Assembly (NCBI GenBank): GCA_020845895.1 | Contig: JADLEX010000082.1 | Coordinates: 1-59,005 of the forward strand | Direction: 5' to 3' | DNA: 59,005 bases | Source: Deltaproteobacteria bacterium | GTDB lineage: Bacteria; Lernaellota; Lernaellaia; JACKCT01 | Part shown: positions 1-59,005 of the stretch, one piece after another | Layout: each line of letters begins with the position of its first letter | Numbering within the stretch: position 1 is the stretch's first letter | Notes under the pieces: model-generated | Database searches by the model: none | Told to the model about the DNA's origin: nothing | Seen by the model: the letters and a program-made list of their open reading frames with translations, nothing else | Position numbers and translations under genes: made by a program

Positions 1-120
1 GTTGCGCAGCACGCGCCAGACGCTCGCCGGGCTCACCGCGACCACGTCCGCGTCCAGCATCATGAACGACAGACGGCGGTATCCTTCCAACGGACCGTCA
101 GTCCATTTCCAACTGAGGCG
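1..120 (-). pseudogene. IS transposase fragment (IS3/OrfB-like), cut by window edge
   Basis: Read on the minus strand, this stretch encodes EGYRRLSFMMLDADVVAVS followed by PASVWRVLRN and runs off the window start. That peptide is the N-terminal helical region that precedes the DDE integrase core in many IS3-type OrfB transposases. The reading frame is closed by a stop at 121-123, only about 13 residues before the recognisable part, and no good start codon lies between. The N-terminus is therefore either broken or fused by frameshifting with an upstream frame. The rest of the element is outside the window. The family call rests on a recognised peptide pattern only. Confidence 0.6.
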
Positions 121-224
121 TCACACAGCCGCACCGTGCCACAGCGACTGACCGGGCGTGACGGTTATCTCGCCATTGCAAACCACACGGCGAGGACTAG
201 AATCCCACCCCGACGGAGGGTGCG

Positions 225-1613
225 ATGACATCTCGATGGTTCGTTTTCGCGGCGGTGATCCTGGGATTGGTGTTCGGGTCGAATTTCGCGGCGGCGGACG
301 ACGTCGCCGATTTGCAGGCGAAGCTGGCGGCGACCGGCGCTTCGTGGACGGCGGGCGAAACCTCGATGTCGCGTCTGACGACGGAGCAGATGCGCGAGTT
401 TCTGACGCTCGATCTCGACATGCCCGACAACTGGGCGGAGTACCTGGAGAACTCGCTGCGTTACGAGCCGCCGCGCGACATGCCCACGGCGCTCGACTGG
501 CGCGACATGGACGGCGAGGACTTCTCGACGCCGATCAAGAATCAGGACCCCTGCGGCACGTGCCAGACGTTCTGTTTCATGGCGGCGACCGAGTCACTGC
601 TGAAGATCCAGCAGGGCAATTCGTTCATCCAGCCGGATCTCTCGGAACAGCACGTGTATTCGTGCGACGGTCCGATCCCCTACACGCTCTTCCATCCCGC
701 CATCTACATGGTGTCGAACGGCGCGGCCGACGAGTCGTGCATGCCCTACAACTGCGAAAGCGGCTACCGCCAACCGTGCGACGAAAAATGCGGCGACTGG
801 TCGGTGCGTTCGCTGAAGATCTCGGACTGGAAGATGTACATGTTCCCGAACCCGGAGACGCTCAAGGGCCTGTTGCAATACGGCCCGATCGTGGCGGGTT
901 TTCAGGTCTTCGCCGATTTCCAGGACTACACCGGCGGCGTGTATGAGCACGTCGAGGGCGGAATCCTCGGCGGCCACGGCGTGGCGGTTTACGGATACGG
1001 CGAGGACGAGGACGGCGGCTACTGGATCTGCAAGAACAGTTGGGGCACGAACTGGGGCGAGGACGGCTGGTTCAAGATCCGCTGGGGCTCGGGCCTGCTG
1101 GGCTTCGGCTATCAGTCGATGTCGATCGCGGTGACCGACGAGTCGCTGTGCGCGCAAAACGCCGCGCCCACGATCTCGCAGCTCGCCGCGCAGAACGACG
1201 CGAGCGCGCTGGCGGACGGCGCAGCGCCGTCGATCGTCTTCGACTACGCCGACGCGAATGCGAATCTGGCGGGCGGCGAGTTGTGGTACCGATACGATGA
1301 CGGCTCGGAACAACGCTACGAAGCGCCGTTGACGGAGTGCGTCGGCGTTGCGGCGGCGGGAGATAAGGGCGAATACGTTTTGGCCGCACCGGGCTCGGCC
1401 GGCCAGACGCTCTCGGTCTGGGTGCGCGACACCTGCGGAGCGGACAGCAATATCCTGACGCTCGACCTCGGCGGCGAAACGGGCGATGACGACGCGGCGA
1501 CCGATGACGACAACGCGGGCGACGACGATGCGGCGGGAGACGACGACAGCGGCGACCCCGCGGACGACGGCGACGATGATGACGACGACGATGACGGGGC
1601 CTGCTGCGGCTGA
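225..1613 (+). CDS. Secreted papain-like (C1) cysteine protease with Asp-rich C-terminal tail
   Basis: A 462-residue exported protease. A strong ribosome binding site (GGAGG at 214-219) sets the start. Residues 1-24 form a Sec signal peptide ending in AAA. The catalytic domain (about 85-310) has the C1 set: oxyanion Gln107 (NQDPCGTC), nucleophile Cys113, His251 (GGHGVAVYGYG) and Asn271 (KNSWGTNWGEDGW). The usual Trp after the nucleophile is Gln114, and extra Cys residues suggest disulfides. Residues 330-415 form a small beta-rich domain, perhaps Ig-like. From about residue 418 the chain is almost all Asp, Ala and Gly and ends in ACCG. It stands alone, followed by a hairpin and a convergent tRNA-Leu. 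It probably degrades protein at or outside the cell surface. Confidence 0.88.
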   Translation: MTSRWFVFAAVILGLVFGSNFAAADDVADLQAKLAATGASWTAGETSMSRLTTEQMREFLTLDLDMPDNWAEYLENSLRYEPPRDMPTALDWRDMDGEDFSTPIKNQDPCGTCQTFCFMAATESLLKIQQGNSFIQPDLSEQHVYSCDGPIPYTLFHPAIYMVSNGAADESCMPYNCESGYRQPCDEKCGDWSVRSLKISDWKMYMFPNPETLKGLLQYGPIVAGFQVFADFQDYTGGVYEHVEGGILGGHGVAVYGYGEDEDGGYWICKNSWGTNWGEDGWFKIRWGSGLLGFGYQSMSIAVTDESLCAQNAAPTISQLAAQNDASALADGAAPSIVFDYADANANLAGGELWYRYDDGSEQRYEAPLTECVGVAAAGDKGEYVLAAPGSAGQTLSVWVRDTCGADSNILTLDLGGETGDDDAATDDDNAGDDDAAGDDDSGDPADDGDDDDDDDDGACCG

Positions 1614-1634
1614 GCGGGATTGACCTGAAAAGCA

Positions 1635-1670
1635 AAACGGGAAACGGGCCGAACGGCGCGTTTCCCGTTT
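1635..1670 (-). terminator. Hairpin terminator for tRNA-Leu, possibly bidirectional
   Basis: Perfect 12-bp inverted repeat AAACGGGAAACG / CGTTTCCCGTTT with a 12-nt loop. Read on the minus strand it is followed by a T-rich run (TTTTGCTTTTC), which fits intrinsic termination of the tRNA-Leu transcript. On the plus strand it sits 22 bp after the protease stop but lacks a clean T run. Confidence 0.7.
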
Positions 1671-1681
1671 CAACTTTGGGT

Positions 1682-1765
1682 TGCGAAAGGGGAGCCTCGA
1701 ACTCCCACGGTCTTGCGACCACAAGATCCTGAGTCTTGCGCGTCGACCAATTCCGCCACTTTCGC
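1682..1765 (-). tRNA. tRNA-Leu (anticodon CAG)
   Basis: An 84-nt class II tRNA read from the minus strand. Acceptor arms GCGAAAG and CTTTCGC pair fully. The D-arm contains GGCGGAATTGGTCGACGC, the anticodon stem CAAGA/TCTTG carries loop CTCAGGA (anticodon CAG), there is a long variable arm (TGGTCGCAAGACCGT), and the T-arm reads GGGAGTTCGAGGCTCCC. The discriminator is A and CCA is not encoded. The long variable arm and CAG anticodon make leucine the only reasonable identity. Confidence 0.96.
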
Positions 1766-1881
1766 GCGCCGGGGAAAAACCCCGATCGGGCTCGGTTTTT
1801 ACTTCCAATCGTCGAAACTTGTCAACCGAAACGCCGCTCGCGCAGGCGGTCATATTGCCATTCGTCCGCGAATATGTCCCA

Positions 1882-3861
1882 ATGTTTTTTTATCGCGGAA
1901 TCACGGTGCGCAAAGCGGCCATCATTATTCTCCTCGTTTCGACGGTTCTGAGTGCGGGCGGGAGTGCGTTCGCGCATACCGACCTGCGTGGATGGTATGC
2001 CGACGGACAGACATGGCTCGTTTGGGAAAATGCCGACCCGTGGCCGCTGACCTATGACATCTACAAATCCGACGCGCCGTTCACCGACACGACGCAGGCC
2101 GAGTGGGTCGGGCGGGTTTTTCCGCAGGACGGCCGCGCGCCGCGACTCAAGATCGCGTATTGGTTCGCCGAATGGCAATTGCCCGATGGCGATGGCGGGC
2201 AATACGTGATGACCGAAAACGAAGCCCTGTTCGTTCACACGCCGCATGCCGAAGAAACTGCGTATTTCGCGGTGGTGCAGACCGGCGAGACCGCGGTGGG
2301 CGCCGAGAACCTGACGGGACCGATCGAGCAGCGCCTCGATCCGGTGCAATGCCATCTGCAACGCCGCGCCGAAACCTTCGACGAGGGCCGGCCCTACGCC
2401 ATCTACGCGCACTGGGTGGATGGCGGCGACGATTGGGACGGTGGGCGCGCCGACTACCCGATCATGGGCAACAAATGGTCGGCCGGGACGGGTTACGTCT
2501 TTGCCGTGTGGGAGCCATCCGAAGGACGCACGGGCGAACCGATGCCGATGGTGCTCGGCTTTCACGGCGGCGGCGAAAGCAACTACTTCAACTTCGGCGG
2601 CAACATCAATCCGCGTCTGCTGATCGACACGACCACCCCGCATGGCCTGTGCGTCTCCATCGACGACTCGATGCTGGTGATGAAAGACTCCGCAACGGGC
2701 CCCCGAGTGGACAACGAAGTCACGCGATGGTTCGGGTATTGGGAAGGCTTCAACCGCTTCGAGGTGCCGACCGAGTATCCGCCGAACGACGGCATCGTGA
2801 TCGACTACAGTCTGCGCCGCGTGCACTTCATTCTCGATTGGCTCGTGGCGAACGACGAGGTCGACCCGCACCGCATCTCGCTGATGGGCGTGAGCGGCGG
2901 CGGCGGCGCGGTGGGCTTCATGACGCGGTGGGACCCCAATCGCTACTCCGCCGTCGCCATGTTCGTGTTGCCGCTCAAAACGACGATCTTTCCGTACGCG
3001 TTCTACATGCAGGGCACGGCGGAGCAAAACCTGGCGACCAATCTGCCGAGAGACTACGGCCTGACGGACTGGTACTGGATCACCAATCTGCTTCACGACG
3101 ATCGCGAGTTGCCTTTCATGCGTCTCGTGATGGGCAAGCAGGACGTGCTCGGCCCATGGGAGGATGTCGTCGCGGCCTTCGACGAGATCGAGGCGCTGCG
3201 GTGGGGCGCACATCTGTATTGGGATGAACGCGACCACATCGCGCACTGGCCGGGCACGCACTGGACCGGCAGCGAGCGGCACCACGTCGACTCGATGACG
3301 CGCTATCGCAACGACCAGTCGTTTCCCGCGTTCACCAACGCCGACACCGATCCCCTGATGGCAGGACAACAACCGGACGTCGGCCGCGAAGGCCGCGAGA
3401 GCGGCGATGAGTGGGGCACCTGGGGCGGTTATCTCGACTGGGATGTCGATTCGATCGTCGACACGCCGACCACGTGGTCCGTTTCGATCTTCTTGTTCAC
3501 GGAGTCCGAATTCGAAAGTGATGTCGCGCCGATGGAATCGATGAACGCGGATGTGACGATCAGGCGTGCGCAGGAATTCCGCTACGCGCCGGGGACGAAG
3601 CTGGCCTGGAACCTCGACACGGACGAAGGCGAACTCGCGGGCGAGGTCGAGGTGGACGACGCGGGGCTCGTCACGATCCCGCAGATTCCGATCACGAAAA
3701 CCGCGAGGACGCTGACCGTGACGTTCGTGGAGGCACCGGGAGACGACGACACTATTGACGACGACACGGATGACGGCACGGACGACGATGCGGGAAACGA
3801 CGATGCGGATTCGGCGGCCGACGAATCCGATGGCGGCGACGACTCCGGTTGCGGATGCTGA
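1882..3861 (+). CDS. Secreted alpha/beta-hydrolase (esterase / PHB-depolymerase-like), Asp-rich tail ending CGC
   Basis: About 659 residues. The ATG chosen gives a signal peptide (VRKAAIIILLVSTVLSAGG, cleaved after AFA); a GTG at 1906 is an equally good start. Residues 32-160 resemble an Ig/FN3-like module (TDLRGWYADGQTWLVWE). An alpha/beta-hydrolase domain follows, with an oxyanion-type HGGG near 227, nucleophile Ser338 in GVSGGGGA, and a late DERDHIAHWPG segment near 450 as candidate catalytic His. From about residue 620 the chain is Asp-rich and ends GGDDSGCGC. The next gene encodes a full-length paralogue in tandem, so this is a local duplication. Family knowledge suggests an extracellular esterase acting on polyesters or esterified polymers; the substrate is unknown. 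Confidence 0.82.
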   Translation: MFFYRGITVRKAAIIILLVSTVLSAGGSAFAHTDLRGWYADGQTWLVWENADPWPLTYDIYKSDAPFTDTTQAEWVGRVFPQDGRAPRLKIAYWFAEWQLPDGDGGQYVMTENEALFVHTPHAEETAYFAVVQTGETAVGAENLTGPIEQRLDPVQCHLQRRAETFDEGRPYAIYAHWVDGGDDWDGGRADYPIMGNKWSAGTGYVFAVWEPSEGRTGEPMPMVLGFHGGGESNYFNFGGNINPRLLIDTTTPHGLCVSIDDSMLVMKDSATGPRVDNEVTRWFGYWEGFNRFEVPTEYPPNDGIVIDYSLRRVHFILDWLVANDEVDPHRISLMGVSGGGGAVGFMTRWDPNRYSAVAMFVLPLKTTIFPYAFYMQGTAEQNLATNLPRDYGLTDWYWITNLLHDDRELPFMRLVMGKQDVLGPWEDVVAAFDEIEALRWGAHLYWDERDHIAHWPGTHWTGSERHHVDSMTRYRNDQSFPAFTNADTDPLMAGQQPDVGREGRESGDEWGTWGGYLDWDVDSIVDTPTTWSVSIFLFTESEFESDVAPMESMNADVTIRRAQEFRYAPGTKLAWNLDTDEGELAGEVEVDDAGLVTIPQIPITKTARTLTVTFVEAPGDDDTIDDDTDDGTDDDAGNDDADSAADESDGGDDSGCGC

Positions 3862-3949
3862 CGTTTATCTCGGTTTGTGGCACGATCAGTCGTTGTCATT
3901 GCATGAAGTTGCCCTGCGGCGATCCGGCTTAGACGCGAAAGTGCGCGAA

Positions 3950-5935
3950 ATGATGAAAAGACGATTGGCGGCTCCGTGGATGACGATCGCGGCTTGTATG
4001 GCGATTGCGTTTTCGTTGGTTCTTTTCGCCACCGACGCCTTCGCCCAGACGGATCTGCGCGCGTGGAATCGCGACGGCCAGACGTGGCTCGTCTGGAACA
4101 TGACCAATCCCGATCCATTCACCTACGACGTATATCGCTCGGACTCCCCGATTGTGGACGTCGCCGACGCCGAGTTCGCCGGTCGTCTGTTGATGGAAGA
4201 CATCACCACGCCGCGCCTCAAGCTTGCCGATGCCGACGCGACATGGACGATCCCCGACGAAGATGGAAATCCGTATTCGCTCGCGGACGACGAGGGTCTC
4301 TTCGTCCACACGCCGCACGCCGCGACACCGGAATATTTCGCTGTGGTGAAACACGGCGAGACGGCGCTGTCCGCCGAGAACTCCATCGGCCCCATCGCGC
4401 AGGCGCTCGATCCCGTGCAATGCCACCACCAACTCGACGGCGTGACGAGCGAAGACCGCCACTACGCCGTGTACGCGCACTGGGCCGACGGCCGCGAGGA
4501 CTACACCGACAATCGGCCCGACTATCCCGTCATGGCCAATGCCTTCGCGAACGGCGTCGGGCACGTCTTCGCGCTCTACGAGCCCGACGACGGGCGCACC
4601 GGCGAACCGATGCCGATGGTGATCGGCCTGCACGGCGGCGGCGACAGCAACTATTTCCGTTTCGCGCGCGGATTTTCCGACATCTGGCAGATCGACATGC
4701 TCCTTCCGGGCGCATTCCTGCTCGCGATCGACGACGCGCTACACGTGCGAGAACCCAGCGGCCCCAACGAGGTCACCTTTGCGGAGCACACGCGCTGGAT
4801 CGGGTACTGGACCGGCTTCGACCGCTTCACCGTGCCGACCGAGGACCCGCCGGACGACGCGATGGTCGTAGACTACACGGTGCGTCGCATCGATTTCATC
4901 CTGAATTGGATGCTGGAACGCGAGGACGAGATCGATCCGCGCGCCGTGTCGATCTTTGGTGTCAGCGGCGGCGGCGTGGCCGTGGGATTCCTGACCCGGT
5001 TGTGGCCGGATCGGTTTTCCGCGGGACACAACTTCGTGCCGTCGTTTCAGGGAACGCCCTACCCCTTCGCGCGTTACATGCAGGGCGCGATCTCCCAAAA
5101 CCTCGCGACGAATTTCCCGGGAGAGCCTGACCTGCGCAATTTCTACTGGCCCACTTTGCGCCTCGCCGAAGGTGAACTGCCGTACCTGCGCGTCATCACG
5201 GGGAAGAAAGATATCGGCGACCCATGGGACATGCGGGTGGAGGGCTTCACGGATATCGAGGATCAGCGCCTGGGATGGGCGCTCTACTGGGACGAGCGCG
5301 ATCACATCCTCAACTGGCCGGGCTCGCATTGGATCGGCAGCGAGAAGCACGATCTGAACGCGCTCACCAAATACCGCGCGGATCAGTCGTTTCCGGCATT
5401 CAGCCAAGACGATCAGAACTCCGCTCTCGAAGGGCAGCAACCCGAGATGGGCGAGACGCGAAATACCGGCGACCCGTGGGGGACGTGGGGCGGCTACTTC
5501 GACTGGGACACGCAGACGATCGTCGACACCGAGAGCGAGTGGTCCGTCAACGCGTGGATCACGTCGCAGTCTTCGTATGAACCGGATGTGCCGGAATTCG
5601 GCGAGTCCCGCGCCGACCTGAGCATTCGCCGCCCGCAGGAATTCCAGCCCGCGGCGGGCGAGACGCTGCGCTACGAGATCGCTCCCGCCGATGGCGGCGC
5701 GGCGACTCAAGCGGGCGAGATCGTCGTGGACGGCGACGGCCTCGTGACGATCGCGGGCGTGATGATGTCGAAAACGCCGCAGCGCGTGACGATCTCGACT
5801 CCGGGCGGGGGCGACGACGACAGCGAGCCGGACGACGACACGGCGGATGATGACGACCAGACGGACGACGATGACGTCGATCATGTCGACAACGGCGACG
5901 ACGATGACGACGATGGTGATGGATGCGGTTGTTAG
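3950..5935 (+). CDS. Secreted alpha/beta-hydrolase, tandem paralogue of the preceding gene
   Basis: About 661 residues, colinear with the upstream esterase along its whole length: shared blocks include DGQTWLVW, ENSIGPIAQALDPVQCHHQ and GRTGEPMPMVIGLHGGG. Signal peptide about 1-31 (ends AFAQ). Nucleophile Ser339 lies in GVSGGGVAVGF, with the same DERDHILNWPGSHW segment near 450. The C-terminus from about 621 is Asp-rich and ends DGDGCGC. The Asp tail is the least conserved part of the pair in length and order, while the CGC end is kept. The 88-bp gap to the first copy has no clear terminator, so co-transcription is likely. No strong ribosome binding site precedes the start; the second ATG, three bases on, is equivalent. 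Confidence 0.82.
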   Translation: MMKRRLAAPWMTIAACMAIAFSLVLFATDAFAQTDLRAWNRDGQTWLVWNMTNPDPFTYDVYRSDSPIVDVADAEFAGRLLMEDITTPRLKLADADATWTIPDEDGNPYSLADDEGLFVHTPHAATPEYFAVVKHGETALSAENSIGPIAQALDPVQCHHQLDGVTSEDRHYAVYAHWADGREDYTDNRPDYPVMANAFANGVGHVFALYEPDDGRTGEPMPMVIGLHGGGDSNYFRFARGFSDIWQIDMLLPGAFLLAIDDALHVREPSGPNEVTFAEHTRWIGYWTGFDRFTVPTEDPPDDAMVVDYTVRRIDFILNWMLEREDEIDPRAVSIFGVSGGGVAVGFLTRLWPDRFSAGHNFVPSFQGTPYPFARYMQGAISQNLATNFPGEPDLRNFYWPTLRLAEGELPYLRVITGKKDIGDPWDMRVEGFTDIEDQRLGWALYWDERDHILNWPGSHWIGSEKHDLNALTKYRADQSFPAFSQDDQNSALEGQQPEMGETRNTGDPWGTWGGYFDWDTQTIVDTESEWSVNAWITSQSSYEPDVPEFGESRADLSIRRPQEFQPAAGETLRYEIAPADGGAATQAGEIVVDGDGLVTIAGVMMSKTPQRVTISTPGGGDDDSEPDDDTADDDDQTDDDDVDHVDNGDDDDDDGDGCGC

Positions 5936-5979
5936 GATGAAGACGGAATCGGGACGACTCGACGGATGAAGGAGCAGGC

Positions 5980-7710
5980 ATGAAGGTGTGGAGATTCTGG
6001 TGGCGGTGTCTGGTGATCGCGACGGGTTGTCTGGCACTCGCGGCGACCATGCTCGCGACGGGCTGCGCCGGCGATGACGACGACGATTCCGACGACGACG
6101 ACGCGGCGGATGACGACACCGACGACGACACGTCCGACGACGATCTCATGGACGACGATGCGGATGACGACGACACCGGCGGCGAGTTCCAGGTGCGCTG
6201 GGACTATCTGCTCGTCGATGCCGAAGCGCCTCCCGCGAACCCCGAAACCGGCGATGCCACTCCGGCGCTGCTCAACAAGATTCCGCTATTCCGCTTCCGC
6301 GAGGACGTGGGCGATGCCGAACCGCGACCGGTGAAATCCATCGTGTTTCTCGTCGCGGGGTACACGGCGGGCGCCAACCAGATCCGCTTCATCGCCGAGA
6401 ATCTCGTGCGTCTCACGCAGGGCGACATCGAGGTGTGGGTGCCCGACCGCCGCTTCCACCTGCTCGAAGACGTGGTGGGCAGCAACGCGGCCGAGGAAGC
6501 CGGCGACCCGTACATCGCGTACGACTATTACTACAACAACCTCGAGGTGAACGGGCGCACGTTCGGCGGATACCTGAATCCCAACGCCGAGGAAACGGCC
6601 ATGATGAGCGAATGGGGCCTCGAGATGCAGCTCAAGGATTACCAGACGCTTATGAACCTCATCCCCCAGGACCGCCGAAGCACCAACGTGTTTTTTGGCG
6701 GGCACTCGCGCGGGGTGTGGTTCGCGCAGGCGTTCGCGGGATGGGAGTCCGAACCCGGCCGCGTAATGGGCAACGACCTCGCGGGCGTGATCCTGCTCGA
6801 CGGCGCGGCGCGGCGCGATGAAACCTACGACGAGGCCGATTACCTCGGCGACATCGAGAAGATCCGCGTGGGAGATCTGCCGCGCACCACGCTCTTTTCG
6901 TTCTTCTCGCCCGATCTCTACACCTTCCTCGAAATCTTCACGATGGCGGCGTCGGACGATTTGGCCGACACCAGCGACCCGACGCTCGGCCCCGACGGCC
7001 ACTTCCCCTATCTCGGTCCCTTCCAGATCCTCAAGCCACTCATGACGCGCGGCCACGACGTGACGCTGACCAACGAGGCGTTTGTCGGCCTCGTGGCCGA
7101 CGACGAGTACGGCCTGATGGAGAACTTCCACGGCCACATGGGGCGGCTCACCGGAGGGCAGATCTGCCACGACTTCCTCGGCGATTACCCGTGCGAGGAT
7201 GGCGCGTCGTATAGCTGGATCAACTACGACGAGGTGGAGCCGCACGAGCTGATGAAGGCGCAGTCGCTCATCCAGAATATCTACGAGGGACCGTCGAACA
7301 ACGCGGACCCATACTACAGCTACCGCCTCGACATCGACCTGTACGTCGCCGACCTGTGCGACACGCTGGGCACGTGGCGCGACACGTACTTCCAGCTCTA
7401 CTCGTCGCAGATGGACGCGCCGGTGTACGTGATGGCGACGGCGCTGGTGGCCGAGACGGGGACGATGGAAGAGTACCGTGACCAACTGCCGCCGGTGCGC
7501 GGATACGAGGTGCCGCGAACGGAAGTCGGCTACGACGTATTGTACCAGACCGAGTGGGAGCACATCGACGGCTTGCAGGTCGAACCCGAGTACAACAACT
7601 TCTTCACGGATCTCGCCGACTGGGTGACCACGTGGTCCGACGGCGAGGTGCAGGTGCCCGAGTTCGGCACGCCGTGGGAAGACGTCGCGGACCAATATCC
7701 GGTCTTCTGA
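5980..7710 (+). CDS. Lipoprotein alpha/beta-hydrolase with Asp-rich N-terminal linker
   Basis: A 576-residue lipoprotein with AAGGAG placed just before the start. The signal ends in a lipobox, LATGC, with Cys29 as the predicted lipidated residue. Residues 32-68 are almost entirely Asp, Ala and Thr, forming an acidic linker between the anchor and the folded domain. The domain has a strand-loop SIVFLVAGYTAG near 118 and a nucleophile elbow FGGHSRGVWFAQ with Ser243, typical of alpha/beta-hydrolases. The remaining 300 residues match no family I recognise. It follows the two secreted esterases by 44 bp, so the three probably form one transcription unit of surface hydrolases. Unlike those, the acidic segment is at the N-terminus and there is no terminal CGC. 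Confidence 0.78.
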   Translation: MKVWRFWWRCLVIATGCLALAATMLATGCAGDDDDDSDDDDAADDDTDDDTSDDDLMDDDADDDDTGGEFQVRWDYLLVDAEAPPANPETGDATPALLNKIPLFRFREDVGDAEPRPVKSIVFLVAGYTAGANQIRFIAENLVRLTQGDIEVWVPDRRFHLLEDVVGSNAAEEAGDPYIAYDYYYNNLEVNGRTFGGYLNPNAEETAMMSEWGLEMQLKDYQTLMNLIPQDRRSTNVFFGGHSRGVWFAQAFAGWESEPGRVMGNDLAGVILLDGAARRDETYDEADYLGDIEKIRVGDLPRTTLFSFFSPDLYTFLEIFTMAASDDLADTSDPTLGPDGHFPYLGPFQILKPLMTRGHDVTLTNEAFVGLVADDEYGLMENFHGHMGRLTGGQICHDFLGDYPCEDGASYSWINYDEVEPHELMKAQSLIQNIYEGPSNNADPYYSYRLDIDLYVADLCDTLGTWRDTYFQLYSSQMDAPVYVMATALVAETGTMEEYRDQLPPVRGYEVPRTEVGYDVLYQTEWEHIDGLQVEPEYNNFFTDLADWVTTWSDGEVQVPEFGTPWEDVADQYPVF

Positions 7711-7761
7711 GCGCGCTGGGGAGCGCCGAGCGCCGGCTCGGCACGAGCGGTGATGCGTGTG

Positions 7762-7786
7762 CACAGCCGGGGGCGGCTGTGCCACA
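7762..7786 (-). repeat. TGTGG-headed hairpin repeat, copy A
   Basis: On the minus strand: TGTGG, arm CACAGCC, loop GCCCCC, arm GGCTGTG. The arms are perfectly complementary. It lies between convergent genes, where it could also help transcription end. It shares head, arm length and loop with three copies near 32.1 kb but has entirely different arm sequence. Confidence 0.7.
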
Positions 7787-7799
7787 TGCCGGTCCGTTT

Positions 7800-9446
7800 T
7801 CATTTGGCGGGCGTCGTCGCCGCGTCTTCCCAAACGCGGCACTCGTCGCCCACGCAGTCCTTGAGCGCGGCGACGAATTCCGAAAGCGATCCTCGCACCG
7901 ATTCGTACTGCGCGTCTTCGTGCGCGCTGTCGAGTTGATACGGATCGGCGGCGATCTCGTAGAACTCACTGTCGGTCGGCACGCCGAAGAACGATCGATA
8001 CTCGACTTGGATGAATCCCTCGCCCTCGGGCGCGCCGACGCCCGACCTCACGGCCGCGAACGTCGGCACCTCGATCGTCGTGCCGGTCGCCGACCAGTGC
8101 TCGAAGAGCAGCCGCCTGCGCCAAATGTCGCTTTGCGGGTCCTCGATGAGCGGCACGAGCGAACGCCCGTCCACCGCGATGTCCGGCTCGGCGTCCGCGA
8201 GATCCGCGAACGTGGGCGCGAGGTCATTGTTCGCCGTCATCCGATCGGTCGTCGCCGGTCCGAACCCGGGCACGCGCATGTAGAGTGGCACGCGGATCGA
8301 TTCCTCATAAGGGGCATTTTTCTGCGGGATCAGATGTCGCCCGAGCAGATAGCCGTTGTCCGACGTGAAGATCACGACCGTGTCGTCTAGCCGACCCTGC
8401 GCGTCGAGCGCGTCGAAGACGTCGCCGATCAGGTCGTCCACGGCGAGCATCGACGCCGCCATGCCGTTGTATTGTGCGCGCGCATTCTCGATGTCCTCTT
8501 CGCTCAGGTGCGGGCGATCGAGCAGGTATGGCGGCTTGTCCGAGATGTCGGCCTCATTGAAACTCGGCTCGTCGGGAAGATCGAGATCGAGCACGCCCTC
8601 ATGGCGCGGCGCGGGACGGATGGTCAGCTCGTACCAAGCCGAGTAGGTCGGTTGCTGATCGAGCCAATCCTCGGGAAACTCGACGTGCGGCGCGAGCGGC
8701 GTAACCCACAGAAAAAACGGATCGTCCGGCGGCGCATCCTTGATGAACTCCACCGAGCGGTCGGCGAGGATGTCGGTTTGATAATCGTCCTCGGTCTCGC
8801 CATAGGTCACGAGCTCGCCGTTGTCGTTCACGGTGTTGCCGTACACCTCATACACGGTGCTCGACGTCAGCGCCTGCCAGTCGCTCCATCCGGGCGGGAT
8901 GTAATCGTCCTCGGTCTCCGTGCCGTAGCCGTTCAGATACTTGCCGACGATGCCCGTGTGGTATCCCGCGTCCTGAAGCCACGTCGCCACGGTGGAGGTG
9001 TCGTCGAGCCGCGTGACGCCGCCGAAGGGAAAGTTGTTCGTGCGCACGCCGTTGTTGTGCGTGTATTGGCCGGTCAAAAAGGTTGCGCGCGAAGGACAGC
9101 ACAGTGGATTCGTCGCGTACGATTCGCGAAAATCGATCCCCACATCGATGATGTTTTCCTTCAGATTCGGCATGTGGCCGCCATCGATTAATACGTCGAG
9201 CAGCTTCTCGTCGAGATCGTCCGCCATGATGACGACGATGTTCGGACGTTCGATCACGTCGTCGTCGTCGCCATCGTCGTCCCCGTCGTCGTCGATCGCG
9301 GAGTCGTCGTCAACGTACGTATCGTCATCCGCGTCGTCGTCGCCGGAGTCGCCGTTGCCGGAGACATCGTCGTCATCGTCGCACGAGCAGGCGCCGACCG
9401 AAGCGGCCAAAAACGTGATGAGGAAATACGTGAAATACTTTTGCAC
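7800..9446 (-). CDS. Lipoprotein sulfatase (Cys-type, formylglycine-dependent)
   Basis: A 548-residue arylsulfatase-family lipoprotein. The GTG start is chosen because GGGAGG lies about 7 bases upstream and the signal MQKYFTYFLITFLAASVGAC then ends in a lipobox at Cys20. Residues 23-66 are an Asp-rich linker. The catalytic domain opens with RPNIVVIMADDLDE (metal-binding Asp76-Asp77) and contains CCPSRATFLTGQ, where Cys116 is the residue expected to become formylglycine. GIVGKYLNGYG and FTSDNGYLLGRH are further sulfatase core motifs. Activation needs a formylglycine-generating enzyme, not present in the window. It is probably anchored at the cell surface and desulfates polysaccharides or other sulfate esters. 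Confidence 0.9.
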   Translation of the reverse strand: MQKYFTYFLITFLAASVGACSCDDDDDVSGNGDSGDDDADDDTYVDDDSAIDDDGDDDGDDDDVIERPNIVVIMADDLDEKLLDVLIDGGHMPNLKENIIDVGIDFRESYATNPLCCPSRATFLTGQYTHNNGVRTNNFPFGGVTRLDDTSTVATWLQDAGYHTGIVGKYLNGYGTETEDDYIPPGWSDWQALTSSTVYEVYGNTVNDNGELVTYGETEDDYQTDILADRSVEFIKDAPPDDPFFLWVTPLAPHVEFPEDWLDQQPTYSAWYELTIRPAPRHEGVLDLDLPDEPSFNEADISDKPPYLLDRPHLSEEDIENARAQYNGMAASMLAVDDLIGDVFDALDAQGRLDDTVVIFTSDNGYLLGRHLIPQKNAPYEESIRVPLYMRVPGFGPATTDRMTANNDLAPTFADLADAEPDIAVDGRSLVPLIEDPQSDIWRRRLLFEHWSATGTTIEVPTFAAVRSGVGAPEGEGFIQVEYRSFFGVPTDSEFYEIAADPYQLDSAHEDAQYESVRGSLSEFVAALKDCVGDECRVWEDAATTPAK

Positions 9447-9506
9447 CGCGATACCCTCCCATGGCCCCAAACAACCACATCGTCATTCGAAGGGTTCATG
9501 AAAACA

Positions 9507-9541
9507 GGTTTGCGCCGCCGGTGCACCCCGGGGCGCAAACC
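9507..9541 (-). terminator. Hairpin terminator downstream of the alkB operon
   Basis: Perfect 10-bp stem GGTTTGCGCC / GGCGCAAACC with a 15-nt loop. On the minus strand it is followed by TGTTTTC. It lies 24 bp after the alkB stop codon, as expected for the end of the TetR-to-AlkB operon. Confidence 0.65.
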
Positions 9542-9564
9542 AAAGGCCGTGAATGGTTGATTCG

Positions 9565-10662
9565 TTACGCGGCTAGCGGCTCGGCGCGGTTGCGGATCGC
9601 CTCGACCTTCGGGTCCATCACCGCGAACCACAGCGGCGGGATGAGCGCCAGCAGCACCATGCCCGCGTAGCCCGTGGGAAGCTGCGGACTCTCGTCGAAG
9701 TGCCGAAGGATCTGGTAGCGCCGGCCCGCGTAGGCGTGGTGATCGGAATGCCGCTGGAGGTGGAACAGGAAGTAGTTTGTGATCCAGTTGCTCGCGTTCC
9801 ACGAGTGCAGCGGATTCACGATCTCGTATTTGCCGTTCGCCACCTCGCGACGCTCCAGACCGTAGTGCTCCAGATAGTTCACCACCTCGAGCAGCGAGAA
9901 CGCGATGATCGACTGGCCGATGAAGAAGGCGAACGCCTTGGGGCCGAGACCAACGAGGATCGCCACCGCCAGCGCACCGGAGTAGATCGCGCCCATCAGC
10001 ACGCGGTTGTGGATGCTCCAGACGGGTTTCTTCATCCGGTTCACGCGGCGGGTCTCGATCTCCCACGCCGATTTGAACGTGCCGATCACCGTGCGCGGCC
10101 AGAAGCGGTAAAAACTCTCGCCGAGACGCGACGTGGCGGGGTCGTTCGGCGTCGCGACCTGCGCGTGATGGCCGTACACATGTTCGATGCCCTAGTGCAT
10201 GTAGCACACGGTCCACAGCATCATGTTGCCCAGACGCCGTTCGAACTTCACGTCGCGATGCACCAGCTCGTGCGCGACGTTGATGCCCATCGCTCCGCCG
10301 CACACGCCCACGGAAAAGAGCAGTCCGATGGATTCGAGCACCGTCAGATCCGCAAAGGTGATCGCCCACAGGCCGAAACCCACCACGAAGACCTGCGTCG
10401 GCGCGCACGCCCACGTGATCCAGCGAAAGGGTCGACTGTCGACGAGCGCCTTCTCGTCCTCGGGCGACGGGTTGTTTTTGTCGATCCCCAGAATCAGATC
10501 GAGGATCGGGATGATCCCGAACACCCAGATGATCGTCGAAAACGACGACCATCCGCCCAGGTGGAAGCCGACGAACACCGTCGTCGGCAACAGGACAATG
10601 AGGGTGAACGGCCAGAAACTCACCTTGCGTCCCGTGTACTGCGTTGCGAACTCCATCGCCAT
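9565..10662 (-). pseudogene. alkB: alkB alkane 1-monooxygenase interrupted by an in-frame TAG
   Basis: A membrane di-iron alkane hydroxylase (about 365 codons), with AAGGAG about 8 bases before the start. All histidine boxes are present: HELVHR, IEHVYGHH, NYLEHYG and LQRHSDHHA, plus several hydrophobic segments. The only defect is a TAG at 10192-10194, between CYMH and GIEHVYGHH, at a position usually Phe or Tyr. One base change from a Tyr codon explains it; flanking frame and residues are otherwise intact. This splits the protein after box 1, so without readthrough it is inactive. It is the last gene of a minus-strand operon with acyl-chain oxidation genes. The options are a recent nonsense mutation, a base-call error, or stop-codon readthrough. 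Confidence 0.85.
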
Positions 10663-10689
10663 GCGCTGTCTCCTTCTTCCCCGTTCGAA

Positions 10690-12120
10690 TTACGCACCGA
10701 TCATGTTGCCGCCGCACACCCGCAGAACACCGCCCGTGATGCCATAGGCACCCGGAGTCGCCAAAAACGTGATCGCATCGGCCACGTCGCGCGGCAACCC
10801 GCCCTGCGACAGGTTGGCGATACGCCGCCCGATTTCGCGCGTCATCGTCGGAATCGCCGCCGTCATTCGGGTTTCGATGAAGCCCGGCGCCACCGCGTTG
10901 ATCGTGATGCCGCGCGGTGCGAGCTTCGACGCCTGAAAACGCACGTAGCCGATCACGCCCGCCTTCGCGGCGGAGTAGTTCGTCTGGCCGAAATTCCCCG
11001 CGATGCCCGCGATCGACGACAGGCACACCACGCGTCCGCCCTCTCGCAGCAGCGGCTTCGGCCCCTTCGCGAGCGCGCCCGTGATGGCGATCGCCGCGCC
11101 GAGGCTCACGTTCACGGTCAGGTCCCACGCCTCGCGCTTCATGTTGCGCAGCGTCTTGTCGCGCGTCACGCCCGCGTTGTTCACCAATATGTCCACGCCG
11201 CCGAACTGCGCGCGAAGCCGGTCGGCGATCTGCGCGGGCGCATCGGCCGAGGTCACGTCGCACGCCATCGCGGTCCCGTTCACCGAACGCGCCGTCTCCT
11301 CCGACGCCGCGAGGTCGTCGGGGCGGTCCAGCACGATCACGTGCGCACCTTCCGCTGCGAGCGCGCGCGCCGTCGCCTGCCCGATGCCGCGCGCCGCGCC
11401 GGTCACGAGCGCCACCTTGCCGTCGAGCGCCTGCACGAACGTGGGCGAGGCGACGGGCTTCGCGGCGAGCTTCGACACATGAATCGGCTGCCCGGTGACA
11501 TACGCGCCGTGATCGCCGAGCACGTACCGCAGCGGGCCTTCGAGGCGGTCCTCCGCGCCCGGTTCGACCGTCACCAGATTCGCCGTCGATCCGCGCCGCC
11601 CGATTTCCTTGGACATCGCGCGCACAAAGCCGTCGAGCGCACGCGATGCCGCGGCGGCCTCGGCGTTTTTCGCCGCGCCTTCCGGACGTCCGACCACGAC
11701 GACGCGCGCGCACGAACCGATGCGCGAGGCAAACGTGTGAAAAAACCCGTACACCTTCGCGAGATCATCCGTGCCCGCGACGCCCGACGCGTCATAGACC
11801 AGCGCGTCCGCGCCGAACTCCGACGGCACGTTATCGGGGGCGATCGGCGCGGTAGCGACACCCGCCTTCTCGAAAGACTTCGAGTCGCCCGAGGGCGCAT
11901 ACACCGTCGCGCCGGCGCGACCGAGCATCTGCGCGATCGCGTCGGCGACCGCGCCGCCCTTCACGAACCCCGCGATGACGCGGCGGCCTTCGAGCGGACG
12001 CGCCGACCATCCGCCGCTCGCGCGACGTAGTTTGGGCGGCAATGGAATCGGCAGGCCCAGCGTGCCGACGAGTTTGCGAAATTGCGGATTCCACGTCAGT
12101 TGATTCAGGACATCGCCCAT
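10690..12120 (-). CDS. Two-domain 3-oxoacyl-(acyl-carrier-protein) reductase (high-molecular-weight FabG)
   Basis: A 476-residue NAD(P)H-dependent short-chain dehydrogenase. ATG is preceded by GGGGGA. An N-terminal Rossmann-like domain (about 1-205) has lost the glycine motif; the C-terminal domain (about 225-470) is a full SDR unit with VTGAARGIGQATA near 237, NNAG, the active-site Ser in LSSIAGIAGN, and YSAAK with Tyr near 381 and Lys near 385. Length and architecture match the mycobacterial FabG4 group (about 454 residues), which reduces long-chain 3-oxoacyl-CoA. Gaps of 16 and 27 bp to its neighbours put it in one operon with the MaoC hydratase and AlkB, so it probably acts on CoA thioesters in a beta-oxidation-like route. 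Confidence 0.9.
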   Translation of the reverse strand: MGDVLNQLTWNPQFRKLVGTLGLPIPLPPKLRRASGGWSARPLEGRRVIAGFVKGGAVADAIAQMLGRAGATVYAPSGDSKSFEKAGVATAPIAPDNVPSEFGADALVYDASGVAGTDDLAKVYGFFHTFASRIGSCARVVVVGRPEGAAKNAEAAAASRALDGFVRAMSKEIGRRGSTANLVTVEPGAEDRLEGPLRYVLGDHGAYVTGQPIHVSKLAAKPVASPTFVQALDGKVALVTGAARGIGQATARALAAEGAHVIVLDRPDDLAASEETARSVNGTAMACDVTSADAPAQIADRLRAQFGGVDILVNNAGVTRDKTLRNMKREAWDLTVNVSLGAAIAITGALAKGPKPLLREGGRVVCLSSIAGIAGNFGQTNYSAAKAGVIGYVRFQASKLAPRGITINAVAPGFIETRMTAAIPTMTREIGRRIANLSQGGLPRDVADAITFLATPGAYGITGGVLRVCGGNMIGA

Positions 12121-12136
12121 GACAAATCCCCCATTT

Positions 12137-13036
12137 TCATCGCGCGCGAAGCGCGTAAGTCCCCGACATATTGAGCAAGCCGCCGCGCGCGGCGCCGACA
12201 TACACGCCGTTCGCATCGTCCACGAAGATTCCGACAGCGCCCGGCAGTACGATGGGCCGCGTGAAGCGCGCTTCGATCTCGCGAATCGCGAACGGATCGC
12301 CGCCACCCGGCCCCCACACGAGCGCTTCGAACGTCCGCGCGAAGGTGGCGAACCCGTGCAGGATCACGTTCTTGAACCCCGCCGCCTTCGCGTAGGGACC
12401 GAACCAGTGCAGCGGGTTGAAATCGCCCGTGAGCACCGCGAAGTCGAACCCCGCGCCCGGCCCGATGCGGCGGAACGCGATTTCGCGCGCATCCGCCGGC
12501 ACAAGCGGTTGCTCTTTCTTCTCGCCGCGCCCGCGCGATGCCAGCGGCACGAACGCGCGGATCTCGCAGTCGAGCGCGTCGGGATTCGCGTCGGTGCCGG
12601 TGATGACGCGCTGGCGGAAAATCGCGCGCGTGCCGTCGTCGTCCACGTGTTCGAGCCACGCGCGGATGCGCAGACGCTCGCCGATCGGGATCGGCGCGTT
12701 CACCGTCATGCGACAACCCGCGTTGAGCACCTTCGACATGGGGTAGGTGAGCCCGTCGAGCGTGCGCGCGGCGAAGGGTACGGCCCACTGCGGGAACATG
12801 TGCGGCGGCAATCGATCGCCGTACGCCTCCGGCGATCCCCCGACGTTACGGATGAACGCGCGCGCCAGATCGACCGGGCGCGGTGCGATGGTCGCCTCGA
12901 TCACACGCCCCGGCGTGACCGGCGGCGTGGGCACCATGCGCGGCCCGAAACTCTGGCGCGCCGACGCCACCGCCACACGCCCCAACGTGGCCAGCACGGG
13001 ACCCTGATAACGCACGAATCCGGCGGGAACGGTCAT
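12137..13036 (-). CDS. MaoC-like (R)-specific enoyl-CoA hydratase
   Basis: A 299-residue double-hotdog protein. The C-terminal half carries the hydratase-2 signature around LTGDFNPLHWFGPYAKAAGF (about 203-222), with Asp and His as the catalytic pair, followed by ILHGFATF. The N-terminal half is a degenerate hotdog, as in the mycobacterial HtdX/HtdY type. It should hydrate trans-2-enoyl-CoA to (R)-3-hydroxyacyl-CoA, the substrate stereochemistry expected by FabG-type reductases. It begins 10 bp after the acyl-CoA dehydrogenase stop and ends 16 bp before fabG, so translation is probably coupled. The start chosen keeps the conserved opening MTVPAGFVRYQGP; longer forms would overlap the upstream gene. 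Confidence 0.87.
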   Translation of the reverse strand: MTVPAGFVRYQGPVLATLGRVAVASARQSFGPRMVPTPPVTPGRVIEATIAPRPVDLARAFIRNVGGSPEAYGDRLPPHMFPQWAVPFAARTLDGLTYPMSKVLNAGCRMTVNAPIPIGERLRIRAWLEHVDDDGTRAIFRQRVITGTDANPDALDCEIRAFVPLASRGRGEKKEQPLVPADAREIAFRRIGPGAGFDFAVLTGDFNPLHWFGPYAKAAGFKNVILHGFATFARTFEALVWGPGGGDPFAIREIEARFTRPIVLPGAVGIFVDDANGVYVGAARGGLLNMSGTYALRAR

Positions 13037-13046
13037 GACAAGCCCC

Positions 13047-14969
13047 TTACGCGCGCGCCGCATCGGCGTCGCCCTGCCCCGCGAGTTCCTGCAGGATGCG
13101 CGGCGAGCCGTTCGTGATGAGTTGATAGTGATGCCGAACGCGCAGGTCGGCGCGTTCGGTGTACCGATCGGCAAGCTCGCGCCGCTCGGGGAATTTTCGC
13201 GCCTGCTTCCACAACACCCGCGAGATCGCCGCATCGGCCAGAATCCGCGTCAGGTTTTCGGCGTGCAGCATGGCGTAAGCGAAGTCGCGCTTGGGATTCC
13301 AGTTCTTGAAAAACTCGCTCGTCCAAGTGCTCATCGGTTTCTTCGCGACCGACTTCATCTTGTCCGTGGCGACTTTTTGCATGAGGTGCTGCGTCGCCCG
13401 GTAAGCGGTGGATTCGATGCGCGCAACGCGACGCTCGATCGGGTCCGTCGCCGAGACCGACAGCCAGCGCGCCTGCGCCGCGCGGCGCACGAACTCCTGG
13501 GGATTCTTCATCACGCCCATCAGCGTGTCCTTCATCGCCATCAGCGACTGGATTTGGCTCGTGCCCTCGTAAATGGGCATGACAAGCGCGTCGCGCATGA
13601 GCTTCTCGACGCCGGTCTCGCGGATGTAGCCCGAACCGCCGTGGATCTGCATCGCGCGGCGCGCCATCTCGACCGCCTTCTCGCTCGCCAGGTATTTGAG
13701 CAGCGGTGTCGCCTGTCGCGAGACGGCGGCGTAGTGATCGGCCATCTTCGCGTCCTGGCGCGAAGCCACCGAGTCGGTGTCGTGGAAATACCGCGCGCGA
13801 AGGCGCAGCTTTTGCGCCATTTCTTCGTGCCACGCGCAGTGAATCGCCAGCGCGCGCAGGCCCTGCAGGTCGGTGCGCATCTCGTCGAGGTAATCGGCGA
13901 TCAATTCGTGGCGACCGATGGGCTTGCCCATGCTGACGCGCTCTTCGGCATACGCCTTCGCCGCGCGATACGCGGCCTCGCACAGGCCGATCGACTCGAA
14001 TCCCACGCCCACGCGCGCGTTGTTCATGAGCAGCAGCATCAACTTGAAGCCCTCGCCCCGCTGCCCGATGAGCTGCGCCGGCGTGTCCTCGAACGCGATC
14101 GTCGTCGTGGCCGAGCCGTGATGGCCCATCTTTTCCTCGATGCCGACGAACTCGGCGAATCGCGTGCGCGTGCCGTCGGCCTGATCCTCGAACGCCGGCA
14201 CGAGAAAGAGCGACAATCCCGCGAGGCCCGCGAAGGAATCGTTCGGGTCTTTCGCGTCCTCGGTCCGTGCGATGACCACGTGGTACTTCGCGTGGCCCGA
14301 CGTGATGAAAATCTTCTGGCCGGTCACGCGCCAAACGCCGTTTTCGTCCTGGCGCGCACGGGCCTTGAGCCGCGCCATGTCCGATCCCGCGTCGGGTTCG
14401 GTGATGTCCATCGAGCCCCACGCCTCGCCCGAAATGATCTCGCGGATCTCGCGCTCGAAGCGGGTCTTGGCGATCCGCCACTCGGCACGGTTCACCTCGG
14501 TCGTCCCCTCGTGAACCGAGTACATCAACAGCGCCATGGCGATGCCGCCATGGAAGCTGTGGTGCGCCATCACCGAGACGTCGGCGCGTCCCATCACTTC
14601 GCTGTTCAGAAAATAGACGAGCAGCGGCACGTTCGACCCGCCCAATTCGCGCGGCACGCACAGGCCGTGAAGTTCCAGCCCCTTGATTTGATCGAAGATG
14701 CCCTGAAGGAGCGGCGGAAAGCTGACGTGGCCGTCCTTGAAGAGCACGCCGTCGCGGTCGATTTCGAGCGCGTGCGGCGCGATCTGCTCGGCCGAGAACT
14801 CGCCGACGAGCTGCAAAATGCCCTTGTAGAAGTCGACCGCCTCATCGACGTTGCGAAAGCCGTCCGGCGAGCGCCAGTTGTATTCCGTGATCTCGACGAG
14901 CGGCGCCCAGTCGATGCCCTTGTCCACGTAAAACCGGATATCGTCGTTGTCCTCGAAAAAGTTCGCCAT
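13047..14969 (-). CDS. Long acyl-CoA dehydrogenase (about 640 residues, FadE5-like size)
   Basis: An FAD-dependent acyl-CoA dehydrogenase that makes trans-2-enoyl-CoA. It has the mid-beta domain FAD signature (ITEPDAGSDMARL) and the C-terminal IYEGTSQIQ, whose Glu is the usual catalytic base. At 640 residues it is far longer than the usual 380-400; the extra length is a long N-terminus and a C-terminal helical domain of about 120 residues, as in FadE5-type enzymes for broad chain lengths. AGGGGAG precedes the ATG. It is the first metabolic gene after tetR (12-bp gap). The set dehydrogenase, MaoC hydratase and FabG4-like reductase recalls the fadE5-htdX-fabG4 locus of mycobacteria, but no thiolase is present here. 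Confidence 0.9.
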   Translation of the reverse strand: MANFFEDNDDIRFYVDKGIDWAPLVEITEYNWRSPDGFRNVDEAVDFYKGILQLVGEFSAEQIAPHALEIDRDGVLFKDGHVSFPPLLQGIFDQIKGLELHGLCVPRELGGSNVPLLVYFLNSEVMGRADVSVMAHHSFHGGIAMALLMYSVHEGTTEVNRAEWRIAKTRFEREIREIISGEAWGSMDITEPDAGSDMARLKARARQDENGVWRVTGQKIFITSGHAKYHVVIARTEDAKDPNDSFAGLAGLSLFLVPAFEDQADGTRTRFAEFVGIEEKMGHHGSATTTIAFEDTPAQLIGQRGEGFKLMLLLMNNARVGVGFESIGLCEAAYRAAKAYAEERVSMGKPIGRHELIADYLDEMRTDLQGLRALAIHCAWHEEMAQKLRLRARYFHDTDSVASRQDAKMADHYAAVSRQATPLLKYLASEKAVEMARRAMQIHGGSGYIRETGVEKLMRDALVMPIYEGTSQIQSLMAMKDTLMGVMKNPQEFVRRAAQARWLSVSATDPIERRVARIESTAYRATQHLMQKVATDKMKSVAKKPMSTWTSEFFKNWNPKRDFAYAMLHAENLTRILADAAISRVLWKQARKFPERRELADRYTERADLRVRHHYQLITNGSPRILQELAGQGDADAARA

Positions 14970-14981
14970 GGTCGTCTCCCC

Positions 14982-15638
14982 TTACGTTCGCTCGGGGTTC
15001 GCAAAGAATCCCCGGCGTGCGATGCGAATCATCTCCCGTAACTGCCGATCCATCGGGTCCACGTCGTCGTCGTCGCTCGGCACGAGCTGCGTGAGCACAT
15101 CCGACGACGCGATATTCGAGATCACCATGCCCACGATCTGCGACACGAACGCCGGCACGTCGAGTTGCGAATCCACCGTGCCCTCCTGCTGGCCGCGCCG
15201 CATCGTGTCCACCACGAGCCCAATCCACGGATGCAGGTGGTCGCGGAACATCGCGAGCAGCGAAGCCGGCCGGTCGAGCAGCTCGCGCACGAGCAGCCGC
15301 GCCCGGGCCGAGTCCTCGCGGAAAAAATCGATGACCGCGAAAATCGCCGCATCGAATCCCTCCTGCCCGGTCGTCGCCGCCTGCAGGATGCGCGGGACGA
15401 CGTCCTTCCAGCGCGTGATAAGCGCTTCAAGCACGGCCACGCGGATCGCGTCTTTCGACGGGAAGTGATGTAGCACCGACGGTTTGCGGATTCCGACCGC
15501 GTCCGCGATGTCCTGAAGCGATGTGCCGTCGAAGCCGGCCGCCGCGAAAAGACGCGTCGCGGCCGCCAGAATCTGGTCGCGCATGTCGTGGTGTTCGTGC
15601 GCGCCGTTCGCGAGCGCAGGTTCAAATTCGGTCGCCAT
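14982..15638 (-). CDS. TetR-family transcriptional repressor of the acyl/alkane operon
   Basis: A 218-residue regulator. Residues 18-65 form the TetR helix-turn-helix: RDQILAAATRLFAAAGFDG, then TSLQDIADAVGIRKPSVLHHF. The rest is the all-helical ligand-binding and dimerisation domain. It is the first gene of the operon and lies directly downstream of a promoter carrying three phased copies of a CKACC-N4-GGTMG palindrome, one of them between the -35 and -10 boxes. This is the standard layout for autorepression. The likely effector is a long-chain acyl-CoA or a related lipid, judged from the genes it would control; the ligand is not visible in the sequence. Confidence 0.92.
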   Translation of the reverse strand: MATEFEPALANGAHEHHDMRDQILAAATRLFAAAGFDGTSLQDIADAVGIRKPSVLHHFPSKDAIRVAVLEALITRWKDVVPRILQAATTGQEGFDAAIFAVIDFFREDSARARLLVRELLDRPASLLAMFRDHLHPWIGLVVDTMRRGQQEGTVDSQLDVPAFVSQIVGMVISNIASSDVLTQLVPSDDDDVDPMDRQLREMIRIARRGFFANPERT

Positions 15639-15662
15639 GCCCGATTATTCTCCGAAATTCCC

Positions 15663-15720
15663 CGACCGTTTGGTCGTCGTTCATCTACCGATTGGTCGTT
15701 TATAGACTACCAGATGGTAG
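15663..15720. promoter_or_regulatory. Three phased TetR operators
   Basis: Three 14-bp dyads start exactly 22 bp apart: CGACCGTTTGGTCG (15663), CTACCGATTGGTCG (15685) and CTACCAGATGGTAG (15707). The first and third are perfect palindromes; consensus CKACC-N4-GGTMG. A 22-bp period is about two helical turns, so three dimers would bind the same DNA face. They lie 25-82 bp before the tetR start codon. Confidence 0.75.
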
Positions 15721-15727
15721 ACGGCAA
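15699..15727 (-). promoter_or_regulatory. Sigma70-type promoter of the tetR-alkB operon
   Basis: Minus strand: -35 TTGCCG (15722-15727), 17-bp spacer, -10 TATAAA (15699-15704). The spacer holds the third operator and the second lies just past the -10, so repressor binding would block RNA polymerase. Confidence 0.6.
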
Positions 15728-15775
15728 GGGAAATTCGCGCTTTTGGTAGGCGGATTACCGGACCGGACCGGTGGT

Positions 15776-17478
15776 TCAGGATTTGCCGGCTTTTTCGAAC
15801 ACGATCGCGATCGGCGCGAAGGCGTTTTGCAGTTCGGTCGGCGCACCGCGTCGAATCCAGAACGCGACGGCGGGCTCGAACCCGATCAATCTGCCCGGCC
15901 GATAGTGCGCCACGAACGCCTCATTGGTGAAAAACGCGTAGTAGTTTTTCACGTTCGCCAAGCGATCCTCGATGAACTTGCGCTGTCGTTCAGCCCAGAA
16001 TCCGTTCTTTTTCGGCGCGAATTCCTGGCGGAGCCGCTCGACCATGTCCTCGGGTACCGTGATCGTGTCGGTGTCTTCGAGCAACGGCCCCAAATAAATC
16101 AGATCGGGTTGCAGTTCAGAGATCCGCGCGAGGTCCATCTTCTCGTGGCCGGGGAATCCCTTGCCCAGCTCCACGGGCCGATGCGCGACGACGGGATCGG
16201 CGAGCCCGTGCGAGTCGTACGCGCGCAGGCCGCTCTCGTACGGTAGCGCGCCCGCGGGCATGAGATAGAGGAACGTGCCCGGCGGCACCGCGCCGCGCAG
16301 GGCGATTCCGACCTGCTGCCACAGCCCGGTCGTTTCGCGGTGACGCAGCACCGCCGTCACCGCGCTCGCGGCGGTGACACACGTCGCGATGGCGAGCAGC
16401 ACGGCCGCGCGGGCGCGGTAGCCGACGAGCCCTTGCGGCGATCGCCCGGCGCGCCGCGTGACGAGTTCGCCCCACAAGCCCTCGGCGAGCCACGCGACCA
16501 CCGGCAGCACCGGTACGAAGAATCGGTGATACGGGAAGTAGTCGCCACCCACGTACGTGTTGTACGCGGCGTACGCGCCGATCCACGCACTGCGAGCGCG
16601 ACGCGGGTGCGAATGCGCGACGTCCGCAGCCCGACCCGCGCGGCGACCATCACCGTCGCGAGCGCAAGCCAATTCAGAATGAGCCACAGGCCGACGTATC
16701 CCAGACCGCGCAGCCACAGATCCGCGCCACCACCGTCCACCTTGGCGTAGTACGCGTTGGGAAACGGATAGCCGTAAAAAGACCATCGCCACGCGAGCAC
16801 GGGGCCGAATACGCCCGCGAAGACGAGCGACAGTTTGAGGGTGGATGTCCACCGCTCGCGGCCGGTTTCGATCGCAAAGAGCAGCGCCGCCGCAAGACCC
16901 GCGAACGCGACGGCTTCCATGCGCACGCACGCCGCGATCCCCAGCGCGACACCCGTCCACGCGGGCGAGATGCCCCGCTCCGCGCGCAGCACCAGGGCGG
17001 CGAATCCCGCGAACATGAACGCCGAAAAGAACAGCGTCTCCATGCCCGAGCTCAGGTAGAACCACACGGCGGGCTGCGTGACGAGGATGACCCCGGCGAG
17101 GCTGATGGGGATGCGCGAGGGTGCGGCGCTTTGGGCACGCGGCCATGCGAGCGCGCGCAGGGCGACGAGCATCAGCGCGATCGCGAACGTGTTGAGCGCG
17201 AACGCCGCGACCTCAGGCGTCGCGCCGATCTTCATGGCGATGCCGACGAGGAGCGCGAAGAGAAAGTTCGACGCCGACTCGACCGGTTCGCCCACGTTGT
17301 AAACGAGGCCGTGTCCGGCGGCGAAGTTCGCGGAGCATCGGAACGTGATGAAGGCGTCGTCCACGAGCCCCAGGTGCAGCCACGGCCCGACCGCCGCGAC
17401 AACAGCGACGGTCGCGACGGTGAACGCGGCAATCCGCACCGCGTCGCGCCCGGTCAGGATGGGCGATGCCGTCTGCAT
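15776..17478 (-). pseudogene. GT-C-type membrane glycosyltransferase-like gene with a frameshift
   Basis: A multi-pass membrane protein of about 567 codons. The N-terminal part has the acidic first-loop motif VDDAFITFRCSANFAAGHGL near residues 38-57, as in GT-C enzymes that use polyprenyl-phosphate sugars (AftB-like architecture). The frame shifts once near 16586-16590: upstream sequence reads to TRVALAV, downstream continues in another frame as WIGAYAAYNTYVGGDYF. Alignment with the intact paralogue at 19192-20895 (ALGLVWIAGYMAYNIYVGGDYF) places the shift precisely; loss of one G would do it. The C-terminal 250 residues form a soluble domain, with LYLMPAGALPYESGLRAYDS shared with the paralogue. 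It may be a recent pseudogene or an assembly error. It diverges from the next gene. Confidence 0.75.
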
Positions 17479-17588
17479 GTTCCGCCGAACTCCGTGGAGG
17501 CCAGAACATATCCATCCCGGCCCGACCTGTCACGCCGTCCGTTTCGCTTGTTCGCGCACCAAAACTTGCCTATCGTTCGCGGCAACCA

Positions 17589-19220
17589 ATGACGAAACCC
17601 GGCCAAGAATTCGTGGTGAAGCGTCCCGAGCTGTGGATCGTCCTCGCCGTATTGGTCGTCGGCGTTCCGACGCTTTGGATGCCGATGGGGCTCGACCACG
17701 GTAATTGCGGCTACGTGGCGGATGTGATCCTGGACGGCGGAGCGCCGTACAAGGATGCATGGGAGACGCGCCCGCCCGCGATCTTCTACCTCAACGCGGC
17801 GGCGATCGCGGCGTTCGGCAAAAACGGTTTCGCGTTCCGCATGTTCGATCTGGTCTGGCAACTCGCGGCGGCGCTCGCACTCGGCCGTCTGACGCGGCGC
17901 TGGTTCGGCGAGCGCGCGGGGATGTTCGCGGGCGTGCTCTTCGCCGCGGTGTATTTCATCCCCGCGTCGTATTGGGATCTGGCGAACGGCGACATCTACA
18001 TCGTACTGCCCTCGGCGCTCGCGCTGCTGTGCCTGTTCGATCGCCCCGGACCGCGTTTCGCGTGGGACGCGATGTGCGGCGCGCTCATCGGCGTCGTGTT
18101 CTGGGTCCGATTCACGCACGGCCTGTTCGGCCTCCCCGTGCTCGCGTGGATTCTTTCGGAGAGTCGGCACGAAGTGCCCTACGGTTTCGCACGCAGCATC
18201 GCGCGTCTCACCGCCGTCGGGGCGGGATTCGCGGCGGTCGTGGGCGGCTACGTCGCCTTGCTCGCGGCGCAGGGCGCACTCGGCGATTTCCTCTACACGG
18301 TCTTCGACTTCGACATGAAATACGCGCAGACCACGTATCTCGGCGGGTTTCCCGAATTCGCGCGGTTCGTGATCGCCAAACACGTCATCTGGTCGTGGCG
18401 CAATCTCGCGGTGGTGCTGCCCGGGTTGCTCGCGCTGATTCAACTCCTTCGCACAAGACCGCTCACGCACGGCGCGATCGTCCTCGCCACGTGGACGGCG
18501 GCGACGTACGCGGGCGTCGCGATCATGGCGAAGTTTTTCGTGTATCACTGGTTCGCGATGCTCGGGCCGCTGTCCGTTCTCGCGGGCTTCGCCTTCGCGT
18601 CGGCCACGACGAAACCGCGCGCCGCGTGGGTGCTTGCGGGACATCGCATCACGCTCACCGTTTGCGCGGCGCTGCTGGTCGTCGCGATGGCCGGGCAATC
18701 GCTCACACGCGTGGCCGATGGCGCGCGCCTCGCGACCGGAAAGCTGTCGTGGACGCAGTATCTGTCCCGATTCGACAACCTGCGCGATTTCGGCAGCTTC
18801 TCCGCCACCGCGAATCATCTGGGCGGCGAGTACCTGCGTAAACGCACACGCCCCGACGACAAGATCTGGATCTGGAGCGCGAGTACGCTGGTGCTCTTCA
18901 ACGCCGACCGGCGCGGCGTGGGGCGGTTCGGTACGAATTTGATGCTGGCCCCCGCGTGGCGCCGCGCCGATTGGACAGCGGAGCTGCTCCATCTCGTGCA
19001 GACGGAGAAACCCGCATATGCGATCGTCACCTTCGGCGATGCGGGCGCGCCGATCACGGGCGGGGAGCTGGATTCACGGCAGCTTCTGGCGACGTTTCCG
19101 GAGCTTTCGGCACACTGGCGCGAGCACTACGAAGTGGAAACGACGATCGGCAACATGGAGTTCCACCGACGGCGCGACCCACCGACGGCCGTCACGACGA
19201 CGACTTCTTCGCCGCCGTAA
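17589..19220 (+). CDS. Polytopic membrane glycosyltransferase-like protein (GT-C / PMT-like)
   Basis: About 543 residues with ten or more hydrophobic segments. The first periplasmic loop has GNCGYVADVILDGGAPYKDAW and ETRPPAIFYLN, the pattern seen in PMT_2/ArnT-type enzymes, where acidic residues in this loop bind metal and lipid-phosphate sugar. The C-terminus is a short soluble domain. ATG at 17589 is preferred because it places a short cytoplasmic tail before the first helix; no strong ribosome binding site is visible. Its 3' end overlaps the convergent neighbour by 29 bp. It probably moves a sugar from an undecaprenyl-phosphate donor onto a glycan or protein outside the inner membrane. Donor and acceptor are unknown. 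Confidence 0.75.
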   Translation: MTKPGQEFVVKRPELWIVLAVLVVGVPTLWMPMGLDHGNCGYVADVILDGGAPYKDAWETRPPAIFYLNAAAIAAFGKNGFAFRMFDLVWQLAAALALGRLTRRWFGERAGMFAGVLFAAVYFIPASYWDLANGDIYIVLPSALALLCLFDRPGPRFAWDAMCGALIGVVFWVRFTHGLFGLPVLAWILSESRHEVPYGFARSIARLTAVGAGFAAVVGGYVALLAAQGALGDFLYTVFDFDMKYAQTTYLGGFPEFARFVIAKHVIWSWRNLAVVLPGLLALIQLLRTRPLTHGAIVLATWTAATYAGVAIMAKFFVYHWFAMLGPLSVLAGFAFASATTKPRAAWVLAGHRITLTVCAALLVVAMAGQSLTRVADGARLATGKLSWTQYLSRFDNLRDFGSFSATANHLGGEYLRKRTRPDDKIWIWSASTLVLFNADRRGVGRFGTNLMLAPAWRRADWTAELLHLVQTEKPAYAIVTFGDAGAPITGGELDSRQLLATFPELSAHWREHYEVETTIGNMEFHRRRDPPTAVTTTTSSPP

Positions 19221-20895
19221 CCTTCCCGGCGCCCGGCCGTTCGACCCGGACGAATGCCTGCTTGACGGCCACATCAGTCTCTTTCTTTACGAAAAACAGC
19301 GCGCGGTCGTGCAGGTAGCGCAGCTCCATCAGATCGTATTCGGCGAGCATGGTGGTGGAAAAGAGAAAATCGAAGGTGGTGTCGCGCCGCGCTTCGAATG
19401 ACTTCGGCTTCTCGATCACGTCGTCCGACTTCAGCTCGCCGCGCTCGTATCGTTCGCGCATTTCAAAGTATTCGTTGAGGACCAGATTGACCTCGACTCC
19501 CGGTTCCTCGATGAAAAAGAACACGAGGTCGGGATCGAGTTCGCGCACGCGGGCGTAGTCGGCCTTCTCGTGGCCCGCGACGCCTTCGCCGAGTTCGACG
19601 TGCCGTCGCGCGATCACGGGATCGGTGAGACCGAGGCTGTCGTAAGACGTGAGGCGACTGAAGTACGGAATCGCTCCGGCGGGCGCGAGAAAGAGCGTTG
19701 TCTCGCGGGGGACCTTTTTGCGCAGCACATCGCCGATGCGCGCCCAGGCGTTTACCAGTTCGATCTGCGTGTAGTACTTCAGCCCGTTGAGGGGATACGC
19801 CACATTCCAGACGAGCGCGATGACGAAAAAGGTCGTTGCCCGCCGCCAGAATCGTTGTCGCACGGCGGAATCTGGGCTCGCGGCGGATCGGCCCGGCAAG
19901 AATTCCACGGCGGTCGGCGTCATCCACGCGAACACGGGCAAAACGGGCACGAAAAAGCGACCGAACGAAAAATAGTCGCCGCCGACGTAGATGTTGTAAG
20001 CCATGTATCCCGCGATCCAGACGAGACCGAGCGCCGTCCGGCGGCGCGTGAAGTCATCCCCGCGCCGCACGGCCAGGACCGCGCCGATCATGACACCGAC
20101 GGCCGGCAGCGTGGTGCCGAACCACTGCGCAATGTAGACCAATCCGCGCTCGGCGAGGGCGAGCGACCCTCCATCGACCTTGGCGTAGTACGTATTGGGG
20201 AACAGGTCCCCATAAAACGAATAACGATACGCGGCGACGGGCACGAAGATCGCCGCGAAGAGCAGCGCAGTGACGATGACGCGGCGCACCCGGATCCCGC
20301 GGTCCGAATAGAGGAACAGGAATGCGCACGAGGGCACGAGGAATGCGGCGGCCTCCATGCGGATCGTCGCGGCAAGCGCGATCCACAAGCCCGCCCACGC
20401 CCCGCCGATTCCTTTCTCCATCGACCTCGCGACGGCGAGGAATCCGCCGAAAAGCAGCGCGGTGAAGACGATCGTCTCCATGCCCGAATGCGCGTAGACC
20501 CACATGGCCGGCTGCGCCGCGATGGCCCAGACGATGCCCGACATGCGGCGTGCATCCCAGAGCGCGTCGCGGTCCGTGATTCCGGCTTCGACGCAAAGGA
20601 CGTAGAGCAAGAAGGCGAGCGCCGCGAAGTTGAGGCAAAGCCCGGCGAATTCGGGATGCGCTCCGAGTTTCATCCCGAGACCGATGGCGACGGCGTAGAG
20701 GAAATTCGACGTGGCTTCGACGTGCTGGCCGATGTTGTAGACGAGCCCGTGCCCGTTCGCGAGGTTTCGCGAGCAACGGAACGTGATGTAGGCGTCGTCC
20801 ATCGCCCCCATGCCCGCGAGACGCCCGGCAATCCAGGCGACCGAGCAGGTGGCGAGAGACAGGCCGAGCGCGTGTCGGTGTACGCGGCGAAACAT
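19192..20895 (-). CDS. GT-C-type membrane glycosyltransferase-like protein, intact paralogue
   Basis: About 567 residues with roughly ten membrane helices and a C-terminal soluble domain. The motif MDDAYITFRCSRNLANGHGL near residue 32 and GQHVEATSNFLYA after it mark the catalytic first loop of the AftB-like GT-C group; the paired Asp residues are the likely metal or base site. YNIYVGGDYFSFGRFFVPVLP begins the second membrane block. It is the closest relative in the window of the frameshifted gene at 15776-17478. ATG at 20895 is favoured over an in-frame upstream start because translation then opens with FRRVHRHALG, a basic stretch before helix 1. Role inferred: polyprenyl-linked sugar transfer for envelope glycans. 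Confidence 0.77.
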   Translation of the reverse strand: MFRRVHRHALGLSLATCSVAWIAGRLAGMGAMDDAYITFRCSRNLANGHGLVYNIGQHVEATSNFLYAVAIGLGMKLGAHPEFAGLCLNFAALAFLLYVLCVEAGITDRDALWDARRMSGIVWAIAAQPAMWVYAHSGMETIVFTALLFGGFLAVARSMEKGIGGAWAGLWIALAATIRMEAAAFLVPSCAFLFLYSDRGIRVRRVIVTALLFAAIFVPVAAYRYSFYGDLFPNTYYAKVDGGSLALAERGLVYIAQWFGTTLPAVGVMIGAVLAVRRGDDFTRRRTALGLVWIAGYMAYNIYVGGDYFSFGRFFVPVLPVFAWMTPTAVEFLPGRSAASPDSAVRQRFWRRATTFFVIALVWNVAYPLNGLKYYTQIELVNAWARIGDVLRKKVPRETTLFLAPAGAIPYFSRLTSYDSLGLTDPVIARRHVELGEGVAGHEKADYARVRELDPDLVFFFIEEPGVEVNLVLNEYFEMRERYERGELKSDDVIEKPKSFEARRDTTFDFLFSTTMLAEYDLMELRYLHDRALFFVKKETDVAVKQAFVRVERPGAGKVTAAKKSSS

Positions 20896-21074
20896 CTTGC
20901 CCGCTCTGGTTATTCCGGCACCAGTTGATCGAAACGCGGCGAAATTAGCCGCGAAGCCCGTATGTGTCAAAATCCGCTTCTCGCCCCGCCGGACATTTCT
21001 CGCGTAATTTTCGTGCCCGTGATATCGCACGGGCGAGTTGCGTGATCTCGCAATCCCATGTTTCGGGGTCGCTC

Positions 21075-22388
21075 ATGAAATGCGTTTTCCGTGCGATGTG
21101 GATTTCGGTCGCCTTCATCCTTTCGGCTCACGCCGCTCTCGCGGACGCGCGCGTGCGGACGGCCGATGTCGTCGTGATGACCGCCCGCGATTTCGGGCCG
21201 CTCCTCGGAATGCCCATCGCGAATCTGCGTGCTTACGCCAAAGCCGGAGATCGATTCGCGCCCATCCCGTTTCAGATCGACGAGCGCGACGCCAAAGGAG
21301 CGCTCGTCTTCCCCCTCGGGCCGCGCGCCGGGCGCGACGTGGACGATGGACGGCTCGACGCGAATGACGAACTCGTCTTCATGGCGAAAGACGTTGGGAC
21401 CTCCGTTGAGCGCTCGGCGTTTCCCGCCGGATGGAAATCGGCGCTACCCGTCGAAATCGCCGACCCGGTGAACGGTTCGTCGTCGTGGATCTATCTGATC
21501 GGTTTCGACAAACCGCCCGCCGCCTCGCCCGTCGATTACGTTCGCTACGATCCCGCGACGAATACAATCCAAGCCGCGAATTACACGATGGCGTTCGACC
21601 CGAAAGCCCCGATCGGCATCGGCAAACTCGCCGTGAACGCGCAGGGCGGCGGCGACGGACGCAATACCATCGACCGGCTCAAGATCCGTTTCACGGCGAC
21701 CGCGCTGGCCGGGCTCATGAAGATCGAGCGCAACGAGGAGCAGTTCACGTGCAAGGTCGTGGCGTGGATCGACGGTCCCGTGCGCGTCATCCGGCATACG
21801 CAGAACCGCATCGTGCTGCTGCTCAACATCCCTTCGCCATCGGCCATGCTCGACAACGTTTACTACGCCAATCAGTTCGAGTTTCCGACCGAGGTGAACG
21901 TTCCTTTCGATCCGGGCACGCTGATCTCCGACCCGCGATTCGCCGTTTCGACCGATGCGCTGTGCGGCGTTTCGGGCATGACGTATCGCAACGAAAAGAA
22001 TCCGCGCGCCGTGGCGATCGACGGCGTGACGTCGCCCGAGGAATCGGCGATGGACCGGGGCGCCTATCGCTGGATGGTGGTCACGCTCCCGCCGCCGGGG
22101 CGCGGCGCATGGCTCAATCGTTTGACCTACGACCAGGGCCTCGGCGTCACGCCGAATCTCTTCTACGTCGATCGCAAGGACGTTCCCGACGCACCTGAGA
22201 ACGACGCGGGGCAGTGCGGGAATCTCGGTTACACGCTCGACGGAATGGGGAACCTGAAGAAGGGCGAACTGCGGCTCAACTCGATCATGGTCAACATGCC
22301 CGAGTTTTCCGAAGGCCGAATCGTGGAGTATCTGAACATCCTCGATCGACCGCTGGTCGCCACCGCGCGAGAGGCGATCCTGCCCTGA
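21075..22388 (+). CDS. Secreted protein of unknown function
   Basis: A 437-residue protein with a clear Sec signal (about 1-23, CVFRAMWISVAFILSAHAALA). I do not recognise the family. The mature chain is beta-rich with conserved-looking turns: PIPFQIDERDAKG near 77, LDANDELVFMAKD near 107, and a Gly/Asn-rich NAQGGGDGRNTIDRLKIRF near 195. No lipobox, Asp tail or membrane segment is present, unlike the exported proteins around it. It stands alone between a divergent glycosyltransferase gene and a convergent lipoprotein gene, with a shared hairpin after its stop. A carbohydrate-related periplasmic role is possible but not shown. Confidence 0.7.
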   Translation: MKCVFRAMWISVAFILSAHAALADARVRTADVVVMTARDFGPLLGMPIANLRAYAKAGDRFAPIPFQIDERDAKGALVFPLGPRAGRDVDDGRLDANDELVFMAKDVGTSVERSAFPAGWKSALPVEIADPVNGSSSWIYLIGFDKPPAASPVDYVRYDPATNTIQAANYTMAFDPKAPIGIGKLAVNAQGGGDGRNTIDRLKIRFTATALAGLMKIERNEEQFTCKVVAWIDGPVRVIRHTQNRIVLLLNIPSPSAMLDNVYYANQFEFPTEVNVPFDPGTLISDPRFAVSTDALCGVSGMTYRNEKNPRAVAIDGVTSPEESAMDRGAYRWMVVTLPPPGRGAWLNRLTYDQGLGVTPNLFYVDRKDVPDAPENDAGQCGNLGYTLDGMGNLKKGELRLNSIMVNMPEFSEGRIVEYLNILDRPLVATAREAILP

Positions 22389-22402
22389 AGTCTGATTTGG
22401 AA

Positions 22403-22433
22403 AGACGGCGGGGCCGAACCGACCCCGCCGTCT
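22403..22433. terminator. Bidirectional hairpin between convergent genes
   Basis: Perfect 11-bp inverted repeat AGACGGCGGGG / CCCCGCCGTCT with a 9-nt loop, 14 bp after one stop codon and 22 bp before the other. Both strands have short A/T-rich flanks rather than long T runs. Confidence 0.6.
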
Positions 22434-22455
22434 GAATTTCGCGATTCGTTACTCG

Positions 22456-24645
22456 TCAGGGCTGGTATTCGTACGCCCCGATATCCCAACCCGCGCCGCG
22501 CGGGCGCGGACGATCCATGACGTCCCGGTAGAGCAACGACGCCAACGATCCCGACAGGTAGGCGAAGGGATTGGCCCCGGCGTCGACGAGGTCGCTGCCC
22601 GCGGTCAGGTCGTAGTTGCCCGCGCCCGCGTTCACGAAGCCGGCGCTCGTATTCAGGTTCATCGACGCGTCCGCGCAGTCCGTCCACGAGCAGTCGTTGA
22701 TGTCGGCGAGGTCGTTGATGCAGTCCGCCGTGTCGGCTTGGAGGAAGAGGCAGTCGGGCGTCGCGGACGACGTGATGTTGTTGCCCACGAAGGTCAGCGG
22801 CGCGCCGGAGCTGTCGTTGGAGAAGTACACTCCGTAAGTGTCGGTCGTCGCGGCACCGACGGTGATCGTGTTGTTGATAACCGTCATCGGTGCAAACATG
22901 GTATCCTGATAGGGATACAGGAACGCGCCGACGGAGTAGCTCGATCCGGCGGGAGCGGCGAGGATCGTGTTGTTGCCGATCACGGATTCCCCGTCGATGT
23001 TGGTCAGATAAAGGCCGATGCTGCTCGTCGTCGCGGTCCCGGCGTGGATCAGATTGTTCTCGAACATGCTGTCGCCGAAGTTGATCGCGTATACCCCAAA
23101 GTTGCCCGCCGAGCTGCCCGCGCGAAAGACGTTGCCCTCCGCGAATATGCCAAAGGCGAATTGCGAGAAAAGGCCGATGGAGCTGACCGCGCCGTCCCCC
23201 GCGTCGATGACGTTATCGGAGAGGCTGAAGTCGGCCAGAAGGGCAAAAATGCCCGTCGCCGCGCCGGCCGCGGCGTCCGCGCCTTCGACGGTGTTGCCGT
23301 TCACCTCGAACGACGAGCTCGGGTCAAAGCCGGTGAGGTAGAGGCCATAGCCGTTGGCCGCGGGATCTCCGACGTCGACATTGTTACCGTTCACGCGCGC
23401 GGAGTATGCCGTGGCATAAATGCCCGCAGCCACGGTCGCGGATTCCGGCGTTGAAATGACGTTGTTGCGGACATCGGAATTCAGCGCGTACGCAAAGATG
23501 CCGTAGGCCGCGCTGGTGAGGTTCGCGCCGGTCGTCACCTGATTGTCGACGACCGTGACGTCGTTGTTCAGAAACGAGTAGACCCCGTAGTTCTTGCCGC
23601 AGTCGTCTCCGCCGGCGATGATGTTGTTCGAAATCCGGATCTCTCCTCCACTCACCATGATCCCCATCGAGGACGTGACCACCGAGTCCGGCATGTTCAC
23701 CTCGAACCCGTCGACGGTGACCGGCTGCGTCGGAATGGCGTAGATGGCGAACGTCGTCTGTCCGTTGACGATCGACGGATTGTTGACGAGATCGCGCGTC
23801 CAGTCGGCCGGATCGTATCCGCCGAAGAGCGACGCCTCCGTCGTGACGACCGACTCGTCGTAGGTGCCACCGGCGATGTAGACGTTCTCGCCTCCATCCA
23901 CAGCCGCGGCTTCGTCGATGCCCTTCTGGATCGTCGCGAAGGGTGCGGCCTGCGTGCCCGCGTTGGAGTCGTTGCCGCTCACCTCATCGACAAAGAAGCC
24001 GTTCGAATCCTCGGCGGTGAAATCTCCGCTGTCGCAGTCCTGATCGATGCCGTCGTCCGGAATATCGAATCCCGCGGGATTCACGTCCGGATTCGTGTCG
24101 TCGCAGTCGTCGCCTTCGTCGGCATAGCCGCCGGGCAGACTGTCGCCCGAACACACCGGCACCTCGGTGCCGAAGAAGTAGTCGCCATCGGCATCGACGA
24201 ATCCGGCCAGAAACTGCCACACCGCGGCATCGCCGTCGTTGCAGTCCGGCCCGTCGATCGACGTGTAGGCGTCGCACCCGGCGAAAACCAGGTCGCCGTC
24301 GTTGTCCAAACAGGTCGCGCAGCTCGCCCAGTTGTTCTCATCGGCGTCGTCGCAGTCGGGACCCGCGTCGCAGTTCTCGCCGCGCGTGTCGCCATCGGTG
24401 TCCACGCATTGCGGTTCGACGTCGTCATCCGCATCGTCGTCCGCGTCGTCGTCGGCGTCGTCGTCGGCGTCATCATCGGAGTCGTCATCCGTGGCGTCGT
24501 CGTCGGAATCGTCATCCGTGGCGTCGTCGTCCGCGGGCGAGCCGGAATCGTCGTCGTCATCGTCATCGCCGCAACCGCAGCCGACGATCGACGCGGACAT
24601 CAGGGCGAGGACCAGCACCCACATCCATCCCTTTGTAAAACGCAT
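22456..24645 (-). CDS. Large Asp-rich lipoprotein: MopE-like repeats plus right-handed beta-helix
   Basis: A 729-residue lipoprotein with GGGAGG before the ATG. The signal ends in SIVGC, with Cys23 the predicted lipid site, and the mature start GCGCGD runs into an Asp-rich linker (about 27-75). Residues 77-200 hold MopE-like repeats: spaced D-x-D-G-D and C-D-D motifs with paired Cys (DGPDCNDGDAA, GDDCDDTNPDVNP) that may bind metal. After GNDSNAGTQAAPFATIQKGI (a DUF1565-type entry) comes a parallel beta-helix to the C-terminus, with recurring NNVI, NGN and SSIGLY turns. Such proteins are surface adhesins or polysaccharide-binding proteins in related bacteria. A palindrome shared with the next lipoprotein gene lies about 100 bp upstream. 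Confidence 0.85.
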   Translation of the reverse strand: MRFTKGWMWVLVLALMSASIVGCGCGDDDDDDDSGSPADDDATDDDSDDDATDDDSDDDADDDADDDADDDADDDVEPQCVDTDGDTRGENCDAGPDCDDADENNWASCATCLDNDGDLVFAGCDAYTSIDGPDCNDGDAAVWQFLAGFVDADGDYFFGTEVPVCSGDSLPGGYADEGDDCDDTNPDVNPAGFDIPDDGIDQDCDSGDFTAEDSNGFFVDEVSGNDSNAGTQAAPFATIQKGIDEAAAVDGGENVYIAGGTYDESVVTTEASLFGGYDPADWTRDLVNNPSIVNGQTTFAIYAIPTQPVTVDGFEVNMPDSVVTSSMGIMVSGGEIRISNNIIAGGDDCGKNYGVYSFLNNDVTVVDNQVTTGANLTSAAYGIFAYALNSDVRNNVISTPESATVAAGIYATAYSARVNGNNVDVGDPAANGYGLYLTGFDPSSSFEVNGNTVEGADAAAGAATGIFALLADFSLSDNVIDAGDGAVSSIGLFSQFAFGIFAEGNVFRAGSSAGNFGVYAINFGDSMFENNLIHAGTATTSSIGLYLTNIDGESVIGNNTILAAPAGSSYSVGAFLYPYQDTMFAPMTVINNTITVGAATTDTYGVYFSNDSSGAPLTFVGNNITSSATPDCLFLQADTADCINDLADINDCSWTDCADASMNLNTSAGFVNAGAGNYDLTAGSDLVDAGANPFAYLSGSLASLLYRDVMDRPRPRGAGWDIGAYEYQP

Positions 24646-24739
24646 GGCCGCGAACCTCCCGATTCGAAAGTGGATCCAGTGAATTGTGCCTACTCGGGCA
24701 GTGTCCCCCCGACCGTCCCCACCGTCAAGCAAAATCTGC

Positions 24740-24753
24740 ATGACAAATGTCAT
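24740..24753. promoter_or_regulatory. ATGAC-N4-GTCAT palindrome upstream of the beta-helix lipoprotein
   Basis: ATGACAAATGTCAT, a perfect 6-bp dyad around AA, centred about 101 bp before the start codon. The same palindrome sits at 26666-26679 before the other Asp-rich lipoprotein gene. N4 spacing recalls CRP/FNR-type sites, but the half-site matches none I know. Confidence 0.5.
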
Positions 24754-24785
24754 ATGTGAATTTCGAGCGGTCAGCGCGCGAAGAA

Positions 24786-26582
24786 TTACAGGTACGGCCC
24801 GCCGAATTGGATCAACGTCGTGGCGCTCGGCGCGTCGATCTCCAATGGGTCCTCGCAGCCGGTCGAGTCACAGGGGTAGATCAACCAGCGTGTCTCACCG
24901 CCAACGTCTCCGACGACCGCCGGGTCCGGCGCGTGATCGCCGGTGAAGTCGATCTCCATCGTCATCCACGGCGGACTATCGAACGCGGTGGTGACGTCCG
25001 CGTCGTAGGCTTCGTCCATATTCTCGCCGTTGTACAGGTAGATGCGGTAGTCGTAGACCCAGTCCGCGCCGCCCCAAACGGCTTCCTGCGCGAGAACGAA
25101 TACATCCACGATGCCGTCGCCGCCCAGGTCCGCCGCTCCCGCGGTCGTGCGTCCGCCTTCACCAAGCGCAATCGTTGCGAGCGACGTCGTCTCCGAACCG
25201 TCGAGCATCGACAGGAGCGAAAGCTGCCCCGTTCGCGCTCCGCCGTCGGTATGTTCCGTGATGACGGCGAGCGACGGATCGAGCCCGCCCGCGGGAATGA
25301 AACCCACTGCGGTGCCGCCGCGCCGGTGGCCCATTGCGAACTCACTCACGTAGCCCGGCGGCAGCGTGAACGTGAAGCGTTCAGAATATCCGTCCGGGCC
25401 GTTGAGAACGGGCCAGTGGTCGTCCCCTCCCGACTCGCTGACGTTGAGAAACGGGTCGAGCACGCCGTCGAGGTCGACATCGATGAAATCGTAGAGGCTA
25501 TACGCGTACGCGTCGGCCGCCGGTGTGGAGGCGAACTCCTCGACGAAGACGCCGCCGACGTAGCCATACACGGTGTGCGATGCCTCCTTCGACGGGATCG
25601 CGTCGTCGGCCCACGTGAGCGCGTGGATGAACTCCGTTATCCCGTCGCCGTCGAAATCGCCGACGCGCCCGCTCGACCAGTTGTTGCCGTTCAGAGCCTC
25701 GATGGGATCGGTCGACGCGACCGGGGCGCCGGTCAGGCTGTTGTACGCGTAAAACTGCGCGTACTCCGTTCCGGCGTCGTCCCACTCACGGTAGGTCGCG
25801 AAGTGCACCGCGCCGGAATCGCCCGTCACGTTCGACGCGGTCGGGAAAAGCCGCCCCGGCACGAAGTCGGGCAGCCATGCGGTGTTCCCCTCACCTTCGT
25901 CAGGGATCAGATCCCCGGGCGTGATCGTTCCACCCTCGTTGTGGAAGATGAGGTAGCCCTTGTCGCCCCCGCAGTCCTCGCAATACGTGACGAAGTCCGC
26001 GAAGCCGTCGTTGCGTTCGTCGAGGATGGCAAACGCGTACAGATTCGCGTCGACGGGATCGGACTCGTAAAAGGGCGTCTCGAAATCGCCGTTCGCGTAA
26101 ACGAGAAATGTCGTCTCCAGCGTGCCCGCGTCGTAGGCGGCGATCAGCACGTCCCAGATGCCGTCCTGATCGAAATCCGCGACGGAAAACCGCGTTCCGC
26201 CCTCGCCGATGGCGACGCCCTCCAGCGTGAGCTTCGCCGTGCTCGCCAGCGTGCCCGGCTCGACGAAGAACAGGACGAATCGGTCGTCGTCCCAATCCAT
26301 CGTGGCCATGGCGAGTTCCTCGTCGCCGTCGCCGTCGTAGTCGGCGGGGACAATGCACCCGGCTTCCGGGCCGAGGTCGTCGTCGCCGGTGTCGTCGTCC
26401 GTCGTGTCGTCGTCGGACGTATCGTCATCGCCGGTGTCGTCATCCGCCGAATCATCGTCAGCGTCGTCGTCCGCGGAGCCGCCGCCCGAATCGTCGTCGT
26501 CATCGCCGCAACCGCAGCCGACCGAAGACATCGCCAGAACCAAGCACCACGCACCAAGGGCAATCCACTTCGTGAGACGCAT
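24786..26582 (-). CDS. Asp-rich lipoprotein with VCBS/FG-GAP-type repeats
   Basis: A 598-residue lipoprotein with GGAGG 8 bases before the ATG. The signal peptide ends in SSVGC (Cys23), and the mature start GCGCGDDDDD leads into an Asp/Thr/Ser linker to about residue 73. The body carries FG-GAP/VCBS-like units, each with a calcium-type loop: VPADYDGDGDEELAMA, ADFDQDGIWDVLIA, GDFDGDGITEFI, VDLDGVLDPFL and ADLGGDGIVDVFV, spaced 50-120 residues. This pattern suggests an integrin-alpha-like beta-propeller. It is probably exposed on the outer surface and calcium-stabilised; the ligand is unknown. Anchor and linker closely resemble those of the neighbouring beta-helix lipoprotein, and both share an upstream palindrome. 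Confidence 0.83.
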   Translation of the reverse strand: MRLTKWIALGAWCLVLAMSSVGCGCGDDDDDSGGGSADDDADDDSADDDTGDDDTSDDDTTDDDTGDDDLGPEAGCIVPADYDGDGDEELAMATMDWDDDRFVLFFVEPGTLASTAKLTLEGVAIGEGGTRFSVADFDQDGIWDVLIAAYDAGTLETTFLVYANGDFETPFYESDPVDANLYAFAILDERNDGFADFVTYCEDCGGDKGYLIFHNEGGTITPGDLIPDEGEGNTAWLPDFVPGRLFPTASNVTGDSGAVHFATYREWDDAGTEYAQFYAYNSLTGAPVASTDPIEALNGNNWSSGRVGDFDGDGITEFIHALTWADDAIPSKEASHTVYGYVGGVFVEEFASTPAADAYAYSLYDFIDVDLDGVLDPFLNVSESGGDDHWPVLNGPDGYSERFTFTLPPGYVSEFAMGHRRGGTAVGFIPAGGLDPSLAVITEHTDGGARTGQLSLLSMLDGSETTSLATIALGEGGRTTAGAADLGGDGIVDVFVLAQEAVWGGADWVYDYRIYLYNGENMDEAYDADVTTAFDSPPWMTMEIDFTGDHAPDPAVVGDVGGETRWLIYPCDSTGCEDPLEIDAPSATTLIQFGGPYL

Positions 26583-26665
26583 TCGCCACCTCCAACGAAC
26601 CGACACAACTCCACCATCGGCAATTCAAGGGTGTGAGGATACGCGGGAGAACCCGACCGGTGGTC

Positions 26666-26679
26666 ATGACATTTGTCAT
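26666..26679. promoter_or_regulatory. ATGAC-N4-GTCAT palindrome upstream of the VCBS lipoprotein
   Basis: ATGACATTTGTCAT, the reverse complement of the site at 24740, centred about 90 bp before the start codon. A possible -10 (TATCCT on the minus strand, 26636-26641) would place it near -43, the usual position of a class II activator site. Confidence 0.5.
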
Positions 26680-26724
26680 CTTGCCGACGAATTCACCATC
26701 CCGATCCACGCCGACCGAGTCGGC

Positions 26725-28353
26725 TCAGCACCCGCAGCCCGAATCACCACCGCCGTCCGAATCGCCGCCGACGCCGTCATGGCCCTCGTCATCATCCTTG
26801 TCGTCATTGGCATCGTCGTCCGTCATATCGTCGTCCGCGTCGTCATCCGCGTCGTCATCCGCGTCGTCGTCCGCGTCGTCGTCCGTCATGTCGTCGTCGG
26901 TTTCGAGCAGATCGGCGTAGTTTTCAATGCGGTGGAAGGTCGTGAAGTTCGCGTCGTGATAGCCGTGGGGCATCACGCCGCCGCCCATCGGGTGCGCCGT
27001 GCGCGAAACGAACACGATGTCGTCGCCGTCGAAAAGCCAGTCGACGTACTGCCACGCGTGAAAGACCGGATCGAGGCTGTAGAGGATCTCGGACACCACG
27101 GTCCAGGTCACCAGATCGGCCGAAGCCGTCAGGCACAGACGGTTGCGCATGGCGTAAGGATCGCGCTGCGTGTTGACGAGAGACCAGTAGAGATCCGTCG
27201 CCTCGTCGTACCGGATCGTGAACTTCACGCCGCCGCCGGGAAAGTCGATGAAGTCGTTTTGCGGATCGAAGGTCGCCGTCAGGCCGTCGTCACTCACGTG
27301 CACCACCGCCGCCGACTCGACGACGAACAGCGACGGAATCGCCCCCGCGACGCGCAGGATGTTGACGACGTCGCCGTCCGGCGTGACGACCGCGTTGCCT
27401 TCCAGCCAGCCCGTGCCCAGCCACGTATCCTCGTCGAACGAAAGCCGGTTCGTCGCCGTCCAGTTCGAGGCGACCAGCAGATCGGCGTCCTCGGGCGCGC
27501 TCATCACGAACGCGCGAAAGTACGCCGCCCAGTCGCCGGGATCCTGCCGGTCCTCCATAGCGCGCCAGATGCGCCCGTCGTACACCACCACCGGCACGGG
27601 CGCGGTGTGATAACCCGTGTCGGGAAACAGCACGCCCGTGTTTTCGTCGTCGGCACTCGTCCACGTGTGGCCGCCGTCGTCGGATCGATGAATCACGCAC
27701 CGGCTGTTCGCGCCGCCGCCCGAATCGCCCATCAGGTAGAGCGCGTCGTTGTGAAAAAAGAGCGACGCCCAGTGAAGTGGCGCGACCTGGGAGATCTCCC
27801 GCCAGTTGATTCCGCCGTCGCGCGATTCGAGCAGCATGGTGTGCGCGCCACCCGCGCCGCTCACGTCGTGAGCCGCCACGAAAGTGTCGTCGGGCAGCGC
27901 GGCGATCGCCGGCGACATGTAATAGATGTTTTCCGGATCGGGACTGAAGTCGATCACCGCGCCGGGGATGTCGATCCGCTCCGTGGTGAACGACCAAACG
28001 TCGCCCGTCACGACCGTCGCGTCCTCGAGGACGGTATCAACACGCCAGTAATACGTGCGGTCGCGCTCCAGCGCGCCGATCACGAAGCTCGGGGCGTCCG
28101 CTTCGGTCGAACCTCCATAGGTCGCCTCGCCGTCCGGGTCGATGATGGCGGCGGGATTCGGATCGAGACGCACGATGAATCGGTCGATCGGCGAAGGGTT
28201 GCCTTCGGGCGGCGTCCAGTGCAGCAGCACACTCGCCGGCTCGATCCACGCGCGTCCGTCCACCGGCAGCGGCGACGTGGCCGGACCGGCCGCAAACGAA
28301 ACGCACACCCCGAACGCAAGCGCCAAAACCATGATCGCCATACGCATCCGCAT
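26725..28353 (-). CDS. Secreted FN3 plus BNR-repeat (sialidase-fold-like) protein, Asp tail ending CGC
   Basis: About 542 residues. Signal peptide near 1-22 (MAIMVLALAFGVCVSFAAG). Residues 30-125 look like an FN3 domain (SVLLHWTPPEGNP ... YYWRVDTV ... WSFTTE). A beta-propeller follows, with BNR/Asp-box motifs SRDGGINWRE and SDDGGHTWTS, as in sialidases and photosystem-assembly-like propellers. I cannot identify the sialidase Arg triad, so enzymatic activity is uncertain. From about residue 483 the chain is an Asp-rich tail, then a Gly/Asp stretch ending GGGDSGCGC. There is no lipobox. The N-terminus has three clustered ATGs; the first is taken. It probably works outside the cell, held by its C-terminus. 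Confidence 0.8.
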   Translation of the reverse strand: MRMRMAIMVLALAFGVCVSFAAGPATSPLPVDGRAWIEPASVLLHWTPPEGNPSPIDRFIVRLDPNPAAIIDPDGEATYGGSTEADAPSFVIGALERDRTYYWRVDTVLEDATVVTGDVWSFTTERIDIPGAVIDFSPDPENIYYMSPAIAALPDDTFVAAHDVSGAGGAHTMLLESRDGGINWREISQVAPLHWASLFFHNDALYLMGDSGGGANSRCVIHRSDDGGHTWTSADDENTGVLFPDTGYHTAPVPVVVYDGRIWRAMEDRQDPGDWAAYFRAFVMSAPEDADLLVASNWTATNRLSFDEDTWLGTGWLEGNAVVTPDGDVVNILRVAGAIPSLFVVESAAVVHVSDDGLTATFDPQNDFIDFPGGGVKFTIRYDEATDLYWSLVNTQRDPYAMRNRLCLTASADLVTWTVVSEILYSLDPVFHAWQYVDWLFDGDDIVFVSRTAHPMGGGVMPHGYHDANFTTFHRIENYADLLETDDDMTDDDADDDADDDADDDADDDMTDDDANDDKDDDEGHDGVGGDSDGGGDSGCGC

Positions 28354-28517
28354 GCGCAAAGCGTAACGCAAATCGCCGTGCCGGGAAAATCCCACTCGTG
28401 GGGCGCGCGGGATCTGTCTGCCGCCGAACCACGTCGCGATTTTGCGATTGATTCCCGGGCGGGCATTTGGCACAATTCCGGGCCTGTTGTGCGTTTCACA
28501 TTCGGGATGCGCGGTCG

Positions 28518-28829
28518 ATGGTGATTCGGGCGCTCACGGCGGCGGAAGTCGAGGCCGCGTACGCCATCGCCCCCCGGACTTCGGGGGACGAGCGTTCGCG
28601 TTTTCCCGCCGTTGCGCCGCGCGAGGAGCGCACAGCCGCGCGCGAGAAGTCGGGCCGCGATGGCCGCGCCGCCTACCCCCGCATGACGGTCAGCGAATAC
28701 CGCGTCGAAACCGCCGCCATCTCGCCCTTCGCCACCGCGATCCCGCGTGCCGCGGTCTTCTACGACGAGGTGGAACGCATCGCCAAGGGCCGCTACGAGC
28801 GCGGCCGCCTCGTCGATCAAAACGCGTGA
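28518..28829 (+). CDS. Small hypothetical protein
   Basis: A possible 103-residue protein. I do not recognise it. Third codon positions are strongly G/C as in neighbouring genes, and it ends 7 bp before the OsmC gene, whose ribosome binding site overlaps this stop codon; both facts favour a real, co-translated gene. The middle (about 22-55) is Arg/Glu-rich, low in complexity and contains a CCCCCGGACTTCGGGGG hairpin at DNA level, perhaps an inserted repeat. The C-terminal half (MTVSEYRVETAAISPF) looks more like a folded domain. No signal, membrane segment or metal motif is visible. Confidence 0.45.
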   Translation: MVIRALTAAEVEAAYAIAPRTSGDERSRFPAVAPREERTAAREKSGRDGRAAYPRMTVSEYRVETAAISPFATAIPRAAVFYDEVERIAKGRYERGRLVDQNA

Positions 28830-28836
28830 GGAACCC

Positions 28837-29316
28837 GTGACCCGTCATCGGGCGTCCATCTGGTGGTCGCGCGGAGATGCCGCGTTTTCCGGCGGCGAAT
28901 ATTCGCGCGTTCACGAGTGGCGTTTCGACGGCGGCGCGGTGATTCGCGCATCGGCCTCGCCGCAGATTGTCCCCGCGCCGCACGGCGACGCCGCCGCCGT
29001 GGACCCCGAGGAAGCCTTCGTCGCCGCGCTGTCCTCCTGCCACATGCTGTGGTTTCTGCACCTCGCGTCCGACGCGGGGTATGTCGTTGATCGCTACGAG
29101 GACAACGCCGTCGGCGTGCTGGGGAAGAATGAGGCCGGGCGTCCGGCCGTCACGCGCGTCACGCTGCGCCCGAAGGTGATGTTCGGTCCCGCGCGCGCCC
29201 CGGGGGAGCCGGAATTGCGCGAGCTTCATCATCGCGCGCACGAACAATGCTTTCTCGCCGCGTCGGTGCTCACGCATGTCGAAGTCGAACCGCAATTTCC
29301 TGACGTTTCTCTTTGA
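28837..29316 (+). CDS. OsmC/Ohr-family protein
   Basis: A 159-residue protein of the OsmC fold, whose members reduce organic hydroperoxides with two Cys residues. It has the conserved core VDPEEAFVAALSSCHMLWFL, with the first redox Cys near residue 68, and a later HRAHEQCFLAASV with the second Cys near 135. The GTG start follows GAGGAA closely and overlaps the upstream gene's stop region, suggesting translational coupling. It lies 75 bp before lon, so two protein-quality or stress genes are adjacent, though a separate lon transcript is likely. The family also includes members acting on other thiol or acyl substrates. Confidence 0.85.
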   Translation: MTRHRASIWWSRGDAAFSGGEYSRVHEWRFDGGAVIRASASPQIVPAPHGDAAAVDPEEAFVAALSSCHMLWFLHLASDAGYVVDRYEDNAVGVLGKNEAGRPAVTRVTLRPKVMFGPARAPGEPELRELHHRAHEQCFLAASVLTHVEVEPQFPDVSL

Positions 29317-29391
29317 CTTGGCGCAAGGCGGCGTGCTAGGACTTCGCAGGACCGGTCGCCGCGCGGACGAGTGGCCGACAAAGGACGTGAG

Positions 29392-31815
<2,424 letters not shown>

Positions 31816-31891
31816 CCTTCCCCCAAGCCGACCGGTTTCGGGCCCGCGCCCGGCCGGTCGCCGTCGTCCAGAGGGCCGACGGGCTGCTTGT

Positions 31892-31922
31892 CAACAGATT
31901 TGCTGCCAACAGATTTGTTGGC
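31892..31922. repeat. Short direct repeat and dyad after lon
   Basis: CAACAGATTTG occurs twice, 15 bp apart (31892 and 31907). The second copy is part of a perfect dyad GCCAACA-GATT-TGTTGGC (31905-31922). No T run follows on the plus strand, so it is not a standard terminator. It sits 23 bp before the -35 of the tRNA-Gln promoter. Confidence 0.4.
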
Positions 31923-31944
31923 GTGGTCCGCCCCGCTTCGCGAA

Positions 31945-31972
31945 TTGATTTGAAGGCGCGCGTGCGTATAAT
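31945..31972 (+). promoter_or_regulatory. Sigma70-type promoter of tRNA-Gln
   Basis: -35 TTGATT (31945-31950), 16-bp spacer, perfect -10 TATAAT (31967-31972). Transcription would begin near 31979, followed by a GC-rich discriminator and the tRNA 25 bases on. The GC-rich discriminator is typical of stringently controlled stable-RNA promoters. Confidence 0.75.
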
Positions 31973-32003
31973 GCGCACCCCTCGCGCGGGTGCGGGGCCG
32001 TTT

Positions 32004-32075
32004 TGGGGCGTAGACAAGCGGTAAGTCACAGGACTTTGACTCCTGCATTCGAAGGTTCGAATCCTTCCGCCCCAG
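32004..32075 (+). tRNA. tRNA-Gln (anticodon TTG)
   Basis: A 72-nt tRNA. Acceptor TGGGGCG pairs with CGCCCCA and the discriminator is G, both typical of bacterial tRNA-Gln including the weak first pair. The anticodon stem CAGGA/TCCTG carries loop CTTTGAC (anticodon TTG), and the T-arm is GAAGGTTCGAATCCTTC. CCA is not encoded. It sits alone between lon and prs with its own promoter. Confidence 0.97.
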
Positions 32076-32086
32076 AATTCGGGGAG

Positions 32087-32111
32087 TGTGGCGCGGGCGC
32101 CCTCGCCCGCG
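32087..32111 (+). repeat. TGTGG-headed hairpin repeat, copy B
   Basis: TGTGG, arm CGCGGGC, loop GCCCTC, arm GCCCGCG; the arms pair perfectly. It starts 12 bp after tRNA-Gln, in the opposite orientation to the two copies that follow. Confidence 0.75.
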
Positions 32112-32124
32112 ACGGGATCGCGAA

Positions 32125-32149
32125 CCCGGCCGAGGGCGGCCGGGCCACA
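32125..32149 (-). repeat. TGTGG-headed hairpin repeat, copy C
   Basis: Minus strand: TGTGG, arm CCCGGCC, loop GCCCTC, arm GGCCGGG. It faces copy B head-to-head across 13 bp, an arrangement like paired REP sequences (BIME). Confidence 0.75.
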
Positions 32150-32167
32150 TTCGGGATTGGGCAGAAT

Positions 32168-32192
32168 CCCGGCCGAGGGCGGCCGGGCCGCA
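32168..32192 (-). repeat. TGTGG-headed hairpin repeat, copy D (TGCGG head)
   Basis: Minus strand: TGCGG, arm CCCGGCC, loop GCCCTC, arm GGCCGGG. Identical hairpin to copy C, 43 bp away in the same orientation, with one change in the head. Confidence 0.7.
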
Positions 32193-32232
32193 TGCGGCGT
32201 GGCTGCGGAAAAAACGTCGGGGTTTTCGCGGC

Positions 32233-32261
32233 TTGACACACGCGGGGCGATCTGGCAAAAG
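32233..32261 (+). promoter_or_regulatory. Possible prs promoter
   Basis: A perfect -35 TTGACA (32233-32238) followed 17 bp later by a poor -10 (CAAAAG). It lies 87 bp upstream of the prs start codon, after the hairpin repeats. The weak -10 leaves this uncertain. Apart from the tRNA, its promoter and the hairpins, I see nothing else in 31816-32347. Confidence 0.35.
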
Positions 32262-32347
32262 CCCGCGAGCGTCGAGTCGGGTCCCTATTTCATCCACGCC
32301 AAACATCGTTTGGCCCGCGCGAAGAGCGCGGTGGTAGGGCTGTTGTC

Positions 32348-33349
32348 ATGAACGCCGCCAGGCCCCACATCAATCCGGATCTGATCCGGGTTTTCACCGG
32401 CAACGCCAACCCCGAGTTGGCGAAGCGGATCTGCGAACTTCTGGGCGTGCCCCTTTCGCGCACCGACGCGCGCAAGTTCGCCGACGGCGAAGTCGACGTG
32501 ACGATCCACGAGACGGTGCGCGGCAAGGACGTCTTCCTCGTCCAGCCCACGTGCGGTCCAAGCATCAACGACAACCTGATGGAACTGCTCGTCATGCTCG
32601 ACGCCGCCAAGCGCGCGAGCGCCGAGCGCATCACCGCCGTGATCCCCTATTACGGATACGCACGGCAGGACCGCAAGGTCAGTCCCCGCGCGCCGATCAC
32701 GGCCAAGCTCGTCGCGAACCTGATCCAGACGGCGGGCGCGCACCGCGTGCTCACGATGGATCTCCACGCGGGCCAGATTCAGGGATTCTTCGACATTCCC
32801 GTGGACAACCTGTACGCGACGGGAACGCTGTGCCGCCATCTCGAGTCGCTCGACGTGCTCGACGGCGCGGAGGTGGTGGTGGTCAGCCCCGACGCGGGCG
32901 GCGTGCGTCGAGCGCGCTACATGGCGCATATCCTGGAAAAATCCGCCTCGCTCGCCATCATCGACAAGCGGCGCGCGGGCCCGGGCAAGATCGAAGAGGT
33001 TCGCATCATCGGCGAGGTGACGGACAAGGTCGCTGTGCTGGTGGACGACATGATCGATTCGGCGGGCACGATCGTCGCGGCGGCGGGCGCCCTGCAGCAG
33101 GCGGGCGTGAAGCGCGTGCTGGCCGTGGGCACGCACGCGGTGTTTTCGGGCCCGGCGGTCGAGCGCATCCGCAACTCGGGCATCGACCTGATGCTGGTGA
33201 CCGACACGATTCCGCTGGGAGAGCCGGCGCGGGCCGTGCCGAGCATCCAGGCGGTGTCGATCGCGAGACTGTTCGCCGATGCGATCGAAAACATCCACTG
33301 CGGCGGCTCGGTGTCGTCGCTGTTCACCGACGTCGAAGTGATCAACTGA
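32348..33349 (+). CDS. prs: Ribose-phosphate pyrophosphokinase (PRPP synthetase)
   Basis: A 333-residue class I PRPP synthetase, slightly longer than usual (about 310-320) because of the N-terminal 10 residues. It makes PRPP from ribose 5-phosphate and ATP for purine, pyrimidine, His, Trp and NAD synthesis. Motifs: SRTDARKFADGEVDVTIHE, ITAVIPYYGYARQDRK (ATP loop), TMDLHAGQIQGFF, VVSPDAGGVRRARYMA, and the PRPP/ribose-phosphate loop VLVDDMIDSAGTI near 233-246. It is followed after 41 bp by rplY and then pth, a gene order widespread in bacteria. Confidence 0.98.
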   Translation: MNAARPHINPDLIRVFTGNANPELAKRICELLGVPLSRTDARKFADGEVDVTIHETVRGKDVFLVQPTCGPSINDNLMELLVMLDAAKRASAERITAVIPYYGYARQDRKVSPRAPITAKLVANLIQTAGAHRVLTMDLHAGQIQGFFDIPVDNLYATGTLCRHLESLDVLDGAEVVVVSPDAGGVRRARYMAHILEKSASLAIIDKRRAGPGKIEEVRIIGEVTDKVAVLVDDMIDSAGTIVAAAGALQQAGVKRVLAVGTHAVFSGPAVERIRNSGIDLMLVTDTIPLGEPARAVPSIQAVSIARLFADAIENIHCGGSVSSLFTDVEVIN

Positions 33350-33390
33350 CACAAACGGCGGGGCCGACGCGCCGCCTGGGAGAGGGAAAC

Positions 33391-34116
33391 ATGACGATTC
33401 ACGAGCTTTCCGCCAGCTTGCGTCCCGCGGGAAAAAAGGGCGACGCTCACAAGGCGCGCCGCGCCGGACAGATTCCGGCGGTCGTTTACGGCCGCGACGA
33501 GAAGCCGGTGGCGGTGGCGTTGGCGCACGCGCAGTTCAAAGATTTTCTGAAGCGGCACAACTACACGACGAGCCTGATCCGGCTGAACGTCGAAGGTTCC
33601 TCGGCGCTGGCGGACAAGGTGGTGATGATCCGCGAATTGCAGCTCCACTTCATCGAGCGCGAGCCGCTGTCGGTGGGGTTCAAGATCATCGACATGACCA
33701 AGCCCGTTTCGGTCATTGTGCCGATCATGTTCGAGGGTGAGGCCAAGGGCATCAAGCTGGGCGCCATCGTGCAGCATCTGGTGCGCGAGATCGAAGTCTA
33801 CGCCCTGCCTGACCGCATTCCGAACGCGATCCACTGCAACGTGACCGAATTGACGACGGGCACGACGCTCTTCGCGCGCGATCTGGTCCTGACGGACGGC
33901 GTGACGCTGGCGCTCGACGCCGACACCCCGGTCGTGACCTGCATGAAGCCGCGCGAGGACAAACCGGTCGCGGCGGCGGGCGAGGAAGCGGCGGCTCCGG
34001 CGGCGGCGGGCGCCAAACCGGCCGCGGGCGCGAAACCGGCGGCGGGCGCGAAACCGGCGGCGGCTCCGGCGGCGGCGAAACCCGCGGCGAAACCGGCCGG
34101 CGGCGGCAAGAAGTAG
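33391..34116 (+). CDS. rplY: 50S ribosomal protein L25, CTC/TL5 form
   Basis: A 241-residue L25 of the long general-stress (CTC) type. GGGAGAGGG precedes the ATG. The N-terminal 5S-rRNA-binding domain (about 5-95) includes KARRAGQIPAVVYGRDEKP; the C-terminal TL5 beta domain (about 100-190) includes DRIPNAIHCNVTELTTGTTLF. From about 200 the chain is a low-complexity Ala/Lys/Pro/Gly tail of GAKPAA-type repeats. The repeat is mirrored in DNA as near-identical 15-base units, so its length may vary between strains. Placement between prs and pth is the canonical context. Confidence 0.96.
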   Translation: MTIHELSASLRPAGKKGDAHKARRAGQIPAVVYGRDEKPVAVALAHAQFKDFLKRHNYTTSLIRLNVEGSSALADKVVMIRELQLHFIEREPLSVGFKIIDMTKPVSVIVPIMFEGEAKGIKLGAIVQHLVREIEVYALPDRIPNAIHCNVTELTTGTTLFARDLVLTDGVTLALDADTPVVTCMKPREDKPVAAAGEEAAAPAAAGAKPAAGAKPAAGAKPAAAPAAAKPAAKPAGGGKK

Positions 34117-34141
34117 TCCGTTCGGGCGCGCGTCCGTGGCG

Positions 34142-34723
34142 ATGCGACTCATCGTGGGCCTGGGAAATCCCGGACCCGAATACGTCTGGACTCGCCACAA
34201 CGCGGGCTTTTGGACGCTGGACATCCTGGCGGACCGTCTCGGCGCGCGCTTCGCCAACAAGTGGTCGTCGCAAGTCGCCAACGGGCGGCTCGCCGGGGAT
34301 TCGGCGATCCTGCAGAAGCCCACGACATTCATGAACCGATCCGGGTTCGCGGTTACGCAGGCCATGAGTTTTTACGGGCTCGAGACCGCGGCGCTGATTG
34401 TCATCCACGACGACGTGGATCTCGCGCCGGGACGGCTCAAGATCAAACAGGGCGGCGGCGCGGGGGGACACAAGGGCATCGCGTCGCTCGAACAGCAACT
34501 CCCCGATCGCGAATTTTTCCGGGTGCGTTTCGGGGTGGGACGGCCCGAGGCGCCCGGCGCCGACACGGCGGATTTCGTGCTCGCGCGCATCCCCGAGGTC
34601 GAACGCGCGGCGTGGCGCGAGCGGGCGAAGACGGCGGCCGATGCCGTGGAGTGCCTGATCTCCGAGGGGCTCGCCGCGGCGCAAAATCGATTCCACGCCG
34701 ATCCCCGCGAGGGCGACGGCTGA
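34142..34723 (+). CDS. pth: Peptidyl-tRNA hydrolase
   Basis: A 193-residue Pth, which frees tRNA from prematurely released peptidyl-tRNA. Key residues are visible: Asn9 in VGLGNPGPEY, catalytic His19 in TRHNAGF, Asn65 in TTFMNRSG, and the Asp pair in VIHDDVDLAPG (90-93), plus KQGGGAGGHKGI. The ATG giving MRLIVGLGNPG is preferred over an in-frame GTG two codons upstream because it matches the usual family N-terminus. It is 25 bp downstream of rplY, with which it is probably co-transcribed. Confidence 0.97.
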   Translation: MRLIVGLGNPGPEYVWTRHNAGFWTLDILADRLGARFANKWSSQVANGRLAGDSAILQKPTTFMNRSGFAVTQAMSFYGLETAALIVIHDDVDLAPGRLKIKQGGGAGGHKGIASLEQQLPDREFFRVRFGVGRPEAPGADTADFVLARIPEVERAAWRERAKTAADAVECLISEGLAAAQNRFHADPREGDG

Positions 34724-34768
34724 CGCGACGGAAAACGAAGCGGACTCTCGAACGAAACGGAGCGTACG

Positions 34769-36781
34769 ATGGGTGATATTCTCGGTTCTCTCGGGTGGCT
34801 GGTCGGCATCGTCGGCCTCGTTTACGCATGGCAGGTATATCAGCGAATTCTCGCGGCGGACCCGGGCACGGAAGCCATGCGCGCGCTGGGCGACCAGATC
34901 GCCGAAGGCGCCGCGGTATTCCTGAAGCGCGAGTACATGGTGCTCGCGATCTTCGGTGCGGTGGTCTTCACGCTGCTGCTGATTTTCCGCGACCTGTGGA
35001 CGGCGATCGCTTTCGCCACCGGCGGCGCGTGCTCGATGGCGGCGGGCGTTGCCGGCATGACGGCGGCGACCAAGGCCAACGTGCGCACCGCGCAGGCGGC
35101 GGCGACCAAGGGCGCGGGCGAGGCGCTGGCGCAGGCGTTCGCCGGCGGCAACGTCATGGGCATGGCCGTGGCGAGCCTGGGCTTGCTGGGCCTCGGCCTG
35201 TTCTTCCTCTACCCTGTTTTCGCCGAGAACACCGCGCACAATCTGGAAAACTTCGCGAGCATCATCGGCGGATTCTCGATGGGCGCGAGTTCGATCGCCC
35301 TGTTCGCCCGCGTGGGCGGCGGCATCTTCACCAAGGCCGCGGACGTGGGCGCGGACCTCGTCGGCAAAATCGAGGCGGGCATCCCCGAGGACGACCCGAG
35401 CAACCCGGCCGTCATCGCCGACAACGTGGGCGACAACGTCGGCGACGTGGCGGGGCTCGGCGCGGACCTGTTCGAGTCGTATGTCGGCGCGGTCGTCGCC
35501 ACGATGATCATCGCGGTGTCGATGAGCGAACGCATGATGAGCTACATGGCGCTGCCGCTCGCGCTGATCGCCGTCGGTCTTCTCGGCTCGATCTACGGCT
35601 CGCGCCAGGTCGAAAAACTCAAGAACCAGGATCCGGCCAAGGCGCTGCGCTACGCGACGTGGTACGCGGGCGGCGTGTTCCTCGTCGGCGCGTTTTTCGT
35701 GACCGGCCTGCTGCTGTGGGGCACCGGGCACATCCTCGGCGTGTATGGCGCGGTCGTGGTGGGCCTCGCGGCGGGCGTCGTCATCGGCTTGCTGACCGAG
35801 TACTACACGGCGTCGAAGCCTGTTCACACCATCGCGAAGGCGTCGCAAACCGGCCCGGCGACCAACATCATCGCCGGTTTCGCGGTGGGTCTCGAATCGA
35901 CCGCGCTGCCCGTCGTTGTGCTCGCCCTGGCGATCTTTCTGTCCTACGACTGGGCGGGGCTCTACGGCATCGGCATCGCGGGCGTCGCCATGCTGTCCAC
36001 CGTGGGGATCACCATGAGCGTCGATGCATACGGCCCGGTGGCCGACAACGCCGGCGGCATCACCGAAATGGCCGGGCTCGGCTCCGAAGTCCGCGCCATC
36101 ACCGACAAGCTCGATTCGCTGGGCAACACCACGGCGGCGATCGGCAAGGGCTTCGCCATCGGTTCCGCCGCGCTCGCGGCGCTGGCGCTGTTCTCGGCAT
36201 ATCTGAACACCACGAAGATGCAGATCGCCGACCTGTCGCTCATGAACAACATGGTGATCGTGGGCCTGTTTCTCGGCGGCATCATGCCCTATCTCGTCGG
36301 CGCCATGACGATGCGCTCCGTGGGCCGTGCGGCCGGCAAGATGGTCGAGGAAGTGCGCCGTCAGTTCCGCGAAAATCCCGGCCTCAAGGACGGCACGTCG
36401 AAGCCCGACTCGGCGCGATGCGTGGCGATTTCCACCGACGCGGCGATTCGCGAAATGCTGCTGCCGGGCATCAGCGCGGTGGTCGCGCCGATCTTCGTCG
36501 GCTTCGCCTTCGGCAAGGAGGCGCTCGGCGGATTCCTCGCGGGCTCCCTGCTGTGCGGCGTGTTCATGGCGCTTCTGATGGCCAACGCCGGCGGCGCGTG
36601 GGACAATGCCAAGAAGGCCATCGAGGGCGGCGCATACGGCGGCAAGGGATCGGACACGCACAAGGCCGCCGTCGTCGGCGACACGGTCGGCGATCCGTTC
36701 AAGGACACGAGCGGCCCGGCCATGAATATCCTCATCAAACTGATGAGCGTCGTGGCACTGGTCATCGCTCCGCTTCTGTGA
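34769..36781 (+). CDS. hppA: Membrane-bound, K+-dependent ion-pumping pyrophosphatase
   Basis: A 670-residue, 16-helix membrane pyrophosphatase that couples PPi hydrolysis to H+ or Na+ export. CGGAG precedes the ATG. Active-site signatures: [20 protein letters not shown], then [19 protein letters not shown], and late [18 protein letters not shown]. Ala456 in [11 protein letters not shown] is the residue that marks the K+-dependent class (K+-independent enzymes have Lys there). K+-dependent members include H+-pumping and Na+-pumping forms, and I cannot decide between them from reading. It supports ATP economy in low-energy lifestyles by using PPi made by tRNA charging and acyl-CoA activation. 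A hairpin follows the stop. Confidence 0.97.
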
Positions 36782-36794
36782 TAGAAGGCGCGCT

Positions 36795-36827
36795 CCGCGT
36801 TCGCGAATCGCGAGTTTGCGAACGCGG
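36795..36827 (+). terminator. Hairpin after hppA
   Basis: Perfect 10-bp stem CCGCGTTCGC / GCGAACGCGG with a 13-nt loop, 13 bp after the stop codon. No T run follows, so it may act as a pause or mRNA-stability structure rather than an efficient terminator. The rest of the 174-bp gap to rpsF shows no other clear element beyond a weak TTGAGA near 36849. Confidence 0.4.
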
Positions 36828-36955
36828 CTCGATCGTTCGCGATCGGGCTTGAGACACATTCGAATAGACCGGGCGATCGGCCGCGAGGCCACCGCCCGAC
36901 TCCTTGCTCCGAGCGTGAATCGCCGGGGCCGCAACGACCGGAAGGAGGACATTCC

Positions 36956-37465
36956 GTGCTACGGAAATACGAGCTGCTGTACGTCCTGCGTCACGACTCT
37001 CCCGCCGAAGCCACGCAGGCGACCATCGACAAGGTCAAGGACACCATCACCGGCCAGGGCGGGACGATTCTGCTCCACGAAAGCTGGGGCAAGAAGAAGC
37101 TGGCGTACGAAATCAAGAAGCTGAACAAGGGCATCTATCAGCTCACGACCTTCGCCGGCCAGTCGTCGATCATCCACGAGATCGAGCGCAACCTGCGCAT
37201 CAATCAGGAAGTCCTGCGCTGGCTGACGGTCCAGCTCGAGGAGCAGGTGACGGATCTCGCGGCCGAGGTCGAGAAGTACTCCCAGATCACGCCCCGCATG
37301 GTGCCGATCGACGGCGAGGACGATCGCCCGCAGGTCGAGGAGCGTCCGGCTGCGGCCGAGACCCCCAAGGCCGAGGGTGATGACGACGACGACGACGAGG
37401 ACGGAGACGACGTCCTGGCGCCGGGTGCCGAAGCGGCCGACGAGGCGACGACGGACGAGGTCTGA
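36956..37465 (+). CDS. rpsF: 30S ribosomal protein S6 with acidic C-terminal extension
   Basis: A 169-residue S6. The GTG start is fixed by a strong GGAAGGAGG upstream. The folded domain (about 1-100) has [32 protein letters not shown] and the S18-contact strand region. Residues 118-169 are a long acidic tail ([16 protein letters not shown] ... ADEATTDEV), beyond the usual 95-135 residues; in E. coli S6 a short C-terminal tail is modified by RimK with Glu. It opens the rpsF-ssb-rpsR-rplI-dnaB block. Confidence 0.97.
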
Positions 37466-37501
37466 GCCCGGGCTCCGCGCGCCGGGACGAGGGAGGGCGA
37501 G

Positions 37502-37906
37502 ATGGCGAGCTACAATCAAGTCACCCTCATGGGCAATCTGACCCGCGATCCCGAGAAACGGTACACCGATTCGGGAACGTGCGTGGTGAGCCTGTCGCTG
37601 GCCGTGAACCGTCGGGTGAAGAAGAACAACGAGTGGACCGACGAAGTCAGTTTCTTCGACATCACGGTCTGGGGCGCGCAGGGCGAGAACTGCGCGAAGT
37701 TCCTGGCGAAGGGGCGACCGGTTCTGATCGACGGGGAATTGCGACAACGCCGGTGGGAAGCCACCGACGGGTCGAAGCGATCGAAAGTGGAGGTGGTGGC
37801 GAACCGCGTCGTGTTCGTGGGCGCGCCCCGCGCGGCGGAAGACCGCGAGGGCGTGGCCGACGACGAAGCGCCGCCGCCGATTGAAGACGACGATGTCCCG
37901 TTCTGA
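37502..37906 (+). CDS. ssb: Single-stranded DNA-binding protein
   Basis: A 134-residue SSB. The OB-fold (about 1-105) opens [21 protein letters not shown] and contains [19 protein letters not shown] and [10 protein letters not shown]. The intrinsically disordered tail is short (about 25 residues) and ends DDDVPF, the acidic tip that docks repair and replication partners. The usual Gly/Gln-rich spacer is absent. GAGGG precedes the ATG. Its place between rpsF and rpsR is the classic arrangement. Confidence 0.97.
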
Positions 37907-37932
37907 GCGAACGGCGAGTTGGGAGTAAACGC

Positions 37933-38187
37933 ATGAACATCAGCCGACTGAGCACCCGCAAGCGTCGCGCGCTGCAGCGGCGGCGCGTGTGCCGATTCTG
38001 CGCGGACGCGACCCTGACGATCGACTACAAGGACACGAAGATGCTCAACCACTTCGTGACCGAACGCGGCAAGATCATCCCGCGGCGCATTTCGGGCAAC
38101 TGCGCGACGCACCAGCGGGAGATGATGACCGCGGTCAAGCGCGCGCGCCAGGTCGCCCTGCTTCCGTACGTCGCCACCACGGTCTGA
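37933..38187 (+). CDS. rpsR: 30S ribosomal protein S18
   Basis: An 84-residue S18. [18 protein letters not shown] (about 18-35) carries the CxxC half of a possible zinc site, and [19 protein letters not shown] is the most conserved block. It binds S6 on the platform of the 30S subunit. Thirty bases separate it from ssb, and it precedes the DUF2232 membrane gene by 15 bp. Confidence 0.97.
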
Positions 38188-38202
38188 CCGACGGGAGTTC
38201 GC

Positions 38203-39132
38203 TTGGACGCGACCACGTCCGTGCTGGCCATGGTCGTGGTGATGGCCGCGGCCGTGACCTTTCCCTCGTCGATCGTCTTTCTGAAGACGCGGCGGGGACG
38301 ACCCTTTGCCTACGGCCTCGTCGTCCTGCTGGGCGGCTTGGGGTACGCACTGGGCGGCGCGCCGACGGCCGCGTGGATGCTGGCGCTGTTTGCCGTGTCC
38401 GGGCTCGCGCTCGGATTCGGCCTGGTCCGCTTCAAGCGGATCGAATCGGTCTTTCTCATGGCGTGGGCGGCGACGATGGTCGCCGTCGCGGTGAACACCG
38501 CGGTGATCGCGTCGGGGCTCGGCGTGACGCCGGGCGACGTGCGCGATTTTCTTGAGGCCGGCGCCCGAACGCATCGCGAAATGCTGGTCGCGCTGGGCGC
38601 GGTGACCGAGGAACAGGCCGCGTCGATGTCCGGCATGCCGGATGCCTGGCTGCGGATGCTCTTCGCGATGCTGCCGGCGCTGTACGCGCAGCTCGCGGCG
38701 ATCATCGTATGGCTGAACCTCATGTCGGTCGCGCGGTGGAGCCCGGTGGGCGTTTTCCCCTCGGTGGAGATTGACCTGACGCGATGGAGCGCTCCGGAGC
38801 CGCTGGTGTTCGGCGTGCTCGCGCCCGGCATCGTGCTGGCGATCGCACCGGACTGGAGATGGCAGGTTCTGGCCGGCAACGTGCTCGTCCTGTTCGCGCA
38901 GCCCTTCTTTTTTCAGGGCTTTGCGATTCTCGCGCACACGCTGGGGCGAATGCGCGTGGGACCCGCGGGACGGATGCTCACGTACGTGCTCGCCCTCGGA
39001 TTTCTGGGCGCGATGCTGGTGCCGCTGATGGTGCTGCTCGCGCTCGCGGATATTTGGCTCGACTTTCGACGGCTTCGCCGTCCGCCCCCGGCGGTACGGG
39101 AAGAGCCCGACGACGAAGGAGACGACACATGA
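38203..39132 (+). CDS. DUF2232 (YybS-like) membrane protein
   Basis: A 309-residue protein with about eight hydrophobic segments and a short acidic C-terminus (REEPDDEGDDT). A TTG start is used, with CGGGAG 8 bases upstream; no ATG fits better. The shape and position between rpsR and rplI match the DUF2232/YybS group, a recurrent but uncharacterised resident of this operon in Firmicutes and Deltaproteobacteria. Its stop overlaps the rplI start (ATGA), so the two are translationally coupled. Function is unknown; it resembles small substrate-binding membrane components of ECF-type transporters in layout only. Confidence 0.85.
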   Translation: MDATTSVLAMVVVMAAAVTFPSSIVFLKTRRGRPFAYGLVVLLGGLGYALGGAPTAAWMLALFAVSGLALGFGLVRFKRIESVFLMAWAATMVAVAVNTAVIASGLGVTPGDVRDFLEAGARTHREMLVALGAVTEEQAASMSGMPDAWLRMLFAMLPALYAQLAAIIVWLNLMSVARWSPVGVFPSVEIDLTRWSAPEPLVFGVLAPGIVLAIAPDWRWQVLAGNVLVLFAQPFFFQGFAILAHTLGRMRVGPAGRMLTYVLALGFLGAMLVPLMVLLALADIWLDFRRLRRPPPAVREEPDDEGDDT

Positions 39133-39572
39133 AGATCATTCTGCTGGCCGACGTGGAAGACGTGGGCAAGATCGGCGACACCATCGCCGTGGCCGATGGA
39201 TTCGCCCGCAATTTCCTCATTCCGCGCAGCCTGGCCGTCGCCGCCACCGAGCGCTCGCTCAAGCAGCTCGCGCACCAGAAGCGGCTCGCCGAGAGTCGGC
39301 GCCGCAAGGCGGTGTCCGCCGCCGAGAGCGTGAAGCGCAAGAGCGAAACGCTCCAGGTCACGATCAGCGCCAAAGTCGGCGAGGAAGACAAGCTCTACGG
39401 CTCGGTCACCAGCCGCGACATCCACGATGCCCTCACGGCGCAGGATGTCGACGTCGACAAGCGCCGCATCGTGCTCGACGAGCCGATCAAGCGCACCGGC
39501 GTCTTCGACGTCCCGGTGAAACTCGGCTACGAGATCACCGCCATCGCCAAGGTGTGGGTGGTCAAGGAGTGA
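39129..39572 (+). CDS. rplI: 50S ribosomal protein L9
   Basis: A 147-residue L9. The N-terminal domain (MKIILLADVEDVGKIGDTI ... GFARNFLIPRSLA) binds 23S rRNA; a connecting helix (about 40-75) leads to the C-terminal domain with KLYGSVTSRDIHDAL. Both domains are complete. GAAGGAG lies just upstream, and the start codon overlaps the stop of the DUF2232 gene. Two hairpins with TTCG loops follow the stop. Confidence 0.97.
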   Translation: MKIILLADVEDVGKIGDTIAVADGFARNFLIPRSLAVAATERSLKQLAHQKRLAESRRRKAVSAAESVKRKSETLQVTISAKVGEEDKLYGSVTSRDIHDALTAQDVDVDKRRIVLDEPIKRTGVFDVPVKLGYEITAIAKVWVVKE

Positions 39573-39573
39573 C

Positions 39574-39619
39574 GACGCCTTCGGGCGTCCGATGCGAGGA
39601 AGGACGCCTTCGGGCGTCC
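39574..39619 (+). repeat. Tandem TTCG-loop hairpins between rplI and dnaB
   Basis: Two near-identical stem-loops, GACGCC-TTCG-GGCGTC (39574-39589) and GGACGCC-TTCG-GGCGTCC (39602-39619). UUCG tetraloops make very stable RNA hairpins. The pair lies immediately after the rplI stop and may stabilise upstream mRNA or partly end transcription before dnaB. No T run follows. Confidence 0.55.
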
Positions 39620-39663
39620 GCCTCCGGCAGGACGCGGCGCGGGAAACGCAAAGGGGAGAGCGC

Positions 39664-41031
39664 ATGGCCGATGCGGATGTCCTGACGCGCGAACCGCCGC
39701 ACTCCGACGACGCGGAGCTCGCGGTCCTCGCGGGCATCCTGCTGCGCGCCGCTGCGCTCGATCAGATCGGCACGCAGCTTCGCGACGAGCACTTTTACCG
39801 CACGGCGCACCGTCTCGTCTTTTCCGCGATGGTCGATCTCCATCGCGCGCGCGCGCCCATCGACCCCATCACGCTCGCCGAGCGCCTGCGGGTCCGGGGG
39901 CAGCTCGAGGAGATCGGCGGCCTCGTCTTCATCGACCGGCTGATGGACGTCACGGCGACCTCGGCCAACATCGCCAACTACGCGCAGATCGTCGTCGAGA
40001 AGGCGATCCTGCGCCGTCTCATCTCCGTGTCGCACGACATCCTCGCCCAGTCGTACAACCCCGCCGACGAGGTGGACGAGATCGTCGACCACGCGGTGGC
40101 GTCGGTGCTCGAAGTCGCTTCGCAGACCGCCGAGGAGGGCGTCGTCCCCCTCGACACCATCATCCGGGAAACGATCGCGCACCTGAGCAAGGTCGCGCAA
40201 AGCGGCGAGATCCACTCGGGCGTGGCGTCGGGATTCTTCGACCTCGACCGCTACACCAACGGATTTCAGAAAGGCGATCTCATCATCTGCGCGGCGCGCC
40301 CGGGCATGGGCAAGACCTCGTTCGCGCTCAACGTGGCGCAGTTCGCCGCGTCGGAAATGGGCGGCGGCAAGACCGTGCTCTTTTTCTCGATGGAAATGCC
40401 GCGCGCGCAGCTTGGGCTGCGTCTCATCTGTTCGCTGGCCGGCGTGGACATGGCCGACATGCGCACCCCCGAGCGCATCGAGATGCACTTCCCGCAGCTC
40501 ATCGAGGCCGCGCAGGCGCTCTACACGAGCCGTCTGCACATCGACGACACCGCGAACCTCTCCGTGCAGGACGTGCGGATGAAGGCGCGGCGGCTCAAGG
40601 CCGAAAAGGGCCTCGACATGGTGTGTATCGACTACATCCAGCTCATGCGCGCGCAGAAAAACGTGCAGAGCCGCGAGCAGGAGATCGCCCAGATCAGCCG
40701 CAACCTGAAGATCCTCGCCAAGGAGATGGAGATCCCGGTCATCGCCCTCGCGCAGCTCAACCGCATGGTGGAACAGCGCGACAACAAGCGCCCGCGCCCC
40801 GCGGACCTGCGCGAATCGGGCGCGCTGGAACAGGACGCCGACATGATCCTGTTCATCTACCGCGACGACTTCTACAACGAGGACTCGCCCGAGCCGGGCA
40901 TCGCCGAGATCATCATCGGCAAGCACCGCAACGGTCCGATCGGCACCGCGAAGCTCATCTTCGACGGCCGCCACACGCGTTTCCAGAACCGCGCGCAGAT
41001 GGGCGACGGCGACGTGGACGAGCACTATTAG
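39664..41031 (+). CDS. dnaB: Replicative DNA helicase DnaB
   Basis: A 455-residue hexameric helicase. GGGGAGAG precedes the ATG. N-terminal domain (about 10-115) with DDAELAVLAGILLR; linker helix; RecA-fold domain from about 180 with GFFDLDRYTNGFQKGDLIICA, Walker A ARPGMGKTSF near 210, MEMPRAQLGLRL, Walker B region MVCIDYIQLM, and the late LRESGALEQDADMILFIYR motif. No intein or insertion is present. It loads at the replication origin and unwinds the lagging-strand template 5' to 3'. It ends the plus-strand housekeeping block. Confidence 0.98.
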   Translation: MADADVLTREPPHSDDAELAVLAGILLRAAALDQIGTQLRDEHFYRTAHRLVFSAMVDLHRARAPIDPITLAERLRVRGQLEEIGGLVFIDRLMDVTATSANIANYAQIVVEKAILRRLISVSHDILAQSYNPADEVDEIVDHAVASVLEVASQTAEEGVVPLDTIIRETIAHLSKVAQSGEIHSGVASGFFDLDRYTNGFQKGDLIICAARPGMGKTSFALNVAQFAASEMGGGKTVLFFSMEMPRAQLGLRLICSLAGVDMADMRTPERIEMHFPQLIEAAQALYTSRLHIDDTANLSVQDVRMKARRLKAEKGLDMVCIDYIQLMRAQKNVQSREQEIAQISRNLKILAKEMEIPVIALAQLNRMVEQRDNKRPRPADLRESGALEQDADMILFIYRDDFYNEDSPEPGIAEIIIGKHRNGPIGTAKLIFDGRHTRFQNRAQMGDGDVDEHY

Positions 41032-41071
41032 GGCATTTAGTGTAATTCTGTAGTCGCACCTCCATCCGTCG

Positions 41072-41188
41072 GTGCCGCAAACGAAGTCCCGAGTGCATCC
41101 GAGGGACGAAAGTGCGCGGGCAGGTCCGATTACGGATTCCGGTTATCGGATTGCGGATTCATTGCCCGCGCACTGTCGTTTGCGGCAC
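41072..41188. ncRNA. Branched inverted-repeat element (predicted three-way junction)
   Basis: Nested perfect arms: outer GTGCCGCAAACGA (41072-41084) with TCGTTTGCGGCAC (41176-41188), 13 bp; inner AGTGCGCGGGCA (41111-41122) with TGCCCGCGCACT (41163-41174), 12 bp. The 26 nt between the left arms holds its own small hairpin (GTCCC 41086-41090 with GGGAC 41103-41107). RNA or extruded DNA would form a closed base with two branches. The apical loop has a direct repeat around CGGATT. It fills the gap between convergent dnaB and carboxyltransferase genes, so it may be a bidirectional terminator, a MITE-like element or a structured RNA. Whether it is transcribed is unknown. Confidence 0.55.
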
Positions 41189-41222
41189 AGACATCGCAAC
41201 GCTTGCGCCCCGTGACGTCGTC

Positions 41223-42794
41223 TTACACCGGCGAAACGCCGTGCTTCTTGTACGGGCGCTCCACCTTCTTGTGTTCGGCGAGGCGCAGCGACCAGATGAT
41301 CTTCTCGCGCGTCTCGCGAGGATCGATCACGTCGTCGATGAAGCTCCAGCCGCTCGCGACGTAGACGTCGATCATCTTCTTGAACTGCGCGATCAGCATG
41401 GCGCGCATGCCCTCTTTGTCCTCGGCCTGCTCGATCATGCCGCGGCCCATGATGTTCACCGCACCCTCGGGCCCCATGACGGAGATCTCCGCGGTCGGCC
41501 ATGCGAACACAGCGTCGGCGCCGAATTCGCGACCGTTCATCGCGAAATAGCCCGCGCCATACGCCTTGCGCAGCACCACCGTGATCTTGGGGACCGTCGC
41601 CTCGGACATCGCGAAGATCATCTTCGCACCGTGGCGAATGATGCCCATGTGCTCGACCGATTTGCCGACCATGAAGCCCGGCACGTCCTGCAAAAAGATC
41701 AGCGGAATGTGGAACGCGTCGCACAGCGAGATGAACCGCGCCGCCTTGTCCGCCGAGTCGTTGTCGAGCACCGCGCCCTTGGCCTTGGGCTGGCTGCCCA
41801 GAATGCCGACGGGCTGGCCGTCCATGTGGGCGAGGCCGGTCACGATCGACTTCGCGAACTTGGGTTTGATCTCGAAAAAATCGCCGTTGTCGACGATCAG
41901 CTTGATGACGTCTTTCACGTCGAAGGGCTTGCGCGGATTGGTCGGCACGATGCCGAGCAGGCCGTCCTCGCGGCGTTTGGGGTCGTCGGTGCAGGTCACG
42001 CGCGGCGGCCGGTCGTTCACCGACGACGGGAAAAACGACAGATATTTCTTGACGACCTCGATGCACTCGCGATCGTCGGCGACCTCGACATCGGCCACAC
42101 CCGAGATCTGCGTGTGGACCTTCGATCCGCCCAGCTCTTCCTCGGTGATGTCCTCGCCGGTCGCGGCCTTCACCAGATGCACGCCCGCGAGCGCCATCGA
42201 CGAGATGCCCTTCACCATCGGCACGAAATCCGACAGGCCCGGGATGTAAGCGGTGCCCGCGGAGCACGGCCCGAGCATCGCCGCGACCAACGGGATGACG
42301 CCGCTCATCTGCACCTCGTCGTAAAACAGCCCTCCCGACCCCGCGAACTGGCTGCCCGTCGCCTCCTGCACGCGCGCGCCCGCCGAGTCGAGCAGCCACA
42401 CGAAGGGCACGCGCTTTTCGAGCGCCCATTTGCGCAGGCGCGTCATCTTCATTTCGCTGATCATGCCCATCGAACCGGCCATGACCGTGAAATCGTACGC
42501 GCCGCAGCACACGAGTCGGCCGTCCACGTGCCCGAAGCCGGTGATGACGCCGTCCGCGGGCGTCTCCTTGCCGGCCATCAGCGGGCTCTGGCTCTGATGC
42601 CGCGCGTGCATCATTACCTCGGTGAACGTGCCGGGGTCGAACAGCAGATCGATGCGCTCGCGCGCCGTGAGCTTGCCGCGCGAATGCTGCTTGGCGACCG
42701 CGGCCTCTCCGCCCATCGCACGCACCTTCGCGCGTTTCTTCTCGAGTCGCGCGAGCATTTCTTCCATCGGGGGGTATTCAAGCGGATCGGACAT
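41223..42794 (-). CDS. Acyl-CoA carboxylase, carboxyltransferase (beta) subunit
   Basis: A 523-residue biotin-dependent carboxyltransferase with both crotonase-fold halves. GGGAG precedes the ATG. The N-half has KQHSRGKLTARERIDLLFD and LLDSAGARVQEATGSQFAGS; the C-half has FLQDVPGFMVGKSVEHMGII and YGAGYFAMNGREFGAD. The size and motifs fit the propionyl-, methylcrotonyl- or geranyl-CoA carboxylase group rather than bacterial AccD. It moves carboxyl from carboxybiotin to an acyl-CoA. The partner biotin carboxylase lies two genes upstream in the operon, but no biotin carrier protein is encoded nearby. Last gene of the operon, directly after the four-helix-bundle element. Confidence 0.93.
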   Translation of the reverse strand: MSDPLEYPPMEEMLARLEKKRAKVRAMGGEAAVAKQHSRGKLTARERIDLLFDPGTFTEVMMHARHQSQSPLMAGKETPADGVITGFGHVDGRLVCCGAYDFTVMAGSMGMISEMKMTRLRKWALEKRVPFVWLLDSAGARVQEATGSQFAGSGGLFYDEVQMSGVIPLVAAMLGPCSAGTAYIPGLSDFVPMVKGISSMALAGVHLVKAATGEDITEEELGGSKVHTQISGVADVEVADDRECIEVVKKYLSFFPSSVNDRPPRVTCTDDPKRREDGLLGIVPTNPRKPFDVKDVIKLIVDNGDFFEIKPKFAKSIVTGLAHMDGQPVGILGSQPKAKGAVLDNDSADKAARFISLCDAFHIPLIFLQDVPGFMVGKSVEHMGIIRHGAKMIFAMSEATVPKITVVLRKAYGAGYFAMNGREFGADAVFAWPTAEISVMGPEGAVNIMGRGMIEQAEDKEGMRAMLIAQFKKMIDVYVASGWSFIDDVIDPRETREKIIWSLRLAEHKKVERPYKKHGVSPV

Positions 42795-42795
42795 G

Positions 42796-43242
42796 TCAGG
42801 CTCCCGTCTCAGGGTTCTTGGATTTTGGGTTTTGGTTGTTGGTTCGCTGGCGCGTGGATCCGGGCGTTGACGATCCCTCCGATCGTTTCGAGAGCGCGCG
42901 AATCAATCCACCGAGAACGCGGCCGAGACGATCGCACCGCGCGAGTAGGTCCTTATTGCAATTCAGGTCCGCCATGCCTAGACGTTGCGAGAGAAGGAGT
43001 TGTGTTTCCAGTTCCGAAAGACTTCCGTACGCAATGTGCAGGAAACGCACGAAGTCGGTGTTGCTCCCTCGCCCGGCGCCTTCCGCGATGTTCGATGGCA
43101 CCGAGACCGCCGACTTTCGAAGCTGCGCTACGAGACTGTATTGCTCTGCTTTCGGGAAGTTCGAGGTCAATCGATAACAGGACTCTGCGATGTCCATCGC
43201 CTGTTTCCATGCTTCCAGATCCCGATAGCTCCCACGGATCAC
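42796..43242 (-). CDS. Four-helix-bundle protein (23S rRNA IVS / S23 family)
   Basis: A 148-residue helical protein. MIRGSYRDLEAWKQAMDIAE, VAQLRKSAVSVPSNIAEG and FVRFLHIAYGSLSELETQLLL are the family core, first seen in proteins encoded inside 23S rRNA intervening sequences and related to the Avd protein of diversity-generating retroelements. The last 20 residues (NNQNPKSKNPETGA) are Asn/Lys/Pro-rich because the frame reads through the element's inverted repeat. It sits alone between two catabolic genes with which it shares no obvious function, ending 1 bp before the carboxyltransferase start. Members of this family bind nucleic acid or act as accessory factors; the role here is unknown. Confidence 0.88.
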   Translation of the reverse strand: MIRGSYRDLEAWKQAMDIAESCYRLTSNFPKAEQYSLVAQLRKSAVSVPSNIAEGAGRGSNTDFVRFLHIAYGSLSELETQLLLSQRLGMADLNCNKDLLARCDRLGRVLGGLIRALSKRSEGSSTPGSTRQRTNNQNPKSKNPETGA

Positions 43243-43295
43243 GCTATCGCCCCCGAACCCTCGTGTCGCTCACCAACAACCAAAAACCAAAAACC
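42820..43295. mobile_element. Inverted-repeat-bounded element carrying the four-helix-bundle gene
   Basis: A 24-bp inverted repeat (22 matches) brackets the gene: left arm 42820-42843, right arm 43272-43295, sharing a perfect 14-bp core ACCAACAACCAAAA. The arms are A/C-rich on one strand, unlike the GC-rich surroundings. The right arm begins 2 bp from the enoyl-CoA hydratase stop; the left arm lies within the end of the four-helix-bundle frame, just before the carboxyltransferase. A transcript would fold with the ends paired, as in 23S rRNA intervening sequences. No transposase is encoded, so any movement would need outside help or an RNA route. Confidence 0.6.
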
Positions 43296-43297
43296 AC

Positions 43298-44074
43298 CTA
43301 CCTGTCCTTCCAATTCGCGTCCCGCTTCTCCATAAACGCCATCACACCCTCCATGGCGTCCTCGGCCATCGCGTTCACGGTCAGCATCGTGTGCAGATAT
43401 TTGAGCGCGTCCTCGGTGCTCATGTCGTCCATGTCGTAGAACGCCTTTTTACCGAGGCGCAGCACGGCGGCGGATTTCGACGCGAGCGCGGCGACGATCT
43501 CGTCGGTTTTCGTGTCGAGTTCGGCGGCGGGCACGGCGTAGTTGGCGACGCCGTGGCGCACCGCTTCTTCCGCGGTGAATCGCCCGCCGGTCAGCATGAT
43601 CTCCATGAGTTTTTTGCGTCCCACGTGACGAACGAGCAGCGCCATGATCATCATCGGGAACAGGCCCAGTTTGATTTCCGGCGTGCCGAAGGTCGCGTCG
43701 GCGGTGGCGACGACGATGTCCGACGCGCACGCGAGACCGAGCCCGCCGCCCAGCGCGTGGCCGTTCACCCGCGCGACGATCGGTTTGCCGCAGCGCCCGA
43801 AACGCAGCAGCAACTCGGCGTACTCGCCGCGGCCCTCGTGCATGGCGACAAAGCCCGCCGACGGATCGATGCGCAGATTGCCGCCCGCGCAAAACGCCTT
43901 GTCGCCCGCGCCGGTCAGCACGATCACGCGCACCTCGGCGTCGGCCTCATGCGCGTCGATCGCCCCGCGGATGCCGCGGATCACGTCAAAGTCAATCGCG
44001 TTGCGCGTCTCGGGCCGGTTGATGACGATCCGCCCGACAGGCGGCGCTTTTTCGATCAGAACGGCGTCGGACAT
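43298..44074 (-). CDS. Enoyl-CoA hydratase/isomerase family protein
   Basis: A 258-residue crotonase. VIVLTGAGDKAFCAGGNL forms the first oxyanion-hole loop and KPIVARVNGHALGGGLGLACA the second. In the region holding the two catalytic glutamates of hydratases, one is visible (FGTPEIKLGLFP, Glu near 139); the first is less clear, so the exact reaction is uncertain. It could hydrate enoyl-CoA or methylglutaconyl-CoA, or act as an isomerase. It lies between the biotin carboxylase and carboxyltransferase of the same operon, as in liu/mcc-type clusters for branched-chain acyl-CoA breakdown. Confidence 0.88.
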   Translation of the reverse strand: MSDAVLIEKAPPVGRIVINRPETRNAIDFDVIRGIRGAIDAHEADAEVRVIVLTGAGDKAFCAGGNLRIDPSAGFVAMHEGRGEYAELLLRFGRCGKPIVARVNGHALGGGLGLACASDIVVATADATFGTPEIKLGLFPMMIMALLVRHVGRKKLMEIMLTGGRFTAEEAVRHGVANYAVPAAELDTKTDEIVAALASKSAAVLRLGKKAFYDMDDMSTEDALKYLHTMLTVNAMAEDAMEGVMAFMEKRDANWKDR

Positions 44075-44101
44075 GGATGCACTCCTCCGATCAATCTACC
44101 T

Positions 44102-44157
44102 TCACCCCGGCCTTCGGCCACCCCTCTTTCGCCCGGCGGGAGAGGGGACGGGGGTGA
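44102..44157. repeat. Branched palindromic intergenic repeat
   Basis: Outer arms TCACCCC (44102-44108) and GGGGTGA (44151-44157) enclose two hairpins: GGCC-TTC-GGCC (44109-44119) and CCCCTCT ... AGAGGGG (44121-44147). It fills the gap between the biotin carboxylase and hydratase genes. Its appearance suggests a multicopy extragenic palindrome; only one copy is in the window. Confidence 0.55.
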
Positions 44158-44168
44158 GGGCGCTCAAG

Positions 44169-45524
44169 TCATGCCGAAATCAACTCCCCCAGCTTCTCCT
44201 CGACAAACGCGGTCGTGTACGTGCCCGACGCGAAGGTCGGGTGGCGCAGCACGCGAATCAGAAATTCGCGATTGGTCACGATGCCCTCGAGCCGCGTGTT
44301 GGCGAGCCCGTCGCACAGCCGCTCGATCGCGTGGTCGCGGGTATCGCCATGAGCGATCACCTTGGCGATCAGCGGATCGTAAAACGGCGTGATCTCGCTG
44401 CCCGTCGCCACGCCGGTGTCCACGCGCAGGCCCTCCATCTCGGGCCACTCCAGGCGCGTGATCGTGCCCGGCTGCGGCAAGAACTTGCGCGCGGGATTTT
44501 CGGCGTAAAGCCGCGCCTCGATCGCGTGCCCCGTCGAGCGCGCACCGATCACCTCCGCGGCGAGCGGCTCGCCCGCGGCGACGCGGATCTGATGTTCGAC
44601 GAGATCGAGCCCCGTGACCATCTCCGTGACCGGATGCTCGACCTGCAACCGCTTGTTGACCTCGAGGAAATACCAGTGGCGTTCGCCGTCCATCAGGCAC
44701 TCGAAAGTGCCCGCGTTTCGATAACCCACGTGCGCGGCGGCGGCGGCAATGCGCGCGGCCATGTCGGCGCGAACGGCCTCGGTGATGAACGGCGACGGTG
44801 ACTCCTCGATGATTTTTTGTTGGCGACGCTGCACCGAGCACTCCCGCTCGAACACCGTCGCGACGCCGCCGTGATGATCTGCCAAAACCTGAAACTCGAT
44901 GTGGTGCGTGTCGGGCACGACTTTTTCGACGTAGATCTCGTTGCGTCCGAACGCCCGGCCCGCTCGGTCCGACGCCTTTTGCAACGCCTTGGCGAGCTTG
45001 TCGGCGTCCTCGACCATCGTCATGCCGATGCCGCCGCCGCCGAAGCTCGCCTTCACCATCACGGGGTAGCCCACGCGCGCCGCGACCTCGAGCGCTTCGT
45101 CGGCGCTAGCCACGTTGCCGTGGCTGCCGGGGATGATGGGCAGCCCCGCCTCATCCATGCGTTCGCGCGCGCCCATCTTGTCGCGCAGCGTCATCATGGC
45201 GGTCGCGTCGGGACCGATGAACACGAGCCCCGCCGCCTCGCACGCGGTCACGAAATCGGCGCTCTCCGACAAAAATCCGTAACCCGGATGGATCGCCTGC
45301 GCGCCCGTCGACTTCGCCGCGGCGATGATTTTTTCCGCGACCAGATAGCTTTCGGTCGGCAGCGGCTGCCCGATGGCGACGGCCTCATTCGCGGCGCGCA
45401 CGAACGGCGCGGCGGCGTCGGCCTCGGAATAAACAGCCACGGTCGCGATGCCGAGTCGCCGGCACGTGCGGATCACGCGCGCGGCGATCTCCCCCCGATT
45501 CGCGATCAGAATTTTTTCGAACAC
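44169..45524 (-). CDS. Biotin carboxylase subunit of an acyl-CoA carboxylase
   Basis: A 451-residue ATP-grasp enzyme that carboxylates biotin with bicarbonate and ATP. MFEKILIANRGEIAARVIRT opens the preATP-grasp domain; KASFGGGGIGM is the glycine lid, and EVNKRLQVEHPVTEMVTG is the active-site strand (Lys where Thr is usual). It stops where biotin carboxylase proper ends, without the BT and biotinyl (MKM) domains found in propionyl- and methylcrotonyl-CoA carboxylase alpha subunits of about 650 residues. The biotin carrier must therefore come from elsewhere in the genome. The neighbouring carboxyltransferase is the obvious partner. Confidence 0.92.
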   Translation of the reverse strand: MFEKILIANRGEIAARVIRTCRRLGIATVAVYSEADAAAPFVRAANEAVAIGQPLPTESYLVAEKIIAAAKSTGAQAIHPGYGFLSESADFVTACEAAGLVFIGPDATAMMTLRDKMGARERMDEAGLPIIPGSHGNVASADEALEVAARVGYPVMVKASFGGGGIGMTMVEDADKLAKALQKASDRAGRAFGRNEIYVEKVVPDTHHIEFQVLADHHGGVATVFERECSVQRRQQKIIEESPSPFITEAVRADMAARIAAAAAHVGYRNAGTFECLMDGERHWYFLEVNKRLQVEHPVTEMVTGLDLVEHQIRVAAGEPLAAEVIGARSTGHAIEARLYAENPARKFLPQPGTITRLEWPEMEGLRVDTGVATGSEITPFYDPLIAKVIAHGDTRDHAIERLCDGLANTRLEGIVTNREFLIRVLRHPTFASGTYTTAFVEEKLGELISA

Positions 45525-45552
45525 CCGTCTTCCCCCAAACCGATCCGCTGCG

Positions 45553-47373
45553 TCACACGTCGCCCTCGGGATACATCTGCTCGATGAGATCCGCGAAGCG
45601 CGACGTGATCGCCTTGCGCTTGAGTTTCATCGTCGGCGTCAGTTCGCCGTCGTCGATCGTGAAATCGCGATCCAGCAGCCGCCACGCCTTGAGCGTCTCG
45701 TACGACGCGAGCTGCGCGTTCACCGCGCTGACCGCGCTCTCGGCGAGTCGCCGCGCTTCGGCATCGGCCGAGATGTCATCCGGCAGCGGCGCGCCGCCCT
45801 CGGTCGCGCGCTTTTGCGAGAGCGCCTCGCGGTCGATCGTGATAATCGCGACCAGATACTTTCGCCGATCGCCGTACACCATCGCCTGGCTGACGAAGGG
45901 CTGCGCCTTGAGTTTGTTTTCGATGTTTTGCGGCGCGATATTCTTGCCGCCCGACGTGATGATGAGGTCCTTCTTGCGGTCGGTGATGTAGAGGAATCCA
46001 TCCTCGTCCACATGGCCGATGTCACCCGTGTGCATCCACCCTTCGTCGAGGGCTTCCATCGTGTCGGTCGGGCGTTTCCAGTAGCCCACGAACACCGACG
46101 GAGCCTTGACGAGGATCTCGCCATCCGGCGCGATGCGCTCCTGCACGCCCGGCAGCGCGCGACCCACCGAACCGAGCTTCACCGCGTCAGGCAGATTGAT
46201 GTGCGACGGCGCGGACAGCTCCGTCATGCCGTAGCCTTCGAGGATCAGCACATCCATCGCGAAGAAAAACTCAGCGATCTCTTTGGAGAGCGGCGCACCC
46301 GCCGAAACAATGTAACGCAGTCGCCCGCCGAACCGCTCCTTGACCTTCGCGTACACGAGCCTTTCGGCGAGCCGGTATTGGAGGTCGAGAATCGCGGGCA
46401 TGCGTTGTTTTTTCAGCCGATACGGCGTCGTCTTCCGGCCGATGTCGAGCGCCCAGCGAAAGAGCGCCTTTTTTGCCGCGCCTGAGGATTCGATCCGCGC
46501 CGTGGTGCGCGCGTAGGCTTTTTCGAGCATGCGCGGCACGGAGAGGAAGATCGTCGGGCGCACCTCGGCCAGATCGTCGAGGATCGTGTTCAGGTTTTGC
46601 GCGAAGTTGATCGTCGCGCCCATGAAGATCGAACCGAAGAGCCCGCCGATACGCTCGTACGCGTGACACAGCGGCAAAAAGCTCAGCGATTCGTCATCCG
46701 CCGTCACGAACGCCACCTCGTTCGCCGACGCGAGGATCCACAGGATGTTGCCGTGCGTGATCATCGCGCCCTTGGGCGGGCCGGTGGTGCCCGACGTGTA
46801 GATCATCGTCGCCACGTCGCCCGTGCCGATGTTTTCGTAACGCGGGCGCAGCGCCGCGGGCCTAGTGTCGTCGCCGAGGCGCAGCACGTCGTCGTACGAC
46901 ATGATCTGCGGATCGTCCGGCGGCGCGCCGTCGATCAATATGATTTTGAAAAGTCGAGGGAGCTTCGCGCGAATTTCCAGAACCTTCGCGAGTTGCTCTT
47001 CGTTCTCGACGATCATCAGGCGCGTTTCGGCATGGTCGAGAATGTAGTGGATGTCGTTCGGCAGAAGCGTCACATAGACGGGAACGAGCACGCACCCCGC
47101 GCCCAGCGTTCCCAGATCCGCCACCACCCATTCGGGCCGGTTGTTGCAGATGATGGAGACGACCTCGCGCGGCGCGAGGCCGAGCTTCACGAGCCCGCCC
47201 GCGAATCGCCGCGCGTCGCGCGACCACTCGGCCCACGAGATATCGACCCAGCGCCCGCCCGACTTTTTTCGCAACGCGGTGCGCGCGCCGAGTCGGTCGG
47301 CCTGATCGAAGAACATCGCGGCCAGATTGGGCCACGGCGCGCGGATCGACTCCGCCGGGACGCTCGATGTCAT
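45553..47373 (-). CDS. Long-chain acyl-CoA synthetase (AMP-forming)
   Basis: A 606-residue ANL-family ligase that activates a carboxylic acid with ATP and CoA. MIYTSGTTGPPKGAMITH near 190 is the phosphate-binding loop; EGYGMTELSAPSHINLP near 360 is the acyl/adenylate site; WMHTGDIGHVDEDGFLYITDRKKDLI near 446 holds the hinge Asp and Arg; and the C-terminal domain ends with LTPTMKLKRKAI, carrying the catalytic Lys. Length and motifs fit the FadD15/bubblegum-type long-chain group rather than short-chain synthetases. Its start overlaps the upstream dehydrogenase stop (ATGA). It supplies acyl-CoA to the two dehydrogenases of the operon. Confidence 0.93.
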   Translation of the reverse strand: MTSSVPAESIRAPWPNLAAMFFDQADRLGARTALRKKSGGRWVDISWAEWSRDARRFAGGLVKLGLAPREVVSIICNNRPEWVVADLGTLGAGCVLVPVYVTLLPNDIHYILDHAETRLMIVENEEQLAKVLEIRAKLPRLFKIILIDGAPPDDPQIMSYDDVLRLGDDTRPAALRPRYENIGTGDVATMIYTSGTTGPPKGAMITHGNILWILASANEVAFVTADDESLSFLPLCHAYERIGGLFGSIFMGATINFAQNLNTILDDLAEVRPTIFLSVPRMLEKAYARTTARIESSGAAKKALFRWALDIGRKTTPYRLKKQRMPAILDLQYRLAERLVYAKVKERFGGRLRYIVSAGAPLSKEIAEFFFAMDVLILEGYGMTELSAPSHINLPDAVKLGSVGRALPGVQERIAPDGEILVKAPSVFVGYWKRPTDTMEALDEGWMHTGDIGHVDEDGFLYITDRKKDLIITSGGKNIAPQNIENKLKAQPFVSQAMVYGDRRKYLVAIITIDREALSQKRATEGGAPLPDDISADAEARRLAESAVSAVNAQLASYETLKAWRLLDRDFTIDDGELTPTMKLKRKAITSRFADLIEQMYPEGDV

Positions 47374-48542
47374 CCCAGGTCCCCGAAGCGGGCGATCGTA
47401 TCCTGCGCGAGCATGACGCGGTGCACCTCGGTGGTGCCGAAGAGCAGCTCGCCGAGCTTGGCGTCGCGATACAGCCGCTCGATCGGGTGCCCCGCGGTGT
47501 AGCCCACACCCGCGAAGATCTGCATCGCGAAGTTGGCGATCTTCGTCGCCGCCTCGGTGGTGTGGATCTTCGCCGCGCTCACCATGGCCGACGCCTCGGC
47601 GCTGCCCGTGTCCATGCACCAAGCCGCGTATTGCGTGAGCAGGCGTCCCGTGTCGGTCAGCATCTTCATCTGCGAGAGTTTGAACGCGACTTCCTGGTGC
47701 TTGATGATCTTCGTGCCCGCCGCGCGCCGCGTGAGCGCGTGCCCGAGCGAGAGCGCCATCGCCGTCTCGCCGAGACCGATCGCGCCGCAGCACGCCGACA
47801 GGCGGCCGAACTGCATCGCGTGCATCGCCATGCCGAAGCCCGCGTTCTCCGGGCCGACCAGCGCGTCCGCGCCGACGCGGCATCGATTCAGGCGGATCGG
47901 GCCGACCAGTGCGCCGCGATACCCCATCGTCGCCACGCGCGCGCCGCGCTCGAAGCCCGGCGCGTCGGCGGGCACGACGAACAGCGACAGGCCGTTCGGT
48001 CCGCCCTCGGGTTTCGTGGCGGCGAGCACCAGCGCAAAATCGCAGATCGGTCCGTTCGTCGCCCACACCTTTTCGCCGTCGAGCACCCAGCCGTCGCCGT
48101 CGCGCGTCGCCGAGAGCTTCACCGCGAGCGGGTCGGAGCCCGAATCGGCTTCGGTCACCGCGAACGCGCCGATCGACTCGCCGCGCAGCGCGGGCCTCAC
48201 GAATTTGTCGATCTGTGCCGCCGTGCCGAACTTCGCGATCGGCCGCACGGTCGCGCCCGCCGCGCTCGTCGCCGACAAAAACGATGTCGGAGCAAGGCCG
48301 CCCAGCGCCTCGGAGTAAAGCGTCCACTCCAAATGCGTCATGCCCGCGCCGCCGATCGCCGGATCGTGCGTCAGACCGTGCCAGCCGAGTTCGCCCAGCG
48401 TCTTCAAGTGCGCGCGCGTGATTTGGTCCGACGCGCCGGGGTCGGCGTCCTGCCGCTCGGCGTCGCACGCGATCCGATCGCGAACCGCATCGGCGAAGGA
48501 TTTGGCGGCCGCGATCTGCTCGGTGGTGAATTCGAAATTCAT
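47370..48542 (-). CDS. Acyl-CoA dehydrogenase family protein, atypical active site
   Basis: A 390-residue flavoprotein of the acyl-CoA dehydrogenase fold. FAVTEADSGSDPLAVKL and WATNGPICDFALVLAA are the FAD-contact strands, and the C-terminal domain has VGYTAGHPIERLYRDAKLGE. The residue at the usual C-terminal catalytic Glu position is Phe (LLFGTTEVHR), and the alternative base position used by isovaleryl-CoA dehydrogenase reads QFGRLS, with Gly. Neither base is therefore in its usual place. It lies 10 bp after a second dehydrogenase gene; paired dehydrogenases in actinobacterial sterol breakdown form heterotetramers in which one chain lacks the base, and that may apply here. Confidence 0.88.
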   Translation of the reverse strand: MNFEFTTEQIAAAKSFADAVRDRIACDAERQDADPGASDQITRAHLKTLGELGWHGLTHDPAIGGAGMTHLEWTLYSEALGGLAPTSFLSATSAAGATVRPIAKFGTAAQIDKFVRPALRGESIGAFAVTEADSGSDPLAVKLSATRDGDGWVLDGEKVWATNGPICDFALVLAATKPEGGPNGLSLFVVPADAPGFERGARVATMGYRGALVGPIRLNRCRVGADALVGPENAGFGMAMHAMQFGRLSACCGAIGLGETAMALSLGHALTRRAAGTKIIKHQEVAFKLSQMKMLTDTGRLLTQYAAWCMDTGSAEASAMVSAAKIHTTEAATKIANFAMQIFAGVGYTAGHPIERLYRDAKLGELLFGTTEVHRVMLAQDTIARFGDLG

Positions 48543-48552
48543 GGTCGTCTCC

Positions 48553-49710
48553 CTACCGGGCTTCCTGCGTGAGCAGGCGCGAGATGATCATCTGCTGGAT
48601 TTCCGACGTGCCGCCGCCGATCTGCCCGAGCTTCGCGTCGCGCAGCGAGCGTTCGACGGGATACTCGTGGATGTATCCGTAGCCGCCGTGAATCTGCACC
48701 GCCTCGCTGGCGATCTGGAACCCCATGTCGCCGCCGTAGAGTTTGGAGATCGACGCCTCCATGTGGTTGAGCGGTCGGCCCTGATCCTTGTTCCACGCGA
48801 TGCGGTACACCAGCAGGCGGAATGCGTTGATGAAGATGCGCATGTCGGCCAGCTTGTGCTGCACCGCCTGAAAGTCGGCGATCGGTTTGCCGAACTGCCT
48901 GCGGTCCAGTGAATACTTCACGCACCGGCGCAGGCCGAGCTCCGCCGAACCGATGTACGGCGCGAGCAGCGCCGAGCGGTCCCACTCGAGCGTTTGGAGC
49001 GCCATGAGAAAGCCCATGCCCTCCATGCCCAGCAGGTTTTCCTCGGGAATCCAGCAGTCCTCGAAAATCAGTTCCGAGGTCTGCGACGAACGCACGCCCA
49101 TCTTGTGAAGCGGCTTACCCGACGAAAATCCCTTGGTCCCGGCCTCGACGATGAACGCGCTGATGCCGCCGTGGCCCGCGCTCTTGTCGGTGACCGCGTT
49201 GACCACGCAGACTTTGCAGATGGGACCGTTGGTGATGAACATCTTCGCGCCGTTCAGCACCCAGCCGCCATCGCGGCGCACCGCGGTGGTGGTGATCGAC
49301 GCGGCGTCCGATCCCGCCCCCGGTTCGGTGAGCGCCCAGCAGCCGATCCACTCGCCCGACGCGATCTTCGGCAGGTATTTGGTTTTTTGCTCTTCGCTGC
49401 CGTGCTTGAGGATCGTGTCGCCGCACAGGTACGTGTGCGCACCCCATGCCAGCAGCAATCCCGCATCCGCGCCGCCCAGCCCCATCGCCTCGCCGCCGAC
49501 AATCGACGTGAGCACGTCCGCGCCTTGGCCGCCGTATTCCTCGGGGTAGTGCATGCCGAGAAGACCGAATTCGCCCATGCGCCGCCAAGCCTCGTAGGAG
49601 AACTCGGCGTTGCGGTCGGCTTCTTCGGCGAACGGCGCGATCCGCTCGCGGCAAAAACGCTCCACGGTGTCGCGAAACGCCAATTGTTCGGCGCTCAGAA
49701 TGAAGTCCAT
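48553..49710 (-). CDS. Acyl-CoA dehydrogenase
   Basis: A 385-residue acyl-CoA dehydrogenase, first gene of the catabolic operon. AGGAG lies 9 bases before the ATG giving MDFILSAEQ; longer forms lack a ribosome binding site. CWALTEPGAGSDAASI and MFITNGPICKVCVV are FAD motifs; SLDRRQFGKPIADFQAVQHKL and AVQIHGGYGYIHEYPVERS are the C-terminal helical domain. At the C-terminal base position there is Gly (IGGGTSEIQQ), as in isovaleryl- and long-chain dehydrogenases, whose base lies earlier; that earlier position reads EWDRS, with Asp. It converts an acyl-CoA, perhaps branched, to the 2-enoyl-CoA and passes electrons to ETF. Confidence 0.92.
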   Translation of the reverse strand: MDFILSAEQLAFRDTVERFCRERIAPFAEEADRNAEFSYEAWRRMGEFGLLGMHYPEEYGGQGADVLTSIVGGEAMGLGGADAGLLLAWGAHTYLCGDTILKHGSEEQKTKYLPKIASGEWIGCWALTEPGAGSDAASITTTAVRRDGGWVLNGAKMFITNGPICKVCVVNAVTDKSAGHGGISAFIVEAGTKGFSSGKPLHKMGVRSSQTSELIFEDCWIPEENLLGMEGMGFLMALQTLEWDRSALLAPYIGSAELGLRRCVKYSLDRRQFGKPIADFQAVQHKLADMRIFINAFRLLVYRIAWNKDQGRPLNHMEASISKLYGGDMGFQIASEAVQIHGGYGYIHEYPVERSLRDAKLGQIGGGTSEIQQMIISRLLTQEAR

Positions 49711-49835
49711 GCTGTTTGATCTCCTGCCCAAAAAAGGAAGGCGCGCCCACATTCACCAGATGCGACGCATGGTGTCAAGGTCGCGCGGGGTTCGAACGCC
49801 AAGAGTCGATACGCTCTTTGGGGCGGCGCGCTCGC

Positions 49836-49849
49836 CCACCGGGCGGTCG
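49836..49849. promoter_or_regulatory. Possible fourth TetR-type operator
   Basis: CCACCGGGCGGTCG fits the CKACC-N4-GGTMG consensus with one mismatch and lies 126-139 bp before the second catabolic operon. A single ACC-N4-GGT site is expected many times by chance in DNA of this composition, so this is only suggestive of shared control. Confidence 0.2.
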
Positions 49850-49918
49850 GTCGGGTTTTTGCCAATGCTGTGAGCCGGAAAATTGTAAAGAGAAGGTAAA
49901 TGGACTACACATTTGTGG

Positions 49919-51355
49919 ATGAATGCGCAAAGTTCCGAACCCGTGAAGTCAGACGCCGACATTCGGCCCGGTTACGGGTTTTATCTTCGCCGATCGCGCT
50001 GGGCGGTTTTCCTTGGCCTCGCGTCGCTCATCGCGTTCACCTCCACGCAGTACCTGTCGTTTCGCTACCTCGGCGACGAAACCGTGCTCACGCCGTGGGC
50101 GGCGAAGGCGTCCGTCGTCCTGAATCTCGCGGCGATCATCGCCGTCGTCCTTTATTACCTGCTCAATTTCGTGATTGCCCCCCGGACCGGATGCGACCGC
50201 GAACGGCTGTTTCGCATCACGATTCACGGCGTTTCGATCGTCATTCTCGTCATCACGCTGGGGCATCTGCACATCGCGGGCAGCGCCACGAGCATCCTGC
50301 CCATGCAGTTCCTGAGCGTGTGCATGGTCGTGTCCTGGCTGATCGGACTCAAGGAATCCTGGTGGTACTTCCTCGCGGGAATCGCCGGGTGGGGCGCGAT
50401 CATGCTGCTCGAGAAGTGGGGGCTTTTGACCTACCTGCCCCTGCATCCCGACCATGCGCGCGTGCCCACGGAAATTTTCCTCGAGTCGCGCTATATCGGC
50501 ATGGTCCTCACCCTGTTCGTGTTCAACGCCGTTTTCATTCTGGGAATGATGACCTACTACGCACACCAACTTCACACCACCAACGCGGATCTGGAGCGCA
50601 ACCGCCGGGAGATCGAGCGCAGTTACAACCAACTCCGCCAGCTCGAAGCTCTGCGCGACAGCCTGACGCACATGATCGTACACGACCTGCGTTCGCCGCT
50701 CGCGGGGGTGCAGCTCAACCTGCAGGCCGCGAAGCTCCGGCTCGAACCGGGCCATGCGGCGGCGGCCCGCATCGACAAATCCGTCGCGGGCATCGGGTCG
50801 CAGCTCGAGCTCATCAACTGCCTGCTCGACGTGAACAAGTTCGAGGCCGGTCACATGACCATCGCGGCGCGCGAATCCGATCTGCGCGAGGCGATCACGC
50901 GGGGCGTCGATCTGCTGGGCGCGCTCGCCGAGGACCGGCGCATCACGATCGACGCCGCCCAGGCTCCGCCGCCCTTTGCGTTCGATCCCGACCTCATCGC
51001 CCGCGTGGTCGCGAATCTCGTCGGCAACGCGGTGAAGTTCACGCCGCGCGGCGGCGAGATTCGCATCGCGCTGCGTCTCGAAGACGCGGTGGCGCACGTG
51101 TGCGTGTCGGACGACGGTCCCGGCATCGCGCCGGCCGATCAGAAAAAGATCTTCGAGAAATTCGGCCAAGCCGAGTTGCGCGGCGAAATGCGCGGCCATT
51201 CGACGGGCCTCGGTCTCGCGTTCTGCCGGCTCGCCGTCGAGGCGCATCGGGGACGCATCTGGGTCGACAGCGAGGTCGGCCGGGGTAGCACGTTTTGCTT
51301 TGAACTGCCGATCGGTCCCGGCCTGGTGACCGACGGCGTGGGGGCATCCATATGA
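49919..51355 (+). CDS. Membrane histidine kinase
   Basis: A 478-residue sensor kinase. The N-terminal 230 residues have about six hydrophobic segments with short loops, a membrane-embedded sensor without a large periplasmic domain. A short coiled coil (NADLERNRREIERSYNQLRQL) leads to the HisKA domain with phospho-acceptor His255 in HMIVHDLRSPLAG, then HATPase: N-box NLVGNAVKFTP, G1 SDDGPGIAP, F-box region FEKFGQAE, G2 GHSTGLGLAFC. The start is uncertain: ATG at 49919 is chosen, a TTG two codons earlier is possible. It overlaps the response regulator by 4 bp (ATGA), so they form a two-component pair. The stimulus is unknown. Confidence 0.92.
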   Translation: MNAQSSEPVKSDADIRPGYGFYLRRSRWAVFLGLASLIAFTSTQYLSFRYLGDETVLTPWAAKASVVLNLAAIIAVVLYYLLNFVIAPRTGCDRERLFRITIHGVSIVILVITLGHLHIAGSATSILPMQFLSVCMVVSWLIGLKESWWYFLAGIAGWGAIMLLEKWGLLTYLPLHPDHARVPTEIFLESRYIGMVLTLFVFNAVFILGMMTYYAHQLHTTNADLERNRREIERSYNQLRQLEALRDSLTHMIVHDLRSPLAGVQLNLQAAKLRLEPGHAAAARIDKSVAGIGSQLELINCLLDVNKFEAGHMTIAARESDLREAITRGVDLLGALAEDRRITIDAAQAPPPFAFDPDLIARVVANLVGNAVKFTPRGGEIRIALRLEDAVAHVCVSDDGPGIAPADQKKIFEKFGQAELRGEMRGHSTGLGLAFCRLAVEAHRGRIWVDSEVGRGSTFCFELPIGPGLVTDGVGASI

Positions 51356-52119
51356 ACCGACACCTGATTCTGCTCGCCGACGACGACATCGAATACCGCG
51401 ACACGCTGGAGAGCGTTCTCGAGGAGGTCGACCACTACGTGGTCAAAACCGCGGGGAACGGCGAGGAGGCGCTCACAATCCTCAAACGGCTGGGCTCGGA
51501 CGTGAACCTCGTCATCAGCGACATCGAAATGCCGGGCATGCACGGGATTCGCTTCGTCGAAACCGTCGGCGCGCTCGGCCTCGACGTGCCGATCATGATG
51601 GCAACGTCGAAGGCCGGCATGAAGGACGACTTCTCCCTCAAGCTCTCGCCGCAGGTGAAGTATTTCCTCACCAAGCCCTTCGATCTCGATCACCTGCGCC
51701 GCTTGATCCCGCCGCTGATGCGCACCGACGCCGACGCGCGCCGCCGGCCGATCGTGCTCGTCGCCGAGGAGGTCGGTGAGACGCGTGCGCTGATGGAGAT
51801 GTCGCTCGAAAGCGAAGGCTGCTGCGTAAAGGCGTGCGGTGAGCGCATCGTGGCGCTCGAGGCGATTCGCCGCCTCGGTCGCGACATCGACATGATTCTC
51901 TTCGACTTCGAAATGATGGGCGGCAACCACCAGACACGCATGGAGTTCTTCGATCTGGTCGCCGGCACCGCCCGCGACGTGCCCATCGGCATGATGTTCT
52001 CGCGCGAGGAGTTCAAGGAGTTCGGCGAAGAGGCCGCGCGCAATCGCGCGAAGGAACACCTGCTCAAGCCGATCGACATGGATACGCTCGCGCAGGTGGT
52101 GAAAAAGCACATCCGCTAA
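51352..52119 (+). CDS. Response regulator with two receiver domains
   Basis: A 255-residue protein of two CheY-like domains and no output domain. The first (1-122) is complete: acidic DDD at 10-12, phospho-acceptor Asp57 in VISDIEMPG, MATSK and Lys108 in LTKPF. The second (132-255) keeps Asp185 (LFDFEMMGG) and a Lys in LLKPID, but its acidic pocket reads EE at 139-140 and the Thr/Ser switch region is altered (MMFSRE), so its activation may be weak. It is translationally coupled to the histidine kinase. Without a DNA-binding or enzymatic domain, it must signal by protein contact or relay phosphate. Confidence 0.9.
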   Translation: MNRHLILLADDDIEYRDTLESVLEEVDHYVVKTAGNGEEALTILKRLGSDVNLVISDIEMPGMHGIRFVETVGALGLDVPIMMATSKAGMKDDFSLKLSPQVKYFLTKPFDLDHLRRLIPPLMRTDADARRRPIVLVAEEVGETRALMEMSLESEGCCVKACGERIVALEAIRRLGRDIDMILFDFEMMGGNHQTRMEFFDLVAGTARDVPIGMMFSREEFKEFGEEAARNRAKEHLLKPIDMDTLAQVVKKHIR

Positions 52120-52129
52120 GAGCGTCGGT

Positions 52130-52630
52130 CTAGATTCCGCGCACGAGCAGCACGCCGAGACCCACCAGAACGAGGCCGAGGGTCGAATTGATCTTGATGA
52201 GCCGGTTCATCTTCGCGCGCACGACGCCGGCTTGCGCCGCGTCGCCGCCGGCCATGGCGCGCCCCAGCGCGGGCGATACGACGTAATCGACGTACGCCAT
52301 GACGCCGAGCACGACGGCGAAGACGACGAGCTTGCACGCGAGGGTGTGGCCCCACGCTCCCTTCCAAGCGTCGGCCCCTGCGAGCGCGAGCGGGCTCAAA
52401 CCCCGCTGCCACAGGGCGTAGAAACCCGTGACCATGAGCACGGCGATCGAGTGCCAGCGGATCTTTTTGAACCTTGCGGCGAGCCACGGTGCGACGGTCG
52501 GCGCGGCCGATCGCACCTCGGCGTGCGCGCCCATCACGCTCACGTTGAAGAGCATGAACAGGCTGCCTCCAATGAGCAGACACGCGGCGAGCACGTGGGC
52601 ATAGACCATGAGCAGATAGATCACGCGCAC
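52130..52630 (-). CDS. Four-helix membrane protein, CopD/DUF2269-like
   Basis: A 166-residue protein with four hydrophobic helices. A GTG start follows AGGAAGG. His residues near helix ends (YAHVLAACLLIGG and RWHSIAVLMVTG) recall b-type heme or copper ligands in CopD and DUF2269-like proteins, but the match is loose. The central loop (QRGLSPLALAGADAWKG) faces one side of the membrane. It has no clear operon partner: it is convergent with the two-component genes and about 130 bp downstream of the next minus-strand gene, with a terminator between. Function not assigned. Confidence 0.65.
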   Translation of the reverse strand: MRVIYLLMVYAHVLAACLLIGGSLFMLFNVSVMGAHAEVRSAAPTVAPWLAARFKKIRWHSIAVLMVTGFYALWQRGLSPLALAGADAWKGAWGHTLACKLVVFAVVLGVMAYVDYVVSPALGRAMAGGDAAQAGVVRAKMNRLIKINSTLGLVLVGLGVLLVRGI

Positions 52631-52675
52631 GATCGACCTTCCTTTCCCGAGCTGACGTGAAAACGGAAACGAAAA

Positions 52676-52708
52676 CCGGAGCCGGGATCATATCGATCCG
52701 GGCTCCGG
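52676..52708 (-). terminator. Rho-independent terminator of the REC-DUF4388-J-TPR gene
   Basis: A 14-bp stem with one mismatch, CCGGAGCCGGGATC / GATCCGGGCTCCGG, loop of 5. Read on the minus strand it is followed by TTTTCGTTTCCGTTTTC. It lies 48 bp after the stop codon. Confidence 0.8.
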
Positions 52709-52756
52709 CGTTGAACGTCCTGAATGGTATCGAAGATGACATTCCCGATCGGTTTC

Positions 52757-55072
52757 TCAGCGCTTCAGGAAACGGTCGAACAGTCCCTTCTTCTTTCGGT
52801 TCGCCTGCGATTCGCGCAGCTTGATGAGACGCAGTTCGCGCAGCGCCTCGATGGAATTCGGGTTGCACATGAGCGCCTTCTCGTACTGCTTCTCGGCGAA
52901 CTCGACGAAGCCCTGATCCTTGTAAATCGCGCCGAGAAACAGATAAGCCTTTTCGGTGCGCGGATTGATCTCGAGCGCGCGGGTGAGCGACTCGCGGGCC
53001 TCGAACTGCATGTCGGCGATCGACTCCTTGGGTCGCAGCGCCAGTTCTTCCTGATCGGGGTCTTTCTCGTTGGCGATGTTGTAGAGCGACCAGCCGTAGT
53101 AGGCGATGTACTCGGCCTCGTTCGGCGCGATGTCGAGCGCCTGGCGCAGCGCGTGGGCGGCGCGGGTGAAACGCTTCTCCTTCAGAAACGTCAGGCCGTT
53201 CTGGTATCGCTGCTCGGCGATGATGACCTTCTTCACGCCCTCGATCCGGTTCGCCGATTCGTCGTCGAGTTCCGCGCCCTCGAGGTATTTCTGGTACTGG
53301 TTGATTTTGTCCTGCGTGTTGAGGCGATCGTAGGCGTCGTTGACCGCGGCGAAGATCTCCTCGACCTTCATCTTCACCTCGCGACTGGCGCGGCCGAAGA
53401 AGCGGTCGGGGTGGAAATCCTTGGCGAGGCGGTGATACGCGATACGCACCTCCTGCTCAGTGGGATTCGTGCCCACGCCGAGCAGGTGGAAGAGGTTCTC
53501 GTCGGCGAGCCGCTTGTACATGCCGAGCACGGCCTGACGGACCTCGGCGTCGTCGGACGGCATTTCGTCTTCGGTCGCCATGGGGACGGCGGAGGGATGC
53601 GGCGTCGGCGCGGCGGGTTCGAATCCGCCGCCGAACATCTCGTCCTCGCTCTCGCCGGCCCAACCCGATGGCTTTTCGGCGAGCGCCTTTTTGTCGGTAT
53701 CCGATTCGGCGATCGCCACGGTCTTGCGGCGCACCTCGGCGACGTCCTCCGCCGCCGTGAAGCGGGTCTGCGGGTCGTCGCGCGAGTCGATGATCGTCTC
53801 GACCATGCCGCTGATGATGAGCGTGAAGAGCACCTGGAGGGTGCGTTCGCGGGACACCGGCGACGCCGAGACGATCTCGTCGAAGGTCTTGGTGCCGTCG
53901 ACCATCTCGTGGATTTTGGCCTCGCCGGGCGTGAGCTTGATGTCCTGGAAGCGATAGCGACGGTCGGCGCCCAGTTGCAGGAAGTGCTCCCAATACCCCG
54001 CGAGCTGCTTTTCCAACCGCTCGAAGGTGTAGTGGGCTCGCACGCCCTCCTGGATGATGTTTGCGACCGACATGTCGACGTTTTGCACATCGCCGGCGAC
54101 AGCCGCATCCGCCGTGAAGCGGTACGTGCCCGCACTCCACGAAAAAATCTCGAAGAGCTTTTCGCGGATCTGGAGTTTCAGGTAGTTGACGACCTGCTGC
54201 GGCGTCAGGATGCCCATCTCGATGAGCACCGTCCCCTGAAGGCGACCGGATTCCTTCATGCGCGTGACGGATTCGTCCCGCTGCTCCGCGGTCAGAATGC
54301 CGTTGCGTACGAGGAAGTTGCCGAAGTATTCCTCCTCGACGTTGGTGGATACGACAACGGGATACCCGTCCAGGACGTCGATCGTCTTTTCTTTCGGTCC
54401 GTACTTGACCTCGAGATGCCCTGACTTGCCCATGACGTACAGGTCGTGCAGCAACTCGGGGAAGGAGACGGTGGAAAAATCGCCCTCGAGCAGGACGCTG
54501 GGGTCGCGCGGAGAGATGTCGGACGACGGCGGCGTTTCGCCGGTGGCGCGATCTTCCTCGTCCGGGTCGGGCGTGGGCTCGGGCGCGGCGTCGGACGCAG
54601 GTTCGCCGCCTTCTTCCGGCGACTCGGGCGGAAATTCGTCGGGACCGCCGTCCGCGAGCTTCGCGCCGTTTTCGGTCATCATCAGCTCGGCGTTTTCCGG
54701 AACGCCCAGCAACGTGGTCACCATGGTCAGCAAACGCGAAAGCTGAAACGGCTTTTCGAGGAACTGATCGGCCTTGAACTTCTCGCGCGCGTCCCGCTGC
54801 ATCTTCGGCGTCTTGTAGACGGCGCTCATCAGGACGACGGGGGTCTTGCGCCCCTCGGGCGTGTTCTTGATGTTCTTGCAGACGTCCCATCCGTTGACCT
54901 TGGGCAACAGCACGTCGAGCAGCACGAGATCGGGGGTCGACGCCTTGAACTGCGCAAGACCCTCCTCGCCGTTTCGCGCCACGTAGACCTCGAATCCCAT
55001 CGCCGACAATGAGGCGTGGAGGATCTGGTCGATATTTTTGTCGTCATCCACGACCAGGATGCGCTTGGCCAT
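52757..55072 (-). CDS. REC-DUF4388-DnaJ-TPR multidomain protein
   Basis: A 771-residue protein in four parts. Residues 1-125: CheY-like receiver with Asp9-Asp11, phospho-acceptor Asp53 (LVLLDVLLPKVNG) and Lys in LEKPFQ. About 140-190: disordered Pro/Glu-rich linker. About 190-430: DUF4388 (PATAN-like) region with GDFSTVSFPELLHDLYVMGKSG and FEIFSWSAGTYRF. About 530-600: J domain LFHLLGVGTNPTEQEVRIAYHRL with an intact HPD (FHPDRFF), so it can stimulate DnaK ATPase. About 620-745: TPR repeats. The C-terminus is basic (KKKGLFDRFLKR). The layout is frequent in Myxococcota and relatives and links phospho-signalling to chaperone recruitment; the target is unknown. Confidence 0.93.
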   Translation of the reverse strand: MAKRILVVDDDKNIDQILHASLSAMGFEVYVARNGEEGLAQFKASTPDLVLLDVLLPKVNGWDVCKNIKNTPEGRKTPVVLMSAVYKTPKMQRDAREKFKADQFLEKPFQLSRLLTMVTTLLGVPENAELMMTENGAKLADGGPDEFPPESPEEGGEPASDAAPEPTPDPDEEDRATGETPPSSDISPRDPSVLLEGDFSTVSFPELLHDLYVMGKSGHLEVKYGPKEKTIDVLDGYPVVVSTNVEEEYFGNFLVRNGILTAEQRDESVTRMKESGRLQGTVLIEMGILTPQQVVNYLKLQIREKLFEIFSWSAGTYRFTADAAVAGDVQNVDMSVANIIQEGVRAHYTFERLEKQLAGYWEHFLQLGADRRYRFQDIKLTPGEAKIHEMVDGTKTFDEIVSASPVSRERTLQVLFTLIISGMVETIIDSRDDPQTRFTAAEDVAEVRRKTVAIAESDTDKKALAEKPSGWAGESEDEMFGGGFEPAAPTPHPSAVPMATEDEMPSDDAEVRQAVLGMYKRLADENLFHLLGVGTNPTEQEVRIAYHRLAKDFHPDRFFGRASREVKMKVEEIFAAVNDAYDRLNTQDKINQYQKYLEGAELDDESANRIEGVKKVIIAEQRYQNGLTFLKEKRFTRAAHALRQALDIAPNEAEYIAYYGWSLYNIANEKDPDQEELALRPKESIADMQFEARESLTRALEINPRTEKAYLFLGAIYKDQGFVEFAEKQYEKALMCNPNSIEALRELRLIKLRESQANRKKKGLFDRFLKR

Positions 55073-55160
55073 TCGACCTCCGGATCACACCGCGCGCGGG
55101 CGGACCCTGCCGGCCCGTCGGGTGAGAACTCTTCCGAGAACACGAGTCATGGAACTGGTG

Positions 55161-55190
55161 ATTATAGGTGTGCCGCGCGAGGCGTGGCAA
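55161..55190 (-). promoter_or_regulatory. Sigma70-type promoter of the REC-DUF4388-J-TPR gene
   Basis: Minus strand: -35 TTGCCA (55185-55190), 18-bp spacer, -10 TATAAT (55161-55166). The leader is about 80 nt, and the gene has its own ribosome binding site (CCGGAGG). Confidence 0.7.
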
Positions 55191-55230
55191 GACAGGTTCG
55201 GCGCTTGATGCCGGTTCCTGGGCCGGGCGT

Positions 55231-55890
55231 TCACGGCGATTCCGCGTTTTGCTGAAGTTTCTCGCGAGCCTCGCGGGCGGCCTGGGCACGGCGTTCCTCT
55301 TCGACGCGCCGGGCGTCGTAGGCATCCTTGTCGAGCGGAATCTGCTCGTAATAGGTGATCCTCCACTCGCCGTCGACCTTTGCGAGCTCCATCTTGATCG
55401 ACGCCCACTCGCTGATGTTCCGATCCTTGCGGTAGAGCAGGATGGGGAACGAGCACGACCCGCGTTCGCCGCTGGCGATCTCCGATTTGCAGTACGGCCG
55501 GTTCAGGTGTTCCTCGATCTCGAACGCCGCGATGGGATTGCCCATCTTGGCCACCCGACGCAGGTTCTCGCTCCATTGCCGGCGCTTGTCGTCGTCGCGG
55601 AACATCGACGACGCCTCGTCGTATCGGCGGTCGGAGATGTGCTGAAAGAACGTCATCGCCGTGAGGATCAGCGTTCGTTCGGGGTTCGGATCGGGCGGCG
55701 GCGGCGGCGTGGGGGCTGGTGTCGGAGCGACCGAGCCGCCGTCCTCCGCTTCGCCCGCCTGCGCGATCACCGGCGCGTCGGGTTCGGTCTCGCGCGTCCG
55801 ACAGGCCCGATAGGTGAGCGTCGCGTTCACGACGAACAGCACCACGAGCACGAGTTCCAGAATCCGGCGAAGCTGAAGCGGTCCGATCAT
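55231..55890 (-). CDS. Membrane-anchored protein of unknown function, paired with the PP2C-like protein
   Basis: A 219-residue protein. Residues 9-27 form one membrane helix (LELVLVVLFVVNATLTY), then a Pro-rich spacer (PTPAPTPPPPPDPNP, about 57-72). The C-terminal domain (75-200) starts LILTAMTFFQHISDRRYDEA and ends in a strand pair typical of NTF2-like (DUF4878-type) folds: ASIKMELAKVDGEWRITYYE. The tail is a charged helix (VEEERRAQAAREAREKLQQ). The start overlaps the stop of the upstream PP2C-like gene (ATGA), so the two are made together. Both have one membrane helix and a likely shared job at the envelope. I cannot name the function. Confidence 0.75.
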   Translation of the reverse strand: MIGPLQLRRILELVLVVLFVVNATLTYRACRTRETEPDAPVIAQAGEAEDGGSVAPTPAPTPPPPPDPNPERTLILTAMTFFQHISDRRYDEASSMFRDDDKRRQWSENLRRVAKMGNPIAAFEIEEHLNRPYCKSEIASGERGSCSFPILLYRKDRNISEWASIKMELAKVDGEWRITYYEQIPLDKDAYDARRVEEERRAQAAREAREKLQQNAESP

Positions 55891-56954
55891 TCGCCGCCTC
55901 CGTCTTTGTCCGAATTCGCCCCGTTCGTTTTTGCCTTCGCGTCGTCGCCTTCGGCGGCGTCGGCCTCGGCGGGCGCCTCGTCCACGGGCTCCCCGGTCGA
56001 CTCCTCGTCGCCCGAAAAACTCTCTTCCATCCGACGAACGGATGAACCGCAGTCGGGATCGCACACGGCGAATACAAACAGGTAGATCAGCATCGCGATC
56101 GTCGCGACGGCGCGGGCCACGAGCCCCTTGTCGGACATGAACGTCGCGGCACCCGTCTCCGCCCTCATCAGCGAACGCGTGATGTTGTCGATCGGGTTGT
56201 ACGCCTCGACCTTGCGCCCGCCGCCCTGGTCGCCGAATCGGATCGCCTGCACCGCGAGGATATCCTCGGGATCGCCGCCCGCGTCCACCGCCATCTGCAC
56301 AATCGCGTGGCACGCGTCGAGCAGTTCGCCCTCGACAATCGCGTTGCCGATATCCGAATCCGCGAGGCGGCGCGTGATGCCCGCGCTGCACAGCACGTAG
56401 TAGTCGCCGTTTTTCGCGGGGACAGGGCCCTGCACGGGAACATCGATCATGGGCCGACGACCGAGTGAGCGCAGAATCTCTCGCGAAAACGGATGGTTGC
56501 GCGCTTCCTCGGGTTTGAGGAGCGCCTGGTCGACCATAGCCTGCGCCTGCGTGTGATCCTGCGTCACCGGTCGGATCATGCCGTCGCGAAGTTGGTAGAT
56601 CCGCGCATTGCCCACGTGCGCGTAAGCGACCTCGATCCCGTTTGTCCACAGGGCAACGACCGAGAGGGGAAGCGAGCCGGGTTCGCCGTCGGAATTGGCC
56701 GCCGAGAACAATGTGGCGTTGGCGTCACCGATGGCCCGCGTCAGAAACCGGCGGGAGTTGTCCTGGGGCACCTCGCGGGACGTCCAGTCGATGCGCTCGC
56801 GCAGCGCCCGGTTGGCACGGGCGGCGCGCGACGGATCGCACAATGGACTCGTGAGCACGAGCAGCAGGTGAGGTCCGGTTTCGAAGCGCGAAACCGTCTC
56901 TTCCCAGGGCGTGGCCCACGCGGCCGCATGTTGTCGAGGCAAGGCTTTCGGCAC
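55887..56954 (-). CDS. PP2C-like pseudophosphatase with C-terminal membrane anchor
   Basis: A 355-residue PP2C fold that lacks the catalytic residues. The recognisable core is VALWTNGIEVAYAHVGNARIYQLRDGMIRPVTQDHTQ and HPFSREILRSLG. Active PP2C enzymes have GDSR, SDGLT and a late DN; here they are GNAR (Asn116), SAGIT (Ala191) and PEDI (Glu230-Asp231), and the N-terminal NED motif is not recognisable. At least two metal-binding Asp are therefore gone. A membrane helix (about 278-298, ATIAMLIYLFVFAVC) precedes an acidic tail. It may bind phosphoproteins or a kinase without hydrolysis. It is translationally coupled to the downstream membrane protein. Confidence 0.8.
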   Translation of the reverse strand: MPKALPRQHAAAWATPWEETVSRFETGPHLLLVLTSPLCDPSRAARANRALRERIDWTSREVPQDNSRRFLTRAIGDANATLFSAANSDGEPGSLPLSVVALWTNGIEVAYAHVGNARIYQLRDGMIRPVTQDHTQAQAMVDQALLKPEEARNHPFSREILRSLGRRPMIDVPVQGPVPAKNGDYYVLCSAGITRRLADSDIGNAIVEGELLDACHAIVQMAVDAGGDPEDILAVQAIRFGDQGGGRKVEAYNPIDNITRSLMRAETGAATFMSDKGLVARAVATIAMLIYLFVFAVCDPDCGSSVRRMEESFSGDEESTGEPVDEAPAEADAAEGDDAKAKTNGANSDKDGGGE

Positions 56955-57111
56955 GACCCGAATGGTCCTCGATGGTCGTTCAGTTTTCGATCAGTCAGAC
57001 GCGTTGCGATGAGCCCGACGGCGCGGGCGGGTTTTTATAGCATAGCGGTGGGGGGCGGTCTACGCGGGTCGCCCGGTCGCGGGAGGGGACGCCCGCGCGG
57101 TCGACGACCGC

Positions 57112-58452
57112 TTACGACGCGGCCTTGGTTTCGCCGTAGATGGAGCGGTCGCGCAGGACGTTGGCGATGGAGCCCGAGGGCCGGCGGCCCTGATCGAGGG
57201 AAAGGTCGCCCTTGCCGCAGTTTTCGGAGACGCCCGAGTCGTAGAGTAGCGGGTCGCACGCGGTGATGAAGCCGATGAGGATGTTTCGGCTCGGAATGCG
57301 CGAGAGGTCGAAACCGAAATACAGCAGCATCTTGATCACGAAAGCATCCGCGGCGAACGCGATGCCCCGGCGCGTGAGGAAGTGCGGCATCATGCCGAAT
57401 ACCAGGCGCAGGCCCGGCCCGAGCCGCTTGCCCGTCTCGCCGGTTTCGCGATGGTAACGGTCGAGCTTTGCCTCCAACCCCTTCATGCGGATCACTTGGG
57501 ACAGCGGAACCCAGCCGCCCTTTTCGCGACGCACGATATAGTGCTGGTTGTAAAAGCACTTGCGTACCCGAAACATGTGCAGGAACGCGAAGTAGAGTTT
57601 CTGGAACACGTGGATGTCGTGTCGGCTGATGCGCCCGCCGGTCTGCGCCTCCAGGCGGTCGATCAGTTCGTCCGGCACCATGATCTTGGGATTGTCCATC
57701 AGCCGAGCCGCGCCGAGCATCCGCAGCGTCAGATAGAAAACTTCCTTCACGTTTTTCCGTTTTGCGGCGAAATCGAGAACCGTCCCCATTTCCTCGTCGT
57801 TCAGCCCCGGCGACACGGTCATCTTCAGATCGACCGCGATGCCCGCCTCTTCGAGATTGGCGATGGTCTTCGCCTTCGTTTCGGCCAGCGCCTCGCCGCG
57901 CAGCTCCTTGTAGGTCACGTCGGAGAATCCGTCGAACTGCAGGTGCACTTCGCGCAGGCCGGCGTCCTTGAGCTTGCGCGCGTAGCCGGGAACGGCCAGC
58001 GCGATGCCGTTCGTGTGCAAGGCGCTGCGGTTGCCGGTGGACTCCACGAGGCGGATCAGGTCGGGAAGATCCTTGCGCATCGTGGGCTCCGCGCCCATCA
58101 AGTCGATCTTGAAGCCCTTCTTGCCCTCCAGAAACTTTTCGAGTTTTTCCTTGGGGTAATCGGGCAACTGGCGCTGGTTGGCCGACGCGAGACAGATGGG
58201 GCAATCGAGATTGCAGCGATCCGTCGTGCGCAGAATGTAGTCCTTCTGCTTGTACGCGTCGCGGATCAGGCTGAAGTAGTAGTCGTGCAGATTGCCGTAC
58301 TGCTCGGGGTGTTTCGAAAGCCGGTGGCGCGTCTCGCCGTGCTCGCGGCACGTGCGCGACAGCCACACGCCCGCGTCGTCCCGTTCGACGCGACCGGGAA
58401 CGAGCTTCAGGCATTCGGGGCAGATCGAATGCGTTTCGCGGAGAATCTCCAT
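57112..58452 (-). CDS. Radical SAM enzyme with N-terminal metal-binding region (Tes/MJ0619-like)
   Basis: A 446-residue radical SAM protein. TTDRCNLDCPICLA holds the cluster-binding Cys80, Cys84 and Cys87. Before it is a small domain with CPECLKLVPGRV (Cys11, Cys14) and SRTCREHGE (Cys35, His38), the N-terminal arrangement seen in the group that includes tetraether lipid synthase (Tes/GrsA-type) and the methanogen protein MJ0619. HLQFDGFSDVTYKELRG and MTVSPGLNDEEMG follow in the barrel, and a C-terminal part has hydrophobic stretches (FLHMFRV, FVIKMLLYFGF) suggesting membrane contact. It may couple or methylate lipid chains. The start gives MEILRETHSICPE; it is 47 bp after the YkgJ-type gene. 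Confidence 0.82.
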   Translation of the reverse strand: MEILRETHSICPECLKLVPGRVERDDAGVWLSRTCREHGETRHRLSKHPEQYGNLHDYYFSLIRDAYKQKDYILRTTDRCNLDCPICLASANQRQLPDYPKEKLEKFLEGKKGFKIDLMGAEPTMRKDLPDLIRLVESTGNRSALHTNGIALAVPGYARKLKDAGLREVHLQFDGFSDVTYKELRGEALAETKAKTIANLEEAGIAVDLKMTVSPGLNDEEMGTVLDFAAKRKNVKEVFYLTLRMLGAARLMDNPKIMVPDELIDRLEAQTGGRISRHDIHVFQKLYFAFLHMFRVRKCFYNQHYIVRREKGGWVPLSQVIRMKGLEAKLDRYHRETGETGKRLGPGLRLVFGMMPHFLTRRGIAFAADAFVIKMLLYFGFDLSRIPSRNILIGFITACDPLLYDSGVSENCGKGDLSLDQGRRPSGSIANVLRDRSIYGETKAAS

Positions 58453-58499
58453 GGACAGGCAGGATAGCACGAACCGCCCGGCGGACAATGAAAGGCGGA

Positions 58500-59005
58500 T
58501 CACGCTCGACGCGTTCGGCGTTTCGTCGCCGTGGCCGGTGCCGTCGCGGTCGCGGTTGCAAACAGATCCCGCAGACGCACCCGCCGCAGGTCGTTCGAGG
58601 CTGCCATCTGAAGAGCACGGAGACGATCTTCGGTGTCGCCAAGCGTGAAGCAGTCGGCCGACTCGATCTCCTCGACCGGGTCATCGGTTTCGTTGAGCGG
58701 GCAGATGTCGCGGTATTCGACGAGTTCCCCCTCGCCGGTCTCGCCGATCCATCGGAAGGGCAAGCCCTGCGTGCGGCAGACGAATGGCCGCGCGGCGTAC
58801 ACGCGGCACGCGCCGCGCTCGTCGAGAAAAGCGCACGCACCCTCGGCATGCGGCGATTCGCGCAGCACGTCGGGAAATTGCCTTCGGATGCGCTCGGCCT
58901 CGACCGCAAACACCGTCAGGTCGTCCTCGCAGCACGACGCGCAACCGAGCCCGCAACGCAGCCGGTCCGCGTGACGTCTTGTCAGGACGCGGACGCGGCG
59001 ATCGA
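58500..59005 (-). CDS. YkgJ-family putative metal-chelating protein, 5' end outside window
   Basis: At least 168 residues; the frame stays open to the window edge, so the true start is missing. Visible motifs are RCGLGCASCCEDDLTVFAVE, an Fe/Zn-binding Cys cluster (four Cys in nine residues), then GACAFLDERGACRVYAARPFVCRTQG, matching the second YkgJ block (CxFL...CxVY..RP..CR). These proteins are thought to hold a metal or Fe-S centre, but their role is not established. The C-terminus is a basic Ala/Thr-rich stretch. It is probably co-transcribed with the radical SAM gene downstream; YkgJ-type proteins often accompany such enzymes. Confidence 0.82.
   Translation of the reverse strand, partial: DRRVRVLTRRHADRLRCGLGCASCCEDDLTVFAVEAERIRRQFPDVLRESPHAEGACAFLDERGACRVYAARPFVCRTQGLPFRWIGETGEGELVEYRDICPLNETDDPVEEIESADCFTLGDTEDRLRALQMAASNDLRRVRLRDLFATATATAPATATKRRTRRA

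What the first reader, a model, noticed from the sequence alone, without database searches (positions are those of the whole stretch)
42820..43295. Four-helix-bundle gene as an inverted-repeat-bounded insertion inside a catabolic operon
The IVS/S23-family gene is enclosed by a 24-bp inverted repeat (22 of 24 matching) of unusual A/C-rich composition, and the unit separates enoyl-CoA hydratase and carboxyltransferase genes that would otherwise be adjacent. The right arm begins 2 bp after the hydratase stop, and the protein's Asn/Lys/Pro-rich end is simply the translated left arm. In 23S rRNA intervening sequences the same protein family sits in a stem whose ends pair. This suggests a free-living relative of those elements, able to insert between genes and perhaps be excised from RNA without breaking neighbours.
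Basis: partly seen in the sequence, partly recalled or inferred. Interest (0 to 1): 0.7.

Follow-up and report, generated by a model that had tools for sequence, protein, structure and literature searches.

The report
Heptamer-armed S23 insertion element
A small gene of unknown function, flanked by mirror-image arms made of a repeated 7-base unit, has inserted between two genes of an operon; the same build recurs in many bacterial lineages, so it looks like an overlooked kind of mobile DNA that may also explain the scattered 7-base repeats of bacterial genomes.

Summary
The gene (Pfam 23S_rRNA_IVP, 42796-43242 -) lies inside a 25-nt inverted repeat (23/25 matching), and its relative G002 has the neighbouring genes 10 bp apart with neither gene nor arms. 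The arms are tandem heptamers, (GGTTNTT)n upstream and the complement downstream. This is general: of 127 such genes in about 90 genomes, 72% have inverted arms (0.2% of shuffles, 2% of shifted windows, 0/16 HepT controls), with a sharp period of 7 and a different heptamer in almost every case. Viral contigs give 26/32. The unit is mobile: cyanobacterial plasmids 85-98% alike carry or lack it, two clean sites show 5-bp target duplications, and six sites in one genome are empty in a congener. Insertions sit just after a stop codon, mostly in sense orientation (55:9). Gene-less arms occur elsewhere in the same genomes and are rare where the gene is absent. The Coxiella 23S rRNA intervening sequence is published with the same parts. 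I read it as a free-standing S23 insertion element, a new variant of the rRNA IVS. That the S23 protein drives movement, and any RNA excision, are inferred.

The parts
42796..43242 (-). S23 / 23S_rRNA_IVP four-helix-bundle gene (148 aa); its C-terminal tail is the translated 3' arm; stop TGA 1 nt before the next gene's ATG
   Evidence: ORF; PF05635 3e-36; TIGR02436 1.1e-34; 2gsc (Xcc0516) 1.2e-27
43272..43296 (-). 5' arm in gene orientation, TGGTTTTTGGTTTTTGGTTGTTGGT, tandem heptamers (GGTTTTT/GGTTGTT)
   Evidence: period 7, self-match at 7 nt 0.94
42819..42843 (-). 3' arm in gene orientation, ACCAACAACCAAAACCCAAAATCCA, inverted copy of the 5' arm (23/25)
43298..44074 (-). upstream host gene: enoyl-CoA hydratase; stop codon 1 nt from the 5' arm
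   Evidence: directly adjacent to the carboxyltransferase in G002
41223..42794 (-). downstream host gene: acyl-CoA carboxyltransferase, start 24 nt from the 3' arm

Best explanation
A compact mobile element of about 0.48 kb: an S23/IVP gene between inverted arms of tandem heptamers. It inserts at the 3' ends of genes in operons, just behind the stop codon and mostly in sense, where read-through transcription can express it and both neighbours stay intact. Insertion duplicates about 5 bp of target. SHOWN (family level): the inverted heptamer arms, carriage of arms with the gene, empty sites, site and orientation bias, two 5-bp duplications, co-occurrence with gene-less arms. SHOWN (window): gene, arms, empty relative. 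INFERRED: the S23 protein, whose relative Xcc0516 is a ring of five four-helix bundles, binds the paired or single-stranded arms (about one subunit per heptamer; median arm 32 nt) and, with host enzymes, moves the unit and, in trans, gene-less arms and miniature hairpins. INFERRED: in RNA the arms form a stem like that of 23S rRNA IVSs, which RNase III cuts.
For: Inverted arms around 72% of 127 genes vs 0.24% of shuffles, 1.3% of mismatched partners, 0/16 HepT loci and 2% of shifted windows; 26/32 in viral contigs. Period 7 and its multiple 14 are strongly enriched; of other periods only 8 shows a minor excess. The two arms match best in register, 0.877 vs about 0.75 one or two units off. Empty sites: G002 for the window; T. 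variabilis plasmid C against 98%-identical plasmids, Nostoc ATCC 53789, N. edaphicum nrdB/nrdA; six G280 sites empty in congener G388. Target duplications GTAAT and TTCTA. 78-82% identical copies with the same heptamers at other sites. 55 sense vs 9 antisense, p = 3.5e-9. The 5' arm starts a median 3 nt after the upstream stop, the 3' arm ends about 20 nt before the next start. Gene-less arrays in 11/20 gene-positive vs 1/20 gene-negative genomes, p = 0.0014. Coxiella IVS has the same parts.
Against: 28% of the genes show no arm pair above threshold. Only two target duplications are clean and none is resolvable in the window. The protein has no known catalytic motif, and heptamer type tracks protein identity only weakly, which argues against simple sequence recognition. 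Mismatches in the arms show no clear RNA-level bias (95 G-U type vs 79 A-C type). Movement has not been seen. Gene-less arrays also occur in a genome without a detected S23 gene (G052). Site bias could partly be survivorship.
Confidence: 0.72

Rival explanations
1. The S23 unit is a passenger: the heptamer arms are non-autonomous repeats moved by some unrelated transposase or recombination system, and the gene was captured between two arms.
For: Gene-less single arms and miniature hairpins are common; heptamer sequence is nearly independent of the S23 protein sequence; 5-bp duplications are typical of several DDE transposases (general knowledge).
Against: In 400 kb of four genomes every widely spaced inverted heptamer pair enclosed an S23 gene and no other cargo was seen; arms recur around the gene in unrelated lineages with unrelated heptamers; arrays are rare in S23-less genomes.
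Confidence: 0.2
2. An RNA-level element: an IVS relative whose transcript is cut out by RNase III at the arm stem and spreads through reverse transcription.
For: Sense bias 55:9; the window transcript folds with the arms paired, z -2.5; Coxiella IVS stem is cut by RNase III in vitro; weak match to the retroelement protein Avd.
Against: Reverse transcriptase (PF00078) was not found in genomes with many copies (G002, G059, G045, G007, G022, G024); no excess of G-U over A-C mismatches.
Confidence: 0.2
3. Ordinary simple-sequence slippage repeats next to a horizontally spread gene; the inverted arrangement is incidental or serves as terminators or mRNA-stabilising hairpins.
For: Heptanucleotide repeats are known to be abundant in many genomes without any S23 link (cited in PMC4679880); copy number varies by whole units (L203 vs L213).
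Against: Slippage does not make in-register inverted copies on both sides of a gene; empty sites have no array; HepT and shifted controls are negative.
Confidence: 0.06

Closest known systems
23S rRNA intervening sequences (IVS) with S23p ORF, e.g. Coxiella burnetii (PMC4990558)
   Same: S23-family ORF in a ~0.43 kb unit, terminal inverted repeat (28-bp stem), tandem heptamers before the ORF
   Different: IVS lies in rRNA and is cut out by RNase III; here the unit lies between protein or tRNA genes in operons, in many lineages, with gene-less derivatives and target duplications
Heptanucleotide simple repeats: cyanobacterial STRRs, Beggiatoaceae TAACTGA repeats (PMC4679880)
   Same: Intergenic tandem 7-mers near gene ends, lineage-specific sequence
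   Different: Not linked to an S23 gene or to an inverted pair in the papers found; here they are the arms or derivatives of the element
REP/REPIN with RAYT (PMC3116915, found) and MITEs
   Same: A gene with terminal repeats plus many gene-less short hairpins in trans
   Different: No Y1 or DDE transposase; the protein is a four-helix bundle; repeats are heptamer arrays of almost any sequence
Avd of diversity-generating retroelements
   Same: Related four-helix-bundle family, weak match (E 1.1e-4, 22 bits)
   Different: Far below the curated cut-off of 80 bits; a reverse transcriptase is not needed genome-wide

Membership tests
PF05635 / TIGR02436 S23 four-helix-bundle family | profile match above curated cut-off | tested here: met
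   124.3 bits vs 33.8; 118.9 vs 24
23S rRNA intervening sequence (IVS) | located inside a 23S rRNA gene | tested here: not met
   between two catabolic genes; no rRNA in 40 family loci, some beside tRNA genes
23S rRNA intervening sequence (IVS) | terminal inverted repeats forming a stem around an S23 ORF | tested here: met
   arms paired in the predicted fold
23S rRNA intervening sequence (IVS) | excised from the transcript by RNase III | not testable with these tools
   needs RNA-seq or an in vitro assay
Classical insertion sequence | recognisable transposase | tested here: not met
   only PF05635 in the only enclosed gene
Classical insertion sequence | target-site duplication | tested here: inconclusive
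   5 bp at two sites in relatives (GTAAT, TTCTA); not resolvable in the window
Diversity-generating retroelement (Avd) | Avd above cut-off with a partner reverse transcriptase | tested here: not met
   22.4 bits vs cut-off 80; RT not found in high-copy S23 genomes
Heptanucleotide repeat arrays (STRR type) | tandem 7-nt units in intergenic DNA | tested here: met
   period scan

The most novel reading that the evidence does not exclude
Free-standing S23 elements are a widespread class of mobile DNA whose only protein, a ring-forming four-helix bundle with no known nuclease fold, moves heptamer-armed hairpins in cis and trans. They are the source of the heptanucleotide repeats of bacterial genomes, and the rRNA intervening sequences are simply copies that landed in rRNA.
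Probability: 0.45. Interest if true: 0.9.

Novelty: new variant of a known kind. Interest (0 to 1): 0.77.

Why it matters
S23/IVP proteins have had no known function since they were found in rRNA intervening sequences, and heptanucleotide repeats have had no agreed origin. The link found here joins the two and makes both testable: does the protein bind heptamer hairpins, and does it move them? It also warns that 'four helix bundle' genes inside operons, including cas operons, can be insertions rather than pathway parts. A 2023 survey (PMC10910872) names a 23S rRNA IVP domain in a figure of CRISPR-linked genes, and here the gene lies between cas6 and cas4 in Pseudanabaena.

Tried and rejected
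Reverse-transcriptase partnership (suggested by the Avd kinship): rejected as a requirement, since RVT_1 was not found in several genomes with many copies. RNA-level selection read from G-U versus A-C mismatches in the arms: no clear signal. Protein-heptamer co-variation: only weak, clearest above 60% identity. Phage records: no match in INPHARED, though IMG/VR contigs hold 32 relatives. One search treated all loci as oriented with the gene, which is wrong for minus-strand hits; its lines for those loci were discarded and the analysis redone with an HMM on both strands. Target duplications at the six G280 sites and the nrdB/nrdA and integrase sites could not be resolved because flanks had diverged. 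The reversed-pattern control is not valid, because a heptamer array read backwards still matches itself. Only 16 HepT loci passed as controls, so shifted windows were added. The session's paper library held no report of the free-standing, heptamer-armed form, but most subscription papers and preprints are not in it.

Full report
WHAT IS THERE. In the window a 25-nt inverted repeat (42819-42843 / 43272-43296, 92% complementary, 428 nt apart) encloses a 148-aa ORF on the minus strand (42796-43242). The protein belongs to Pfam 23S_rRNA_IVP (3e-36) and NCBIfam TIGR02436, and its nearest solved relative is Xcc0516 of Xanthomonas (2gsc, 1.2e-27, five chains), described as a toroidal homopentamer of four-helix bundles (PMC4990558). 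Upstream in the same orientation is an enoyl-CoA hydratase and downstream an acyl-CoA carboxyltransferase. The ORF reads through the 3' arm (TNNQNPKSK) and stops 1 nt before the next ATG. The whole genome holds two other family members, with a different heptamer (GAATGAA type), and about ten gene-less arrays of the window's heptamer.

ARMS ARE HEPTAMERS, AND THIS IS GENERAL. I took 127 family members from 125 loci in about 90 genomes. Scoring 185 nt upstream against the reverse complement of 230 nt downstream gave a median of 39, against 17 for shuffles and for mismatched partners. Scores of 30 or more occurred in 72%, against 0.24% of 2540 shuffles, 1.3% of mismatched partners, 0 of 16 HepT loci and 2% of 99 shifted windows. 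Periods 3 to 14 were scanned: 7, and its multiple 14, stood out (period 7: 41% upstream and 54% downstream at 21/28 or better; period 8 reached about 10%, other non-multiples 0-2%). Almost every locus has its own heptamer; the 5' arm is poor in C (12%) and rich in G. Arms match in register (0.877) rather than by any unit shift (about 0.75), so one arm looks like a copy of the other. An independent sample of 32 viral contigs gave 26 with arms.

IT INSERTS. G002, the relative with an 81% identical carboxyltransferase, has the two window neighbours 10 bp apart. G001 has a gene-less (GTGACGA) array right behind the hydratase stop. Cyanobacterial plasmids give finer resolution. Trichormus variabilis plasmid C carries the unit, while plasmids 98% identical lack it. 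Empty AAAAAGTAATTAAC becomes AAAAAGTAAT|AAATCAG...CTTCTTT|GTAATTAAC, a 5-bp duplication. In Nostoc ATCC 53789, GGTTCTAGGTTATG becomes GGTTCTA|AATCAGG...TTCTGGA|TTCTAGTTATG, again 5 bp. A third site shows TAATG/TTATG. Units 78-82% alike with the same heptamers sit at other sites, so the arms travel with the gene, and the empty sites hold no arrays. Decayed copies and gene-less hairpins occupy some of the same sites (L212, L214, L232). In G280, all six tested insertions are empty in its congener G388.

WHERE IT INSERTS. Between co-directional genes the unit is in sense in 55 and antisense in 9 cases (p = 3.5e-9). The 5' arm starts a median 3 nt after the upstream stop codon and the 3' arm ends about 20 nt before the next start. 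Part of this may be survivorship, since operon gaps are short. No rRNA was found in 40 loci; a few lie beside tRNA genes.

GENE-LESS ARRAYS. In 400 kb of four S23-bearing genomes, widely spaced inverted heptamer pairs all enclosed an S23 gene; the other arrays were single arms or two tight hairpins. In samples of 20 genomes each, period-7 arrays were found in 11 S23-rich genomes (4.6 per 100 kb) but in 1 S23-negative genome (0.7 per 100 kb; Mann-Whitney p = 0.0014).

HOW IT PROBABLY WORKS. Shown: a gene-plus-arms unit that inserts, with a target duplication at two sites, behind stop codons, mostly in sense. Inferred: the S23 ring binds the arms and, with host enzymes, moves them in cis and in trans. 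The arm length (median 32 nt, about 4.6 heptamers) fits one subunit per heptamer, but nothing here tests this. Invariant polar residues in a 12-sequence alignment (Q40, S47, N51, E54, S74, E77) are candidates for the working surface. A reverse transcriptase is not required. RNA excision as in IVSs is possible but untested.

RELATION TO WHAT IS KNOWN. The Coxiella IVS has an S23 ORF, a 28-bp terminal stem and tandem GACAGAT heptamers (PMC4990558), the same parts as here. It is therefore not a new protein family, but the free-standing form, its generality, mobility and link to genome-wide heptamer repeats were not found in the papers held. I file it as a new variant of IVS elements; it fails the IVS definition on location.

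Noticed in passing
window 44104-44165; L011 and L015 around 1530-1600: A GC-rich palindromic repeat (CCCTCACCCC...GGGGTGAGGG) lies between the hydratase and biotin carboxylase genes and again beside gene-less heptamer arrays elsewhere in the genome; it looks like a separate REP-like family.
   Followed up: no
L083 1400-1485 (G001) and L324/L326 (G388): Another small hairpin element (CACCACGAAG...CTTCGTGGTG) sits behind stop codons at S23-type sites in two unrelated genomes.
   Followed up: no
L206 (Pseudanabaena pPg_01) and L072/L234/L235 (G264): S23 units lie between cas6 and cas4, and beside CRISPR-like 36-37 nt repeat arrays; a survey figure of CRISPR-linked genes names a 23S rRNA IVP domain (PMC10910872).
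   Followed up: partly
G014 (e.g. C7:104028-104554, C2:122174-122711): Many PF05635 hits come as divergent pairs about 0.4-0.5 kb apart, partial matches, possibly a palindromic or two-gene version of the family.
   Followed up: no
L207 (Nostoc edaphicum pNe_5), L315 (G280): S23 units sit between nrdB and nrdA (antisense) and inside what looks like an ATPase operon (sense), each empty in a relative.
   Followed up: yes
G052: Five period-7 arrays in 40 kb although no PF05635 gene was found: the one exception among 20 S23-negative genomes.
   Followed up: no
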